A DNA stretch of 64,000 nt, taken from NCBI GenBank assembly GCA_001709035.1, contig LVKA01000019.1:186001-250000 (forward strand), read 5' to 3'. The position numbers were made by a program, and so were the translations under genes. The notes under the pieces were generated by a model. The model was not told where the DNA came from. It made no database searches and worked only from the letters and a program-made list of their open reading frames with translations. The stretch's first letter is position 1; each line of letters starts with the position of its first letter. The stretch comes from Candidatus Thiodiazotropha endoloripes (GTDB taxonomy: Bacteria > Pseudomonadota > Gammaproteobacteria > Chromatiales > Chromatiaceae). Shown piece by piece: positions 1 through 64,000 of the stretch.

Positions 1-3000
1 GTGAATGCGCAGCTGACCATCGACAAAACGGTCAGTGTCAATCAGGTAGCACCGGGGCAGTGGACTCAATTCAGTGTCACCATCAACAACTGGTCCGGTG
101 CGGATGTGACCAATGTCAGCTTTCGCGACAGCCTGCCTAACTCAGGTGGCAACCAGATGGTGCTGGACGACTCCGCCGGCATTCCCGTATCCAACAGCTG
201 CGCCGGTGGCGTCTATACCGGTGTGGATGGGGACGCCGAACTGCTGTGGACCGGCGGTACCGTGCCGGCGGGTGTTGGCGCTACAGCGGGAACCTGTACC
301 TTGGTGTTCCGCGCCCGTCTGCCGGGTACCGCCTCCACCGGACTGGTATTCAGCAACCAGATTCCCAGTTGGGACGGTGTTAACGGTGTCGGCGGCACGG
401 GCAATGGTCCCGGTGGCAACGTGGTCAACCCCTCACCAAGCCCGGCGGTCAATGTCACCACGGTGGATTCTGTGGCCGTCACCAAGTCCTTCCTGCAAGA
501 TCCCATTGCCCAGGGTCAGACCTCGACCCTGAGATTGCTTATCCGCAATCGCACACTGAATGCGTTGACCGCTGTCAACCTCACCGATACCCTGCCAGCG
601 GGGCTCACACTGGCGGCGAATCCGGCAGCCACCAATAACTGCGGCGGCACGCTGCAGGCCTTTCCCGGGGATACCTCGGTCGTCCTCAGCGGGGGCACGG
701 TCAATCCTCGACCCAATGGTTCTGTCCAGACCACCTGTACGATCACGGTTCAGGTCACCGGTAATACACCGGGCAGCTACCTGAACACCATCAATCCGAT
801 CAATTTCAGCAGCAGTGGCGGGACCATTCCATCTGCGGTTTCCGACACCCTGACCATCAGTGCGGGGATCACCGGCAGCAAGAGCTTCAACCCCACCAGT
901 GTGACCTCTGGCGGAACCGCACGGGTCACCATCAATGTGGCCAATCTCTCTTCCGGTGAATTGTCCAATGTCACCATCGATGACAGCACCTTCTCCGCCG
1001 GCCTGAGCGTCGCCAATCCGGCCAATGCCAGCACCTCTTGTGGTGGCGCCACCACCCTGGTGGTCAATCCCGGTGCAACCAGTGCCCAGTTGCAGGGGGT
1101 TACTCTGCCGGCCGGCGCCAATTGTGATTTCGCCTTCGATGTTACCACCAGCGGAGCCGGCCCCTGGAGCAACACCATCCCTGCAGGTAATATCAGCAGC
1201 GCTGAAGGGGCCTCCAACAGTACACCGGTCACCGCCACCCTCAACGCCGCCTCCGCCGACATCGGCATCAACAAGGCCTTCAATCCGATTATCGTCACCG
1301 GTGGCCAGCCCTCTCTATTGACCATCGACGTGATCAACAGCTCTGGCGCCACCATCCATGATGCGGCCTTCACCGATATCTTTCCGGAAGGGATTGTGGT
1401 CTATCCGGTACCGGACGCCAGCACCAACTGCCTTGGCGGAACGGTCACCGCGGTACCCGGTGGGGGCAGTGTCGGCCTGGTGGGAGCAACCCTGCTTCCC
1501 AATGACATCTGCCAGGTGTTCGTCACCACCACCTCGCTGCGCTTTCTCAATCTGACCAACTTCATTCCCGCCGGGGTGATCTCCAGTGAAGAGGGCTACA
1601 CCAACGCCCTGGGAACCCAGGCCTCTCTCTCCACCCTGCAGGGTCTGGGACTGACCAAAGGCTTTGCGCCTGCCTATATCCCACCGGGCGGCACGGCGCG
1701 CTTGATCCTGGAACTGATCAGTACCTTCGATCCGAACGCGGTATCGCCGGTCACCCTGACCAGTGTCAGCTTCACCGACCCATTGCCTGCGGGCCTGGAG
1801 TTCGCGGCCGTACCCAATGCCGCCACCACCTGCGCCGATGCCACACTGACGGTCAACACCACCACCCAGGCGTTGACCATCTCCGGTGGCACCCTGCTAC
1901 CAGGCACCGCCTGCCTGATCGAAGTGGATGTCACCGCACCTCTGGTGGGTGTTTACGACAATCTGATTCTGCAGAATGCGATCACCACCGATCAGGGCGT
2001 GACCAATGGCGAGGATGTCTCTGCGGAGCTGAATGTGATTCTTGAGCCGACGGTGGCAAAAGCCTTTGCCCCGGGTACAGTGACAATCGGTGAACGCTCT
2101 ACCCTGACGGTAACGATTACCAACAACTCGGCTATCGATCTCACCGGTACATCACTCACCGATACACTGCCCACCGGGGTTACCGTCTATTCAGCCCCAA
2201 GTACAGCAACCACCTGCGCCAATGCCAGCGTACAGGCCACCGCCGGCGACAACGAAATCACCATCACCGGCGCTACCATACCCGCCAGTGGCAGCTGTAC
2301 CTTCAGTGCCGATGTGGTTGCGAACACCACCGGCACACTGACCAATACCGTCGGCGCCAATGCCATCACCACCGATCAGGGAGTGAGCAATCCGGCACCG
2401 GCCAATGCGGACCTGGAAGTACTCTCGGCACCGACCGTCAGCAAGGCTTTCGTACCTGCGTCGATCAACACCAACGGCACATCGACCCTGACCATCTCTC
2501 TGGGTAACGCCAACACCGATCCGATCACTCTCACCAGCGAGTTGGTGGATGCGCTGCCAGGGGATGTGTTGGTGGAGAATCCGAACGGTCTGGCCACCAC
2601 CTGTCCCGGTGTGGTGACTGCCACCCCGGGAGATATCCAGATCAGTTATGCCAATGGCGCCACGATTCCGGCCGGGGGCTGTACCATTTCGGTTAACGTC
2701 ACTTCGGCGCTGGATGGCAGCTACGTCAACACCATCGCCGCCGGGCAGATGACAACCTCCGCCGGCAACAACCCTCAGCCTGTGGTCGCCACCCTCGGGG
2801 TCGGCGCGCTGTTCGACGCCGCACCGGGAATCAGTAAAGCCTTTGCACCGACCACCATCGACGTCAACGGCATCTCCACCCTGACCCTGACTCTGGAGAA
2901 CCCGAACGCGACCGATCTGACGCTGAATTCGGATTTCACCGACAATCTGCCGGCCGGCGTTGTGATCGCCAACCCCAACAACCTGGCCGGTAGTTGCGTG

Positions 3001-4488
3001 CTGGGCAGTGTCACCGCCACACCTGGTAGCAGTCAGATCATCTACGCCAATGGAGCCCTCATCCCACCGGTCAGCTGTACCATCGTTGTGGATGTCACTT
3101 CAGCCAGCGCAGGCAGCTATAACAACACCATCGCAGCGGGCGATCTCTCCACCACCACCGGCGGCAGCAATCCCCAACCGGCCACCGCCAGTCTGATCGT
3201 CACCGCGCCGACCCCACCCACCCTGAGTAAATCGATCACTCCGATCACCATCAATCCAGGTGAGGCCTCCAGACTGACCATCACCCTTGGGAACGACAAC
3301 GCCATGGTGGCAACCCTGGGAGCTGACCTGGTCGACAACCTGCCAGCAAACACCGAGCTTGCCACCCCGGTCAATCTGGTCACCGACTGTCCGGGAACGG
3401 TTCAGACCACGGCCAACAGCGTTACCTACACCAGTGGCTCGACAATACCTTCCGGTGGTTGTTCGATTGCTTTGGATATTTCCTCGAGCGCCTCCGGCGG
3501 CCCCTGGACCAATACCTTCGCCGCAGGTGACCTGCAGACCGATCTGGGTAACAACGGGGCCCCCAGCAGCGCCGATCTGTTCGTCAATCCACCCCAGCCG
3601 CCGAGTGTCAGCAAGCAGTTCTCACCAGCCACCATCTCTTCCGGCGGCCTGTCGACCCTGTCGATCGCCTTCGGCAATGGCAATGCAACAGCGGCCACCC
3701 TCACCGCTGACCTGGTGGACACCCTGCCAGCCGGAGTGGAGATCGCCGCCACCCCCAATATCCAGGCATCCACCGGCTGTGACCTGGGCAGTGTGGTGGC
3801 CGCACCGGGCGGCAATACCCTGACCTATCTCAGTGGCGCAACCATTCCCGCCAACGGCGGCTGTTCGATCAGTGTAGAGGTCACCTCCGTGGCGCTGGCC
3901 ACCCACACCAACACCATTCCGATCAACGGCCTGCAGACCGATATCGGTAATAACATCGTTGCCACCTCCAGCAATCTGACGGTGACTCCGATATTGCCGG
4001 GGCTGAGCAAGACCATCTCACCGATCAGCATCAGGCCTGATGATATCGCCACCCTGTCCATCACGCTGACGAACAGCAATGCGGTAGCGGCGGTATTGAC
4101 CGGCGACCTGACCGATAGCTTTCCGGCGGACCTGCTGGTCGCGCCGATACCCAACATACAGGTCAGTGCGGGCTGTACCCTGGGTAATGTGGTAGCGGTT
4201 GCCGGTGGCAACAGCTTGGTCTATCAGAACGGAGCGAGTATCCAACCCGGCGGCTGCACCATCTCTGTGGATGTCACCTCGAGTGTGGTCAACTTCTATA
4301 CCAACACCATCCCGGCTGGTGGACTGAACACCGATCTCGGCAGCAATCCAACACCCGGCACGGCGGATCTGAATGTCAGCTATGAACCGGTCAGTATTCC
4401 GGTGATGCCCCACTGGGGCCTGCTGTTGATGGCGGCACTATTGGGGATGATTGCAGCGTCGAGGCTTGCTGTTAACCGGCCTAAGTGA
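1..4488 (+). CDS. Giant DUF11-repeat surface protein, IPTL-CTERM-like tail (5' partial)
   Basis: The reading frame is open from the first base and shows no signal peptide; it begins inside a repeat, so the true start probably lies upstream of the window. The visible 1495 residues hold about eleven tandem units of roughly 128-133 residues. Unit starts (K-[AS]-F-x-P-type motifs) lie near nt 463, 868, 1264, 1645, 2044, 2425, 2824, 3217, 3598 and 3997. Each unit has a conserved TDxLPAG core and a pair of cysteines, as in DUF11/conserved-repeat proteins, which are extracellular and often adhesive or structural. The C-terminus has a short IPxxPxWG motif, a hydrophobic helix and a basic end, resembling the IPTL-CTERM sorting signal. 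Surface exposure is inferred; the ligand is unknown. The codon-level repetition makes recombination and assembly collapse plausible. Confidence 0.85.
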   Translation: MNAQLTIDKTVSVNQVAPGQWTQFSVTINNWSGADVTNVSFRDSLPNSGGNQMVLDDSAGIPVSNSCAGGVYTGVDGDAELLWTGGTVPAGVGATAGTCTLVFRARLPGTASTGLVFSNQIPSWDGVNGVGGTGNGPGGNVVNPSPSPAVNVTTVDSVAVTKSFLQDPIAQGQTSTLRLLIRNRTLNALTAVNLTDTLPAGLTLAANPAATNNCGGTLQAFPGDTSVVLSGGTVNPRPNGSVQTTCTITVQVTGNTPGSYLNTINPINFSSSGGTIPSAVSDTLTISAGITGSKSFNPTSVTSGGTARVTINVANLSSGELSNVTIDDSTFSAGLSVANPANASTSCGGATTLVVNPGATSAQLQGVTLPAGANCDFAFDVTTSGAGPWSNTIPAGNISSAEGASNSTPVTATLNAASADIGINKAFNPIIVTGGQPSLLTIDVINSSGATIHDAAFTDIFPEGIVVYPVPDASTNCLGGTVTAVPGGGSVGLVGATLLPNDICQVFVTTTSLRFLNLTNFIPAGVISSEEGYTNALGTQASLSTLQGLGLTKGFAPAYIPPGGTARLILELISTFDPNAVSPVTLTSVSFTDPLPAGLEFAAVPNAATTCADATLTVNTTTQALTISGGTLLPGTACLIEVDVTAPLVGVYDNLILQNAITTDQGVTNGEDVSAELNVILEPTVAKAFAPGTVTIGERSTLTVTITNNSAIDLTGTSLTDTLPTGVTVYSAPSTATTCANASVQATAGDNEITITGATIPASGSCTFSADVVANTTGTLTNTVGANAITTDQGVSNPAPANADLEVLSAPTVSKAFVPASINTNGTSTLTISLGNANTDPITLTSELVDALPGDVLVENPNGLATTCPGVVTATPGDIQISYANGATIPAGGCTISVNVTSALDGSYVNTIAAGQMTTSAGNNPQPVVATLGVGALFDAAPGISKAFAPTTIDVNGISTLTLTLENPNATDLTLNSDFTDNLPAGVVIANPNNLAGSCVLGSVTATPGSSQIIYANGALIPPVSCTIVVDVTSASAGSYNNTIAAGDLSTTTGGSNPQPATASLIVTAPTPPTLSKSITPITINPGEASRLTITLGNDNAMVATLGADLVDNLPANTELATPVNLVTDCPGTVQTTANSVTYTSGSTIPSGGCSIALDISSSASGGPWTNTFAAGDLQTDLGNNGAPSSADLFVNPPQPPSVSKQFSPATISSGGLSTLSIAFGNGNATAATLTADLVDTLPAGVEIAATPNIQASTGCDLGSVVAAPGGNTLTYLSGATIPANGGCSISVEVTSVALATHTNTIPINGLQTDIGNNIVATSSNLTVTPILPGLSKTISPISIRPDDIATLSITLTNSNAVAAVLTGDLTDSFPADLLVAPIPNIQVSAGCTLGNVVAVAGGNSLVYQNGASIQPGGCTISVDVTSSVVNFYTNTIPAGGLNTDLGSNPTPGTADLNVSYEPVSIPVMPHWGLLLMAALLGMIAASRLAVNRPK

Positions 4489-4612
4489 ATGAAAGCGTAA
4501 ATGCATGCCAATCACCGTAAAATGACGCAAATGGCTTTAGAGCTTGTGTAGCGTTGATTCGCGGTGATCGGCGTGTAATAGGGGTAAATCCCAACCCCCA
4601 TCCCGGACAGAC

Positions 4613-5332
4613 TTACTTCCACTTCCACAGATAGGGATGTCGCGCCAGGTTCTCACGGATGGCGGTTTTATGCAGCGCCTTAGCCTCCTTGATATTCAGG
4701 TAGGAGCCTATTGAGACAACATAGTTGTCCTTGTTTTTCACGTCCGGTACCACACGTGCGTGATAGCCCCGCTTCTTCAGACCTTCTGCCTGTCGTACCG
4801 CATCCCGCTGCTCATCGTGGGAACCGACAATCACAAACCAGCTGTTTGAGATCTTTCCTGAGATGCCGTACCAGATCAGGTTGCCAGTGGATGGGCTGTC
4901 GTGTTTGCCGATCAGCATTGCTTCATCCGCGTGAGCGCTGCCGATGAAGAAAGACAAAACATCCTCGACCACAGAAGAGGTGCTTTGCGGTGGAACGATG
5001 CTCACCGACTCCCGCTCACCCAGCTCAGTCTGCAGCTCTTTGATCTCCAGGTTCGCCTCATTGAAGTTGTTCGCATTCAGTGCACCAACCACCAGTGCCG
5101 GCGCCATCAGGCCGAGCTGGAAGGCCTTCTTGTAATCACTCTCTGAATTGACAAACACCACGAACGCCCCCAACGCCATCAGTCCGGCCGCCTTGATCAC
5201 ATAACCAATGATGATCGCCGGAACAAGCACCTTAACGATCAGTGAGGCATCCACACTGACCAAGCTGACCAGCAACGGTGTGATTCCTGCGAGTGCGCCA
5301 ATGGTGCAGCCAATTTTTTGTTCCCGAGTCAT
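4613..5332 (-). CDS. Membrane protein with C-terminal SPOR-like domain
   Basis: A 239-residue protein. The ATG at 5332 is preceded by GGAGAA at five-base spacing. The N-terminal half has two or three hydrophobic helices (about residues 10-60 and 70-90), then a short coiled segment and a linker. The C-terminal ~75 residues (starting SWFVIVGSHDEQ) have the SPOR pattern: two repeats of a strand followed by a helix with conserved glycines. SPOR domains bind denuded glycan strands of septal peptidoglycan, so a cell-envelope or division-associated role is likely. It converges on the DUF11 gene and is not in an obvious operon. The family of the membrane half is not recognised. Confidence 0.7.
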   Translation of the reverse strand: MTREQKIGCTIGALAGITPLLVSLVSVDASLIVKVLVPAIIIGYVIKAAGLMALGAFVVFVNSESDYKKAFQLGLMAPALVVGALNANNFNEANLEIKELQTELGERESVSIVPPQSTSSVVEDVLSFFIGSAHADEAMLIGKHDSPSTGNLIWYGISGKISNSWFVIVGSHDEQRDAVRQAEGLKKRGYHARVVPDVKNKDNYVVSIGSYLNIKEAKALHKTAIRENLARHPYLWKWK

Positions 5333-5687
5333 TGCAGTTCTCCGTAGCAGATAGACAGAGGTAAACCGGTGTAAAAATCCATTTAGGGTTCTACTGCTTC
5401 AACACTTTTTGTTTTCAGCCCAGGTTGCCTGATAAGGGCAACCATCGACTTTTACCGTCCTCCTGACTATAGAATTAGAATAGTTTTTTAGTTCCTACCA
5501 GAGAATTATTCACATCGACAGCTGGCCTGTAAAATGCTAGATAAAACAAGAAAAGTACACAGCACACCCGACATAGCCAACTGATTTTGTTGGAGTTTCG
5601 AATCAATCAGGGAGTCTAAATCGAATTCTATGTTATGATTGCGCGCTTCGATCCAAACAGGCACAACCGCCCCTTAAATCAACCGAC
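5333..5687. other. Intergenic region between divergent genes
   Basis: This 355-base stretch separates the SPOR gene from the surface-glycan operon and must hold promoters for both. A TATGAT-like -10 hexamer at 5634-5639 suits rightward transcription, but no convincing -35 is visible. No coding sequence, RNA gene or strong hairpin was seen. Confidence 0.4.
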
Positions 5688-6797
5688 ATGCTCAATCAAC
5701 TGACCGACAGATTGCTGAAAAAGGAATGGTCTGAAGAGACGATCGAGCAGCTCGTCGGCGATTATGAAAACCTCTATCATGCCTACGCCGAAGATCCACA
5801 GGTGCGGCTCAACGCGGCATCCGGTGGGGTCGGATCCGCCCTGCTGATCGAACTGATCAAGGCTGGTGAGATCGGCGGCGCCGTGGTCTGCAATACCCAA
5901 ATAGAGGCCGGCAAGGTGAGGGCGCATTTCAGTATCGCCACCACCGAACAAGAGATTCTCGAGGCACAGGGCAGCAAGTATGTGGAAACCGCCTTCATGA
6001 AAGAGGCACTGCCCCTGATCCGCGAGTTCGATGGAAGCGTCGCCGTGGTCGGGCTACCCTGCGACATCACAAACCTGCGCCGCTGGCTCGCCAAGGACAG
6101 TGTATTGGCCGCCAAGGTCAGGCTTACCATCGCATTGGTCTGTGGCCACAATTCGAGAACCGAACTGGTCGACGGCATCACCGTAAAACTGGAGAATCTG
6201 GCCGGTGGCAAACTGCAAAGCTATCGCTTCCGGCGCGGCCACTGGCGCGGTCAGTTGGAGGCCAGCTTCGATAACGGCACTCGCGTCGAGAAACCCTTCT
6301 CCTATTTCAGTCTCTACCAGAATCTGTTCTTCTATTCGGAAAAGAAGTGCCTGGTCTGTCACGACCATTTCGGCTACCAGGCCGATATCTCTCTGGGTGA
6401 TGTCTGGGCCTACCGCTTCAAAGACGACCCGATCAAAAAGACCGGTGTGATCGTTCGCACCGCAACCGGACAACAGGCCTGGTCGGCTGCACTCCAGAGC
6501 AAACGGATTGTCTCTACCGATCTCGACATCACCGACATCCTCGACGGTCAGGCCAGGGCGGCCCCTTACCACCACAACGTCAGCGCGCGCAGCCGGGTGG
6601 CTCACCTGCTCGGTTATAAGGTGCCGGACAAGACCAACAGCCGCGTCTCCTGGCATCAGTGGATCAGCGCCTTCATGGCACTGTTCAACATGCGCTGGAG
6701 TGAGAACAAGCGCTGGCAAGGTCTGATTTTCAAACTGCCCAGGCCGATTCTCAAACTCCTGCTCTACTTTCGCAAAGGACTCGAATCCCTGCCATGA
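5688..6797 (+). CDS. Coenzyme F420 hydrogenase/dehydrogenase beta subunit-like protein (FrhB family)
   Basis: A 369-residue protein of the FrhB family (flavin/Fe-S oxidoreductase). Supporting motifs are AASGGVGSALL near the N-terminus, GLPCDITNLRR in the middle, and a C-terminal CLVCHDHFGYQADISLGD block with the cysteines and GD typical of the family. F420 itself is not expected in this lineage. FrhB-like proteins without F420 partners are common in polysaccharide clusters, often next to pyruvyl transferases as here. The stop overlaps the start of the next gene (ATGA), so the two are translationally coupled. No clear Shine-Dalgarno precedes the ATG at 5688. The substrate is unknown; oxidation or reduction of a glycan precursor is the likely role. 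Confidence 0.8.
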   Translation: MLNQLTDRLLKKEWSEETIEQLVGDYENLYHAYAEDPQVRLNAASGGVGSALLIELIKAGEIGGAVVCNTQIEAGKVRAHFSIATTEQEILEAQGSKYVETAFMKEALPLIREFDGSVAVVGLPCDITNLRRWLAKDSVLAAKVRLTIALVCGHNSRTELVDGITVKLENLAGGKLQSYRFRRGHWRGQLEASFDNGTRVEKPFSYFSLYQNLFFYSEKKCLVCHDHFGYQADISLGDVWAYRFKDDPIKKTGVIVRTATGQQAWSAALQSKRIVSTDLDITDILDGQARAAPYHHNVSARSRVAHLLGYKVPDKTNSRVSWHQWISAFMALFNMRWSENKRWQGLIFKLPRPILKLLLYFRKGLESLP

Positions 6798-8050
6798 AGT
6801 CTGTTTCAATCATCGCCGCCACAATCAGTGGTAACCGCGGCGCCGAGGCCATGCTGACCACCACCATCGGGGAGATACGCCAGCGTTATCCCGATTGTCG
6901 TTTCAATGTCTTCTCCTACTATCCGCAGCAGGACAGAGCCCTCAACAGAGATGATAAGGTGGCGGTCTACAGCGCAACGCCTCTTGTCATCGTTACCCTG
7001 CTGTTTCCGTTTTCGATTCTGTTTGCCCTGTTCAAATTACCTTTGCTCAACAGGCTATTAGGTTTTTTTCCAGCACCCCTGCAGGCCCTAAATCAGTCCG
7101 ATGTATTAATCGATCTGGCCGGGGTCGCCTTCATAGACGGGAGGGAGAAGTTTCTTCCCTACAATGTACTGACCCTGGTGCCCGCATTCCTGTTGAACAC
7201 ACCGGTTGTAAAATTTTCCCAGGCACTCGGCCCATTCAAAAACCCACTCAACCGGATTCTGGCACTGGCCACTTTAAAGCAGTGCAAGCAGATCTTCGCC
7301 AGAGGAGAGGGAACGCACCAGCACCTGCAGAGCCTGAAGTTTAACAATCTTTTTGCCTCGCCGGTTGCCGATGTGGCCTTCCGCCATCAGCCCGACTACA
7401 ACCTCTCCGAGGAGAGTGACAGACAAGTGGCTGAACTTTCCACAAAACTGAAAGCGGAACAGCGCCCGATCATCGGCATCTGTCCCAGTAGCGTCCTTGC
7501 GGCAAAACACAATTCCGAAGAGGCCGATTACACAGAGAGTCTGACTCAGCTTTGCCGACAGCTTCTGGACAGAGGATACGCTCTGCTGCTGTTTCCCAAT
7601 GCCACCCGCAAGCAGCAGGGTGAAAAGCTGAGAAACAATGATCTGCCGGTGATTCAGCGCATCTCGCAACAGTTGGCCGGCAACAACGGTTGGGCAAACA
7701 ATCTCTACGCTGTGGATTTCGACATCAATACCAATGGCATCAAAAGCCTGATGTCTGTCTGTAGGATCGTGCTGGTCTCAAGGTTTCATGCCATGATTGC
7801 CGCACTCTCTGCAAAGCAGCCGGTTATCGTCATCGGTTGGAGCCACAAATACAAAGAAGTGATGGACGCTTTCGATTTGGGCGAACTGGTATACGACTTC
7901 AAGCAGACACAAATGGCTCCGATTCTGCAATCGATCGTAACGATCATCGATGATGACAGGGAAGTCAAAAACAAGCTTGAGCAGCAACTGCCAGGTGTGA
8001 TTGCATCTTCAGCACAACAGTTCGAGTATCTGTTCACTCATCTGGACTAA
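6794..8050 (+). CDS. Polysaccharide pyruvyl transferase family protein
   Basis: A 418-residue protein of the CsaB/WcaK-type polysaccharide pyruvyl transferase family. It has the N-terminal nucleotide-fold glycines (SGNRGAEAML), a central GICPSS strand, and the C-terminal SRFHAMIAALSAKQPVIVIGW block that is the best conserved part of the family. The predicted reaction is ketal pyruvylation of a sugar in an exopolysaccharide or lipid-linked repeat using phosphoenolpyruvate. It overlaps the FrhB-like gene by four bases and is followed after seven bases by the flippase-like gene, so the four genes form one operon. The acceptor sugar cannot be inferred. Confidence 0.85.
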   Translation: MKSVSIIAATISGNRGAEAMLTTTIGEIRQRYPDCRFNVFSYYPQQDRALNRDDKVAVYSATPLVIVTLLFPFSILFALFKLPLLNRLLGFFPAPLQALNQSDVLIDLAGVAFIDGREKFLPYNVLTLVPAFLLNTPVVKFSQALGPFKNPLNRILALATLKQCKQIFARGEGTHQHLQSLKFNNLFASPVADVAFRHQPDYNLSEESDRQVAELSTKLKAEQRPIIGICPSSVLAAKHNSEEADYTESLTQLCRQLLDRGYALLLFPNATRKQQGEKLRNNDLPVIQRISQQLAGNNGWANNLYAVDFDINTNGIKSLMSVCRIVLVSRFHAMIAALSAKQPVIVIGWSHKYKEVMDAFDLGELVYDFKQTQMAPILQSIVTIIDDDREVKNKLEQQLPGVIASSAQQFEYLFTHLD

Positions 8051-8057
8051 TAGCGCT

Positions 8058-8969
8058 GTGCAACAGAGACTCAAATCCCTATTGAAGCTAATCTGGTGGC
8101 TTTTGGTACTCACCTTTGTGAGCCTGTTCCTTTATAAGAATCTGAATGCCACACTGGAGATAATCAGCAAACTGCCACTGGTGGTTGTCTCGGTTGCATT
8201 CCTCGCCATACTCGTCGCAAAACTTTTACTCGTCCAGGTCATGCACCTGGCACTCAATAGATATCAGATCGACCTTGGCTATCGACGCTGCTTTACCATC
8301 TACAACATCACCCAGCTTGGAAAATACATACCCGGTTCCATTTGGCAGTATGTTGGCAGAATCACACTCTACAAAGAGGCGGAGATTAATAACGCCAATA
8401 TCAGAGACACCTTGCTGCTCGAGACTTTCTGGATTGTTTTCAGTGCATTATTGATCGGCATTTGTCTGATCCTGCTTACCCAGCACACTCTGATCATTGA
8501 ATTGCTCAAACAACTACCGGGATATCTGATCCATCCGCTCAGCCTCGGATTGTTTGCCGCACTGATTGTCCTGCTGGCTGTGTTATTTCGTAAAACCGTG
8601 CAGCACTATGCAAAACAGTTCATGTTCAGCCCCATCGCCGGTCTGGTGGTCAGCACTCTCTGGTTATGTCTCGGCTTCTCCTTCTGGATTACCCTGTCAC
8701 CCTATGCCTCGCAGGAAATCTCTTTCATCTATATTGTCGGCCTCTATGCCTTGAGTTACGCACTCGGATTCGCTGTACCCTTTGCCCCGGCTGGCATCGG
8801 TGTCAGAGAAGCCGTTTTGGTGATGGGACTTCTACCCTATCTCGATGCCAATACGGCGATTGTGCTGGCAACGATCAACCGCCTCTTCTATATCATTTCG
8901 GAAATCCTGCTGGTGTTGGTATCCAATCACCTGACAGTCCGTAAAACTAAGGAAGGTTTGACTTCATGA
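8058..8969 (+). CDS. Flippase-like integral membrane protein (LPG synthase TM / UPF0104 family)
   Basis: A 303-residue protein starting at GTG 8058, seven bases after the preceding stop; an earlier in-frame ATG at 8001 lies inside the upstream gene and is less likely. It has about eight hydrophobic helices and the family signatures GKYIPGSIWQYVGR and PFAPAGIGVREA. These are typical of the transmembrane half of lysylphosphatidylglycerol synthase and of UPF0104 proteins, which are found in many glycan and lipid clusters. A role in moving or modifying a lipid-linked glycan across the inner membrane is inferred. It overlaps the YfhO-like gene by four bases. Confidence 0.8.
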   Translation: MQQRLKSLLKLIWWLLVLTFVSLFLYKNLNATLEIISKLPLVVVSVAFLAILVAKLLLVQVMHLALNRYQIDLGYRRCFTIYNITQLGKYIPGSIWQYVGRITLYKEAEINNANIRDTLLLETFWIVFSALLIGICLILLTQHTLIIELLKQLPGYLIHPLSLGLFAALIVLLAVLFRKTVQHYAKQFMFSPIAGLVVSTLWLCLGFSFWITLSPYASQEISFIYIVGLYALSYALGFAVPFAPAGIGVREAVLVMGLLPYLDANTAIVLATINRLFYIISEILLVLVSNHLTVRKTKEGLTS

Positions 8970-11419
8970 GCAGTATCTCCCAAAAGCTGGCACCCTATCT
9001 TTTCCTGATCATCAGTTCGGTGGTGATTCTGGGCGCCAATCCATTTGCCGGTGAAACTGTCGCTCCGACGGATATATTGACCAATCAACCGGGCTGGCAG
9101 AATCTCGATATCCGGGTGCCAACAAGACACCCGGCACGAACCGACATTCTCGACGCCAGAATGCCCAGATGGCTACATGCCAAGCAGGAGCTACGGAACG
9201 GCAATCTGCCAATCTGGAACCCGAGTCCGATCAATGGTATTCCCGGCATGCAATGGCTTCCTGCTGCGATCATCACCCCGGCGTTCGCCGTGTTTGCCTC
9301 AATCGAAGACAACGCAACAGGCTACTATTTCGCCATGCTCACCAATCTGGTGATTGCGGCAATCGGCATGTACCTGCTACTGCTGTCGATGACAAAGCAT
9401 CGATTGGCCGCAATCTTTGGCGCCATGGTTTTTGCCTACTCCGGCTTTCATGCCGCCTGGTTCTTCTGGGCTCATGTAACGACAAGTATATGGATACCAT
9501 GGCTTCTTTGGTTAAGTTACAACTATCTGACGAACCACAAACTCGTCTATCTGCCCTGGCTCTCGATTGTTGCCGCACTGATGATATTTGGTGGATTTCC
9601 AAGTATTGCCGTGTATGGCTTTATGGCAATGGCAATTCTGTTTGCCGTCCATACCCCTTGGCAGCAGAGCATCGCCACGGTTACCCGCCAGGCAGTACAC
9701 CTGGGACTGGCAATAGTGATGGCTTTTCTGATCAGCTCATTTGCCACCCATTCACTCTATGAAATGCTGCAGTTCACTCAGAGCATGGAGACCCGCCATG
9801 GCGGTACACCGCTTAGATCCCACCACATTCTCAACTATATAAAACCAATATTCAGAGACTATGCGGATGTGGAAAGGTCAACCTATATCGGCGTTCTTCC
9901 ATTATTGTTTTTAACCCTCTCCATATTGCTTCTTATCTGGCGTAAATCCTCCACAAACCTGATCTATGCCATCGTCCTGCTGGCTCTCTCAACCTTGATA
10001 GCTTTTGCCATACTCCCCAAGGGCCTGATCACCATCATACCGACATTCAGCAGCAACAACTGGGGAAGAATGACAGTCTTGTCCGCACTGGCATTTGCCG
10101 TGATTTCAGCCGAATTGATCTGCCTGCTTTTGCGTTCCGAGATTGGCAAGCAAAAATCGAAACTGATTGGCAGCCTGGTAGTGCTGTTAATTGTGATTCA
10201 GCTATTCGACATGAGATGGTTCTTCCGTGAATTCAACGGACCGGTACCGGCAGAGTCATTTTTTGCCTCCACACCCACCATTGAATATCTTCAGGAAAAT
10301 CTGCGGCCTATGCAAAGTACTATTGCCGATCGCTCCTACATGGTTTCCGGAATTTTCAATAACTATGGAATTCCGGAGTGGTTAGCTCATGGCTTCAAGA
10401 CACAATCCGAACGCGCGCTGATGGAAAGCAAGCTGGCTCCCAATGCGCACCGCAGCAGAACTGCAGCTGCCGTCTATTGCGAAGACATCTTTCTTGACTC
10501 CAATATACTCAACCTGCTTGCTATCAAATACATTGCCTGTCATAAACCCATCTCCACAGGCGGTATGCAACGGACCGTGCTGGCCACCTCAGGACCAAAA
10601 GCCAAAGCTTCCGGCTTAATCACACCCGAAAAACCTCTAATACAACATTTCGCACTACCCAAGGTTCTGCAGTTCGATGTGATTTCACTCAAACTGGCCA
10701 CACATGGTCGTGCGAAAGGCCACGCAGATTTGAAGTTGCGTCTCTTTCATGACAATCAACTGCTGGCAGAATCACTGGTTGAATCTACAACCATTACCGA
10801 CAACAGTTGGGTGGAGTTCTTCTTTCCCCGAATGATTGAACTGGAGACACAAAACAATCGCCTTGAGCTGCATGCCGAAGCAACTGAACAAAAAGGCAAA
10901 CTAAGCGCCTGGCTCTACCCGATACAGGCTGATGACGTGTTCATAGAGCATAACGGCAACCATCAGTCTGCCATGATGGCGGCAAAGTTTTTTAGAATAA
11001 TACAACTGCCGGATTCGATTGTTTCTCATCGAATCGAAGCCAATCTGGTCCTGCTTGAAAACAACAATGTCATTGGCAGCGGCTACACTCTTCCCAGCCT
11101 GGATGAAGATCTGCAACCGGATTTCAGTCAAGTGAATCTGCTGGCTGGCAGTGCCACGTCCTACGAGCTTGAATACACCGGCCGTGAACCGGCCTGGATG
11201 GTGTTACCGATCCGCTACTACCCTTATTGGCAGGCAACCATCGACAATCAACCCGTTGAGGTTGAAACTTTCATGGATATGCTCCCTGCGATAAAGGTCA
11301 CCCCTGGGGCAAAGGTCAGCTATCGATATGAACCACGACCGTTCTATTTATTGTCACTTTTAAGCCTGGCATCCCTGGGTCTGGTTCTGTTTCTCACCTA
11401 CCGTTACAGAAAACTGTGA
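8966..11419 (+). CDS. YfhO-like polytopic membrane protein
   Basis: An 817-residue protein with an N-terminal helix, a periplasmic loop, about ten further membrane segments in residues 110-420, a large extracytoplasmic C-terminal region and a last helix before the basic end. The layout and the GAMVFAYSGFHAAWFFW and FGGFPSIAVYGF segments match the YfhO family, GT-C-like proteins that glycosylate cell-surface polymers in Gram-positives. It is the last gene of the four-gene surface-glycan operon. A GT-C transferase acting on an undecaprenyl-linked donor is the likely role. Neither the donor nor the acceptor is encoded nearby. Confidence 0.75.
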   Translation: MSSISQKLAPYLFLIISSVVILGANPFAGETVAPTDILTNQPGWQNLDIRVPTRHPARTDILDARMPRWLHAKQELRNGNLPIWNPSPINGIPGMQWLPAAIITPAFAVFASIEDNATGYYFAMLTNLVIAAIGMYLLLLSMTKHRLAAIFGAMVFAYSGFHAAWFFWAHVTTSIWIPWLLWLSYNYLTNHKLVYLPWLSIVAALMIFGGFPSIAVYGFMAMAILFAVHTPWQQSIATVTRQAVHLGLAIVMAFLISSFATHSLYEMLQFTQSMETRHGGTPLRSHHILNYIKPIFRDYADVERSTYIGVLPLLFLTLSILLLIWRKSSTNLIYAIVLLALSTLIAFAILPKGLITIIPTFSSNNWGRMTVLSALAFAVISAELICLLLRSEIGKQKSKLIGSLVVLLIVIQLFDMRWFFREFNGPVPAESFFASTPTIEYLQENLRPMQSTIADRSYMVSGIFNNYGIPEWLAHGFKTQSERALMESKLAPNAHRSRTAAAVYCEDIFLDSNILNLLAIKYIACHKPISTGGMQRTVLATSGPKAKASGLITPEKPLIQHFALPKVLQFDVISLKLATHGRAKGHADLKLRLFHDNQLLAESLVESTTITDNSWVEFFFPRMIELETQNNRLELHAEATEQKGKLSAWLYPIQADDVFIEHNGNHQSAMMAAKFFRIIQLPDSIVSHRIEANLVLLENNNVIGSGYTLPSLDEDLQPDFSQVNLLAGSATSYELEYTGREPAWMVLPIRYYPYWQATIDNQPVEVETFMDMLPAIKVTPGAKVSYRYEPRPFYLLSLLSLASLGLVLFLTYRYRKL

Positions 11420-11567
11420 GACCTGGTCGATCGACAGCCTCTATTCCGGCAAATACAAATAACAGCTCACCTTTGGGCTGTTGTTTGATATAGTGCAATT
11501 TGCCTGGAATCTTCGGATCAGCCGTGGTGTGCGATTGTAATTGAATGACGATTCAACTCATCAACAT

Positions 11568-11705
11568 ATGAAATTAGGACTAACCCAACCAATCCTGATG
11601 GCACTGCTAATCATCCTGAGCCTCTCCGGATGCGGTCAGAAAGGCCCGTTGCATCACCCGGCCGGTCAATCCTCTCAACCTTCTGCTGAGAACGCGGAAT
11701 CATGA
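11568..11705 (+). CDS. lptM: LptM-like small lipoprotein (YifL)
   Basis: A 45-residue lipoprotein. A short signal peptide ends in LSLSGC, followed directly by GQKGPLHHP, the hallmark of LptM/YifL (cysteine, then G-x-KGPL). The stop overlaps the dapF start (ATGA), and the gene order lptM-dapF-DUF484-xerC is the classical gammaproteobacterial arrangement. In E. coli LptM assists maturation of the LptD-LptE lipopolysaccharide translocon in the outer membrane by helping disulfide rearrangement in LptD. Confidence 0.88.
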   Translation: MKLGLTQPILMALLIILSLSGCGQKGPLHHPAGQSSQPSAENAES

Positions 11706-12532
11706 TCCTCAACTTCACCAAAATGCATGGCCTCGGAAACGATTTTGTGGTCATCGATGCGGTAAACCAACCGTTCACATTAACCGAGGATATCTGCCGC
11801 CATTTTGCCGACAGACGCTTTGGCATAGGTTGCGATCAGATTCTGTTGGTGGAACCGGCAAAACTGCCCGAGACCGATTTTCATTTTCGCATCTTCAATG
11901 CTGACGGCAGCGAGGCCGGTGCCTGTGGCAATGGCGCCCGATGCTTTGCCCAGTTCATCAGGCGCAAAGGGCTCAGCGAGTTACAATCTGTCCGCGTCGG
12001 CACCAGCACGGCCGTCATCATTCTGCGTTATCTGGATGACAACCAGATCGAAGTCGACATGGGCGTACCCTCATTCGATCCGGCGACTATCCCGTTTGTC
12101 GCAGAACAGCAGGCTGATCAATATCCACTACAGATCAATGGTGAACAATACACCATCTGCGCCCTGTCGATGGGTAATCCCCATGCCGTGTTGATGGTCG
12201 GTGATACCGATCTCGCTCCTGTGGAGCGGCTCGGTCCGTTGATCGAAAGACACGAACGATTTCCCCAACGCACCAATGTGGGTTTTCTTCAGGTACTCAG
12301 TCCCTGCGAAACCAAACTGCGGGTTTTCGAACGGGGCAGCGGTGAAACCCTGGCCTGCGGCAGTGGCGCCTGCGCGGCTGTTGCCGCAGGTCGTCTGCTT
12401 GGGCTGCTGGAGGAGGAGGTGGTTGTGCACCTACGCGGAGGCGATCTTGTGATAAAGTGGAGCGAACAAGGCAGTACCGTACTCATGAGAGGCCCAGCGG
12501 AAACTGTGTATGAAGGAGCCATCGAAATATGA
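11702..12532 (+). CDS. dapF: Diaminopimelate epimerase
   Basis: A 276-residue cytoplasmic enzyme that converts LL- to meso-diaminopimelate for lysine and peptidoglycan synthesis. Both catalytic cysteines are visible in their motifs, GACGNGARC near residue 75 and ACGSGACA near residue 220, and FTKMHGLGNDFVV at the N-terminus is diagnostic. Length is normal for the family. It overlaps lptM upstream and DUF484 downstream (ATGA), indicating a coupled operon. Confidence 0.97.
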   Translation: MILNFTKMHGLGNDFVVIDAVNQPFTLTEDICRHFADRRFGIGCDQILLVEPAKLPETDFHFRIFNADGSEAGACGNGARCFAQFIRRKGLSELQSVRVGTSTAVIILRYLDDNQIEVDMGVPSFDPATIPFVAEQQADQYPLQINGEQYTICALSMGNPHAVLMVGDTDLAPVERLGPLIERHERFPQRTNVGFLQVLSPCETKLRVFERGSGETLACGSGACAAVAAGRLLGLLEEEVVVHLRGGDLVIKWSEQGSTVLMRGPAETVYEGAIEI

Positions 12533-13224
12533 GCCATAAAGCCCCTAACGACCCCATCAAGGTTGATGGCACCGATCAGCAGATTGCTGACTATCTACGT
12601 GAAAATCCAGGTTTTCTGCTGCGCCACCCCGAGCTACTGGCTGAAATGGAGATCCCTCATGCAAGCGGCGATGCCGTTTCACTGATTGAGCGTCAGGTGG
12701 ACGCGCTACGCAAGCAGCTGAAAGATACCCAGCAACAACTGGCCGATCTGGTGGAGGTCGCCAGAACCAATGATCAACTGCAGGCCCGTATGCATCGACT
12801 GACCCTGGAACTGATCGATGCCGCCACCTTTGAAGAGGTGCTGAATGCGCTGGAGGACGAGCTGCATGATGACTTCAAGGCTGATGCCGTGGAGTTGAGG
12901 CTCTTCTCCTCAAGCCAGCTCGATGACCACCTGCAGGACTCCCTGAATGGTCAGATCGCCACATTTGAGCAGTTTTTCAACCACAATCAGCCGATCTGCG
13001 GCAGGATGGATCAGCAGCAGCTTGACTACATCTTCGGCACCGAAGGTGATCGCATCACATCGACTGCGTTGATACCGTTGAAGAGCGAAGGGGTACTCGG
13101 ACTGCTGGCCATCGGCAGTTGTGATCCTGAGCGGTTTGCTCCGGACCATGGTACAGAGTTCCTAACACGCCTGGGTGAGATCATCAGCAGGACCCTTCAG
13201 GCTGTCTCCCTACCCGGAATCTGA
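12529..13224 (+). CDS. DUF484 family protein (YigA-like)
   Basis: A 231-residue protein with the DUF484 N-terminal motif (DYLRENPGFLLRHPELLAEM), a coiled segment (residues 60-90) and a GAF-like C-terminal half. It sits between dapF and xerC exactly as yigA does in E. coli. The function is unknown; the GAF-like fold suggests ligand sensing. It overlaps dapF by four bases and ends six bases before xerC. Confidence 0.9.
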   Translation: MSHKAPNDPIKVDGTDQQIADYLRENPGFLLRHPELLAEMEIPHASGDAVSLIERQVDALRKQLKDTQQQLADLVEVARTNDQLQARMHRLTLELIDAATFEEVLNALEDELHDDFKADAVELRLFSSSQLDDHLQDSLNGQIATFEQFFNHNQPICGRMDQQQLDYIFGTEGDRITSTALIPLKSEGVLGLLAIGSCDPERFAPDHGTEFLTRLGEIISRTLQAVSLPGI

Positions 13225-13230
13225 GCCGGC

Positions 13231-14148
13231 ATGGCTGTGCCGAATAGCCAACAGATAAGCGAATGGGTCGAGTCGTTTCTCGACCACCTGACTCATGAGC
13301 GGCGCCTCTCTCCCCGAACCCGTGAAAGCTATGCCCGGGATCTGCAGGCCGCTGCCGCCTGGCTGGAACAGCAACAGATCGTCAGCTGGGGTCACTTCAC
13401 CCAGCAGCAGGTACGCCACTATATCGCCAACCGGCATCGCCAGGGATACGCCCCCAAGAGCCTGCACCGGGAACTCTCCAGCCTGCGATCCTTGTACAAC
13501 TACCTGCTCAGGGAGAATCGGGTACAGGCCAATCCCGCACTCGGTGTCAGGGCCCCCAAGGTACGCCGCAAGCTGCCCACCACCCTGGATGTGGACCAGC
13601 TCAACCAGCTGCTCTCCATTGATGACAACTCGACCATCGGCCTCAGGGATCGGGCGATCATGGAGCTGTTCTACTCTTCCGGGATCAGGCTTGCCGAACT
13701 GATTGCACTGGATATCAGCCATCTCGACCTGAGCGAACAGATCGTTGAGGTTACCGGCAAGGGGGCGAAAACACGTCTGCTGCCAGTGGGTCGAAAGGCT
13801 GTCGAGGCGATTCGCGCTTGGCTGAAAGTGCGTGCAGAGCTGGCCAGGGATGAGGAGACCGCCCTGTTCGTCGGTGTACGGGGCAGACGCATCAGCCGCA
13901 GCACCATCCAGAAACAGTTGCATGAGTGGTCGGTTCGCCAGGGGGCGCCGAGAAACGTCCATCCCCACTTACTGCGACACTCTTTCGCCAGCCATCTGCT
14001 GGAATCCTCCGGTGATCTGCGCGCCGTACAGGAGCTGCTGGGCCATGCCAACATCAGCACCACCCAGATCTACACACACCTGGATTTCCAACATCTGAGT
14101 GAGGTCTATGACAAGGCCCACCCCAGGGCAAAAAAGCGCTCAGACTGA
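13231..14148 (+). CDS. xerC: Tyrosine recombinase XerC
   Basis: A 305-residue site-specific recombinase that acts with XerD at dif to resolve chromosome dimers. It has an N-terminal SAM-like core-binding domain (residues 5-95) and a C-terminal catalytic domain with SGIRLAEL, HLLRHSFASHLL, LLGHANISTTQIYTH and the tyrosine nucleophile in that last block. Its place behind dapF and DUF484 supports XerC over a phage integrase. It is the last gene of the cluster and converges on the RND gene two bases later. Confidence 0.95.
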   Translation: MAVPNSQQISEWVESFLDHLTHERRLSPRTRESYARDLQAAAAWLEQQQIVSWGHFTQQQVRHYIANRHRQGYAPKSLHRELSSLRSLYNYLLRENRVQANPALGVRAPKVRRKLPTTLDVDQLNQLLSIDDNSTIGLRDRAIMELFYSSGIRLAELIALDISHLDLSEQIVEVTGKGAKTRLLPVGRKAVEAIRAWLKVRAELARDEETALFVGVRGRRISRSTIQKQLHEWSVRQGAPRNVHPHLLRHSFASHLLESSGDLRAVQELLGHANISTTQIYTHLDFQHLSEVYDKAHPRAKKRSD

Positions 14149-14149
14149 A

Positions 14150-17053
14150 TCATTTACGCACCTCTGTCTGTGATTGCGGATTGGGCTTGAAGACAAATCC
14201 GGGCCTCAACCAGTAGACCACCAGAGGCAACACCATCAAGGCGATCAACACATCCATAATCAACGCCTCTGAGATATAGAGACTGACCGACCAGAGATTG
14301 GCCAGCTCGGTGTTCATCAGCGGGATGAAACTGCCCAGCAGCACCACCATGGAGATCACGATCGCAGAGCCTGTGGTCTCCAGGGTTTTCTGTAAAGCCT
14401 GTTGCCAATCCCTGGCCGATACCTGAATCTCCTCCCGCAGACGGGAGACCATGTAGACCCCGTAATCCACCCCGAGCCCCATGGCGATACTCAATGCCAC
14501 CTGGACATGGAAGGCCAGATTGGCCGACCACTCTTTGATCGAGGTCATATAGGCTCCCAGGCCATACTGGGTCATCAGGGTGATAAAGCAGAGACTGATC
14601 AGTATCAGGGCGATGGTCCAGGAGCGAAACATGATCAGGGTCATCAGAAACACGGTCAGCGAGGTGGCGACCGGAGCGTTCAACCACTCCTTAAACGCCA
14701 CGTCCCGGGTCGCTTCAGTAACCCCCAGAAAACCGCCGATGGGCGCTTTGTCCGACAAGGAACGATCGGTGACAACCCGCTGCTCCGGTTGACCTCCATC
14801 ACCCCGCAGGACCACCTCTTCCCCGGGCTTCACACCGACGCTGATCAGCGCCATTCCCGGATCATCCCGGTGCCTCTTCAGATAATCCTGAATATCGAGG
14901 ATGGTCTGATGGGTCAGTTTCGGATCCATGGTTTTTACAAATCCGACGATGATCCCCTCATCCCAGGTTCGGGTGTTGACGAAGGCGTCCAGCTCACCGG
15001 TCGCTGCACTCACCTGCAGCATGCCGTTATACAACGGGATGATCTCCTGTGGATCCGGCAGACGCCCATCCGGCCCGACCCGGTAGGCATAGCGGTTCTG
15101 CTGCATATGCTGCAGATCGGGGATCGCATACAGATTCATATGCGCCATCGGCAAGGCACCGAACGGGGCGTTCAGCATCATGTTCAGGGTTTTCACAAAC
15201 TGCACATAGGAGGTGGTATAGCCGATATGGGGATGGGAACGCAGCCAATCCTCGAAGTCCGACAGGGCCTGCACCACTTCTGCATTATTGAAAATACCCT
15301 GGGGCGGATCGATCATTTCATCGTAGCAACGGTCAGGCCCGATCACTCGTTCACCCTGTGGATTCCAGGCATCCAGGCCACACTGGGGCAGTGTCCCTGC
15401 CTTCGAGCGGATCACGATATTGGCGGTAATCACCCCGGGCATCATCTGCGACAGGGTCTGCAGATGGGAGATCGCTTCAACCTCACCCCCCGCGTCCGTC
15501 AGCTCACCAAGCAGGTAGTAATCCTTGTAGGCCGCCCTGGGGTAGTGAATGCCCTTCTCAACCCCCGGCATGATATCGAACTCATCCTGAATGCGGGCCA
15601 CTTCCGGATCGCTCCGGCCCGCCTCACCGGACAGCAGTGCTGAGAAGCCTTTGTCGAGCTCAGCCATCGATGCGGATGCCAGCCAGAGCCCGATCACCCC
15701 CACCATCGGCAGCCATTTCAGTGGGCCGGTGAGTAGGCCGGTCACCCCTTTGGCCAGCCGCAGCTCCCAACCCCGCTCATGTTTTTTGTCACGCAGCTTG
15801 GGCGGGAAACTCACCATCATCAGGGGAATCAGGGTGGTGGTAGTAAGAATCAGGGTCGACATGCCGAAGATGCCGAAGTAGGCGTAGGCCTTGTAGAACG
15901 AGATATCGATGAATGAGATGGCGAAGAAACCGTGCAGATCGGTACCGATGGAGAGCGCCGCCGGCACCACAGTATGGCGGATCGAGGTGAAGGCCGCCTG
16001 CTCCGGATCCTGGGTGGCATCCAGCTCCTGCATGAAGCGTCGGGTGATCTGCATCGAGTGGCCGATGCCGATCGCCAGCAACAGCATCGGCGTCAGAGCC
16101 ATCATGGTGGTGAGCTTGAACTGGGTATAGCCCATCAGACCGAGGGTCAGGATGATGGTCATCCCCACCCCCACCAGTGGCAGCACGGCACAACTCCAAT
16201 GACGGAACTCATACCAGAGCACCAGCAGAATGATCAGTAGCGAGATACCGAACAACCAGGCCTTATCCCACAGCTCCTCGACCATCGAGGCCAGAAAGTA
16301 GGGCTCTCCCGAGATGTAGAACTCCACCCGCTCCCCATAACGGGCCTCATAATCCTCCATCAGCCGGCGAACCTCGGCGATCCAATCGAGATGGTGCTGT
16401 TTCAACTGATTGCTGAAATCACCGATGATGAAGGTGCCCGTTGCCCGGCAGCGCTCATGTACACGGCCGATCGAAGCATTGGAGATCAAGCCATCATCCC
16501 CGAGGATGTCACACTTGTGGCCCTGGCCATCCTGGTAGTAGACCAGCAGAGGCTCGAGCACAATATGTTTCTCCAGACCCGCACGCAGATAGTTGATCTG
16601 GTGCTGCTGAAGTCGCGGATCGTCCGACAACCCAGACGCCGGCAGCAGTCGACTGAAATCGAGGCTGCCATTGGGGGTAATACCCAGATTACGCAATTTG
16701 GATGAGGGCAGGCCGACAAAGTTGGCCACATTGGCAAACGGCAGTTCGCTGACATCCCGATAGAAGGCCTCAACCATCCTGATGAACCAAGGCTGGTAGA
16801 TATCCCCCTGTTTCAGCTTCATACCCCAGACCATCAGATTGCCCATGCCATAGGTCTGGTCGCTGTAGAGATTTGTCGCGATGTAGGGATTGGAGAGGGG
16901 CAGCAGTGAATCCGGGTCGTTACGCAGATTGACCTGATTGACATAAAACAGGGCTGCCAGGGTTGCCGCAAACAGCAGCAGAATGGTCAAACGACGATGT
17001 CTAAGGACAAACCTGGCGTAGTCTGCAGCATAGTCCCGCTGCCCGGCACTCAT
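14150..17053 (-). CDS. RND superfamily transporter, MMPL/SSD type
   Basis: A 967-residue inner-membrane protein with the two-fold RND layout. A helix near residue 30 and a large periplasmic loop (residues 50-260) are followed by a cluster of six helices (260-470), a second loop (480-780) and another six helices (790-955). The segments MALTPMLLLAIGIGHSM and LSIAMGLGVDYGVYMVSRLREE are the conserved helix-4-type motifs of MMPL/SSD proteins. This branch usually pairs with a LolA-like protein, as here, where that gene lies 51 bases upstream on the same strand. Transport of a lipid or lipophilic compound between inner and outer membrane is likely; the substrate is unknown. Confidence 0.88.
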   Translation of the reverse strand: MSAGQRDYAADYARFVLRHRRLTILLLFAATLAALFYVNQVNLRNDPDSLLPLSNPYIATNLYSDQTYGMGNLMVWGMKLKQGDIYQPWFIRMVEAFYRDVSELPFANVANFVGLPSSKLRNLGITPNGSLDFSRLLPASGLSDDPRLQQHQINYLRAGLEKHIVLEPLLVYYQDGQGHKCDILGDDGLISNASIGRVHERCRATGTFIIGDFSNQLKQHHLDWIAEVRRLMEDYEARYGERVEFYISGEPYFLASMVEELWDKAWLFGISLLIILLVLWYEFRHWSCAVLPLVGVGMTIILTLGLMGYTQFKLTTMMALTPMLLLAIGIGHSMQITRRFMQELDATQDPEQAAFTSIRHTVVPAALSIGTDLHGFFAISFIDISFYKAYAYFGIFGMSTLILTTTTLIPLMMVSFPPKLRDKKHERGWELRLAKGVTGLLTGPLKWLPMVGVIGLWLASASMAELDKGFSALLSGEAGRSDPEVARIQDEFDIMPGVEKGIHYPRAAYKDYYLLGELTDAGGEVEAISHLQTLSQMMPGVITANIVIRSKAGTLPQCGLDAWNPQGERVIGPDRCYDEMIDPPQGIFNNAEVVQALSDFEDWLRSHPHIGYTTSYVQFVKTLNMMLNAPFGALPMAHMNLYAIPDLQHMQQNRYAYRVGPDGRLPDPQEIIPLYNGMLQVSAATGELDAFVNTRTWDEGIIVGFVKTMDPKLTHQTILDIQDYLKRHRDDPGMALISVGVKPGEEVVLRGDGGQPEQRVVTDRSLSDKAPIGGFLGVTEATRDVAFKEWLNAPVATSLTVFLMTLIMFRSWTIALILISLCFITLMTQYGLGAYMTSIKEWSANLAFHVQVALSIAMGLGVDYGVYMVSRLREEIQVSARDWQQALQKTLETTGSAIVISMVVLLGSFIPLMNTELANLWSVSLYISEALIMDVLIALMVLPLVVYWLRPGFVFKPNPQSQTEVRK

Positions 17054-17104
17054 CGGAGGACAGCCCCCCGCTTTGCAGCATCCAGACAGTCGCCCGATCG
17101 AAGA

Positions 17105-18121
17105 CTATTTTGCATAACCCTGCAGGGTCTCTTCAGACCAGTAGCTGTCATCAAGCTCCACATTCAGGGAGATGGTGTTGCGCGGAACGAATACCATACT
17201 GTCTTTGCCATCCTGATGGCTGATGGCATAGATGTAGCGGGGATAGCTGATGCGCGGATCCGGCTGATCAAGCGATTGCCAATCCACCGAGACGGTCTTT
17301 ATTTTTTCACCTTTTTTGTAGTAGACCGTGCGATAGACCGCAAAGGTTCGCTGATCGATATCGCTGATGTGGTAGTCGTACCACCAGTTCTTGAACCGGG
17401 TTGTGCTTTTCAATCGATAGACCGGTTTGCCGATGTGGGCACACTGGGGCCCGGGCAGTCTCAGGGTATAGCGGCTCCTCTCCCAGGGCTCCAGCTGCAT
17501 CACCTCCAGGCAGTTCTCAATCTTGCCCAGTCCGAGCAGTTCATGAACCTCATCCTCTGGAGTGCGCAATACCAGCTCTCCATAGGTCAGGTTGGTGCCG
17601 AACCAGACATCTTCATAGGAGGGCTCATTGATACGCCGGATCTTGCGCAATGCGGGCAGCCACATCGACAGGGTAGCGCTCTTCTGCGGGTCTGAATAGC
17701 GGGTCAGCAGCACGCCGGTCCCCTTGGTCTTGCCAGAGGTCAATATCGCCATCTGCAGGGATTCGATCGCCGGATCGGAAGGCGAATTGTTGACGTAGGT
17801 ATCGAAGGTCTGAACGCCTGGCTTGCGTCCCTGGGTACGCATCGCCAGCGGCGCCCGGTTGACCACCACGGAAACATCCCGGCCCTGACGCCGACTGAGG
17901 GCATTGTCCAGCAAGCCGCCATGGGCGGCGGTATAAGCCTGTTGTGCAATCTCATCCGCATCATTCAGAGGCTCCGATTGAAGCGCGAAATCAGCGGCCA
18001 AGAGTCCATCACCAAACAGCCAGATCAGACCTGCCAGGAGACAATGTGGGCATTTTCGATACATGGTCCTGACTCTGCCATGGATGACCACAGCAGACAA
18101 GCGAGTGAAATCCCTAATCAT
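17105..18121 (-). CDS. Outer-membrane lipoprotein-sorting (LolA-like) protein
   Basis: I place the start at ATG 18121, behind AGGGAAG; an ATG at 18064, which begins a cleaner signal peptide (MYRKCPHCLLAGLIWLFG), is an alternative. The protein is about 338 residues from 18121 and shows a secretion signal followed by a LolA-like half-barrel domain. The segments DTYVNNSPSD, SMWLPALRKIRRI and FGTNLTYGEL are typical of the outer-membrane lipoprotein-sorting family linked to RND permeases. It is co-oriented with and 51 bases upstream of the RND gene. It probably shuttles the transporter's lipophilic substrate across the periplasm. Confidence 0.82.
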   Translation of the reverse strand: MIRDFTRLSAVVIHGRVRTMYRKCPHCLLAGLIWLFGDGLLAADFALQSEPLNDADEIAQQAYTAAHGGLLDNALSRRQGRDVSVVVNRAPLAMRTQGRKPGVQTFDTYVNNSPSDPAIESLQMAILTSGKTKGTGVLLTRYSDPQKSATLSMWLPALRKIRRINEPSYEDVWFGTNLTYGELVLRTPEDEVHELLGLGKIENCLEVMQLEPWERSRYTLRLPGPQCAHIGKPVYRLKSTTRFKNWWYDYHISDIDQRTFAVYRTVYYKKGEKIKTVSVDWQSLDQPDPRISYPRYIYAISHQDGKDSMVFVPRNTISLNVELDDSYWSEETLQGYAK

Positions 18122-18285
18122 GTTGCTTCCCTGTAACAATCCATTCAACAGCCGAAAGGTAGGGGGTGGATGGAAACAAACCAAACAGCGATCACGCAAT
18201 GCGTAATCACAATTGAAACCGATTTTTCACCGGCCCGCCCCTCAGGTACAATTGCCGGCTCTCTAGTCAAGCATTCAGGATTGAA

Positions 18286-18831
18286 GTGGAAAATTTCAGA
18301 GGCACCACAATTCTCTCCGTCAGACGCGGCGGTAAAGTCGTGATCGGCGGTGACGGCCAGGTCTCCCTGGGCAATACGGTCATGAAGGGCAATGCCCGTA
18401 AAGTCCGTCAGCTGCACAAAGGCCAGGTGATTGCCGGCTTTGCCGGCGCCACAGCTGATGCCTTCACCCTATTCGAGCGGTTTGAGGGTAAACTGGAAAA
18501 ACACCAGGGCCATCTGACCCGTGCCGCGGTAGAAATGGCCAAGGACTGGCGAACCGACCGGGCACTGCGTCGATTGGAGGCACTGCTCTGTGTGGCGGAC
18601 ACCAAGGCCTCACTGATCATCTCGGGCACCGGCGATGTGATTGAACCCGAACAGAGTCTGATGGCGATCGGCTCCGGTGGCAGCTTTGCCCAGGCAGCCG
18701 CCCGCGCCTTGTTGGAAAATACGGAACTCAGTGCCCGTGAGATCGTCGAAAAAGGGCTTGGTATAGCCGCTGACATCTGCATCTATACCAACCACAACCG
18801 GGTGCTCGAAGAGCTGGATAGCGAAACTTAA
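18286..18831 (+). CDS. hslV: ATP-dependent protease peptidase subunit HslV
   Basis: A 181-residue N-terminal-threonine hydrolase, proteolytic core of HslUV. It starts at GTG 18286, with AGGA seven bases upstream. The sequence begins [14 protein letters not shown], so a six-residue propeptide precedes the catalytic Thr7, unlike E. coli, where only Met is removed. [14 protein letters not shown] and the C-terminal YTNHN block are typical. It is followed by hslU after 176 bases. HslUV degrades misfolded and regulatory proteins in the cytoplasm. Confidence 0.97.
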
Positions 18832-19007
18832 TCCAGATGAACCCGAACCGAGCTGCGTGGTCGGCAGAATCAAGCACACCCCTGTTGACAGGCAGCGGGG
18901 TCGAAATTGTACTGATCTGCCGCAACAGCGCATAAAAACCATATTCGATAAGTCGCCTTGAGGAAACTGTAGACAAGCCAAGGCGTCGTAAAAACAGGCT
19001 TTATTTC

Positions 19008-20345
19008 ATGTCGCAAATCACACCCCAACAGATTGTTGCCGAACTGGATAAACATATCATCGGCCAGAACGATGCCAAGCGAGCGGTAGCCATTGCGCTG
19101 CGCAATCGCTGGCGCAGGGCTCAGGTGGATGAGGCCCTGCGGAATGAAATCACACCCAAGAACATCCTCATGATCGGCCCTACCGGGGTAGGAAAAACCG
19201 AGATTGCCCGCCGCCTGGCGAAACTGGCCAATGCCCCCTTCATTAAGGTGGAGGCGACCAAATTCACTGAAGTGGGCTATGTGGGTCGTGAAGTGGATTC
19301 GATCATTCGCGAACTGGCCGATTCCGCCGTGAAAATGGTCCGCGAAGGGGAGATGGAAAAGGTCTCCGAAGAGGCCAGCCATGCCGCGGAAGAGCGTATT
19401 CTCGATGTGCTGTTACCGGCCCCCAAACCCACTGGATGGGACGAGACCGAGAGCAGCAGCAGCGTCTCCAGCTCAACCCGGGAGAAGTTCCGCGAAAAGC
19501 TGCGCAGTGGCTCGATGGACGACAAAGAGATCGAAATCGAGGTCAATAGCACGCCGGTTGGCGTTGAAATCATGGCGCCCCCCGGCATGGAAGAGATGAC
19601 CAACCAGCTGCAGGGGATGTTCCAGAATCTGGGCAGCGGCAGAACCCGTCGGCGCAAGTTACGCATCAAAGACGCCTTCAAGGTGCTCAGCGACGAAGAG
19701 GCGGCGAAGCAGATCAATGAGGAAGATCTCAAGCTACGCGCTCTGGAGACCGTGGAGCAACACGGCATCGTGTTCATCGACGAGCTGGACAAGGTCACCA
19801 GCCGGGCAGAGACCAGTGGCGCCGACGTCTCCCGTGAGGGTGTCCAACGGGATCTGCTGCCACTGGTGGAAGGCTGCACCATCTCCACCAAGCACGGCAT
19901 GGTGAAGACCGATCATATTCTGTTCATCGCCTCCGGCGCCTTCCACCTCAGCAAGCCCTCGGACCTGATTCCGGAGCTGCAGGGACGACTGCCGATCCGG
20001 GTGGAGCTGTCCGCCCTCAACACCGATGACTTCACCCGCATTCTGACCGAACCCGATGCCTCGCTCACCGAGCAGTATCAAGCTCTGCTGAATACGGAAC
20101 AGGTACGCCTGGAGTTCACCGATGGGGGCATCAAGCGGATCGCGGAGACCGCCTGGCAAGTCAACGAGCGAACCGAGAACATCGGCGCACGACGCCTGCA
20201 CACGGTGATGGAACGACTGCTGGAGAGTGTCTCCTTCGAGGCCTCGGAGCAGAGCGGCGAAACCATCGTCATCGATGAGGCCTACGTGGACAGCCAGCTC
20301 TCCCAACTGGTGGCAGATGAGGACCTGAGCCAATATATCCTTTAG
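19008..20345 (+). CDS. hslU: HslUV protease ATPase subunit HslU
   Basis: A 445-residue AAA+ unfoldase partner of HslV. It begins with the family signature [16 protein letters not shown] and has Walker [10 protein letters not shown] (near residue 57), Walker B VFIDELDK and the sensor-2 region NIGARRLHT. The I-domain with its DE-rich insert spans about residues 110-240. The C-terminal tail, which inserts into HslV, is intact and ends YIL. Length matches E. coli HslU (443). Confidence 0.97.
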
Positions 20346-20462
20346 CGATCAGCAATCGGTTGACTGGGACAAACCCTGTTCAAAGCCTGCTTATGGGTTA
20401 GCGGATCCGATATACAGTGGCCGCGCCCAACAATTGAATAACAGATGAATTGAGAGAAAACC

Positions 20463-20831
20463 ATGTCACACCCCAATCCGACAGAGATCCACCTGCATAA
20501 GCAGTCCCGTGTCCTGGAAATCAGTTTCGATGACGGTAACAAATACAGCTATCCCGCCGAGTATCTGCGGGTCTTCTCCCCCTCAGCGGAGGTTCAGGGC
20601 CATGGCCCGGGACAAGAAGTGTTGCAGGTTGGCAAGGAAGAGGTGAATATTGCCCATATTGATCCTGTGGGAAATTATGCCATCTGCCTGCACTTCGACG
20701 ACGAACACAATACCGGGATCTACTCCTGGGATACCTTGTATCAGTTGGGCGTCAACTACGAGCGTAACTGGCAGGACTACCTGCAACGACTGCAGGCAGC
20801 AGGTTACCAGCGCAAGGAGCCATCGGCTTAA
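20463..20831 (+). CDS. DUF971 / gamma-butyrobetaine hydroxylase-like N-terminal domain protein
   Basis: A 122-residue protein made of a single GBBH-like N-terminal (DUF971) domain, recognised from [20 protein letters not shown] and [22 protein letters not shown]. In eukaryotic gamma-butyrobetaine hydroxylase this domain is structural; the function of the stand-alone bacterial form is unknown. It sits between hslU and ubiE, a frequent gammaproteobacterial position. Confidence 0.85.
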
Positions 20832-20863
20832 GGCGCTCTTTGATTGAAACAATTGGTGAAGCC

Positions 20864-21613
20864 ATGAAGGATGAGAAGACGACACATTTCGGCTATCAGG
20901 ATGTGCCGGTCAGCGAAAAAGCGGGACGGGTTCGGCAGGTATTCGATTCCGTCGCCAACAAATATGACCTGATGAACGACCTGATGTCATTCGGCGTTCA
21001 CCGGCTGTGGAAGCGCCATACCATCGAAATGTCCGGTGTCCGTCAGGGACAGCGGGTTCTCGACCTGGCCGCCGGCACCGGCGATCTTTCTGCCCGCTTC
21101 AGTGGCCTGGTCGGCAATCAGGGGGAAGTGGTCTTCTCCGACATCAACGCCGCTATGCTCTCCCAGGGGCGGGACCGGATGATTGACGAGGGGCGGGTTG
21201 CCAATGTCCGATATGTTCAGGCCGATGCCCAATACCTGCCGTTTCCAGACGATCATTTCGATTGTGTCACCATCGGCTTCGGTCTGCGTAACGTCACCGA
21301 CAAGCAGCTGGCGTTGAATGCCATATTCCGGGTGGTAAAGCCCGGCGGACGTCTGCTGGTACTGGAGTTTTCCAAACCGGTCCTACAGCCGCTGCAGAAA
21401 GTCTATGACCTCTACTCCTTCACACTGCTGCCGAAGATCGGCAAATTGGTCACTCAGGATGAGGAGAGCTACCGCTACCTGGCGGAATCGATACGCATGC
21501 ACCCGGATCAGGAAACCTTGAAGGGCATGCTGGAACATGCCGGATTCGAGCGCTGCGACTACTTCAATCTGACCGGTGGCGTAGTCGCCATACACCGGGG
21601 CTACAAAGTCTAG
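20864..21613 (+). CDS. ubiE: Ubiquinone/menaquinone C-methyltransferase UbiE
   Basis: A 249-residue SAM-dependent methyltransferase. I choose the ATG at 20864 over a TTG at 20840 because it matches family length and gives the usual N-terminus ending in [10 protein letters not shown]. Motif I is [15 protein letters not shown]. The signatures [17 protein letters not shown] and LEFSKP are diagnostic. The enzyme C-methylates the demethylated quinone ring in ubiquinone (and menaquinone, if made) synthesis. It heads the ubiE-ubiJ-ubiB operon, four bases before ubiJ. Confidence 0.96.
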
Positions 21614-21617
21614 CACC

Positions 21618-22247
21618 ATGACTATCTCAGCCGCCCTATTCGCCAGCCTGGAGCACCTGCTCAACCAAGCCATCAACCTGGACTCTGAGGCCGCCAACCG
21701 ACTGGCCCCGATGCAGGGCCGGGTCATTCAGCTGGATCTGCTCGGCAGCGGGCTGAGCCTCTATATGATCCCCGAACCCCAGGGATTCCAGGTCCTCAGC
21801 CATTTCGAGGGCGAAGCGGACTGCCTGCTGCGCGGCACCCTGCTCGACCTGGCAAGCATGCGCAACCCCAACAACAGTGCCGATCAGCTGTTCAACGGTT
21901 CGGTCACCATCGAGGGGGATACCGCCCTGGCACAACGTTTCGGTGAGTTCTTCAGCCGCCTTGATATCGACTGGGAAGAGCAGCTCTCCCGACTCACCGG
22001 TGATATCGCCGCCCATCAGGTCGGCAGCTTGGCACGGGGCTTCCTGGGGTGGGGTAAACAGCTCAATCAGACCGCCAGCCTCAATCTGAAAGAGTATCTT
22101 GAGGAGGAATTACGGCTGATTCCCGGACGCTACGAGATGCAACCCTTTCTGCAGGACGTGGATCGCCTGCGTGACGATGTGGAACGTCTTGAGGCCCGCA
22201 TTCAGCGGCTATCCCCGGGTGACGACCAAGAGGACAAAACCTCGTGA
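21618..22247 (+). CDS. ubiJ: Ubiquinone biosynthesis accessory factor UbiJ
   Basis: A 209-residue protein with an SCP2-like lipid-binding domain in residues 20-125 and a C-terminal coiled coil ([19 protein letters not shown]). UbiJ belongs to the soluble Ubi complex and binds lipid ubiquinone intermediates, with UbiK as partner (encoded at 49576). It lies between ubiE and ubiB as in E. coli and overlaps ubiB by four bases. Confidence 0.9.
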
Positions 22248-23902
22248 TTCGTCCCTCTCAAGCACTCCGTCTGATCCACATTAATCTGGTGCTGCTGCGC
22301 CACGGCCTGGATGAGGTGATCCTCGCCACACATCTGTTCCGGCCGATCCGATTTCTGAGCTATCTCTCTCCCTGGTATTGGTTTCGCAAGGACCGGGGAA
22401 GCTACCCGGTGCGGATACGCCGGGCACTGGAAGATCTGGGGCCGATCTTTGTCAAATTCGGCCAGATCCTCTCAACCCGCCGCGACCTGCTACCTGACGA
22501 CATGGCCAATGAACTGGCGAAACTTCAGGATCGAGTCCCCCCCTTCCCTGGTAGCCAGGCGAGAAAAATCATCGAAAAGGCGTTCGGAAAACCGATCGAT
22601 GAGATGCTTGAAGCATTCGATGAGAAGCCGCTTGCCTCGGCCTCCATCGCCCAGGTGCACACCGCTCAACTGAAAGATGGGCGCAAGGTGGTGGTGAAGG
22701 TTTTGCGACCGAACATCGAAAAGACCATCCGACGGGATGTGGACCTGCTCTTCACCATCGCCCATTTGGCGGAAAAGTACTGGAAGGAGGGGCGCAGACT
22801 CAGGCCGGTGGAGGTTGTAGAGGAGTATGAGAAGACCATTTTCGATGAACTGGATCTGATGCGGGAAGCGGCCAACGCCTCCCAGTTGCGACGTAACTTC
22901 CTCGACAGCGAAACCCTTTATGTACCAGAGGTCTATTGGGATCTGACCCGGCAGAATGTGTTCGTCATGGAGCGCATCAGCGGCACACCCGTCGGCGATA
23001 TCGACACGCTGCGCAATCAGGGTATCAGTATGAAACTGCTTGGTGAACGGGGCGTCGAGATCTTTTTCACCCAGGTCTTCAAGTACAACTTTTTTCATGC
23101 CGATATGCATCCGGGCAATATTTTCGTCGAACCCAATGGACGTTATATCGCGGTGGATTTCGGCATCATGGGGACGCTCACCGAAGAGGATAAGCGCTAC
23201 CTGGCTGAGAACCTGCTCGCCTTCTTCAACCGGGACTACAAACGGGTCGCCCAGCTCCATGTGGCCTCCGGCTGGGTACCCAAGGAGACCCGGGTGGAAG
23301 AGTTCGAATCGGCGATTCGCACCGTCAGCGAGCCGATTTTCGAAAAACCTCTCAGCGAGATCTCCTTCGGCCACTTTCTGTTGCGCCTGTTCCAGACCGC
23401 GCGACGCTTCGATATGGAGGTCCAGCCGCAGCTGGTGCTGCTGCAGAAGACCCTGCTGAATATCGAGGGTCTGGGTCGTCAGCTCTATCCACAGCTCGAC
23501 CTCTGGACCACCGCGAAACCCTTCCTAGAACGTTGGATGAGTGAACAGATCGGACGCCGGGCGTTCGTCGGAAAACTGAAAAAGAACCTTCCCCAGATCG
23601 CGGAAAATCTGCCGGATCTGCCCAACAAACTGAACAAGATCATCGATGATGCTGCAGCCGGCAAGCTGACCCTCAATTGGGAGTCGCAAGAGCTGCAGAA
23701 ACTGCGCCAACAGATGCAGCACAACCACCTCAACACCCTGACCACCATCTCCGGCAGCGCGCTGTTGCTCAGCGGTTCATTGCTGCTGGTATTCGGCAGC
23801 GGCGGATTGATTCCGGCCACCCTGGCCACCGCACTCGGCTTCGGCCTGGGCAGTGGTGGCGGCATCCTGCTGCTGAGGAGCTGGATCAAAGCCTCCGGTT
23901 AA
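22244..23902 (+). CDS. ubiB: Ubiquinone biosynthesis regulatory kinase-like protein UbiB
   Basis: A 552-residue ABC1/ADCK-family atypical kinase-like protein. The [14 protein letters not shown] block is the KxGQ motif of the family. [12 protein letters not shown] replaces the kinase glycine loop with the alanine-rich form, and HADMHPGN and VDFG are catalytic-loop and metal-binding motifs. Two hydrophobic helices close the C-terminus. UbiB is thought to couple ATP hydrolysis to extraction of membrane-bound ubiquinone precursors. Length and gene order match E. coli. Confidence 0.96.
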
Positions 23903-24320
23903 AACGAATAAACAGTCCGCAAATTAAAGCGAATCGTATCAGGTCTGAATGGTACTTACTGAAGTACCAAGACACTCATTGCGCTCAGTATAAGCAAAGG
24001 CTCTTGGTGGGGCAGGGCCCCACCCTACTGTAAATTCAGTGTGTAGGGTGGGGCCCTGCCCCACCAAATACTGCTTTAGCTAAGTACCATCCATATCAGG
24101 CCATGGTTTGCTTTGTTGCAATATGAAGTGCTTCCACTTGTCATACAATATTCTTATTTCATTTGCGTCTATTTGCGGACTAAATGCTTATCACCAATTG
24201 GGAGTGTTCGCAGTGATTAGGGCCCATTCGCGGTTGAAGCCTACTTATCCTGCAACTCCGCTTGGCGCAACCGAAAAATTGATCCATGATTAAAGTATGG
24301 TTCAGCGTAGGGAGAGAAGC
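23903..24320. other. Intergenic region carrying a palindromic element
   Basis: This 418-base gap follows ubiB. It holds the palindrome at 24004-24067, with flanking GGTACTT/AAGTACC-type words at about 23952 and 24085 that may mark the ends of a larger element. No credible gene is present; short ORFs here have no coding character. Confidence 0.5.
24004..24067. repeat. Nested GC-rich palindromic intergenic repeat
   Basis: Two perfect 25-base inverted arms (24004-24028 and 24043-24067) flank a 14-base AT-rich loop. Each arm contains its own smaller palindrome, GTGGGGC-agg-GCCCCAC, so the DNA can fold as one long hairpin or as two adjacent hairpins. The arms end in GTAGGGTGGGG-type sequence, which resembles REP-like families dispersed in gammaproteobacterial intergenic regions. 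It could also stop transcription downstream of ubiB, but no T-tract follows. Confidence 0.85.
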
Positions 24321-24839
24321 ATGACAGAGACCCCCCAAGATCCGATGGAACGCCTGGCGAAAGCCTATGACAAGATGTTGCATGAAGTACACGAAGCCGT
24401 CGAATCGGCCCGGGAGAACACCCTGCCCGGCCTCAAGGATTATCTTGAAGAGGCACGTGAAAAGATGATCGAACTGGGCGAACTGAGCCGGGAAGAGGCT
24501 GAAAAGGTCTCCACTTATGTGGAACGGGATATGAAAGATGCGGCCAGCTACCTGCTGGAGACCGGTGAGCAGCTATCTGCCTGGTGGCGTTTCGATGTAC
24601 AACAGGTGGAAGAGCGGATGCTGGAGATGTTCACCAGCGTCGCCGATCAAACCAAACTTGAGTTGGCCAAATTGGCCCAGCGTGCCAATACCGCATCCCT
24701 CTACCATACCGGCGAGGTTACAGGACCGGGTACTCTGATCTGTACCGGGTGCGGTAAAGAGATGCACTTCAAAAAAACCGGCCACATTCCACCTTGCTCA
24801 GGTTGCAAGGGAACCGATTTTCAGCGTTCCGGCAGCTGA
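24321..24839 (+). CDS. Zinc ribbon-containing protein (DUF1451 family)
   Basis: A 172-residue protein starting at ATG 24321 behind GGGAGAGAAG; an upstream start at 24297 is less likely. It is mostly helical and charged (residues 1-115), then ends in a four-cysteine zinc ribbon, CTGCGKEMHF followed by CSGCKG. This layout is that of the DUF1451 zinc-ribbon family, whose function is not known. It stands alone between the palindromic repeat and a minus-strand gene. Confidence 0.8.
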   Translation: MTETPQDPMERLAKAYDKMLHEVHEAVESARENTLPGLKDYLEEAREKMIELGELSREEAEKVSTYVERDMKDAASYLLETGEQLSAWWRFDVQQVEERMLEMFTSVADQTKLELAKLAQRANTASLYHTGEVTGPGTLICTGCGKEMHFKKTGHIPPCSGCKGTDFQRSGS

Positions 24840-24933
24840 TACGGTCAACCCGGCAACTGTTTCGTCGCCGGGATTAAAAACCATGTCGTGATAACCGGCC
24901 CTGGAAACTGAACGATTCCAGGGCCTCATCCGG

Positions 24934-25383
24934 TTATGCGGCATAGCGCTCCTTAGCCTCCCGGGCCGCTTTCGCCTCTTGCACACTGTAGGCCTTACCG
25001 GACCACAGCATCTGGTAGGCGATCTCCTCATTACCGTTTTCACAGATCTCCACGACCCGTTTGAAAAGTGGTTGAAAAGTCTCACTGCGGTGAGACTGCT
25101 CATGCTCCTCGAAGCTTCGCCAGAAGGTGACGATCAATGCCTCACGGGATTTCATTTCACTCTCCACCGCCTGGCCGATGGTCGATCCTTCATTGGAAAT
25201 CTGGCCGCTGTTGAGGGCGACGAAACCGCCGATGAAGCCGGTCTCGGAGTGATAGGTTTTGACGTTTTCACACAGTTCGGCAACCCGCTCCTGCAGATCA
25301 TCCACAGTATAACCCGGCTTGAGGATCACACGATTTACTGTCACCGCACCATCATAGGGAAAATCAGCAATCAATCCGCTCAT
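24934..25383 (-). CDS. Dimeric alpha-beta barrel (ABM-like) protein
   Basis: A 149-residue protein; the start at 25383 is fixed by GGAGGT five bases upstream. The segments ALIVTFWRSFEEHEQSHRSETFQPLF and GFIGGFVALN suggest a dimeric alpha-beta barrel of the antibiotic-biosynthesis-monooxygenase type. This is judged from pattern only, and I do not recognise the exact family. Such proteins can be monooxygenases, haem-degrading or haem-binding proteins. A palindromic Rrf2/IscR-like site lies just upstream. The downstream 116 bases separate it from the ApbE operon, which appears independent. Confidence 0.5.
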   Translation of the reverse strand: MSGLIADFPYDGAVTVNRVILKPGYTVDDLQERVAELCENVKTYHSETGFIGGFVALNSGQISNEGSTIGQAVESEMKSREALIVTFWRSFEEHEQSHRSETFQPLFKRVVEICENGNEEIAYQMLWSGKAYSVQEAKAAREAKERYAA

Positions 25384-25402
25384 GGCTACCTCCAAGAAAA
25401 TT

Positions 25403-25439
25403 ACTATATTCTAAATTTCTGACTAAAATACTTGGAAAT
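25403..25439 (-). promoter_or_regulatory. Candidate promoter with Rrf2/IscR-type operator
   Basis: A 25-base imperfect palindrome at 25415-25439 has the core GACTAAAATACTTGG inside ATTTC/GAAAT outer arms. It resembles type-1 IscR operators (GACTAAAATA-x-TCGG). It overlaps the -35 region of a leftward promoter whose -10 hexamer TATAGT lies at 25408-25403, about 20 bases before the Shine-Dalgarno sequence. Repression by an Rrf2-family Fe-S or NO sensor is inferred. Confidence 0.45.
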
Positions 25440-25499
25440 AGTTCTGAACTTATAACCACATGTTGTTTATAGAATTTATCAACTTTGACAAGGATCAGA

Positions 25500-26393
25500 T
25501 CAAGGTGTCAGCCAATACTGCACAGACTGAATCTGCAGAAAAGCTTCCGCCTCGGGGCCCTGTAGCAGGGCCAAGGTGGCCAACAAGCCGGCCTCGGTGC
25601 AGGTTGCGGCGGCGACAGTTGCCGAGCGTAGTGATGCATCGATGGGCCAGCCAGTTTTGGGATTCAGCAGATGGCCATAACGCTTTCCATTGTGCAGCAA
25701 ATAGCGCCGGGTATCGCCACTGGTTGCCAGGGCGCCCCGGCTGATCTTCAGCACACCCTTTGGTGTGTCAGGGTGGCTCGGGTTCTCAATACCAACCGAC
25801 CAGGGCTGATTGGTAAGCCTAATCCCGCCTGTGCAGATATCGCCACCGTAGTTAATCAGCAGCGCCCTGTCGGTCTGCTGCTGCAGCAGCTGCAACGTGC
25901 GATCCACCGCATACTCTTTGCCGATACCGCCAAAGTCTATCTCCATACCCTTGGGAAGTGTCAGACAGGGCCTGGCCCAAGTCAGCTTGTGCCAACCCAC
26001 TAAGGGCAGGATCTGTTCAACCTGTTGTGGACTGGGCAGTTGATTGCCGCCATCAAAACACCAGATACGCCTCAACACGCCGGATGTGATATCGAACAAA
26101 CCGTCACTCAACTGCCAACAAAACCGGGCAAAGTCGAGCAGCTGAGCCACCTCCTCATCGACCTCAACAGGTTTCCCGCCACTGTTGTTGATGAGATGGA
26201 CCGGATTGTCATTGAGATAGCGACTGAACTTGGACTCGATGCGCCAGGCTTCATGGGCAGCGATGTTGAGCAGCCGCTTTGCCTGTGCTTCATCATCGAC
26301 CTCCATGAACAGCTCACAGGGACTTGCCATGGCTTCAAACGAACCGATCCAGTAGCTGTCTGCTGCAATCAGTCTGACTGGACGATCGTTCAC
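25500..26393 (-). CDS. apbE: FAD:protein FMN transferase (ApbE family)
   Basis: A 297-residue ApbE-family protein starting at GTG 26393 behind GGAGGG. The signatures ESKFSRYLNDN, DFGGIGKEYAVDR, NYGGDICTGG, SGDTRRYL and GHLLNPKTGWP form the FAD/Mg2+ site. ApbE cleaves FAD and attaches FMN to a Ser/Thr of a target protein. Unlike typical periplasmic ApbE proteins, the N-terminus has no signal peptide or lipobox, so the product appears cytoplasmic or the export signal is atypical. It is the last gene of a TlpA-DUF4266-DUF3570-ApbE operon; the DUF3570 protein carries a candidate target motif. Confidence 0.88.
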   Translation of the reverse strand: MNDRPVRLIAADSYWIGSFEAMASPCELFMEVDDEAQAKRLLNIAAHEAWRIESKFSRYLNDNPVHLINNSGGKPVEVDEEVAQLLDFARFCWQLSDGLFDITSGVLRRIWCFDGGNQLPSPQQVEQILPLVGWHKLTWARPCLTLPKGMEIDFGGIGKEYAVDRTLQLLQQQTDRALLINYGGDICTGGIRLTNQPWSVGIENPSHPDTPKGVLKISRGALATSGDTRRYLLHNGKRYGHLLNPKTGWPIDASLRSATVAAATCTEAGLLATLALLQGPEAEAFLQIQSVQYWLTP

Positions 26394-26480
26394 TGTCCCT
26401 CCGCCTGGGGCCTGACTGGATATCGATTAGATAAACCCGGCAACAAAGTATGTCGTATTAATAACGGGCCGCCAAACAGC

Positions 26481-27764
26481 TTAAAACTTATAACTTAACT
26501 GGACAATCAGTGCTTCAACATCGGGATAGAGCTCCATATCATTGAGTATTCCCGGAATCACCGACTCGGTGTTGTCGTTGCTTTGCAGATAGTATTCCAG
26601 TCGCAGACTCAGCTCCTGCTCATTCCTCAGGGCCACCCCATATCGCATACCGATGGTCAGCGCCTGCATATTCCCCAACCGGTAATCGGCTGAGACATGA
26701 TCGGGCAGGCTTTCGTCCTGTATGAAAAAACGCCGATAGAAATCCGCTTCACTTTGATCATAGTATCGGATATGCGGCTCCAGATATTGTCGGCCATCCA
26801 GCATCCAGCGGTAGCGCAGGTCGATGGTATGGGAGGTGATACCCCAGTCATCCCAGAAGTAGCGATAGGAGAGATCGAGGATATCCGTTTCAAATTGGTG
26901 CTTTACCTGCCAGTAAAGACTTTGCTTCTGGCGTGCATCCGGACGCTGCTCGTAGCGGTACTCCAACGGGCGCCCATCTTCGCCCACCACACTGACGATC
27001 TTGAAGGGATCAGTAAGATAGCCGGAAACATCACTGAATGAGTAACTTACCTGCATGATGGTCTTGCGATCGATCACCTGAGTAAGGCCGAATATCAGAT
27101 CCAGGGTATCCTTGTTGTCCTCGCTGTCACCCCGGCTGGCGTTGAACTCGCTTCGATAATCCGCCTGCCCGTTATCGATGACCATGCTCGACAGGCCGAT
27201 GGGGATATCGCCCTCCGGGCTTACCGTATCGTAGGCCAGAGAGAGCCCGGCATTCAGTGTGGTGTTGCGCTTGATGAAGTCCCTGGAGAGGTTGGCGTTG
27301 GCACTCAATGAACTGTAGTCATACTCGGTTGAGAAATTGACACCGAAAGCGGTTTTGTAATCCCGGTTGATTGGCTGTTCCCAACGGGAACTGAGAGCGA
27401 ACCGGTTATCCCGAAAGGTATCATCCAGCGGCGTCTCTTCCGCCGAAGCGGTATAGACGCCTTTGCCTGAGGGTCGGGTAAAGGTCTGTGGCTGATCGCT
27501 GGGCGTTGCACCATTGGCCGAGGCCCCGCTCAAGGTGTCGAAAACAAATTTCAGATTCAGCGCCTTCTCTTCACCAAAATCCCGTGTGGCACTGATCACC
27601 GGCTCCACTGCAGTTACCCTGTCCACTTCGGAGTAGTAGAGTACCGCACTGTCGAAACTCCAATCCCCCTCCTCGCCCAGACTGTCGCTACAATTCACCC
27701 CAAGCAGGCCGCAGGTTGCCGCCGTCAAAGCATGGCGTATTTTTTTCGGCTTCTTCAATTGCAC
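26481..27764 (-). CDS. DUF3570 outer-membrane beta-barrel protein
   Basis: A protein of about 427 residues. The GTG at 27764 is preferred over the TTG at 27770 because GGAGG lies nine bases upstream of it. After a basic N-terminus with a hydrophobic stretch (probable signal peptide), it is rich in alternating aromatic beta-strands and ends in SYKF, an outer-membrane barrel terminus. The DUF3570 hallmark near residues 76-87, DTLSGASANGAT, is followed by QTFTRPSG. The first part, D-x-x-S-G-A-S, resembles the consensus at which ApbE attaches FMN (D-x-x-[ST]-[GS]-A-[ST], last residue modified, here Ser82). DUF3570 proteins are of unknown function. The start overlaps the DUF4266 gene by ten bases. 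Confidence 0.85.
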   Translation of the reverse strand: MQLKKPKKIRHALTAATCGLLGVNCSDSLGEEGDWSFDSAVLYYSEVDRVTAVEPVISATRDFGEEKALNLKFVFDTLSGASANGATPSDQPQTFTRPSGKGVYTASAEETPLDDTFRDNRFALSSRWEQPINRDYKTAFGVNFSTEYDYSSLSANANLSRDFIKRNTTLNAGLSLAYDTVSPEGDIPIGLSSMVIDNGQADYRSEFNASRGDSEDNKDTLDLIFGLTQVIDRKTIMQVSYSFSDVSGYLTDPFKIVSVVGEDGRPLEYRYEQRPDARQKQSLYWQVKHQFETDILDLSYRYFWDDWGITSHTIDLRYRWMLDGRQYLEPHIRYYDQSEADFYRRFFIQDESLPDHVSADYRLGNMQALTIGMRYGVALRNEQELSLRLEYYLQSNDNTESVIPGILNDMELYPDVEALIVQLSYKF

Positions 27765-27976
27765 CCACAACCCCCTCCGGCAAAACCCCGGCCGCCGCTC
27801 GACGCCTCTTTACTGAAGTAGATATGGTCATCAAGACCGGCACTGATCGGATCCGAAATCAACTGCATCTCGGGTTTTGCAAGAACATTACGCTGCCAGG
27901 GTTCCACCCCCAGATTCGCACAACCTGTCAGTGGCAGCACTACAGCAAATGTCACCAGGAACAACTTTACCGACAT
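27755..27976 (-). CDS. DUF4266 small lipoprotein with Gly/Cys C-terminus
   Basis: A 73-residue lipoprotein starting at ATG 27976. The signal peptide ends in LPLTGC (lipobox), followed by GVEPWQRNVLAKPEM, which is diagnostic of DUF4266. The chain ends in a glycine-rich segment finishing GGGCGCN, with two closely spaced cysteines that could bind a metal or form a redox pair. It always tends to travel with DUF3570, and here the reading frames overlap. The function is unknown. Confidence 0.85.
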   Translation of the reverse strand: MSVKLFLVTFAVVLPLTGCANLGVEPWQRNVLAKPEMQLISDPISAGLDDHIYFSKEASSGGRGFAGGGCGCN

Positions 27977-28048
27977 ACTCTCATCATCCTTATAACACCG
28001 TAGCAAAACGGGACCCGGACATTATGACAAAGTTATATTTAACAAATC

Positions 28049-28540
28049 TTAAGGCACAAGATTCAATGCCTGCCTGATCTCCGCCTCACGTTCGGCGGCT
28101 TGGGATCTAAAGAAACCGGTATGTTCGACAAGAAGCCTGCCATCCATACCGATCAGATAGGAGGCCGGCATGCCCTGAAGGTCGTAGCGTTTGGCCAATA
28201 CCCCTTTCGGGTCAAAGTAAATGGTAAACTCGGCTGGTGTGTTGGTTAAAAACTGCTCCGCTTCTCTGCGTGCCTCATCGAGATTGATTCCAATAATCTC
28301 CAGACCGACGCCGTGATACTTTCGATGCATCTCATTCAACCAGGGAAAAGCTTCACGACAAGGACCACACCAGGAAGCCCAGAAATCGAGCAGTACCACC
28401 CTACCCCGGTATTGCTCGAGATCGAACGCCGATCTCTGCTTGTCTCTCCCCTGCGGTTGTGCCGCGTCTATCTCCGCAACGAAAAAAATCAGCAATGGGA
28501 TCAGGGTGGCGACAATCAGAGAAGACTTGATGTGTCTCAT
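28049..28540 (-). CDS. TlpA/ResA-like thiol-disulfide oxidoreductase
   Basis: A 163-residue exported thioredoxin-like protein starting at ATG 28540; a longer TTG form is less likely. A signal peptide or membrane anchor covers residues 1-26, followed by a TlpA-type domain with the active site WASWCGPC and the conserved cis-proline region (LQGMPASYLI). TlpA/ResA proteins reduce periplasmic disulfides, for example apocytochrome c or copper-site cysteines. It is the first gene of the operon leading into DUF4266, DUF3570 and ApbE. The cysteine pair at the DUF4266 end is a natural candidate substrate (inference). Confidence 0.88.
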   Translation of the reverse strand: MRHIKSSLIVATLIPLLIFFVAEIDAAQPQGRDKQRSAFDLEQYRGRVVLLDFWASWCGPCREAFPWLNEMHRKYHGVGLEIIGINLDEARREAEQFLTNTPAEFTIYFDPKGVLAKRYDLQGMPASYLIGMDGRLLVEHTGFFRSQAAEREAEIRQALNLVP

Positions 28541-28980
28541 ATTTAAAGTCCAGACTGTTGCGGCTTTTAACAATGGATGAGTTCATTGCAGAACGTTAAT
28601 TCTCATTCAGGGTACAAGCGGTATACAAAAGCCTGTTCACCTAAAATCCAATCCATCAGTAAACCGAGTAACGCCTATAAAGGTGCTATTCCAAAGTGAT
28701 CTAGCCAGGTTAAAGTGGTTTTCTACAAATAACAATGCTTCGTCTAGTTTCTTTAAAGAAAACTTAATGAGCATCGCTTAAAAACAATCCCTCCAGGTAA
28801 GCCTCTTAAGAGCAAAAAAATAAAACAATGACCAGCAATTGAGACCGGCTAGTTACCCTGGTTATTATTCTCGTAAATGGTGGTGAATTTTAAAACGCTC
28901 CTATATACTCCGAGACACATTATTCAAGAAAATATAATCACAATCGTTTAATTGTCTCATGTCGATAAAGGAGTATTGTC
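28541..28980. other. AT-rich divergent intergenic region
   Basis: This 440-base gap separates the leftward redox operon from the rightward VPLPA-CTERM gene and must contain both promoters. A TATAAT hexamer at 28933-28938 could serve the rightward gene, though no good -35 precedes it. No coding sequence or RNA gene was recognised. Confidence 0.4.
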
Positions 28981-29679
28981 ATGCTGAAAAGGCTCTCCAT
29001 CCATTTTTTGACACTGGCCAGCATTATCGGACTTGGCCTCTGGTTCACCACCGCATCCGCAGCCATTCTCTCGCCCGGCAGCAACATCACGCTCAACGGC
29101 ACTACACTTGCCACTGATCCGAATCTCGCCGGCACCGTTGTGCATGAAAATCTGATCGGATTCACCTTAACCGACCCCAGTGGCGCCACACTTCTGACCG
29201 GCAACTATCTGGACAGAGTCATCAGATCTAACAATACCGATCGGCTTATTTTTTCTGGGCGTATTCAGGACCTGGCCAACGTAGGCAGTAGCAGTATAGG
29301 AGTACTTGACTGGTCCGTATCCGGTTTCGGTGGTTATCAGACCGATGTTGAATACCGCACGGATGACTTGTTAGGTGATATAGGCCCTGAAACAGCACTC
29401 AGATCAAGTGATGGCGACAACGTGATTTTCGATTTCTTCATAGAGTTGGAACCACCTGAGACGAGTCTACCCTCTTCCATAGCCACGGATGCCACGCTAT
29501 TTGATCTAACCGGCACAGCCTTTCTGTCGCTTGAGAATCTCATTAGCGGTGAAGAGCTGGAAATCGAACTCGATGGTTTAGCCGCCCCCTCCGCCGTTCC
29601 TCTGCCAGCCGCCTTCTGGATGTTCGGCTCGGGACTGATCGGCCTGATCGGATTCCAGAGGCAACGCCGAAAGAGCTAA
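28981..29679 (+). CDS. VPLPA-CTERM sorting-domain protein
   Basis: A 232-residue exported protein. The ATG at 28981 follows AAAGGAGT. A signal peptide spans residues 1-28 (ending SASA). The middle is a beta-rich domain of unknown function containing VDYR/DLLGDIG-type acidic loops. The C-terminus is VPLPAAFWMFGSGLIGLIGF followed by RQRR, a VPLPA-CTERM signal, a PEP-CTERM relative processed by exosortase-type enzymes. Such proteins are made by strains that also export exopolysaccharide. No exosortase is in the window. Confidence 0.85.
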   Translation: MLKRLSIHFLTLASIIGLGLWFTTASAAILSPGSNITLNGTTLATDPNLAGTVVHENLIGFTLTDPSGATLLTGNYLDRVIRSNNTDRLIFSGRIQDLANVGSSSIGVLDWSVSGFGGYQTDVEYRTDDLLGDIGPETALRSSDGDNVIFDFFIELEPPETSLPSSIATDATLFDLTGTAFLSLENLISGEELEIELDGLAAPSAVPLPAAFWMFGSGLIGLIGFQRQRRKS

Positions 29680-29687
29680 TGGACTAA

Positions 29688-29708
29688 AGGCCGCCTGAAA
29701 AGCGGCCT
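29688..29708. terminator. Short hairpin between convergent genes
   Basis: AGGCCGC (29688-29694) pairs with GCGGCCT (29702-29708) around a seven-base loop. On the minus strand it is followed by TTTAG. It may act as a weak shared terminator for the VPLPA-CTERM gene and the adenylate kinase gene; the T-tract is poor. Confidence 0.45.
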
Positions 29709-29718
29709 GATCCGTTAA

Positions 29719-31347
29719 TCACTTTTTCAACTTTTTCTTAAGCGCCTTTTTGGAGGCGCTTCTCTTCTTCCTGGTTACAGCCTTTTTCGCCAGCGATTTT
29801 TTCCCTGTTTGTTTCTTGGCTCTCTTTGCCGCTACCTTTTTCGCCTGGGTGGCCTTGGTCTTTTTCGTTGAGGTCTTTCTCTTGGCTGCCGCTGTTTTTT
29901 TACTTGGCGTCTTCCTGGCTGTTTTTACAACCCGCTTTTTCACTGTTTTCTTTGCAGCAGACTTTTTCTTAACCAGCGTGCTTCTACTACGCCTCTTCGT
30001 TGCCTGAAGCGGTTTTTTCACAACCTTCTTCTTTGATGGCGCGGCTTTTTTGCGGGTTGCAGATGGATTGCTTTTCTTGACGGTCTTTGCAACGGTTCCG
30101 GTTTTTACACTGACCTTTTTCTTTGACGGCGATGTCGGCTTACGCTTCTTGGTAGCAGATTTTTTCACAATCTTTGTGGTTGACCGACTCTTGGTTGCGA
30201 CCTTTTTCCTTGTTTGCGTGGATTTTTTACGGCTTTCTACCGGCTTACCTCTCTTGCGGGATGATTTCTTGGCTGCTTTTACCGTGGCTTTGGCTTTACT
30301 GCTGAGTTTTTTCTTCTTCTTAACCTGAGCTGGCTTTTCAGCTGAGGCTTTTGCACGCTTCACTGCCGGCATGGCGCTTACCTTGGATTTGCGTTTCGGC
30401 TTGCTCGCTTTGGCTTTTTTTGTCTCGCTCGGTTTGGCGCTCTTCTGCGAGGGCTTATTCGAAGCTTTGGGTGCTTTAGCGGTTCGCTTTTTCTGCGCGG
30501 CCTTTTTTGAGGCCTGTTTGGATGGGCGCTTATCAGATTTCAGCGCTTCGGTAGCCCGTTTCTCATCCCTCCCCTGGGCTTTCTCCCCGGGTTCTCCCTG
30601 AGACTCTGTCTCAGCCTGCATCACGACCTGAGAACCTAACGTCTGCCCAGACTGGCCGACCCCACTATCCGCACTGGCTGAAGTTGCAGCGGTGGCACTA
30701 CGGGCATCTTCAATCGCCTGGATCAAGTGCCCGAAAACCGCCTGAAGGCTTCCATTGCCATCCACCCGGACCAACCGGTCGCTTTTTTCATAGTGTGTGA
30801 TGAGTGGCGCGATCAGGTGATCGAAAACATGAATCCGGTTGCTGACGGTCTCCTCATTGTCATCTGAACGCTGGTGCAGTCGGCCACCGCAAATATCACA
30901 GACCCCATCAACCGTGGGTGGATTGCGGTAGACATTATAGAGCTGACCGCAGCTGCGGCAGGTCCGCCTGCCAACCAGGCGCTCCATCAGGTGGTCATTA
31001 TCGATATCGATCAACAGCACCAGATCCAGCGGCTGACCAATCTCCTGCAAAAGCTCATCCAGGGTGAGTGCCTGTAACAGGTTTCTGGGAAATCCGTCGA
31101 GAATGAAGCCATCCGCCATGGCTGGAAGCAGCAGCTGCTCCCGTAACAGCCCAAGAATGATATCTTCCGTTACAACCCGTCCCGCATCCTGCAGCGCCTT
31201 CACCTCCAGGCCCAGCTGGCTCTCTTCAGTGATCGCCTGCTTGAGTAAGTCACCCGTGGTTACGATGGCGAGACCAAGTTTTTCTGCCAACAGAGCGGAC
31301 TGGGTTCTCTTACCGGCCCCAGGCGCCCCGAGTATCACGATACGCAT
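29719..31347 (-). CDS. adk: Adenylate kinase with histone-H1-like Lys/Ala-rich C-terminal tail
   Basis: A 542-residue protein, about 2.5 times the normal adenylate kinase length. Residues 1-216 are a long-type Adk: P-loop GAPGAGKRT (residues 7-15), NMP site TTGDLL, DGFPRN, and a zinc LID with four cysteines (C130, C133, C150, C153). The P-loop has Arg14 where almost all Adks have Gly. An acidic/Ser-rich linker (217-262) leads to about 280 residues made almost only of Lys, Ala, Ser, Thr, Arg and Pro in KKA/TAKK-type runs, like histone H1-like and AlgP proteins. No frame break separates the parts. The tail probably binds nucleic acid or polyanions. Whether this is the only adk of the genome cannot be seen. 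Confidence 0.9.
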   Translation of the reverse strand: MRIVILGAPGAGKRTQSALLAEKLGLAIVTTGDLLKQAITEESQLGLEVKALQDAGRVVTEDIILGLLREQLLLPAMADGFILDGFPRNLLQALTLDELLQEIGQPLDLVLLIDIDNDHLMERLVGRRTCRSCGQLYNVYRNPPTVDGVCDICGGRLHQRSDDNEETVSNRIHVFDHLIAPLITHYEKSDRLVRVDGNGSLQAVFGHLIQAIEDARSATAATSASADSGVGQSGQTLGSQVVMQAETESQGEPGEKAQGRDEKRATEALKSDKRPSKQASKKAAQKKRTAKAPKASNKPSQKSAKPSETKKAKASKPKRKSKVSAMPAVKRAKASAEKPAQVKKKKKLSSKAKATVKAAKKSSRKRGKPVESRKKSTQTRKKVATKSRSTTKIVKKSATKKRKPTSPSKKKVSVKTGTVAKTVKKSNPSATRKKAAPSKKKVVKKPLQATKRRSRSTLVKKKSAAKKTVKKRVVKTARKTPSKKTAAAKRKTSTKKTKATQAKKVAAKRAKKQTGKKSLAKKAVTRKKRSASKKALKKKLKK

Positions 31348-32022
31348 TCCTTACAACTCCCCCTTGGCCAGATCACATTATCGTATAATCCTTTGCTAAA
31401 CAGTACCTTACATAACCTGATCCTATTTGAACCGGGAACGTGGACAATGCCTGATTAGCTGCACTATACATAGAAATTATGGTTGTTAGTTAAACCTTGG
31501 CCCTGGGCACAAAGGACGTCTATCGCATGATACATAGGCTCTACAAATCAAAAAGATGGTCGAATTGCCAAGCTGCGTTCACTGATACCAACTGACTAAC
31601 AATTAAGAAATTCCATGGCTCCATCCAACTTTTGGATTAGCCGAATCTGGTTCGCTTGGTTAAGCTAATCCAAGATTTCCCGTAAAGTCAACGGACTTTA
31701 CCAACCAGACACGAGGATTCTGGCACTCTGGAGCAACAGGAATGACTCAAAAGAGGCGTGACTCGCAGGCAATGGGCAGCCTGCAGCCGTCCCACCGAAC
31801 TGAGCCATTCATGAGCCCCCTATCCTTGGAGATTGAAAGACAGCCCCGGCGCGTGTTGAAGCGTGGAATGCGTGATCCAAACCGGCTGTGGCCCTGCTAC
31901 GAAGCCATTCTGACGGCCCGCGGCACGCCAATAACCAAGGCAGAATCGGGATACCGCGGTCTGGTCAGTATGTACTAAAAGGGTCGATTAGATTATTCTT
32001 CTCTGCCTCAGGAAGTGACTGC
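31348..32022. other. Intergenic region with an inverted repeat
   Basis: A 675-base gap between the leftward adenylate kinase gene and a small rightward gene. It includes an inverted repeat at 31632-31673. A 78-codon ORF at 31742 has no clear ribosome site or family resemblance, so I do not call it. The 5' region of the kinase gene (31350-31420) should carry its promoter. Confidence 0.4.
31632..31673. repeat. Imperfect inverted repeat
   Basis: TTGGATTAGC (31632-31641) is perfectly complementary to GCTAATCCAA (31664-31673); inside lies a smaller CGAA/TTCG pair. It may be a fragment of a miniature element or an operator. It has no T-tract. Confidence 0.5.
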
Positions 32023-32382
32023 ATGCAGAGTAACCTCATGTCTGAAATACCAGACATTACAGATTCTGAGCTCTGGATCATCGAAACCACATTGACCGAG
32101 CGATATGGTTGCAAGGTGGAGACACAGATCGCAGACGCTGAGATCCGTCTGATGCCATCAGACCGGGAGCTGAGCAGCTGCCCGGCCACCTATTGGAATC
32201 AGGAGGGGTGTAACTTCATCATTTTCAAAACCGGCAGCCGAAAATACCGCTGCCAGTTCTTTTACCGTGGGTATCAGCAGTACGGTACCGGGGTGCGCGA
32301 ATACGACGACCTGACAGAATGTGTGGTGTCACTGCTTCAGGCCCAAGCGGATCATTCGGCTCGGGAAAAAGGTGATATCTAA
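32023..32382 (+). CDS. Small protein of unknown function
   Basis: A 119-residue acidic protein starting at ATG 32023, with AGGAAG seven bases upstream. Features: ITDSELWIIETTLTERYG near the start, a central TYWNQEGCNFIIFKTG, and FYRGYQQYGTGVREYDDL towards the end. It has four cysteines, no signal peptide and no membrane segment. I do not recognise the family. It lies 54 bases upstream of the PPi-phosphofructokinase gene and could be cotranscribed with it. Confidence 0.65.
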   Translation: MQSNLMSEIPDITDSELWIIETTLTERYGCKVETQIADAEIRLMPSDRELSSCPATYWNQEGCNFIIFKTGSRKYRCQFFYRGYQQYGTGVREYDDLTECVVSLLQAQADHSAREKGDI

Positions 32383-32436
32383 ACGACCGAATAAATTTAA
32401 AAATATCGCAATATCAATAACATAAGGGGATCATCA

Positions 32437-33693
32437 ATGACAGCAAAAAATGCATTCTATGCTCAATCAGGAGGCGTTACCGCAGTAATCAACGCTTCCG
32501 CCAGCGGTGTGATAGAAACAGCTCGTAAACATCCTGACCAGATTGCTAATGTCTACGCCGGCCGCAACGGCATCATCGGCGCACTCACCGAAGATCTGAT
32601 CGATACCAGCCAGGAGTCTGCAGAAGATATCGCGGCACTCAAGCACACCCCCTCCGGCGGTTTCGGCTCCTGCCGTTTCAAACTAAAGAGTCTGGAAGAC
32701 AACAAGCGCGAATATGAGCGTCTGATCGAAATCTTCAAAGCCCACAACATTGGCTACTTCTTCTACAACGGCGGCGGCGACTCTGCCGATACCTGCTACA
32801 AGGTATCCCAACTCTCTGAAAAAATGGGCTTTCCTGTACAGGCCATCCATGTCCCGAAAACCGTCGACAACGATCTGCCGATCACCGACAACTGCCCAGG
32901 CTTCGGATCTGTAGCCAAATACATCGCCGTCTCCACGCTGGAGGCCTCCTACGATGTTCGCTCCATGGCAGCCACCTCCACCAAGATCTTCGTTATCGAG
33001 GTGATGGGTCGCCATGCGGGCTGGATTGCCGCCGCAGGTGGATTGGTCGAAGACCAGGGTATCCCGGTTGTGATACTGTTTCCTGAAATCGAATTCGATC
33101 AGGAGAAGTTCCTTGCCAATGTGGATGCTAAGGTTAAGGAGTTCGGATACTGCACCATCGTGGTATCCGAGGGCTGCCACTGGCCCGACGGCAAGTTCCT
33201 CGCCGAACAGGGTACCCGGGACGCCTTCGGCCATGCCCAGTTGGGCGGCGCCGCACCCGTTGTCGCCAATATGATCAAAGATGCCCTGGGACACAAATTC
33301 CACTGGGCGGTTGCCGACTACCTGCAACGGGCTGCCCGCCATCTCGCTTCCGAATCTGACGTGGAACAGGCCTATGCCCTGGGACAGGCGGCTGTGGAGA
33401 AGGCTCTGCAGGGTAAAAACTCCATCATGCCCACCGTGGTTCGAGAATCCTCCAACCCATATAAGTGGTCCATCGGTGAAGCACCGCTCAGTGAAGTCGC
33501 CAATGTGGAAAAAATGATGCCGATGGAGTTCATCACTGAGGATGGCTTCGGTATCACAGAGGCTTGTAAAGAGTATCTCTACCCATTGATTAAAGGGGAG
33601 GCCTACCCCCCATACCTGGATAACGGCATGCCTGATTATGTCACCATGAAAGGGGTAGCCGTACCAAAAAAACTCGACGTTTTCGAACTATAG
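32437..33693 (+). CDS. pfp: Pyrophosphate-dependent 6-phosphofructokinase
   Basis: A 418-residue phosphofructokinase with AAGGGG ahead of the ATG. Two positions that set phosphoryl-donor choice point to PPi: YNGGGDS (residues 110-116) has Asp115 where ATP enzymes have Gly104, and PKTVDND (140-146) has Lys141 where ATP enzymes have Gly124. Asp144 in the same motif is the catalytic base. The enzyme reversibly interconverts fructose-6-phosphate and fructose-1,6-bisphosphate with PPi/Pi and, in related autotrophs, can also act on sedoheptulose bisphosphate in the Calvin cycle. It has its own terminator and precedes hppA by 153 bases. Confidence 0.93.
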   Translation: MTAKNAFYAQSGGVTAVINASASGVIETARKHPDQIANVYAGRNGIIGALTEDLIDTSQESAEDIAALKHTPSGGFGSCRFKLKSLEDNKREYERLIEIFKAHNIGYFFYNGGGDSADTCYKVSQLSEKMGFPVQAIHVPKTVDNDLPITDNCPGFGSVAKYIAVSTLEASYDVRSMAATSTKIFVIEVMGRHAGWIAAAGGLVEDQGIPVVILFPEIEFDQEKFLANVDAKVKEFGYCTIVVSEGCHWPDGKFLAEQGTRDAFGHAQLGGAAPVVANMIKDALGHKFHWAVADYLQRAARHLASESDVEQAYALGQAAVEKALQGKNSIMPTVVRESSNPYKWSIGEAPLSEVANVEKMMPMEFITEDGFGITEACKEYLYPLIKGEAYPPYLDNGMPDYVTMKGVAVPKKLDVFEL

Positions 33694-33706
33694 ATAACGA
33701 CAAACA

Positions 33707-33728
33707 GGGGCTGCTTCAGCCCCTTTTT
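33707..33728 (+). terminator. Rho-independent terminator after PPi-phosphofructokinase
   Basis: GGGGCTG (33707-33713), a three-base loop and CAGCCCC (33717-33723), followed by TTTTT. It lies 14 bases after the stop codon. Confidence 0.85.
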
Positions 33729-33846
33729 CATGCTCAGCAACCGGAAACGATTGTCCCGGAGATTCAATCGTAGTGGAGGCCGGTCAATGCGGGGCAAACG
33801 AAATGCATCAAGTTTTATTTTTTAATATCTCAGGAGGATCTACAAA

Positions 33847-35895
33847 GTGAATACAGAACTGATCTTTGCCCTAGCCTGTGCGGTAGCCGCACTGGCTTAC
33901 GGCTTCATATCCGTTAAATGGATTCTCGCGCAGCCGGAAGGCAACGAAAGAATGCGTGAGATTGCCGGCGCTGTACAGGAAGGCGCTCAAGCCTATTTGA
34001 ACCGCCAATACACGGCGATCGGCTTTGTCGGTATCGTGGTTTTGGTGGTGATCTACTTCGGCCTCGATAGTGCCACCGCCATTGGATTTGCGATTGGCGC
34101 CATCTTCTCAGGTCTGGCGGGCTATATCGGCATGAACATCTCGGTTCGCTCCAACCTGCGTACCGCTGAAGCGGCCCACAACGGTATCAATGCCGCACTC
34201 CAGGTCGCCTTCCGTGGCGGCGCCATCACCGGTATGCTGGTGGTTGGTCTGGCGCTGCTGGGTGTTGCCGGATACTACTATATCCTGAACATGATGGGTG
34301 TCTCCGACAGCCAGGCGCTGCATGCCCTGGTCGGCCTCGCCTTCGGCGGCTCACTGATCTCCATTTTCGCCCGATTGGGTGGCGGCATCTTCACCAAGGG
34401 TGCGGATGTAGGCGCCGACATCGTCGGTAAGGTTGAGGCCGGTATCCCGGAGGATGATCCACGCAACCCAGCCGTTATCGCCGACAACGTGGGTGACAAC
34501 GTGGGTGACTGTGCCGGTATGGCTGCGGATCTGTTCGAGACCTATGCGGTAACCGTGGTTGCCACCATGCTGCTTGGCAGTCTGCTGGTCACCGGCGTCG
34601 GCAATGAGGCCGTCATCTATCCGCTGGTGCTGGGTGGTGTCTCCATCATCGCCTCTGTCATCGGCACCTACTTCGTCCGAGCCAAGGACAGCGATACCAA
34701 CGTGATGCCCGCCCTATACAAGGGGCTGATTGTCGCGGGGGTACTAGCCGCCGTCGCCTTCTACTACGTCACAGACTACATGATGGGCAATGTGGTGCTG
34801 ACCACCGGTGATAGCACGGTATCCGATCCGGTCATGGCGCTGTTCGGCTCGGCCATGATCGGCCTGGTTTTGACCGCTGCCATGGTAGTCATCACCGAGT
34901 ACTACACCTCCACGGAGTACACTCCGGTGCGCTACATCGCGGAAGCCTCCACCACCGGTGACGGCACCAATGTCATCGCCGGCCTGGGTATTTCGATGAA
35001 ATCCACCGCCGCCCCGGTGCTGGTGATCTGCGCGGCCATCTGGGGCGCCTATGATATGGCTGGCCTCTACGGTATCGCTGTGGCAGCCACCTCAATGCTC
35101 TCCATGACCGGCATCATCGTCGCCCTCGATGCCTACGGTCCGATTACCGACAACGCCGGTGGCATCGCTGAGATGGCCGAGCTGGACGAGAAGATCCGTA
35201 ACATCACCGATCCGCTGGATGCGGTTGGCAATACCACCAAAGCGGTCACCAAGGGCTATGCCATTGGCTCCGCCGGTCTGGCTGCTCTGGTGCTGTTTGC
35301 CGACTACACCCACAGCCTGGAGACCCACACCGGTACTGCGATCAGCTTCGACCTCTCCAATCATATGGTCCTGATCGGCCTGTTGATTGGCGGACTGGTA
35401 CCCTTCCTGTTCGGCGCCATGGCGATGGAGGCCGTAGGGCGTGCGGCAGGTGGTATCGTCAACGAGGTACGTCGTCAGTTTCGTGAGAAACCGGGCATCA
35501 TGGACCACAGCGAGAAACCGGAATATGGCAATGCTGTGGACATGCTGACCAAAGCAGCGATCAAGGAGATGATCATCCCTTCACTGCTGCCGATTGCCGT
35601 ACCACTGCTGGTTGGTCTGCTCCTCGGTGCGCAAGCCCTGGGTGGCCTGCTGATCGGCACCATTGTCACCGGCCTGTTCGTGGCCATCTCAATGACTGCT
35701 GGTGGCGGAGCCTGGGACAATGCGAAAAAGTACATCGAAGATGGTAATTTCGGTGGTAAAGGGTCTGATGCCCATAAGGCGGCCGTTACCGGCGATACCG
35801 TCGGCGACCCCTACAAAGATACCGCCGGTCCTGCGATCAATCCGTTGATCAAGATCATCAACATTGTCGCCCTGTTGATTGTGCCGCTTCTTTAG
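33847..35895 (+). CDS. hppA: K+-independent membrane H+-translocating pyrophosphatase
   Basis: A 682-residue integral membrane pump with about 16 helices, starting at GTG 33847 behind AGGAGGA. The catalytic acidic cluster [19 protein letters not shown] and the second PPi site [19 protein letters not shown] are intact. The [10 protein letters not shown] block carries Lys465 and Thr468, the residues that mark K+-independent H+-PPases (K+-dependent forms have Ala and Gly). It couples PPi hydrolysis to proton export, or makes PPi from the proton gradient. Next to the PPi-phosphofructokinase this indicates a PPi-conserving central metabolism. Confidence 0.97.
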
Positions 35896-35919
35896 CAGAG
35901 CACTGCAACAAACCTTCAA

Positions 35920-35943
35920 GGGGAGCCTCGGCTCCCCTTTTTT
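35920..35943 (+). terminator. Rho-independent terminator after hppA
   Basis: GGGGAGC (35920-35926), loop CTCG, GCTCCCC (35931-35937), then six T. It lies 25 bases after the hppA stop. Confidence 0.9.
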
Positions 35944-36291
35944 ACAGCCCAAGACCATTATGTAATTATGGTTATACCTCAAAGCCTTTAAGCAGACTGC
36001 TTTGCCTTATACATTCCGCAGCCATCTCATTGAAAATTCAAGACTTACCGATGCCTGTCAAGAAATTCTGACTATCCCTTGCCAGACGCTTAACCATCGC
36101 AAGCACGGCATACCAACCAACCAGTCACCCTGGTCAGGATAATCTATTCGGCAGTCTGACCCTCGGGTCGTGCCAACTGCCAGGCTTATACTGGACACCT
36201 GCTCTGGTAATCCGTACCCTTCACATCTCACACACCACCGGCCCACTGGCTGGATTCGATCACTGCTGTATTTCACTGCAAGGTAAGACAA
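35944..36291. other. Intergenic region upstream of ppa
   Basis: About 350 bases between the hppA terminator and the ppa start. No gene, RNA structure or clear promoter was recognised; it presumably holds the ppa promoter. Confidence 0.4.
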
Positions 36292-36840
36292 ATGAACCTA
36301 GACCGTGTCTCTTCAGGAAAGAGTATTCCTGACGAAATCAACGTCATTATTGAAATCCCCTCAAACGCCGACCCTGTCAAATATGAAGTGGACAAGGAGA
36401 CCGGTGCGATGTTCGTCGACCGCATCCTGCGCACCGCCATGCACTACCCGGCCAACTACGGTTACATTCCCCATACCTTGTCAGATGACGGCGATCCCTG
36501 TGATGTGATGGTCCCTACGGCATTTCCACTGATACCCGGTTCCGTGATCCGCTGTCGCCCTGTCGCGGTATTGAAAATGACTGACGAATCAGGGGATGAC
36601 GCCAAAGTGGTCGCGGTACCCGTGGACGATGTCTCAAGCCGCTGGACTCACGTAAAATCCTACCAGGATATGCCGGAAGAGCTGATGGAGCGGATTGCCC
36701 ATTTCTTTGAACACTACAAGGACCTCGATGAGGGCAAATGGGTTCGTGTATCCGGCTGGGAAGGCGCTGAAGCGGCGAAGGAAGAGGTCAGCAACTCGGT
36801 CAAGATGTTCCAGGATGCACCGGAAAAACCACACTTTTAA
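36292..36840 (+). CDS. ppa: Soluble inorganic pyrophosphatase, family I
   Basis: A 182-residue cytoplasmic enzyme hydrolysing PPi to phosphate. The metal-binding signature is [10 protein letters not shown], with [20 protein letters not shown] and YPANYGYIP upstream. It seems at odds with the PPi-saving pair upstream, so its activity is probably controlled or reserved for some conditions (inference). It lies 39 bases before a phosphoesterase gene and may be the first gene of a three-gene operon with moaC. Confidence 0.95.
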
Positions 36841-36879
36841 ATCGGTCATGGTGCCAAGCTTTCTACCCCGGAGTGAAGT

Positions 36880-37419
36880 ATGAAGGTCTGTATCGTTTCT
36901 GACAGTCATGACCATATTCCGCTGCTGGATGCGGCAGTGGAGTCGGCCAAGGCCGATGGCGCTGAGGCAGTACTTCACTGTGGTGACGTCGTTGCCCCGA
37001 GCACCCTCCACTGCCTGCAGAAATACGGCCTGCCAGTACATGTGATTCACGGCAACAACAGCGGTGATCTCTATACCCTGGCGCGGTTGGCCAATAATGA
37101 TGACAGCCATATCCACTACCACGGCATGGATGCCGGGGTGGAGCTGGCCGGCAGGAAGATCTTCCTGGTCCACTATCCCCACTACGCAAAGGCCATGGCG
37201 GCTACCGGTGACTGGGATCTGGTCTGTTGCGGACACAGCCATAAGCTGAGTTTCGAAACAGTCACCAATATCACAGGCGGCATCACGCATCTGGTCAACC
37301 CCGGAACGATCGGCGGTGTGGGAAAATCACCGGCCACCTTTGTCATGGCAAATCTGCAGGAGATGACCTTCGAGGCCCGGGAGGTTTCCAAACAGATTGA
37401 GTTGGAGGGGGGTTACTGA
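36880..37419 (+). CDS. YfcE/MJ0936-type metallophosphoesterase
   Basis: A 179-residue calcineurin-like phosphoesterase of the small YfcE/MJ0936 class. Metal ligands are seen in VSDSHDH, HCGDVV, HGNNSGD and CCGHSHK. Family members hydrolyse phosphodiesters in vitro; the natural substrate is unknown. The start is set by GGAGTGA upstream, and the stop overlaps the moaC start by one base (TGATG). Confidence 0.85.
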
Positions 37420-37898
37420 TGGCGGAATTCACCCATTTCAACGCCTCTGGCGAGGCCCATATGGTGGATGTTGGTGACAAGGCCTCAACCCGCAGAAAAG
37501 CGGTCACCGAGGGCCACATCTCCATGCAGCCGGAGACGCTCGAAATGATCGTTGAAGGTCGTCACAAGAAGGGGGATGTCCTGGGTATCGCCCGGGTAGC
37601 CGGTATTATGGCGGCGAAGCGGGCACCAGACCTGATTCCCCTCTGCCACCCATTGTCGATTACCAAGGTCGAGATCGACCTGCAAGCCGATCGGGAGAGC
37701 AGCACCATCCACTGCCGTACCCATGTCGAGACCATTGGGCAGACCGGTGTCGAGATTGAAGCGCTCTGTGCCACCCAGATTGCCTTGTTGACCATCTATG
37801 ACATGTGTAAAGCGGTGGACCGTGGTATGGCAATCCACCAGGTTCGGCTGATGGAGAAGAGTGGCGGAAAATCAGGAACCTGGGAAAGGACTGATTAA
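37419..37898 (+). CDS. moaC: Cyclic pyranopterin monophosphate synthase MoaC
   Basis: A 159-residue enzyme of molybdenum cofactor synthesis that converts the MoaA product, 3',8-cyclo-GTP, to cyclic pyranopterin monophosphate. The motifs [26 protein letters not shown] and [13 protein letters not shown] include the active-site Lys, His and Asp. MoaA and the other moa genes are not in the window. It is translationally coupled to the phosphoesterase gene. Confidence 0.96.
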
Positions 37899-38011
37899 AG
37901 TTTATTTGTTACCTGCCGTTTATGTTTGTGCATTTACGTGAAGCCTGTCACAATCTAACGCTGCTGAGTTGACAGACTATTAGTAACTTTCTGAGTAGTA
38001 AGGATGCACAA

Positions 38012-38464
38012 ATGGGTAAATTCGTAGAGTGGTCCGATACCTTAAGCGTCGGTATCGAAGAGATCGATGAACAGCATAAGATGCTGGTCGATCTGGTCAA
38101 CAAAATGCATGAGGCGATTCATCAACGTCACGGCAGTGATGTGGTGAAAAGCATCCTGACTGATCTCGCAGATTACACTCGCATCCATTTTGCCGTGGAA
38201 GAGAGTTTGATGCGCATCCTCAACTATCCTGGCTATGAAGAGCATAAGGAGGTTCACGAGGAGTTGTTAGCATCTGTCGCGGATCTGCTGGATAAAGTAG
38301 CTGCCGGCAAGACCGCCATCGGTTTTGAACTGATGCACTTCCTCAAGACTTGGCTGACCAAACACATCATGGAAGAGGATATGCAGTACAGCGGCTTCTT
38401 CCTGCAGGCAGGCGCCCAACCGAAACTGGGTAAAAAATCCTGGATTCAACGACTCTGGGGCTAG
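38012..38464 (+). CDS. Bacteriohemerythrin
   Basis: A 150-residue single-domain hemerythrin. The diiron ligands are all visible: the early EIDEQHKML histidine, HFAVEESLM (HxxxE), YEEHKEVHEELL (HxxxH) and TKHIMEEDMQYS (HxxxxD). It reversibly binds O2 and in microaerobic bacteria delivers O2 to oxidases or buffers it. The C-terminus has a short basic extension. It stands alone between moaC and engB. Confidence 0.93.
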   Translation: MGKFVEWSDTLSVGIEEIDEQHKMLVDLVNKMHEAIHQRHGSDVVKSILTDLADYTRIHFAVEESLMRILNYPGYEEHKEVHEELLASVADLLDKVAAGKTAIGFELMHFLKTWLTKHIMEEDMQYSGFFLQAGAQPKLGKKSWIQRLWG

Positions 38465-38518
38465 TTGCCTAACACCCATACAGGCTAAAATTGAGGGTTC
38501 ATTGAGCCTAGGAAGACC

Positions 38519-39121
38519 ATGAACCCTTATTACCACCGGGCCCACTTTCTCAAAAGTGCCGCCAAACTCTCCCAATCCCCCATCGACCAGGGCTACGAAA
38601 TCGCTTTTGCCGGCCGCTCCAATGCAGGTAAATCCAGCGCTCTGAACACGCTTTGCAACCAGAAATCCCTGGCACGTACCAGTAAAACACCGGGCAGGAC
38701 CCAGTTGTTGAATTATTTTGAGCTGGATGAGCAGCGCCGTCTGGTCGATCTACCCGGTTACGGCTATGCAAAGGTGGCTGAGTCCATCAAAAAGCAGTGG
38801 CAACAGAATCTGGCCAACTACATCGAGCACCGCCAATGCCTGAAAGGCCTGATCCTGCTGATGGATATCCGTCACCCCCTGACACCCTTCGACCTGCAGA
38901 TGCTGCAGTGGAATACCCATCACGGCCTGCCTACCCACGTCCTGCTGACCAAGGCGGACAAGCTGAAAACCGGTGCCGCAAAGAGTACCCAACTGAAAGT
39001 GGAACGCAGCCTGAACGATCATCCGGAAATAACCGTACAGCGCTTCTCCTCACTCAAAAAACAGGGCATAGACGAATGCCATCGGGTGCTGGATATCTGG
39101 CTTGAGCTGGATCAGGAATAG
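38519..39121 (+). CDS. engB: Ribosome biogenesis GTPase EngB/YihA
   Basis: A 200-residue TrmE-Era-EngA-like GTPase needed for 50S assembly. G1 is [10 protein letters not shown]3 is [10 protein letters not shown] and G4 is TKADKL. The start at 38519 follows TAGGAAG. It converges on polA, the same arrangement as in E. coli and Pseudomonas, with a candidate small RNA gene between them. Confidence 0.95.
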
Positions 39122-39127
39122 GCTGCG

Positions 39128-39171
39128 AAAAAAGTGGCCCCATCAGCCTAAGGGGAGAGACTGATGGGGCC
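39128..39171 (-). terminator. Rho-independent terminator of polA and the small RNA
   Basis: On the minus strand an 11-bp GGCCCCATCAG/CTGATGGGGCC stem with a 14-base loop is followed by AC and six T. It would end both polA read-through and the candidate small RNA. Confidence 0.85.
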
Positions 39172-39248
39172 GGATCTTCCCGGATGGGGTCACCGGGAAG
39201 GGGTGGGTCGCAAAGGGAGGAAAAGCGACCCGTGCCGTACGACTTACA
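39128..39248 (-). ncRNA. Candidate small regulatory RNA at the Spot 42/ErsA locus
   Basis: The 189-base polA-engB gap encodes, on the polA strand, three consecutive perfect hairpins: 39231/39205 (GGGTCGC stem, 13-base loop), 39199/39177 (TTCCCGG stem) and 39171/39136 (11-bp stem) followed by TTTTTT. A sigma-E-like promoter lies just upstream, giving a transcript of about 120 nt. The first hairpin loop, read on the transcript, contains UUUUCCUCCCUUU, complementary to Shine-Dalgarno sequences. Spot 42 of enterobacteria and ErsA of Pseudomonas are encoded in this same interval and orientation. Homology to either is not claimed, only position and structure. Confidence 0.65.
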
Positions 39249-39253
39249 GAACC

Positions 39254-39280
39254 TCTGACTGGGCTGCCCGGAAAAAGTTC
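39254..39280 (-). promoter_or_regulatory. Candidate sigma-E/AlgU-type promoter
   Basis: On the minus strand GAACTT (39280-39275), a 16-base spacer and TCAGA (39258-39254) match the extracytoplasmic-stress sigma consensus (GAACTT-N16-TCtgA). The predicted start is near 39248, just ahead of the three hairpins. Confidence 0.5.
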
Positions 39281-39310
39281 AGCAACCTACTCAACTATTT
39301 TGCATCTCCC

Positions 39311-42016
39311 TCAATGGGCCTCGTCCCAATTGTCACCCACACCGACATCCACCAGGAGCGGCACATCGAGTAGCGCTGCCCCCTGCATACGCTCCGTCAG
39401 CACAGCCTTAGCCTCCTCCAGATACCCCGGATCGACCTCGAAGACCAACTCATCGTGTACCTGCATCAACATCTGTAGCGGCGGTTTCTCCCCTTCGATC
39501 CACTGATCGACCGAGAGCATGGCCCGTTTGATGATATCCGCCGCTGTCCCCTGCATGGGCGCATTGATGGCGGTACGTTCAGCTGCAGTGCGGCGTTGAT
39601 GATTGCGGGCGTTGATATCGGGCAGATAGAGGCGCCGACCGAACAGGGTCTCCACATAGCCCTGCTGATGAGCCTGCTCACGGATTCGATCCATAAACTC
39701 AGCCACGCCGGGGTAGCGATCGAAGTAGAGGTCGACATACTCCTGGGCCGCCTTCCGCTCGATACCCAGCTGACGTGCCAGACCGAAGGCCGACATGCCG
39801 TAGATCAAGCCGAAATTGATCGCTTTGGCAGAACGGCGCTGCTCTGAACTCACCTGCTCCAGGTCGGTGCCGAATACCTCTGCTGCGGTAGCGGTATGGA
39901 TGTCCTTACCCTCTGAGAAGGCCTGTAACAGCCCCTGATCCTGTGACAGATGGGCCATGATGCGCAGTTCAATCTGGGAATAGTCGGCCGCCACCATTTT
40001 CCAGCCGGCTTGAGGCACAAAGGCCTGTCGGATACGGCGCCCCTCCTCGCTGCGAATCGGGATATTCTGCAGATTCGGGTCGGTTGAGGAGAGTCTGCCG
40101 GTGGCGGCGACAGCCTGATGATAGGAGGTATGCACCCTTCCTGTGGTCGGATTGACCATCTCGGGCAGCTTGTCGGTGTAGGTGGATTTCAGTTTAGCCA
40201 ATCCCCGGTGTTGCAGAATCACCGACGGCAGTTCATGCCCCTGATGGGCCAATTCGACCAACACCGACTCGGCGGTGGAGGGGGCCCCTTTCGGGGTTTT
40301 GCTGATCACCGGCAGCTGCAGCTCATTGAAAAAAACCTCACCGATCTGTTTCGGCGAGCCCAGATTGAAGTTGTGTCCGGCCAGACTGTAGGCCTGCTGC
40401 TCCAGCTCATGAAGCTGCCGGGCAAAAGCGTCACTCTGCCCGCGCAGCATCGTGCTATCGACACTGACCCCGTTACGCTCAATGCGTGAGAGCACCGGAA
40501 CCAGAGCCACCTCCAGTTCATTGAAGAGCTTAGTTAGTGAAGACTCACTTTCGAGTTTCGGCCAGATTTCCTGGTGCAACCTTAAGGTTATATCCGCATC
40601 TTCGGCCGCGTATGGCGAGGCCTGATCCAGCTCGATCTGATTGAAGGTGAGCTGTTTTTTGCCCTTCCCGGCGATATCCTCAAAGTGGATCGTGGCATGG
40701 TTCAGGTAGTTTTTCGCCAACGAATCCATATCGTGGCGGGTTGCCGTGGAATTGAGCACATAGGACTCCAGCATGGTGTCAAAGGCGATACCCTGCATCT
40801 GGATGCCATAGCGGGCCAGCACGCTCATGTCGTATTTCAGATTCTGACCCACCTTTTTCTGCTCAGGGTCCTCCAGCAGTGGCTTGAACTGTTCCAACAC
40901 CCAGTCCAGAGGCAGCTGCTCAGGAGCACCCGGATAGTCATGGGCGAGGGGCACATAAGCCGCCTCACCAGGCGTGATGGCAAAGGAGATACCCACCAGC
41001 TCGGCCTGCATGTAGTCGAGGCTGGTGGTCTCCGTGTCAAAGGCGAACAGTTCACTCGAACTGAGACGCTTCAGCCATTTGAGCAGCTCCCCTTGACTGA
41101 GAATGGTCTGGTAATCGGCCTCGACAGCGGGCTCTGACTCCGCTTGCGGCGCCTCCTGGTCGGTACCCTCAAGGCTTGCCAGCAGCCGGCTGGACTCCAT
41201 GCGCTGAAAATGGCTTCTGAGCAGAGCTGTATTCTGCTCACCAATGCTGTGATCCGTGGGTGCCTGATCCAGCGCCACATCCAGTTTAATTGTCGCCAGC
41301 TTTCTCGATAATGGCAGCTGTTCTAGACTGGTACGAAGATTTTCGCCGATTTTGCCACCAATTTCCTCCGCATGACTGATCAGCTCATCCAGGGTTTCAT
41401 AGCTTTTAAGCCATTTTGCTGCGGTTTTCGGACCACATTTCGGCACCCCCGGGATATTGTCCGCACTGTCCCCTACCAGGGCCAGATAGTCGATAATCTG
41501 GTCCGGCCTGACACCGAATTTATCCACTACTCCCCGCTCATCCGTGGTGGTCTCGGACATGGTGTTGACCAGGCTTACTGAAGGATTGACCAACTGAGCC
41601 ATATCCTTGTCTCCCGTGGAGATCACCGTCTCCAAGCCGGCTTCCGTCGCTTGCACAGCCAGGGTGCCGATCACATCATCCGCCTCCACACCGGCCACCA
41701 TCACCAGCGGCAGCCCCATGGCCTGAACAATTTCATGTAGGGGTTCGATCTGACAACGCAGATCTTCCGGCATCGGCGGCCGGTTGGCCTTGTAGTCGGG
41801 ATAGAGCTCATTGCGGAAACTGCCTCCCGGTGCATCGAAGACCACCGCCATATAGTGCGGCTGATAATCACCGATCAGACGACGCAGCATGTTGAGCACC
41901 CCGACGATCGCCCCTGTCGGCTCCCCCTGTGAGTTACTGAGGTCAGGTAGGGCGTGGTAGGCCCGAAACAGGTAGGAGGATCCATCAACCAGAACAAATG
42001 GCGGCTTTTCTGACAT
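39311..42016 (-). CDS. polA: DNA polymerase I
   Basis: A 901-residue three-domain enzyme. The 5'-3' exonuclease covers residues 1-290 (LVDGSSYLFRAYHALPD, GDKDMAQLV), the 3'-5' exonuclease about 310-500 with its intact FDTET metal site, and the polymerase 520-901 with DYSQIELR (motif A), the O-helix RRSAKAINFGLIYGM and HDELVFEV (motif C). Length is normal. It fills gaps and removes Okazaki primers. It is transcribed towards engB and ends before the candidate small RNA terminator. Confidence 0.97.
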   Translation of the reverse strand: MSEKPPFVLVDGSSYLFRAYHALPDLSNSQGEPTGAIVGVLNMLRRLIGDYQPHYMAVVFDAPGGSFRNELYPDYKANRPPMPEDLRCQIEPLHEIVQAMGLPLVMVAGVEADDVIGTLAVQATEAGLETVISTGDKDMAQLVNPSVSLVNTMSETTTDERGVVDKFGVRPDQIIDYLALVGDSADNIPGVPKCGPKTAAKWLKSYETLDELISHAEEIGGKIGENLRTSLEQLPLSRKLATIKLDVALDQAPTDHSIGEQNTALLRSHFQRMESSRLLASLEGTDQEAPQAESEPAVEADYQTILSQGELLKWLKRLSSSELFAFDTETTSLDYMQAELVGISFAITPGEAAYVPLAHDYPGAPEQLPLDWVLEQFKPLLEDPEQKKVGQNLKYDMSVLARYGIQMQGIAFDTMLESYVLNSTATRHDMDSLAKNYLNHATIHFEDIAGKGKKQLTFNQIELDQASPYAAEDADITLRLHQEIWPKLESESSLTKLFNELEVALVPVLSRIERNGVSVDSTMLRGQSDAFARQLHELEQQAYSLAGHNFNLGSPKQIGEVFFNELQLPVISKTPKGAPSTAESVLVELAHQGHELPSVILQHRGLAKLKSTYTDKLPEMVNPTTGRVHTSYHQAVAATGRLSSTDPNLQNIPIRSEEGRRIRQAFVPQAGWKMVAADYSQIELRIMAHLSQDQGLLQAFSEGKDIHTATAAEVFGTDLEQVSSEQRRSAKAINFGLIYGMSAFGLARQLGIERKAAQEYVDLYFDRYPGVAEFMDRIREQAHQQGYVETLFGRRLYLPDINARNHQRRTAAERTAINAPMQGTAADIIKRAMLSVDQWIEGEKPPLQMLMQVHDELVFEVDPGYLEEAKAVLTERMQGAALLDVPLLVDVGVGDNWDEAH

Positions 42017-42250
42017 AACTTATTGTTTATCCTATGAATACTTTATCATGAAAGGCGATCCAGGCTGCTCATGTTAGCGGAAAACAGGCGGCTTTGTCGC
42101 CTTTCCACGAGCTTTAGCCAAGCCTCGACAACAAATCCTTACTATTTTTCTTGGTCTTTATCCAGATCTGATCTATCTTTAAATGCGTGGGGCACAAAAA
42201 CCCAATAAAACGACCACGAAAAATACAACCACCACCACTGGAGAATACCA

Positions 42251-42595
42251 ATGCCTGAGATGAATCCTATGGCTGTGGAGAACAGCAATACGCCCGAGGG
42301 CTTCGAGGATTGGACTGAGGAACAAGCTATTAAGCTTGCTGCCGAAGAGAATATCGAACTGACCGATGCCCATTGGGAAGTGATCCACTTCCTACGCAGT
42401 CACTGCGAACAGAATGGCGCCACCTGTAGCGCCAGACTGGTACTCAAAGCGATGACCGGACAGGTCAAAGACCGGGGTGGCAAGAAATATCTGTACAGCC
42501 TCTTCCCTCGAGGGCCGGTTGTTCAGGCCTGCAAGATTGCCGGCATTCCCCTGCCGCCCTATTCACTCGATCTCTCATTTGGCAGCGTGCACTGA
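42251..42595 (+). CDS. DsrC/TusE family protein lacking the C-terminal CysA
   Basis: A 114-residue DsrC/TusE-family sulfur-carrier-like protein with GFEDWTEEQAIKLA, HWEVIHFLR and the C-terminal arm block QACKIAGIPLPP. DsrC has two arm cysteines 10 residues apart in the pattern CKIAG-x6-C-V; TusE keeps only the last. Here Cys94 is the inner CysB, while the CysA position is Ser105 and the tail continues to residue 114. It is therefore neither a standard DsrC nor a standard TusE and may be one of the regulatory or accessory paralogues known in sulfur oxidisers. Confidence 0.82.
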   Translation: MPEMNPMAVENSNTPEGFEDWTEEQAIKLAAEENIELTDAHWEVIHFLRSHCEQNGATCSARLVLKAMTGQVKDRGGKKYLYSLFPRGPVVQACKIAGIPLPPYSLDLSFGSVH

Positions 42596-42901
42596 TCCGC
42601 CAATCTCTCGTGAGGGGCTGGTACAGCCCCTCCCCACCTCCCAATTCCCAACCTACAACGGCCCAACAGCAATGGCTGGGCTCAAACTCATCCGTTCTGG
42701 TGCCAGGCTGAACATTGCCGCTACAATAAACCAGAGCTGATCTCCGCAGCAAAACAGAAAGCATTCAACCATACGGAAGTAACTCACCAGTTTGCGGGTG
42801 AGATCAGAGATCGTATGCTGTTACTTTGCACTGGAGCGCATTGATTTCGCGATGCGTGGACTTTCACATAGGGAAACCTGACACTGATCGATATCAATGC
42901 A
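42596..42901. other. Intergenic region between the DsrC-like and patatin genes
   Basis: This 306-base gap holds the hairpin at 42612-42632 and presumably the promoter of the patatin gene. Nothing else was recognised. Confidence 0.4.
42612..42632 (+). terminator. Stable hairpin after the DsrC-like gene
   Basis: GAGGGGCTG (42612-42620) pairs with CAGCCCCTC (42624-42632) around a three-base loop, 17 bases after the stop codon. No T-tract follows, so it may be a processing or Rho-assisted end. Confidence 0.5.
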
Positions 42902-45151
42902 GTGCGCCTAATTACCTCCACTATCCGTGTATCCATTACGGCGGCACAAGTCATTGTCTGTCTCATCTTGCTGACTGGTGTCGGACTGCAGGCGAACGCA
43001 GCAACTCCAACAACCCAGCCTCTCGACCGCCCGCTGATCGGGCTTGTGCTAAGCGGTGGTGGTGCAAGGGGAGCGTCGCATATCGGGGTACTGAAAGTAC
43101 TCGAAGCGCTCCGCATCCCCATCGATGTGATAACCGGCACCAGCATGGGCGCCATCGTCGGTGGCATGTATGCCTATGGCTATACGGTGGAAGAGATTGA
43201 GCAACTTCTGGCTGAAACCGATTGGGAGGCCTCTTTTCAGGATCAACCACCCAGGCAGAACCGGAGCTTTCGCCGCAAACAAGATGATTACGACTTCCTC
43301 ATCAAACAGGAAGCCGGCATTGAAGACTGGAACCTCGTCATCCCGAAAGGACTGCTCCAGGGTCAGCAACTTAGCCTCAGACTTAAATCACTGACTCTGC
43401 TGGCGCCAGAAGATTTCGATCTGCTGCCAATCAGATTTCGTGCTGTCGGCGCCGATATAGAGAGCGGTGAAGCAGTCACCTTGGCTAACGGCAGTCTCTC
43501 AACCGCGATGCTGGCGAGCATGGCGATCCCCGGCGTTTTTGCACCAGTCGATTGGCACGGCCGGTTACTGGTCGACGGCGGGTTCGCCAATAATCTGCCA
43601 GTTCAGCAAGCCCTTGATCTGGGTGCCGACAGATTGATCGTGGTTGATCTCAGTACCAAGCCGCAAAGCCGGGAAGGGCTTTCATCGCCGCTGAGCATAC
43701 TCAACCAGATTCTGGGCTTTTCCATACTGAGCAATACGCAACAGCAACTGGAAAAACTCACCGACAAGGATATTTTGATAAAGCCGGACCTAGGCAACCA
43801 CTCGTCCACTGACTTCTGGCGCGCCGCTGAAATGATCGACAACGGCATTACCGCCGCAGACCAAATGGCGCAGCAGCTGGCACAACTCTCTCTACCGGAA
43901 GAGTTGTATGCCGCACACATGGCCTCACTCCGACAAAGGGAGCGCGCAGCGCCGGTTATCGACCAGATCAGCTTCGAAAACCATTCGCCGCTGAGCACGG
44001 ATGTACTGCAGGCAAACATTTCGGCAAGCGAGGGTGAAAAACTCAATATCGCGAAACTGGAGGAGGAGATCAATCAGCTGTATGGCATGAACATCTTTGA
44101 ACGGGTCGATTACAATCTTCTGCAGAAGGATCAACAAAACGAATTGAAGATTCGTGCAACAGAAAAGGAGTGGGGACCTAACTACTTAAGATTCGGCCTG
44201 ACCATGGAGACCAATTTTGATGGATCCGGGATTTTCAATCTAGCCTCAAGCCACACGATGACACCCATCAACAGTATGGGAGGCGAGTGGCGTACAGAAG
44301 TGCAGATCGGCCATGATCAGCGGATCACCACAGAGCTGTATCAACCCATCGACAATAACCTCAGATACTATTTTCGATCCTTGCTTGGTTACTACGAAAC
44401 CCATGCCGGGGTATTTGACTCCGGTCAGCAGGTGGCTGATCTGAATGTGAACTACTCCAATTTTTTACTCGCCGGTGGACGTCAATTTGGCAATTGGGGC
44501 CAGCTCGAGATTGGCGCGTATGCAGGCTCAGGTGATGTAAGTCCATACATTGGCGACCTGTCGACTGCCTCGGAAGACATCAAATTCGGCACTTGGGTAG
44601 TAACCTTTACTTACGACCAATTGGATAGCATCAATTTTCCCCGTCACGGGCTGATGGCGAACCTATCCTGGTCGGCCAGCAGAGATGAGCTTGGGGCTGA
44701 GGAAGAGTATGACACATTCAATATCAATGGCCTGTGGGCAAATACCTGGAACAAGAATACCCTTATGCTGTGGGCTGGCGCTGCCGGAGTGACCAATACA
44801 GAAGGACCGGTAAACACTGGATTTTCCATCGGTGGTCTGTTCAATCTCTCCGGCTATCATGAATCAGAACTCGCCGGGCGTTACGCCGGACTCATACGAT
44901 TGATCTATTTAAGAGAACTGGGCGACAGTCGATCGGTTTTGAAAATACCGGTCTATGCGGGAGTCTCGTTAGAAGCTGGCAATGTCTGGGATGAGCGGGA
45001 TGATATCGCCATGGATACATTAAGAACGGCAGGCAGCATCACCCTATCGATGGATTCGCCACTTGGCCCGATATACCTGGCACGGGGTTTTGCAGAAAAT
45101 GGCCGTACTGAAAATTACCTATACCTGGGTCGTACCTTTTCGTTTTTCTGA
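42902..45151 (+). CDS. Patatin-like phospholipase autotransporter (PlpD-type, patatin-POTRA-barrel)
   Basis: A 749-residue exported protein starting at GTG 42902. A signal peptide (residues 1-33) is followed by a patatin domain with the oxyanion motif GGGARG, the Ser nucleophile in GTSMG and the catalytic Asp in DGGFANN, so a Ser-Asp phospholipase A. A POTRA-like domain spans about residues 350-415, and a 16-strand BamA/Omp85-type barrel (420-749) ends in RTFSFF. This is the type Vd arrangement of PlpD/FplA. The patatin part should be surface-exposed, acting on phospholipids. Confidence 0.9.
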   Translation: MRLITSTIRVSITAAQVIVCLILLTGVGLQANAATPTTQPLDRPLIGLVLSGGGARGASHIGVLKVLEALRIPIDVITGTSMGAIVGGMYAYGYTVEEIEQLLAETDWEASFQDQPPRQNRSFRRKQDDYDFLIKQEAGIEDWNLVIPKGLLQGQQLSLRLKSLTLLAPEDFDLLPIRFRAVGADIESGEAVTLANGSLSTAMLASMAIPGVFAPVDWHGRLLVDGGFANNLPVQQALDLGADRLIVVDLSTKPQSREGLSSPLSILNQILGFSILSNTQQQLEKLTDKDILIKPDLGNHSSTDFWRAAEMIDNGITAADQMAQQLAQLSLPEELYAAHMASLRQRERAAPVIDQISFENHSPLSTDVLQANISASEGEKLNIAKLEEEINQLYGMNIFERVDYNLLQKDQQNELKIRATEKEWGPNYLRFGLTMETNFDGSGIFNLASSHTMTPINSMGGEWRTEVQIGHDQRITTELYQPIDNNLRYYFRSLLGYYETHAGVFDSGQQVADLNVNYSNFLLAGGRQFGNWGQLEIGAYAGSGDVSPYIGDLSTASEDIKFGTWVVTFTYDQLDSINFPRHGLMANLSWSASRDELGAEEEYDTFNINGLWANTWNKNTLMLWAGAAGVTNTEGPVNTGFSIGGLFNLSGYHESELAGRYAGLIRLIYLRELGDSRSVLKIPVYAGVSLEAGNVWDERDDIAMDTLRTAGSITLSMDSPLGPIYLARGFAENGRTENYLYLGRTFSFF

Positions 45152-45282
45152 ATCGCTTGCTTGCCGATTTCGACTATCGGATTTCATGGCAGAAAAATGT
45201 TCATGACAACAGATGCCCGGCGGCTTGATCCGCCGAGTTCAGTCCGGCTTGAGCCTCGATTGAATTTTCAACAATTGTGTTT

Positions 45283-45612
45283 TTAAACGCCACCGGTTGC
45301 CGGGATTACCATACTCCCTGCACTTGGTCGTTTACGGATTGCAGGCGGCCCCGCCTCCAGACTCGCCAGTGTCATCGGACCGACGATGCCATCGACCGCC
45401 AATCGACGACTTGCCTGATATTGTCTGACCCGACTATCCGTCTTCGGCCCGAAGATACCGTCGACCCAAAGCGGGGGAGGGGGCATTCGTGCATTCAGCA
45501 GATTCTGCACATAGGCGACGGCCAGGCCTGACGTACCTTTTTGCGGATATTTTTTTCTACCGTAGTGCTGGTTACCTTTATTCCCCAGGTCAGGTAGATC
45601 TGCCTTTTCCAT
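45283..45612 (-). CDS. Small peptidoglycan-binding domain protein
   Basis: A 109-residue protein; ATG 45612 follows GGAGAG at five-base spacing. Residues 30-95 form a PG_binding_1 domain (VDGIFGPKTDSRVRQYQ, LAVDGIVGPMTLASLE). There is no signal peptide or catalytic domain, so its way to the periplasm is unclear. The C-terminus is a short basic, Gly/Pro-rich tail. Confidence 0.75.
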   Translation of the reverse strand: MEKADLPDLGNKGNQHYGRKKYPQKGTSGLAVAYVQNLLNARMPPPPLWVDGIFGPKTDSRVRQYQASRRLAVDGIVGPMTLASLEAGPPAIRKRPSAGSMVIPATGGV

Positions 45613-46018
45613 CGTTTCTCTCCTTGCGGGTATCGATTTTATTAGCCAGCCAGCAAAGCTTTGAGCCAAAACAAGCAGAAGTGTTATAGCGGCAATAATT
45701 CTCTTCTTGTGTGATTCAAGCTGAATATCTTTTCAGCAATACAGATCACTTTGTCAGCCTATTGATCATAAGAATATATGATAGTGTTCAATAAAAAAGG
45801 TGAATAAGACATCAAGGAAAATGTGTAATATTTACTTTTTAGAATAGGAATCTAGAAGCGCGTACTGATCAGACCATGAATTTCAAGACGCTCAGCCTTT
45901 TGTGGTGCAGACGATCATAGGTTGATCGTTTTCAGGCTGACTACCTGTTCGATCCAAGGCAAAGGGGTATTGCTTCTGTTCTAAGGCCTGTTGGGGCGGG
46001 AAAATTATCGGCCGTCCA
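45613..46018. other. AT-rich intergenic region
   Basis: A 406-base gap between two minus-strand genes. It should carry the promoter of the peptidoglycan-binding gene. No gene, repeat or RNA structure was recognised. Confidence 0.4.
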
Positions 46019-46468
46019 CTACTTGCACCAGCGATCAACATCCGCCTTTAACCGCTGCATATGACTTTTACGTTCAGCCTCACTGAGATAACTCCTATCC
46101 CCATCCTTCTTATAGTTGTAAATTCCACGAGCCCTGTTGTGTGAGTTATATCTGTCTTTGGCATAGATACATTTTTTCTTTCTTTTTTCCCGCTCTTGTT
46201 TTGCTTTCTGCTTGGCCTCTTTCTTTTCGCTACGCTCCTCTTCAAACGCATCGAGCATTTTGCGCATCTTCTGCTGTCGTTGCTGTGGGGAGTCGCCAGT
46301 GGAACCGGAGGAGGGGGTCTGTTTAATCTTCACCTCGGTGGAAGATTCGGAAACGGGGCGATCACTGAAATGGACCCGTCCATGTTCATCGGTCCACTTA
46401 TAGACACCCGCATAGAGACTGTGCGAGAAAATGGCGCTGATCACGACGGCCCGAAGCAATACATTCAT
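46019..46468 (-). CDS. DUF4124 domain-containing exported protein
   Basis: A 149-residue protein starting at ATG 46468, behind AAGGA. A signal peptide spans residues 1-20. The DUF4124 motif GVYKWTDEHGRVHFSDRP follows immediately. The rest is a charged, Lys/Glu/Arg-rich helical segment (residues 60-110), probably coiled coil, and a short tail with two cysteines. DUF4124 proteins are periplasmic and common in proteobacteria; their function is unknown. Confidence 0.85.
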   Translation of the reverse strand: MNVLLRAVVISAIFSHSLYAGVYKWTDEHGRVHFSDRPVSESSTEVKIKQTPSSGSTGDSPQQRQQKMRKMLDAFEEERSEKKEAKQKAKQEREKRKKKCIYAKDRYNSHNRARGIYNYKKDGDRSYLSEAERKSHMQRLKADVDRWCK

Positions 46469-46819
46469 TGTCAAATCCTTGAAATAGTTTCTTAAGTATC
46501 CTGTACCAAACCTTTGCAGAAATCCATTCGCTATTGCGGCTGATGGGTGGCCATCCAACAAACCTCTGACTGAACTCTATTTCAGGCCGATGTTGCAATC
46601 CAGCCGCCCGATCCTCTGAATTATTCGCTTTGCGCATAAGTCCGTTAAAAGCCGGGATGACGAAGAATGGGTTAAACCGTTGTTGCTGAAATAGACTATC
46701 AAAAAAACCGCCGGGAACATATTAACCGGCATGAGTGGCCTTCATTGGCGCACTTGAGGAGCAAAAAAAGGGCGCCGAAGCGCCCTTTTTACCTTGTAGT
46801 CAATCCCATCAATATGAGA
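46469..46819. other. Intergenic region with the amtB terminator
   Basis: A 351-base gap upstream of the DUF4124 gene. It contains the amtB terminator (46763-46790) and presumably the DUF4124 promoter. Nothing else was recognised. Confidence 0.4.
46763..46790 (-). terminator. Rho-independent terminator of the torF-glnK-amtB operon
   Basis: On the minus strand GGGCGC, loop TTCG and GCGCCC form a tight hairpin followed by seven T (46769-46763). It lies about 30 bases after the amtB stop. Confidence 0.9.
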
Positions 46820-48082
46820 TTAGAGTCCGGACCCACGACTACCCGTGAATTCCGGATAGGCTTCCATGCCGCATTCCCCGAGGTCGACGCCTTCGTACTC
46901 CTCCTCTTCGCTGACACGGATACCCATGACCGCTTTGAGGACCAGCCATACGATGAAGCTGGCGATGAAAGTCCAGGCGAAGATCACGCCGAGACCCAGG
47001 AACTGTGCACCGAAGGTGGCGTCGGTATTGGAGAAAGGCACGGCGATCAGGCCCCACATGCCAACCACACCATGCACCGAGATCGCACCAACAGGATCGT
47101 CGATCTTGATTTTATCCATGGTGATGATGGAGAAGACAACCAGGATACCGCCGATGGCGCCAACAATGGTTGCCCAGAGTGGGGTCGGCGCAAGAGGCTC
47201 AGCCGTGATCGCCACCAGGCCGGCCAGAGCACCATTCAATGCCATGGTCAGATCAGCCTTGCCGAACAGGGCGCGGGCAGTCAACAGGGCTGCGATCACA
47301 CCACCGGCCGCCGCCGCATTGGTGTTGACGAATACGGCAGCTACCGCATTGGCCTCACCGATGTCAGAGATTTTCAGTTCGGATCCGCCGTTGAAGCCGA
47401 ACCAGCCCAACCAGAGAATGAAGGTACCCAGGGTCGCCAGCGGCATGTTGGCGCCGGGTATGGCATTAACCCGACCGTCAGCGGAGTATTTACCCTTACG
47501 AGCGCCGAGCAGGATGACACCGGCCAGAGCGGCAGCCGCACCACACAGATGCACCACACCGGAACCGGCGAAGTCATTGAAGCCGGCCGCATCCAGGAAA
47601 CCGCCGCCCCACTTCCAGTAGCCCTGCAGAGGATAGATCACACCAGTCATCGCCACAGCGAAGACCAGGAATGCCCACAGCTTCATACGCTCAGCCACGG
47701 CACCGGAAACGATCGACATGGCGGTAGCCACGAAGACCACCTGAAAGAAGAAGTCTGACATACCGGAATAGTAGGTATCGCCATTGCTGGCCAGCACGTC
47801 TTCAACACTGTTGTCGCCACCGAACATGAAGCTCAGATCCAGCGCAGGGATGATGCCGTTGCCGTCAGCCGGGTACATGATGTTGTAGCCCATCAGCATG
47901 TACATGATACAGGCGATGGCAAACAGGGCGACGTTTTTGGTTAGGATTTCAGCAGTGTTCTTAGCTCGGACCAGACCGGCCTCGAGCATGGCGAAACCTG
48001 CTGCCATCCACATTACGAGTGCACCTGACACCAGAAAATAGAAGGTGTCCAGTGCGTAGCTTAAATGTGTAATCGCTTCCAC
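46820..48082 (-). CDS. amtB: Ammonium transporter AmtB
   Basis: A 420-residue ammonium channel with 11 predicted helices. Amt signatures include DFAGSGVVHLCGAAAALAG (conserved Asp and pore His) and ISVHGVVGMWG (second pore His). It imports ammonium and is blocked by unmodified PII protein. The PII gene lies 30 bases upstream in the same operon. The C-terminal cytoplasmic tail that contacts PII is present. Confidence 0.96.
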   Translation of the reverse strand: MEAITHLSYALDTFYFLVSGALVMWMAAGFAMLEAGLVRAKNTAEILTKNVALFAIACIMYMLMGYNIMYPADGNGIIPALDLSFMFGGDNSVEDVLASNGDTYYSGMSDFFFQVVFVATAMSIVSGAVAERMKLWAFLVFAVAMTGVIYPLQGYWKWGGGFLDAAGFNDFAGSGVVHLCGAAAALAGVILLGARKGKYSADGRVNAIPGANMPLATLGTFILWLGWFGFNGGSELKISDIGEANAVAAVFVNTNAAAAGGVIAALLTARALFGKADLTMALNGALAGLVAITAEPLAPTPLWATIVGAIGGILVVFSIITMDKIKIDDPVGAISVHGVVGMWGLIAVPFSNTDATFGAQFLGLGVIFAWTFIASFIVWLVLKAVMGIRVSEEEEYEGVDLGECGMEAYPEFTGSRGSGL

Positions 48083-48112
48083 GATACTCTCCAGAAAGTA
48101 GTTACAAATCGG

Positions 48113-48466
<354 letters not shown>

Positions 48467-48473
48467 TTATCTG

Positions 48474-48491
48474 GTCCGCCCGTAGGCGGAC
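48474..48491. promoter_or_regulatory. Intercistronic hairpin between torF and glnK
   Basis: GTCCGCC (48474-48480) pairs with GGCGGAC (48485-48491) around a four-base loop. There is no T-tract. It may stabilise or attenuate the torF-glnK-amtB transcript and lower glnK-amtB relative to torF. Confidence 0.45.
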
Positions 48492-48518
48492 ATATGATTA
48501 GTCACGAAAAAAGGATCA

Positions 48519-49196
48519 CTAGAACTCTTTCGAGTAAGAGACGAAGAAACGCATATCGGAGTCTTCACCCGGGGCGTCGGTATCATCCAGGTCGGTGTCA
48601 GAGAGACTGAAGGTCACATCACCGAAGTCACCGGCTGACTTGCTCACGTCGATTTGATAGTGGGTGTAGTCATCGGCATCGTCATCACCGTCGCCATCAG
48701 GTTCGACAAAACCAACGGTCAGGCCAATAGAAAAGTCTTCGGGAAGATCGAAGCTACCGCCGATGTAGAAATAGAGATCCTCTTCAACGGCCTCGACGGC
48801 ATCTTCAGCAGAAATCACATAGGCGACACCGGCTGAGAGGAAATTCCATCCCACATTGGCATTGACTTCAGCGAAATCAGACTCTGAATCACTTGAGTAG
48901 GAGTAGTAAATCAGACCAGCGTCATAGCTGACGCCAGAGATTTCACCGCCATAACCACCATAGAAATCCAACTCGTAATCATCCCAAGCCTCTGAGATCC
49001 AGGTACCGGCATAGAGGCCGCTATCGTGAGCATAATCAACACCACCGGAGAAAGCGGTACTGTTGGCAGATTGGGTCAGACCACGCCATATATAGTTACT
49101 GGTGACACCGATATTGGCACTGATTTCAGCGGCAGCGACAGATGACAGCCCCAGCATAGCAACACCACAGGCCAGAGCGATTTTGTTCATTTTCAT
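48519..49196 (-). CDS. TorF family putative porin (Gcw_chp)
   Basis: A 225-residue outer-membrane protein with a signal peptide (residues 1-23), then TSNYIWRGLTQSANSTAFSGG, the hallmark of the TorF/Gcw_chp family. Acidic, beta-rich strands follow, ending in SYSKEF, a terminal aromatic barrel signature. Members are often linked to glnK-amtB, as here, and may pass small nitrogenous compounds through the outer membrane. It is the first gene of the operon. Confidence 0.88.
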   Translation of the reverse strand: MKMNKIALACGVAMLGLSSVAAAEISANIGVTSNYIWRGLTQSANSTAFSGGVDYAHDSGLYAGTWISEAWDDYELDFYGGYGGEISGVSYDAGLIYYSYSSDSESDFAEVNANVGWNFLSAGVAYVISAEDAVEAVEEDLYFYIGGSFDLPEDFSIGLTVGFVEPDGDGDDDADDYTHYQIDVSKSAGDFGDVTFSLSDTDLDDTDAPGEDSDMRFFVSYSKEF

Positions 49197-49287
49197 GGTT
49201 CTAAATTCCTCTACTAAACGATCATGACAAAGTTAAAATTTTGGGTTCAGCTAACTCGTGTATTAAGCCGAATGTGACATTTACCAA

Positions 49288-49303
49288 TCAGACTTCGTGC
49301 CAA
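49288..49303 (-). promoter_or_regulatory. Candidate sigma-54 promoter of torF-glnK-amtB
   Basis: On the minus strand TTGGCACG (49303-49296) is a perfect -24 element. At the correct spacing the -12 element reads CTGA (49291-49288) rather than TTGC, so the match is only partial. The predicted start is about 80 bases before torF. Confidence 0.4.
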
Positions 49304-49407
49304 CCATTGCAACACACTGTTATTCAAGAGTATTTTTCAATTAATCGCTTTTTTGTTACAGCCAGGTAAAAAAGTCGTGCCTTATTTGGATTCACAAAAA
49401 GCGGGCA

Positions 49408-49437
49408 TGCACTGCTCTGGTGCACCAATGCAGTGCA
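49408..49437. promoter_or_regulatory. Two overlapping NtrC-like enhancer sites
   Basis: Two 17-base sites overlap by four bases: 49408-49424 and 49421-49437. Each matches the NtrC consensus TGCAC-CA-N3-TG-GTGCA except at two positions. They lie about 105-140 bases upstream of the candidate sigma-54 element, a normal enhancer distance. The 49197-49575 gap shows no other feature apart from space for a ubiK promoter. Confidence 0.65.
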
Positions 49438-49575
49438 GAGAATTCAATCTGAGAGCGGGTTCACAACAGCGTCTCGTCAGAGCCACACAGAGCGAAACCG
49501 TTGCAATAAAGCGACACTAAATCCGACTCAGAGGGCCTCTGGACAAGCGGACCAACACTGGCTATTGTCTGCTGC

Positions 49576-49821
49576 ATGATAGATTCAAAACTGATTGACG
49601 ATCTGGCCCAACGGCTCTCAAACACCCTGCCTGCAGGCATTCAAAGCATGCAGGGGGATGTGATGAAAAACCTGCGTGCCGGCCTCGAGTCCGGACTGGC
49701 CAGGCTCGACCTGGTCAGCCGAGAGGAGTTCGAGGTGCAGGCCGCTGTCTTATCCCGCACACGGGAGAAGCTGAAAAGGCTGGAGGAACAGGTCAAAGCG
49801 TTGGAAGAACAACAGCGCTGA
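49576..49821 (+). CDS. ubiK: Ubiquinone biosynthesis accessory factor UbiK
   Basis: An 81-residue protein of the BMFP/YqiC family. An amphipathic N-terminal helix (IDDLAQRLSNTLP) is followed by a C-terminal coiled coil (REKLKRLEEQVKALEEQQ). UbiK binds UbiJ (encoded at 21618) and supports aerobic ubiquinone synthesis. It precedes comM, a frequent gammaproteobacterial arrangement. Confidence 0.9.
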   Translation: MIDSKLIDDLAQRLSNTLPAGIQSMQGDVMKNLRAGLESGLARLDLVSREEFEVQAAVLSRTREKLKRLEEQVKALEEQQR

Positions 49822-49936
49822 ATTGCCCGATTCTGTCGCCCTGTCAAACCGACAGGAAAACTCGGAAAAGATTTACGCACCATTTTTGTCACGTCGATAC
49901 CGGAACCATCGACCTGCTACGCCATGCAAGGAAGCC

Positions 49937-51442
49937 ATGTCACTCGCCATACTTTATTCCCGCGCCCAGGAGGGCATCAACTCACCCCTGGTAACTGTTG
50001 AGGTCCATCTCGCCAATGGTCTGCCTGCACTCTCCATCGTCGGCCTGCCGGAGATGGCAGTGCGGGAGAGCAAGGATCGTGTCAGGGGTGCACTGATCAA
50101 CAGTCAGTTCGAATTTCCCGCCCGCCGCATCACCATCAATCTGGCTCCGGCCGACCTGCCGAAAGAGGGGGGACGCTTCGATCTGCCGATCGCCCTGGGC
50201 ATTCTCGCCGCCTCCGGGCAGATCCCGAAACAGGCTCTGGATCAGTATGAGTTTGCCGGCGAGCTGGCCCTCTCGGGTCAGTTGCGTCGGGTACACGGCA
50301 TCCTACCCGCTGCCCTGGCAGCCCGGGATGCGAAGCGTGCACTGATTCTGGCCGAAGATAACGCGGAGGAAGCCGCTCTGGTCGAGGGTCTGACCTGCCA
50401 GCCCGCCGACCATCTGTTACAGGTCTGTGCCCATCTCAAAGGCCTTGAGACTTTACCGACCCAAGAAAGGGTCTTCACCGAATCGAAGCCGAATCAGCCC
50501 GACATGGCCGACGTCATCGGCCAACAACAAGCGAAGCGCGCCTTGGAAATCTCAGCGGCCGGTGCTCATTCACTGCTCTATATAGGTCCGCCCGGAACTG
50601 GTAAGTCGATGCTCGCCGCCAGACTGCCCGGGATCCTGCCACCGATGACCGAACACGAGGCCCTGGAGAGTGCTGCGATACGCTCACTCGCTCAGCAGCA
50701 GCCGTTCGATGCAAGCGGCTGGAACCGGCGACCATTCCGGGCCCCTCACCACACAGCCTCAGCCGTGGCGCTGGTCGGCGGGGGTAGCCATCCAAAACCG
50801 GGAGAGATCTCTCTGGCCCACCATGGGGTACTATTTCTCGACGAACTGCCTGAATATAACCGGCATGTACTGGAAGTACTGCGTGAACCGATGGAGAATG
50901 GCAGTATCACCATCTCGCGGGCCAACCGTCAGGCAGACTACCCGGCGCGCTTCCAGCTGCTCGCTGCCATGAATCCCTGCCCCTGCGGCCACCTCGGAGA
51001 CGGCAGCCAACGCTGCCACTGCACCGTGGAACAGATCACACGCTACCGCAACCGGATATCAGGACCACTGCTGGACCGTATCGATATGCATGTGGAGGTG
51101 CCCCGACAACCTATCACCCTGGGCCAACCGAAAAACAACCAGAAAGAGGAGTGTAGCGCAACCATAGGCTCACGGGTCGCCAGGGCGAGGGCACGGCAAG
51201 TGGCGAGGCAGGGTAAAACCAATCAAGCACTGATGGGACGAGAGATCGATAGCTATATTCAACTGGATGAGCGCTGCGGAGCCATAATACTAAAAGCCAT
51301 CGAACAGCTTGGCCTATCGATGCGCGCCTATCATCGGATCATTAAGGTAGCGCGAACCATTGCCGATCTTGAGAACTGCCCGCAGATTGACACCCACCAT
51401 ATCAGTGAAGCTATCGGTTATCGGCGGCTGGACAGGTGTTAG
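49937..51442 (+). CDS. comM: ComM/YifB family Mg-chelatase-like AAA+ ATPase
   Basis: A 501-residue protein. I choose ATG 49937 (after AAGGAAG), which gives the family N-terminus MSLAILYSRAQEG; a longer TTG form at 49823 is unlikely. An N-terminal Lon-like S5 domain (1-170) is followed by a Mg-chelatase AAA+ core with Walker A GPPGTGKS and LDELPEY, the cysteine motif CPCG, and a C-terminal domain ending in IGYRRLDRC. ComM is a hexameric helicase promoting branch migration in natural transformation. The gene is intact, but a second, decayed 3' copy lies at 60870-61267 and brackets the RHS insertion. Confidence 0.95.
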   Translation: MSLAILYSRAQEGINSPLVTVEVHLANGLPALSIVGLPEMAVRESKDRVRGALINSQFEFPARRITINLAPADLPKEGGRFDLPIALGILAASGQIPKQALDQYEFAGELALSGQLRRVHGILPAALAARDAKRALILAEDNAEEAALVEGLTCQPADHLLQVCAHLKGLETLPTQERVFTESKPNQPDMADVIGQQQAKRALEISAAGAHSLLYIGPPGTGKSMLAARLPGILPPMTEHEALESAAIRSLAQQQPFDASGWNRRPFRAPHHTASAVALVGGGSHPKPGEISLAHHGVLFLDELPEYNRHVLEVLREPMENGSITISRANRQADYPARFQLLAAMNPCPCGHLGDGSQRCHCTVEQITRYRNRISGPLLDRIDMHVEVPRQPITLGQPKNNQKEECSATIGSRVARARARQVARQGKTNQALMGREIDSYIQLDERCGAIILKAIEQLGLSMRAYHRIIKVARTIADLENCPQIDTHHISEAIGYRRLDRC

Positions 51443-51662
51443 TCTTTATATGAACGAAGATTTTCTAGCACTCTGAGGATCGAACTCTACACTTCAATCC
51501 ATAGCTGTGAGGTTTCTTTTATAACGAATACTCCTCTTACCATGGATATCCAGATGATTAACTAAAACTTAGCTCTCGGAGTAATAATACCCGAGTACAC
51601 TTTTGGGTGCTACGCATGTCATTTATTTGCAGCTTTGGCTACTTTACCTCCAGCAGCTAACC

Positions 51663-51986
51663 TCACAGCTTTAATATATATCTCTCTCTACCTGAGTATT
51701 TCCTTCTCAATAAGATTAACTTAACACTATCTCCTATCATAGGACGATTCTTAGATGATTTTTTAAAATATAATCTCCGGCCATCTTTCATTAATACTTC
51801 AATTTCTACTCGCCCTCCTGTTTTACCAACTGCGTAAGTAACATTTGTAATTCTCCCGAAACTTGACTGATCTGTACGATAGTACGGATCAACTGTGTCG
51901 TATCCAATTATCAGTCCGCCAATGATAACTATCGGTAACAAAAATATTGATACCATAAGCCATTTATTTAGTTTAGACTTCTGCAT
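51663..51986 (-). CDS. Small membrane-anchored protein, candidate RHS immunity protein
   Basis: A 107-residue protein starting at ATG 51986; an earlier TTG at 52019 is possible, and no strong ribosome site is seen for either. One N-terminal helix (residues 9-28) is followed by a soluble, basic beta-rich domain (RITNVTYAVGKTGGRVEIEV). The layout recalls DUF3592-type small membrane proteins, but I cannot name the family. It lies 100 bases downstream of the RHS gene on the same strand, the usual place of a cognate immunity gene. Confidence 0.55.
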   Translation of the reverse strand: MQKSKLNKWLMVSIFLLPIVIIGGLIIGYDTVDPYYRTDQSSFGRITNVTYAVGKTGGRVEIEVLMKDGRRLYFKKSSKNRPMIGDSVKLILLRRKYSGRERYILKL

Positions 51987-52086
51987 GCTATCAATAAAAC
52001 TTGAGTGATAACACAACAAAATAAATGCCTTTGTTAGTTACACATATCTGCTTGATCAAAAGTTTTAAAAAAATAGCTTCGCTACC

Positions 52087-55000
52087 TCAATAACACATAC
52101 CTGGTTCAATCTCATCTAGATCAGTGTCTTCTTCCATCATATCAAGCCAAATATCCAGCCAATCTGGTGGCCCGGTTTTGTCTTCACGCCACCCCCCTTG
52201 TCCTGGCAAGTCTCTCCAATAAGGGGTAAATGTATCCGGATAGCCTCCTTTCTTGTTTCTATAAGGTGTAGACATGTCCCTTATTGGTTGAAGTGGGTTC
52301 CTATAATTTGGATGACTCGGACTAGAACTCTGACCACCATACCAGCTTCTATTTCCGTACTGGTTTCTTCTTTGCCCATCGGAATCAATCCAATTTATTG
52401 GATCATTTACCACATAACCATATAGATTTGTGTCATGTCCGGAAAATTTTATTCTATCCTTACTTGTCCATCGCCCGGTGTTAGGAGTGTAATCTCTAGT
52501 TCCAAATCGGACCAACTGTAAATGATGATCATAGATTCCTCCAGCAAACCCAAATGGTTGAAAGCCGGGATTCGTATCTGTTGTGATCTTACCCCATACA
52601 TCGTAGTCGATTCTCTGCACGACATTCCCGGTAAGCATATTTACTACTAGCCTTGGTGATCCCAGGTGATCCGAGATGATGCGATAGGTTTCATTGTCCT
52701 TTATCATGTAATCGGGCACATTAGATTTTGTTCCATAGACAAACTGGCTAACAATGCTGCTCGTACCATCGAGCTCCGCTACAGGATTGAGCTGATCTTT
52801 ATAGAGAAACCCCTGAACCAGAACTCCATTAACTTTCTTTCCAATTCTGCGGTTCGTTCCGTCAATCAAGTAATCGACGACCACATCACCGGGCAGGGTT
52901 ACTTGAATGAGATTTCCGAACACATCATAGCTGTATTGTGTAACAACACCTGCTTCGGTTTTCGATTCAAGTTCTCCATTTGGTGTGTAGCTATAGGTAG
53001 CACCTTCATAGCTAACGAGGCGATCCTGCTCGTCGTATCCACCGACCAATATGCCATTGACGTGTGTTCTATTGCTGTTTTGGTCGTAAGTGTAAGTAGA
53101 TGTTGTAGCGGCATTCTCAGAAACTTCAGAAAGCCTACCAGCGGGATCATAGGTATAACCGTAAACAGTAGTTGTTCCTTGTATTATCTCTGTTTTTGCA
53201 GTAACGCGTCCTAACTTGTCTCGTGTATAGGCCACACTGTATAGATCGCTGCTAGTATAAGCATTGCCAGTAATTTGCATAACTCCCTGAACACTAGTCC
53301 CGGTTGTCTCTGTGATTATCGAAACCGGATCAACACCGGGATCCCAGCGTGAGATGTTTTCACCGTGAGAGATATAGGCCAGATTCGCTGCATCGAATTC
53401 AAGAGAGTCACCCCAATACTCTTTCCAATCTTCGTTACCGTTCTGGTCTGCACAGACGATACCCTCAAAATTGAAGCAGACATTACCGATGTTATCCACA
53501 GAGAAACCAGGATCATAATCATGATACCTTCCGTTAAGAATGTCCTCGAATGTACCATCCGTATTGATTCGATAGAAATTCTCATCTGCATCGCTGTTGG
53601 CGACCAAACCCCAGCTTGAGCTGTCTAGAACAACATTAGTCGTCAGGTCGCCTGCAGGTAACACAGTGTGTAGTAACACGTCCGTGCCATTGAGTCGGTA
53701 TATGGTATTCCCTGAAGTCAGGTAGAGATTATCGTCCGCACCTATCTCCATATCACCTATTTCGACCAGCGCTGAAGAGAGGTCAACCAAGGCATTTTCG
53801 TTTACCCCATCAAATGTACTGAGAATGGCACCTTTCTTCAGATAAATCAGACCAGCACTATCGACAGCTATATCATTTGCCGTTGTTAACCAAGCCGGAC
53901 TCTCTGGGATTCCACTACCGGCAGGCAAACGGTACATCTGGTTACCTGCATGCATAAAATAGATATCTCCACTAGGAGATATAGTTGGGATGTGACTGAT
54001 ATCGTATGAAAGAATATACTCAGTACGCGTGACGTCTTGCTGATATTGGCCCGCTAAATCACCGGCTGTATCATAAACATTAATAACAAAGGAATTTGTA
54101 CCGACAATTGGTAAGGGTACACTACCACTTAGACTCCCATCTTGACCAAGAGTCATTGGAATATCGTTAATTGTTATCGAACCTGCTCCAGACACGTTCC
54201 CACTTATCAACAGTGGATCTTCACTGATCCCTGTGGAATTCAAAGAGATCTGGATATTGGCATCTGCATGGCTCTGATAACTGTTGTTTATGATTTCTCC
54301 AAAACCATTGTAACCAAGAGAAGAACTGATGTTACTTAAGTTAGTTTGTTCAGGCAGCCCATTTACAGTATTTCGAGTGATCTGAAGCTCACCAGCAGAA
54401 ACAAGCAGTCTGTCACTGTCATAGCCATATTGTATTGCCATGCCGCCAGTTGAGATCGTGCTTATATAGAAATCATTGTTGTATTCATACCCAACAGCGC
54501 CATTGATGTCCCCGGTCCATTGCTGTGATCTAAGGAGTGAACCATTATAATTCAGGTCAAGCAGCCCACCATCGGGTGATTCAATCTGACTCAATTGGCC
54601 TGTAGTCGCTTCATACAGATATCCATATCTACCGCGAGGTGTAGAAATTGCATCCAATCGTCCACCGGCATCATAAGCCATGTCTAATGATTGACCATCG
54701 GGGCGAAGTACGCTGATCGGCTTCTTGTCAAGATTGTATGTGTATGTCGTAGATGTATCGACACCACTGAGTGGCGGTGGCACGTAGTTGCTTTTCTGAT
54801 CAACCCCATTATATCGAAAAATATGGGCGCTTCTTCCAGGTGGTACGATACTGATAAGATTTCCATTTGCATCATAGTTGTAGACTACTTCCCGTCCATC
54901 AGGAAGTCTCTTTCTTGTGACTCTTCCAAGTGCATCGTTTGTGAACTCTACACGTCGGCCTACCGCATCCGTGATGCTTTCAAGATAACCCTGTTGCTCA

Positions 55001-58000
55001 CCGGACGCATAGTATGTCAAAAAGGTCTGTCGAGCATCTAGGCCCACACCTTGGATGATTTCTGATAATCTCCCTCTGTCATCATGATGCATAACAGTTG
55101 GGAATAGATCTGCAAACTGTATAAAAGCCAAATTAGCTTGTTCATCCAGCTTCGTTTCAACTACTCTTCCTTCGGGAGATGTTTTAGTCCAAGCTCTGTT
55201 AACTGCCTCGAAATTTGACTCGTATCTGTTCTCGTTGATCGTTGTTACATACTGAATGGATTCGGTGCTTAGTATATCGTATGGATCAGATATCGTTCCA
55301 TTCATGAACTTTGTTGTTTTATATTTCAATCCACTACTGGGAAGAGTGATCTCATTAACAGTCTTAATAGGGCTTAACATTCCAAAAAATATATTTGGAC
55401 CCCGGGTCGTTTGCTCAACCTGGCCATTATTACTTATAAATGTCGTAGTACTTCTGCGGTCCCATTTCCTTGATGATGTACCATCAGGCTTTGTATTCAC
55501 CTTTATGCTGTTATCAGGCTGATTTAAATACTCAAATGTATAAGATTTTCCTTCAGCGCTGGTAAGTGTTGTTATCGATTGATGCTGCAACAGCAATGGA
55601 TCGTAATTTTTTATGCTAGACAGAAACCATCCACCACCTAAAGGATTAACATCCTCAACCAGTAGACCTTGCTCATCAAATGCATAGCTATAGTTATTTA
55701 GATTTCGATCCTGAAAATTCGTTAACAATCCGATAGACGAATAACTCATGTTCCAGATATTACCTGCTGGATCGGTTACTGTATTTAAGAATCCATTTCC
55801 GTCCAGTGCGAGATTTGTTATTTTGCCATCTGCGCTAGTAATACTTAACGGAGAACCTAATGCATCTCGTTGAATAGCAGTTAGAGCCCCATATCCGTCT
55901 TCTATACCTATAAGTATTCCATCTTCATTATAGTGAAACTCATACTTAGGCGTGTTTACTAAAGTATGGCGTGTTTCAATATGTCTACCTGTCTCACTAA
56001 AGACATAAACTTCATCGCCCTTTTCACTTGGAACGATTATATTTCCTGCTGTACCGTATGGTATTTCAGATGATCCGGTATACTTTGCAATTACACTGTA
56101 TTCGAATGGCGCCCCATTCGGTAATGAACTATTAATCGCGTATTTAAGGAAAGATACGTACAAGTAATTATCAGGTGCAACTGACAACGAACTTGCTTGA
56201 GTCAAACAACTAGAATAAATAGAACCTTGTTCTAAATCGCTTGGATAGCAATCTAAATTTCCAGCAATTTTTTGTATGTAGCCATTACTGGTGACTTTGT
56301 ATATCACACCCTTATGTAGAACGAGCAAATTATCATCTCTATCCACTGCAATATCAGAAGAATAGTGTAATGGAAAATCTGTCGCCCGAGTTGACACACT
56401 TTCGTCCAGCTCTTTATCTTGCCATGTACCGTCACCAGCTACTGTTTTAATGGTCCCATCTCTGCCAATCATCCTTATTCGATGGTTTCCAAAGTCGAAA
56501 AAGTACAGATCTCCGGTTGAGCTCAGGGCCATTTGATCAGGCCATATGAACTGTGCAACTCCGGCAGGCCCATTATCACCGCTAAAACCTTGATCACCTG
56601 TTCCTGCAACAGTGTTTATCCATCCCCCAGGTGACACTCTTCTTATTACATTGTTTTTGCTATCAGAAAAGAAGATATCACCGTGAGGGCTAACAACAAT
56701 ACCTCTAGGTTCATTCAATCTGGCATCCACCGCTAATCCATTGTCACCACTAAAACCTCGATCCCCTGTACCTGCAACTATTTCAAGTCTACCTTCAGGT
56801 GTTAAACGATGGATGCAGTGATCGGCTGGATTAACACTCAATCCTCCTGTCGTAAAATATAGATTCTCATCATCAGCTATTGTGAGAGAGTTTATTTTTG
56901 GTAGCGCAACATTTAATGCAGACTCAGCTTCTTGGCATGTTATGGAAACAGATCCGTTACCTGCTAATGTACTTATAATTCCATCTGGTGAAATTTTTCT
57001 TATCCGTTGCTCATCAATGATATACATACTTCCATCTGGCCCTACCTCACTGTCTTTAATTCCATTAAATTGAGCATAGATAGCATCACCACCATCACCG
57101 GAATAACCAGGAGGTGAGGCCCCGGCTACTGTAACCAGTGGACCTCGCGATAATTCACCGACTTTTCTACTTTTTCCGTTCCCCATGTAAAGAGTCTGTT
57201 TGCTTACATCATACTTGTGATGTACATCAAAACTCCATAAGCCAAGGCCAACCTGCTCCAATAGTGGAGAAACGAGCTCAACATCTCTTTGCCATTCGCT
57301 TACTTGCTGATATACGTCTCCTTCTCCCCTACCAGGGAAAGCAAATGCATTATCCAATCTATCTATACCCCAAACCGCGAACATTCTATCAATATCGGAT
57401 TGTGGAGCAGCCGCGGGAACTGGTGTGTTGTTGGCGTTTTTATAATACCTGACACTTACCTTTGCGGTATCAGTATTGATTTTTCTCCCATATGCATCAT
57501 AACCGTCCCAAAGATAATCATAAGAAGCATTTGCTACTGGTGCATACCTTCTACTTAGCTTTCTCCCTGCAATCTCCAGATTAAGATCCACTGCATAGAG
57601 TCCGCCTGATATTTGATCACTTGTCAAAGGAACCGTTATTTTTTTACCCTTTTGATAGCCCTCCACTCTCTTAGTTGAGTAATGAAGTTTGTAGTTTGTT
57701 CCATGTATTGGCAGGCTTTCTCCAAGTCCGCGGCTTTGAGGATTGATAATGCATCCACTGCACTCATCTTCATCTTTTTCATCCAACTCCTCTTTTGGAG
57801 GTTCTTCAGGAGGATAAGGGTCCATATCCACAGGCGGTGGAAAATTACAATCATATGGTGTGAAGTGATCAATTTGTGCTCGCCATATCGAATCACCTGG
57901 CTCATATAGCTCTGCGAGTTTTTCACGCTCACTAGCTGTTAAACCAATCCCATCAAGTTCCGCTTGACCGGATTCATTGTCTATACCATCAAGAGATACA

Positions 58001-60423
58001 TCTATGAAAGCCAATCCATTTTCTTCTCTTAATATCTTTACTACTATACCGTTCGTTGATGAAATCCAGTTTTTCTTGTCAAAGTCATACCAACCTACAG
58101 GCACGATATTGCCGGTGGGTATGTTCATGAAATTGTCAACATATAAACTTAAAGGACTGCTAAAATCGACTTGTTTCGCATTTGCAGTAATTGCTTCATC
58201 CGCACTCAGTTCTACAGCGTATGTGTAGGCAGATGTAGGCGGCAATTCTGCCGGCATAGCATTTAGTCCGTTTGGACCCACTGTATATTCTGTCGCTCTA
58301 ACATTAAGAGTGGATAACGATTGGACAGATCCGTCAGGCAAGGTCATGGTCGCCTGAGTACCTTGAGGAAATAGTATCGTGGCTTTACGCGTACCATCTG
58401 CATCAGTCTGAGGAGATCCCTCGGCAATTTGAAAGCTTTGACTGGTATCAGTTAAATCAATCGTCGATACTTTGCTGTCCAGCGTTATAAGCACAACATC
58501 GTCATCAAGAGCATAATTCTGCCAAGGTGTATTAATCTTTCTTTGAGCTCGCAAATAATTATCTTTACGATAATCAACAGTAAGAAAACCGCCTCCGTTT
58601 ACGACCAGATCAAATTGACCATCAACACGAGAAAGTGTTTGACCAAATTCCGGATGGTCTTTTATCGACACTACTACTCCACTCAAAGGTTCATTATTAC
58701 GGTTAAGCACAAGACCACGAATAACAGATACTCTTTTTTTAGATATTGTTCCTGGCACAACGCCAGACTGAACAGCCGGAACTCCTTCATAAAGAAACTT
58801 AATTGAGCTGTGGAAATCTACATCAGGGCGTTCAATTGGAGTCGCTAGTAATACGGGATCCGGCGGTATGCCATAGGGGAGGTTTTTGTTGTCAGTTGGA
58901 TCAGCGCCATCAGCAACCTCTTCTCCATCACTGAAGCCGTCCCCATCTGTGTCGTGATTTAACGGATTCGTACCATAAACATTAACTTCGTCACCGTCGT
59001 TCAGACCATCAGCATCAGAGTCCGCATTTAAAGGATCAGTGCCGAGAACAGCTTCTTCTTCATCGGTTAACCCATCACCGTCACTATCCAGCGCAACGAC
59101 TTCAACTGTAACTTTCGCTGTGTCAGGCAAGCTGTCCAATATCCCATCATTGACGATCAGCTGGGCGACGTAGATTCCACCCACATCAGGGATAAAGGAT
59201 GAAACAGCGGACTCCGCGTCTGTCAAAAATGCTGTACTACCTTGAGGCATAGATATTAAAGACCACAGATAGGTAAGGTTATCGCCATCCGCATCGTTCG
59301 ACTGATTTCCATCCAACACAACCACTTGACCTGCAAACACCTCTTGGTCATCACCGGCATGGGCAACGGGGCGGGAGTTTTCAGTGGTAATGACAACGGT
59401 TGACGGGTCGCTGTCATACTCTCCATCGTTCACGATCAATTGGGCAATATAAGTACCTGCCAGATCTGCCACGAAGGAGGGTGAAGGGTCGTATGGATTG
59501 TCTAATATTGCCTGGCTGCCAACCGGCTTTACAGAGAACTCCCACAAATACGTCAACTCATCATTGTCGACATCGTGTGAATTTCCGCCGTTCAGAGTAA
59601 CCTGGCTACCCAGTGGTACTGTCTGATCAGGACCGGCATCGGCAATTGGTTGTGAATTCTGTGTGGTGACGACAACCGTGTCTGGAATGCTGTCTTCAAT
59701 CCCGTCACTCACAATCAATTCAACAATGTATTCACCTGGTTGAAAAACCGTGAAATAGGGATTTATGGTGGTAGGATTAACAAGAACGGGAGTGCTATAA
59801 GGTGGTATGGATGCAAATGACCAGCTATAGGACAGAATGTCACCATTCAGATCCGTGGTTGCACTACCATCCAGTGTTACTGTATCGCCAACATAGACGG
59901 TCTGATCGGGGCCAGCATCGGCTACCGGCGGGTAGTTGTTTACGGATACAACCTCTATGGTGATCGAACTGCCAGGTTTTCCGTAGAGTTCAACTGTGAG
60001 TACGTTCGTCTCCAGCAAATTTACCGGGATACTCAAGAAATCGGTCTGTTTTTTACATTTTCGTTTGTGCTTTTTATTTTTACAGTGTCTGAAATGCTTT
60101 TTGAGGGTTCGTGGACTAGCGATAACCCCCTCATTGAGTTTGATAAAACCAGTTCCGACATGCTTCGATGTTACGCTGTCATCTGTTAGAGGTCCGTTGT
60201 AGATGTTTAGAACGTAATCAGCATTCAGGCTTGGAGAGCTAAACTCCACGATTTCAGTAACTGGCTTTCCAGCTGAACGTACGAACGTTTGAGGACCAAA
60301 GATTGGTGCAGAATCTTCTGCTAGTGCGGGCTGGAAATGCGCCCATAAAATGAAGAATAGAGCAATTGAGGTGAATAAGAACTTTTCAGAATGATCCAAA
60401 GGCTTGAACAGCTTCGATTCCAT
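52087..60423 (-). CDS. Giant PKD/TSP3/NHL/RHS-repeat protein with variable C-terminal tip
   Basis: A 2778-residue exported protein; ATG 60423 follows AAGGAAG. Domains in order: signal peptide (1-36); three PKD domains (about 163-440, each starting P-V/I-A-x-AG-x-DQ); calcium-binding thrombospondin-3 repeats (445-525, [12 protein letters not shown]); a carboxypeptidase-regulatory-like domain (565-625); NHL propeller repeats (about 1095-1480, [15 protein letters not shown]); YD repeats (1480-1960); a second propeller-like part (2140-2390); more YD repeats ([12 protein letters not shown]); and the RHS core (2570-2683) with [10 protein letters not shown] and [18 protein letters not shown]. The last 95 residues (nt 52090-52374) are an unrelated polar tip, the position of the toxin in polymorphic RHS effectors. 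I do not recognise the tip. Function as a contact-dependent toxin or an adhesin is inferred. Confidence 0.88.
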
Positions 60424-60869
60424 CGAGCACTTCCTTGCGGTAGTTCCACAATCTATTATGAGTGATCACCATCGGTAATCATCATGGGTTCTACGAGAAC
60501 GGAAATCCCTGTGTATTTGCAAGAGTCCCATTTCTACGTAGTCCCAAATTGAACAAAGAGCAAAGCCTTACACATTGTGGGGTATTGAATGTATAAGTAT
60601 TTTCTGAAATCCATGTAGGCATATTCCTACTTATGCGGAAAACTTCCACCACTCCTCGCTCCTGTTTGGAAATTATTCCTGGGTCAACGCCCATTTTTCG
60701 AGTTAAACCTCTCCGTGATCGGCTTAGATGTGTGCAATGCAATATCAGCTAGTCTGATACTGTGCTTGAGGCCCTTAAGCTTTAGATGCTCTCTGAGCGT
60801 AGAGGAATCTCAAAAATTAGGGTAACCCTCTGTTTTTTTTGATTTTAGAGTTATACGGCAAAAAAGCTA
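60424..60869. other. Upstream region of the RHS gene
   Basis: This 446-base stretch carries the presumed RHS promoter and the right edge of the insertion. An 83-codon minus-strand ORF at 60491-60742 shows no family signature and is not called. A short AGGGT-A-ACCCT palindrome followed by T-rich sequence lies at about 60819-60840. Confidence 0.4.
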
Positions 60870-61267
60870 CGCTAGGGTGCCCCTGTGGCCTTCCGGGAGA
60901 CAGCAGCAACTGTTGCCACTGTTCCACCGAACAAATCAGTCGTCATCGCAACCACATCTCGGGCCCGCTTTTGGATCACATCGATATACATGTGGAAGTC
61001 CCCAGGCAACCTATCCCGATCGGTGGCACTCAGAGCAGCAACCAGGAGGAGGGGAGCGATATCGAGACCCATATCCGCATCGACAAACCGGGGTAGAAAT
61101 TACTGCGGAAGGCGGTCGATCAACTGGGGCTCTCAATGCGCGCCTATCACCGTATCATCAAAGTGGCGCGCACCATTGCCGATCGCGAAGACAGCTCAGA
61201 GATTCTCACCCAGCATCTGAGTGAGGCGATTGGCTATCGCCGGCTAGACCGCCGGCAGCAATACTGA
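60870..61267 (+). pseudogene. comM: Decayed second copy of the comM 3' end
   Basis: The translated frame matches the C-terminal third of ComM: CPCG-x-GD, CHCSTEQISRHRNHISGPLLDHIDIHVEVPRQPI, then [21 protein letters not shown] and [11 protein letters not shown]. Relative to the intact gene (from about nt 50970) it lacks the 5' two thirds, has an in-frame deletion of about 25-30 codons after the IHVEVPRQP block, and has an in-frame TAG at 61094-61096. The DNA differs from the intact copy at many sites, so this is not a recent duplication. It stops 8 bases before the gspD stop. Confidence 0.88.
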
Positions 61268-61275
61268 GTTGCTGT

Positions 61276-63435
61276 TTAGAAAGAGCCCTTCAATCCCTGC
61301 AGCTTGGCTCGGAAGGATTCCACCACCTGCCGGTTGTCAGTTGAATCGAACACAACGGTCGGGACAAGCACCACCACCAGTTCTGTTCGTTTACTGAAAC
61401 TCGACTCCTGACCAAACAGCCAGCCAATCAATGGCAGCTTGCTTAAAAACGGCAGACCAGAGGTGCCTTCGTTATCCCGGTCGGTGATCAGTCCTCCGAG
61501 CACCAGAACTTCTCCATTTTTCACCGCTACGGTACTGTTGATCTTTCGGGTCGAGATGGTCGGCGAGCCCGAAGTACTGGAGGCCTCCACGTCAGAGACA
61601 TCACTGACCTCCTGGGTTACATCCAGCGTCACCAGGCCACCTGGGTTGACCCGTGGTGTCACTTCCAGCATGACACCGGTTTCACGATAGCTGATGCTGT
61701 TGATAATGGGTGAATCGGAATCCGTGGTGGACTGACGCTGCTGATCAATGATAGGGACTTCATCACCCACCTGGATCGAGGCGGTTTCATTATCCAGCAC
61801 CATCACAGATGGCGAAGAGAGCACCCGGATCAGAGAATCTTCGGCCAGGGCATTGAATACCGCCCTGACATCCGACGCTGAACGCAGAACAGAAAAGTTG
61901 AAGCCGGGCAATGTATTGCCCAATAGAGTGGATGTGCCACTGCTTAGCACCCCTTCACCAAGATAATTTGAACCCACATCCGAATTGAAAGCCCACTGTA
62001 ATCCATATTTGAACTCATCCTGCAGGGCCACTTCGATGATGGTCGCCTCCACCATCACCTGAAGCTGGCGCACATCCAGTTTCTCCAGAGCATCCAGCAT
62101 GTTGGCGTACTGGGAGGGGGTTGCAGTGATCACCAGGGAGTTATGCTTATCATCTGCGACAACCCGGATCTCGCTCTTGGCCTCACTGCCCCCGGCGCCA
62201 AAAAAGGTCATACGAGCCACAGAAGTTGAGGACAGGCTCTTCGACTCACTGTCGGTTGAACTGCTGAGGGTCTTTTTCGTCTTGCCGGGGGCCACCTCGG
62301 CGGATTTACTCTTTTTCTGGGTTGCCCCTGAAGCGGAGAAGAGCTGCTGCAGCATATCCGCAAGCTCCACGGCCTCCCCATTCTGTACTCGATAGACATA
62401 GAGCTTCTGTCCACTGCCCGACTCCTGGCTGTCGACCCGGTCGAGCCTGGGTATCCACTCAGCAACCCTGTCCAGGTAGCGCTTCTGCGGAGTGACCACC
62501 AGAATCCCGCCAGCCTCATCCACAGGCACCACCCGGAACATACCCTCCAGGGGGTTGGTATCGATGCTGCCGACAATCGCCTGCAGCTCCTTGGTCACAC
62601 TGGAGACTTTGGCATATTTGAGGGGGAAAAAACCGACTGACAACCCTTCCATCCAATCCACGTCGAACAGCTGAATGGTCTCCAGCAGTCCGGCCAGCTC
62701 ACCGCCGGTACCGCCCAACACCAGCAGATTGCGGGTGGCATCGACACGGATCACGCTGTTGACCGGTGCCAGGGGTTGGAGAATCTGCGCCATCTCCCGT
62801 ACACCGATGTATTTCAACGGCACCACCTGCAGGGCATAACCCGCCGGTATCGGTGCGCTGTCATCTGCCAGCCTGGGAACCTGCTGACCCTGGATCGCTT
62901 TGCTCAGGGGCAGAATCCGGTAGATCCCGTCCACCAGCACCATGGCTGCACCATTCATTCGCAGCAGGGTCTCCAAGGTGGGCAGCAGATCCGTTCGACG
63001 CAGGGACTTCCCGGTCTGGATGGTCACCTTACCCTTTACTGCCGGATCGAGAATATAGCTCTCGTCGAGTAACTCACCGAGTACGGTCTGCACCACTTCC
63101 CGCAGATCCGCCTGTTCGAAATTCAGGGTGATGTCACCGGCCGCTGACTCTGCAATACCCTTGCGGTCGCTGGCCCGGCCCTGTTTGACAAACCTGCCGG
63201 TGCCGTAATAGAGCTCCGGTTTCTCGGCTTTCGAGCTGGCCTGTGACGGCCGCTCCCGGCCAAACGTCTCAACACCGGCATCCTTGTCCTCCTTCGGCCG
63301 GCCCGGTATTAAATGGCCGGGAGGAACTTGGCTTTTTCCATGGCTCGGGCCTTCAGTGTCGGAACGACTGTTGAGGTTGGCACAACCGGTGACGAAGACC
63401 AGCAGGAGGAGAGGGAGGACGGTGTTAATTGACAT
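61276..63435 (-). CDS. gspD: Type II secretion system secretin GspD
   Basis: A 719-residue outer-membrane secretin made as a lipoprotein (signal peptide ending LVFVTGC). The N0 domain starts at ITLNFEQADLREVVQTVL; N1-N3 repeats follow (VPLKYIGVREMAQIL, FFPLKYAKVSSVTKEL). An Ala/Ser/Lys-rich insert sits in N3 (residues 370-410). The secretin core contains VEATIIEVALQDEFKYGLQW, VLSSPSVMVLDNETASIQVGDEVPI and VNPGGLVTLDVTQEVSDV. Other gsp genes are not in the window. It forms the outer-membrane pore for folded exoproteins. Confidence 0.9.
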   Translation of the reverse strand: MSINTVLPLLLLVFVTGCANLNSRSDTEGPSHGKSQVPPGHLIPGRPKEDKDAGVETFGRERPSQASSKAEKPELYYGTGRFVKQGRASDRKGIAESAAGDITLNFEQADLREVVQTVLGELLDESYILDPAVKGKVTIQTGKSLRRTDLLPTLETLLRMNGAAMVLVDGIYRILPLSKAIQGQQVPRLADDSAPIPAGYALQVVPLKYIGVREMAQILQPLAPVNSVIRVDATRNLLVLGGTGGELAGLLETIQLFDVDWMEGLSVGFFPLKYAKVSSVTKELQAIVGSIDTNPLEGMFRVVPVDEAGGILVVTPQKRYLDRVAEWIPRLDRVDSQESGSGQKLYVYRVQNGEAVELADMLQQLFSASGATQKKSKSAEVAPGKTKKTLSSSTDSESKSLSSTSVARMTFFGAGGSEAKSEIRVVADDKHNSLVITATPSQYANMLDALEKLDVRQLQVMVEATIIEVALQDEFKYGLQWAFNSDVGSNYLGEGVLSSGTSTLLGNTLPGFNFSVLRSASDVRAVFNALAEDSLIRVLSSPSVMVLDNETASIQVGDEVPIIDQQRQSTTDSDSPIINSISYRETGVMLEVTPRVNPGGLVTLDVTQEVSDVSDVEASSTSGSPTISTRKINSTVAVKNGEVLVLGGLITDRDNEGTSGLPFLSKLPLIGWLFGQESSFSKRTELVVVLVPTVVFDSTDNRQVVESFRAKLQGLKGSF

Positions 63436-63469
63436 CAGATGGTGTTTGTCTGCAAAAGATTACTCTTGG

Positions 63470-63503
63470 AAAAAAGTTTGCCCGGATAGGCTAGCTACCG
63501 GGC
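63470..63503 (-). terminator. Candidate terminator of the DJ-1 family gene
   Basis: On the minus strand GCCCGG (63503-63498) and CCGGGC (63485-63480) form a hairpin with a 12-base loop, followed after four bases by six T. It lies between the DJ-1 stop and the gspD start and would separate the two transcripts. Confidence 0.55.
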
Positions 63504-63661
63504 AATCGGGCATTTTAGCCTGAATGGGCCCGCCGGTCACTTGAGAGTTAAAATCAGGCTTGAGAGTTCCGCCCAAACCGAGGTTGGTGCGCAGCGTGGG
63601 CCTGCACCAGCTGCTATTACGCCTGGTGTTGTTGACAGTCATCGACAGAAACGATGCTGGC

Positions 63662-64000
63662 TTATCGGCAAAGCCCCTGTTCCACTTCGTTACGCATCTC
63701 TCTGCCCTGCAGTTTTTCAATCAATTCCAGGGCAAAATCCATGGCAGTTCCCGGACCTCGGGAGGTGATCACCTTCTCGTCACTGATCACCGCATCGGAC
63801 TTCACATCAACCTGCGGCAGGTTCATGCCGTCGAGCACACCCGGATAGCTGGTCGCCTGACGCCCATCCAGCAGACCAGCGCCAGCCAACACCTTCGGTG
63901 CCGCACAGATCGCAGCCGTGTACTTACCCTGCTGATGCAGCTGCTTGAGGATTGCATGAATCCTGGGATCCGCATCAAGGTAGTCTGCGCCAGGCAAGCC
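63662..64000 (-). CDS. DJ-1/PfpI (YajL-like) family protein, N-terminal part missing
   Basis: The gene runs off the window; the visible 112 residues are the C-terminal two thirds of a DJ-1/PfpI protein. The nucleophile Cys lies in AAICAAPKVLA, the nucleophile-elbow motif, followed by SYPGVLDGM and VITSRGPGTAMDFALELIE. These match the YajL/DJ-1 branch of protein deglycase/chaperone-like enzymes. The first codon shown inside the window is not a real start: the preceding residues continue the family's GGLPGA pattern. Confidence 0.85.
   Translation of the reverse strand, partial: GLPGADYLDADPRIHAILKQLHQQGKYTAAICAAPKVLAGAGLLDGRQATSYPGVLDGMNLPQVDVKSDAVISDEKVITSRGPGTAMDFALELIEKLQGREMRNEVEQGLCR

Follow-up and report, generated by a model that had tools for sequence, protein, structure and literature searches.

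The polA-engB interval and its transcription unit

Candidatus Thiodiazotropha species are sulfur-oxidising clam symbionts. In the 64-kb stretch of the Candidatus Thiodiazotropha endoloripes genome analysed here (the window), polA and engB converge on an interval of 189 nt, in which a sigma-E-type promoter on the polA strand is followed by three hairpins and a run of six T residues (Table 1). The first-pass annotation of this DNA had read off a GAACTT-N16-TCAGA promoter on the polA strand, three hairpins with a final six-T tract in a transcript of about 120 nt, and a first loop holding CCUCCC. All of these elements are present: the promoter lies at 39280-39254 on the minus strand, the RNA body measures about 121 nt, and CCUCCC is found in the loop of stem-loop 1, while loops 2 and 3 each contain CCCC. 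The orthologues of polA adjoin the small RNA (sRNA) in relatives as well, as seen by tblastn.

Table 1. Features of the polA-engB locus (window coordinates)
Feature	Position	Strand	Description and basis
engB/yihA	38519-39121	+	200-aa ORF; TIGR03598, 248.8 bits; convergent, downstream of the sRNA
Terminator T6 tract	39128-39133	-	sequence; terminator search
sRNA, about 121 nt	39128-39248	-	5' end most likely, from promoter and onset of conservation; 3' end, T tract
Stem-loop 3 (terminator hairpin)	39136-39171	-	14 pairs, loop region CUCUCCCCUUA; double changes in 14/14 pairs
Stem-loop 2	39176-39200	-	8 outer bp, loop with ACCCCA; fold; double changes in 8/8 pairs
Stem-loop 1	39205-39231	-	7 bp, loop UUUUCCUCCCUUU (39212-39224); fold; covariation
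Small 5' hairpin	39234-39243	-	GUCG-UAC-GGC, inside the conserved 5' end GUAAGUCGUACG
-10 element	39254-39258	-	TCAGA; 16-nt spacer from -35
-35 element	39275-39280	-	GAACTT, sigma-E-type promoter; sequence; conserved in genus
polA	39311-42016	-	901-aa ORF; directly upstream of the sRNA, same strand

The sigma-E/AlgU consensus is GAACTT-N16-TCTGA. Across the 64 kb of the window there is a single match to GAACTT-N15-18-TCWGA, and 19 of 100 shuffled versions have at least one; the promoter alone could thus be due to chance, and the case rests on the comparison between genomes. No sigma-70 promoter was found in the region. The RNA itself folds with -59.3 kcal/mol (z = -6.9), a value that none of 200 shuffled sequences reaches. 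Its reverse complement folds too (-57.3 kcal/mol, z = -3.5) and presents loops that read AAAGGGAGGAAAA and AAGGGGAGAG, which might suggest an RNA from the engB strand whose GGA-containing loops act as a sponge for CsrA/RsmA. However, no terminator-like site was found on the engB strand, the sigma-E pattern is confined to the polA strand, and promoter and terminator, both of them conserved, are oriented as polA is, so that we see next to no likelihood in such a sponge. A short open reading frame inside the polA-strand RNA was likewise considered and judged unlikely, as there are indels between relatives (assessed by eye only), and a search of the plasmid collection gave no match.

Conservation in the genus and covariation of the stems

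With the 189-nt interval as query, 24 of 93 genomes (own included) gave a match, and the RNA was found in all 21 other genomes of the genus that were searched. GAACTT and a -10 element, either TCAGA or TCTAT, stand upstream of it in each of the 22 genus loci, but GAACTT occurs in none of the 22 in any of three control windows, nor on the antisense strand. Absence of the promoter or of the hairpins from close relatives had been named at the outset as the finding that would speak against an sRNA gene; both are in place in 22 of 22 loci, and it is this conservation (21/21 genomes, 22/22 promoters) that raises the observation above chance. In the alignment of the genus the conserved block runs from the expected start of the RNA to the T tract, whereas the letters between the -35 and -10 elements and those past the terminator vary and the flanking DNA diverges. 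The block could be aligned in 24 loci and corresponds to 39127-39247 in the match of a covariance model built from 24 sequences (R1). Judged from this layout, the 5' end given in Table 1 and the dependence of the window RNA on sigma-E are most likely correct. The RNA is nearly unchanged even at four genus loci (L002, L004, L005 and L006) whose flanks gave no engB. The -35 hexamer overlaps the TGA stop codon of polA in 12/22 genus loci (L007-L018; 5 extracted from the stop onward).

The first-pass annotation had called for a covariance alignment of polA-engB intergenic regions, in which compensatory changes would lend weight to the stems. Such an alignment at the level of the family (A3, 49 loci) shows pairs changed on both sides at 33 of 33 positions, a level of covariation that 0 of 500 shuffles attain and of which slid controls fall far short; being fitted to the model, the alignment leans towards the structure. 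In the class-wide alignment of 107 matches (A4), 32 of the 33 pairs are doubly changed and 89.9% of cells are paired. Stem-loop 1 has double changes in all seven of its pairs, with 98.8% of cells paired, and even the small 5' hairpin, which is weak in the fold alone, is doubly changed in 4/4 pairs in both A3 and A4.

Distribution and kinship with known sRNAs

R1 matches 56 of 194 genomes of the family, in 23 of its 61 genera. Other genera contribute 44 matches, of which 36 have polA and/or engB within the 1.5-kb flanks, while neither was found for eight; many of the 44 are weak by score yet stand at the right gene, and GAACT is present upstream in 35 of 42. A second model, built from the window's family (R2), matches 163 of 369 genomes of the class and 126 of 271 genera. 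From the R2 list we fetched 88 class loci, working down to a score of 42.4 bits with 11 of the genomes on it skipped, and counted their flanks with one row per locus and eight comparison loci removed. In 75 of these 88 loci, which belong to many lineages of the class, an sRNA of this kind adjoins polA and/or engB, in most cases behind a sigma-E-type promoter, and in 72 it has the orientation seen in the window; the earlier suggestion of an ancient sRNA locus gains support from this distribution. In 37 loci polA lies upstream and engB downstream, in 21 only engB and in 14 only polA was found, in three the RNA is inverted between both genes, and in 13 neither gene was found in the flanks. GAACT stands upstream in 70 of the 88 loci, as compared to 10, 3 and 3 in the control windows and 4 on the antisense strand, and is absent in 18; the full GAACTT is present in 57, with 0-10 in controls and antisense. 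Where GAACT is followed by TC at 15-17 nt, the spacer measures 16 nt in 119 of 125 loci (the script tried 16 first). The three inverted loci (L095, L103 and L295) run in the engB direction and still carry GAACT upstream.

The window RNA shares the strand of polA, follows it on the 3' side and faces engB, and is preceded by GAACT(T)-N16-TC, the arrangement and promoter by which the polA-locus family is defined. We further built a third model (R3) on 84 class loci with 94 matches between them, leaving aside the window's family and all loci that reach the Rfam cut-offs of ErsA, sX13 or anti-hemB; since its training loci were found with R2, the two models are not wholly independent. R3 aligns with the window from end to end at 96.1 bits (E 2.8e-23), and its best match in 100 kb of unrelated E. 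coli DNA scores 22.1 bits. A phylum-wide search with R2 matched 38 of 299 genomes. Twenty belong to the class; the 18 others lie outside it and score no more than 34.1 bits, and among the 13 of these that were fetched none had polA or engB in its flanks. On 13 selected best matches from outside the class R3 gives 21.5-40.7 bits, the highest value belonging to a locus that is not near polA or engB (L228, 1452-1600) and may be either a distant relative or chance.

Species genomes were also scanned with a DNA pattern of loop 1 and hairpin 2. This named-taxa scan, whose set overlaps the genomes of the other searches, gave 106 stretches, 80 of which were returned as loci. Fifty-one of the 80 score at least 43 bits with R3, and 48 of the 51 adjoin polA or engB and 48 have GAACT. 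Their titles name Gammaproteobacteria, Chromatiales/Chromatiaceae, symbionts, Thiodiazotropha, Thiotrichaceae, Natronospirales, Rariloculus, Methylotetracoccus, Methylolobus and Thiococcus, as well as unspecified Proteobacteria and one metagenome-assembled genome titled Rhodospirillaceae. The remaining 29 loci (Streptomyces, Cyanobium, archaea and others) do not exceed 24.2 bits, and none is titled Gammaproteobacteria. The Rhodospirillaceae locus (L191, 973-1094) scores 64.6 bits and adjoins both polA and engB; it may sit on a mis-binned contig.

At seven loci the sRNA occurs in tandem arrays of two to four copies (L252, 1501-2256; L263, 1501-2437; L254, L268, L280, L300 and L240), and at L193 (6612-8000) five matches of unequal strength, 19.7-49.9 bits, stand in a row.

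Could the element nonetheless lack its own promoter and be only the terminator or 3' untranslated region of polA, perhaps also of engB, possibly set free during RNA decay? In favour of this are its place immediately past polA in the gap between two convergent genes, the strong terminator at its end, and the 12 genus loci mentioned above in which the -35 hexamer and the stop codon of polA overlap. However, a terminator needs one hairpin, whereas three hairpins together with their loop letters are conserved here; GAACTT-N16-TC is kept in 22/22 genus loci and in none of the control windows; the RNA is retained, promoter included, at loci where polA or engB was not found nearby; and within the seven arrays a GAAC(T/C) box precedes 14 of the 18 copies. 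We consider an explanation by read-through from the neighbouring genes very unlikely. The element is very probably a free-standing gene for a trans-acting sRNA of about 121 nt, with its own sigma-E promoter and its own terminator, that forms one family with sX13, anti-hemB and, by a weaker link, ErsA.

At the curated cut-offs of Rfam the window has no match. Up to E 10 its best match is anti-hemB (RF02837) with 21.8 bits, short of the cut-off of 49.5, and there is none to ErsA (RF01719) or sX13 (RF02232), both with cut-offs of 50 bits; for Spot 42 (RF00021) a match is missing both at the gathering cut-off and at E values up to 10. Weak matches to RybB (13.5 bits) and CcsR1 (13.0 bits) at E<=10 were put down to chance or to a similar design. 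Against Rfam, 68 of the 88 class loci were scanned at gathering and 20 at E 0.1, and only four (L079, L250, L269 and L288) reach the cut-off for any of ErsA, sX13 or anti-hemB, in each case that of anti-hemB. At E 0.1 all 20 loci show an anti-hemB match at the sRNA (one of them over the cut-off), five an sX13 and three an ErsA match.

The link to the three known families comes from the opposite direction. R2 was built without ErsA, sX13 or anti-hemB and found all three, ErsA and sX13 at the same locus as in the window. It matched seven genomes of family f160, in which the four fetched loci are ErsA (126.8-135.6 bits with RF01719) between polA and engB; it recovered three loci of family f13 that are sX13 (98.6-124.5 bits with RF02232) downstream of polA; and it recovered anti-hemB at L240 and L233. 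Pseudomonas was recognised among the genomes through RF01719; a scan of 17 large genomes for PrrF had been negative in all 17, with no control giving a signal. Six loci exceed the anti-hemB cut-off (L079, L233, L240, L250, L269 and L288), and four of them adjoin polA or engB. With R3 the anti-hemB loci score 38.4-90.9 bits, the three sX13 loci 43.0-46.4, ErsA 33.8-37.4 and Spot 42 21.8. The first-pass annotation had expected a conserved position with a new sequence: the position is indeed shared, whereas the sequence is not simply new, given that it forms one family with sX13 and anti-hemB and, less strongly, with ErsA.

These relatives differ in what they share with the window RNA. sX13 too lies downstream of polA, has three stems with C-rich apical loops and matches R3 from end to end, but its three loci carry GAACC upstream instead of GAACTT. 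In PMC3771888 it is described as an RNA of 115 nt that is always found downstream of polA and is exclusive to Xanthomonadaceae. Anti-hemB of Burkholderia has nearly the same hairpin 1, with UCUCCUCCCU, and appears as the expressed transcript ncS04 in PMC5688073. Two anti-hemB copies stand side by side at L240/L315 (9175-9272 and just downstream), beside a frame that we take by resemblance to be integrase-like, and neither polA nor engB was found within 19 kb of them, which suggests that this branch has moved. ErsA (Pseudomon-1) shares with the window RNA the polA-engB position, the strand, an AlgU/sigma-E-type promoter with GAACTT, and the C-rich loops of hairpins 2 and 3. It differs in that it lacks the CCUCCC stem-loop 1 and has a U/G-rich stretch in its place, so that only hairpins 2 and 3 are common to both; an unstructured part at nt 26-56 of ErsA is described in PMC5819304. 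Since the R3 score of ErsA falls inside the range of the out-of-class matches (21.5-40.7 bits), position and promoter carry more weight than the score in placing it in the family. A further similar RNA, alpha-r7 of the alphaproteobacteria, lies near polA and has three stem-loops with apical C-rich motifs, as described in PMC3771888, and would by that description resemble the window RNA in locus, stem number and loops.

One may ask whether the three-hairpin C-rich design arose repeatedly, so that ErsA, sX13, anti-hemB and the window RNA only resemble one another and came to occupy a common locus by chance or through separate replacement. C-rich loops are known from unrelated sRNAs of other phyla (PMC3771888), and ErsA has no loop-1 motif and a modest score. 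Yet gene position, strand and promoter spacing are the same in most loci, the sequences align from end to end to one model, and the matches form a graded series over 126 genera. Repeated origin therefore appears improbable to us, and a single family probably stood at the polA-engB locus already in the common ancestor of much of the Gammaproteobacteria.

Such a family would unite RF01719, RF02232 and RF02837, which have been separate until now and are shown without a clan in Rfam. Within the open-licence PMC literature, no paper was found in which sX13 and ErsA appear together, none with more than one of RF01719, RF02232 and RF02837, and none in which Thiodiazotropha and small RNA appear together.

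The locus had been annotated at first as that of Spot 42 and ErsA. For Spot 42 this holds as far as interval and strand are concerned, which the E. coli RNA shares with that of the window; Spot 42 is also the best R2 match in 6 kb of its region (16.6 bits, next 5.4). With R3, however, its 21.8 bits do not exceed the best chance match of 22.1 bits in the 100 kb of E. coli DNA, the link is so far positional only, and the score, lying within noise, does not secure Spot 42 as a member of the family. Spot 42 is controlled by CRP, not by sigma-E. It is possible but doubtful that a single sigma-E-dependent sRNA gene is ancestral to the Gammaproteobacteria, with ErsA, sX13, anti-hemB and the window RNA as its living forms and Spot 42 as the most changed one, which would have lost the stress promoter and the C-rich loops and been re-wired to carbon control. 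That ErsA and Spot 42 share their position was already known (PMC3349714, PMC8395346), and ErsA is listed beside engB as Spot42-like in PMC3349714.

Regulation and candidate targets

The genome that carries the window RNA encodes RpoE (317 bits), and GAACTT-N16-TCAAT stands 79 nt upstream of the aligned start of its reading frame, which by its sequence is the layout of an autoregulated sigma-E promoter. It also encodes Hfq (102 bits), the chaperone used by ErsA. The strict pattern GAACTT-N15-17-TCTAW was tried as a regulon marker and given up, as it is not enriched in this genome (4 matches versus 25 in the backward control).

Envelope stress would free RpoE, and the sRNA would be transcribed from the promoter just 3' of polA. 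Its stems would present three C-rich loops, UUUUCCUCCCUUU, ACCCCA and CUCUCCCCUUA, and these would pair with G-rich Shine-Dalgarno regions, so that translation of chosen messages stops. Pairing of the loops with ribosome binding sites and the resulting repression are probable by analogy with sX13 and ErsA. The C-rich loops of sX13 are reported to act independently of Hfq in repressing mRNAs that carry G-rich motifs close to their start (PMC3771888), and ErsA, 132 nt in length and dependent on AlgU/sigma-22, represses algC and oprD (PMC5819304 and PMC8395346). The family predicts sigma-E control for many genes that are as yet unannotated, and it makes the mechanism learned in sX13 or ErsA testable in animal symbionts.

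We searched the 22 genus genomes for exact 12-nt complements of the loops. Those of loop 1 number eight outside the sRNA gene, are mostly antisense to coding sequence or far from a start, and reveal no recurrent target among these genomes. hfq, a target of sX13, has no G4 run in the stretch examined. The exact complements of loop 3 outside the sRNA gene number eight too, and four of them are not at a convincing start. Three others lie at the ribosome binding site of a presumably glmU-like gene, so named by sequence resemblance, in 3 of the 22 genomes (G000, G011 and G013); in G000 (L362, 1497; G000:C18:264637) the 12 nt are an exact complement to the terminator loop. The glmU ribosome binding site is near-identical in G002 and G008 and alike in five close genomes; among nine other genus genomes whose neighbouring stretches were taken, glmU was found in two, both of them among these five, and not found in seven. 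Compared with 338 gene starts, of which 39 are from the window and the rest from relatives (two being glmU of close relatives), the glmU start came out lowest for loops 1 and 3, whereas 108 starts are as low for loop 2 and 279 for the 5' end; this start had come up in a search for such matches and owes its selection to the match. Since ErsA acts on algC, an envelope sugar gene would be a fitting target, and we regard glmU, which serves envelope UDP-GlcNAc synthesis, as the best of the predicted targets, though as a lead only. The eighth complement of loop 3 lies at the ribosome binding site of a gene in G006 that, again by sequence resemblance, we take to be fructose-bisphosphate aldolase-like.
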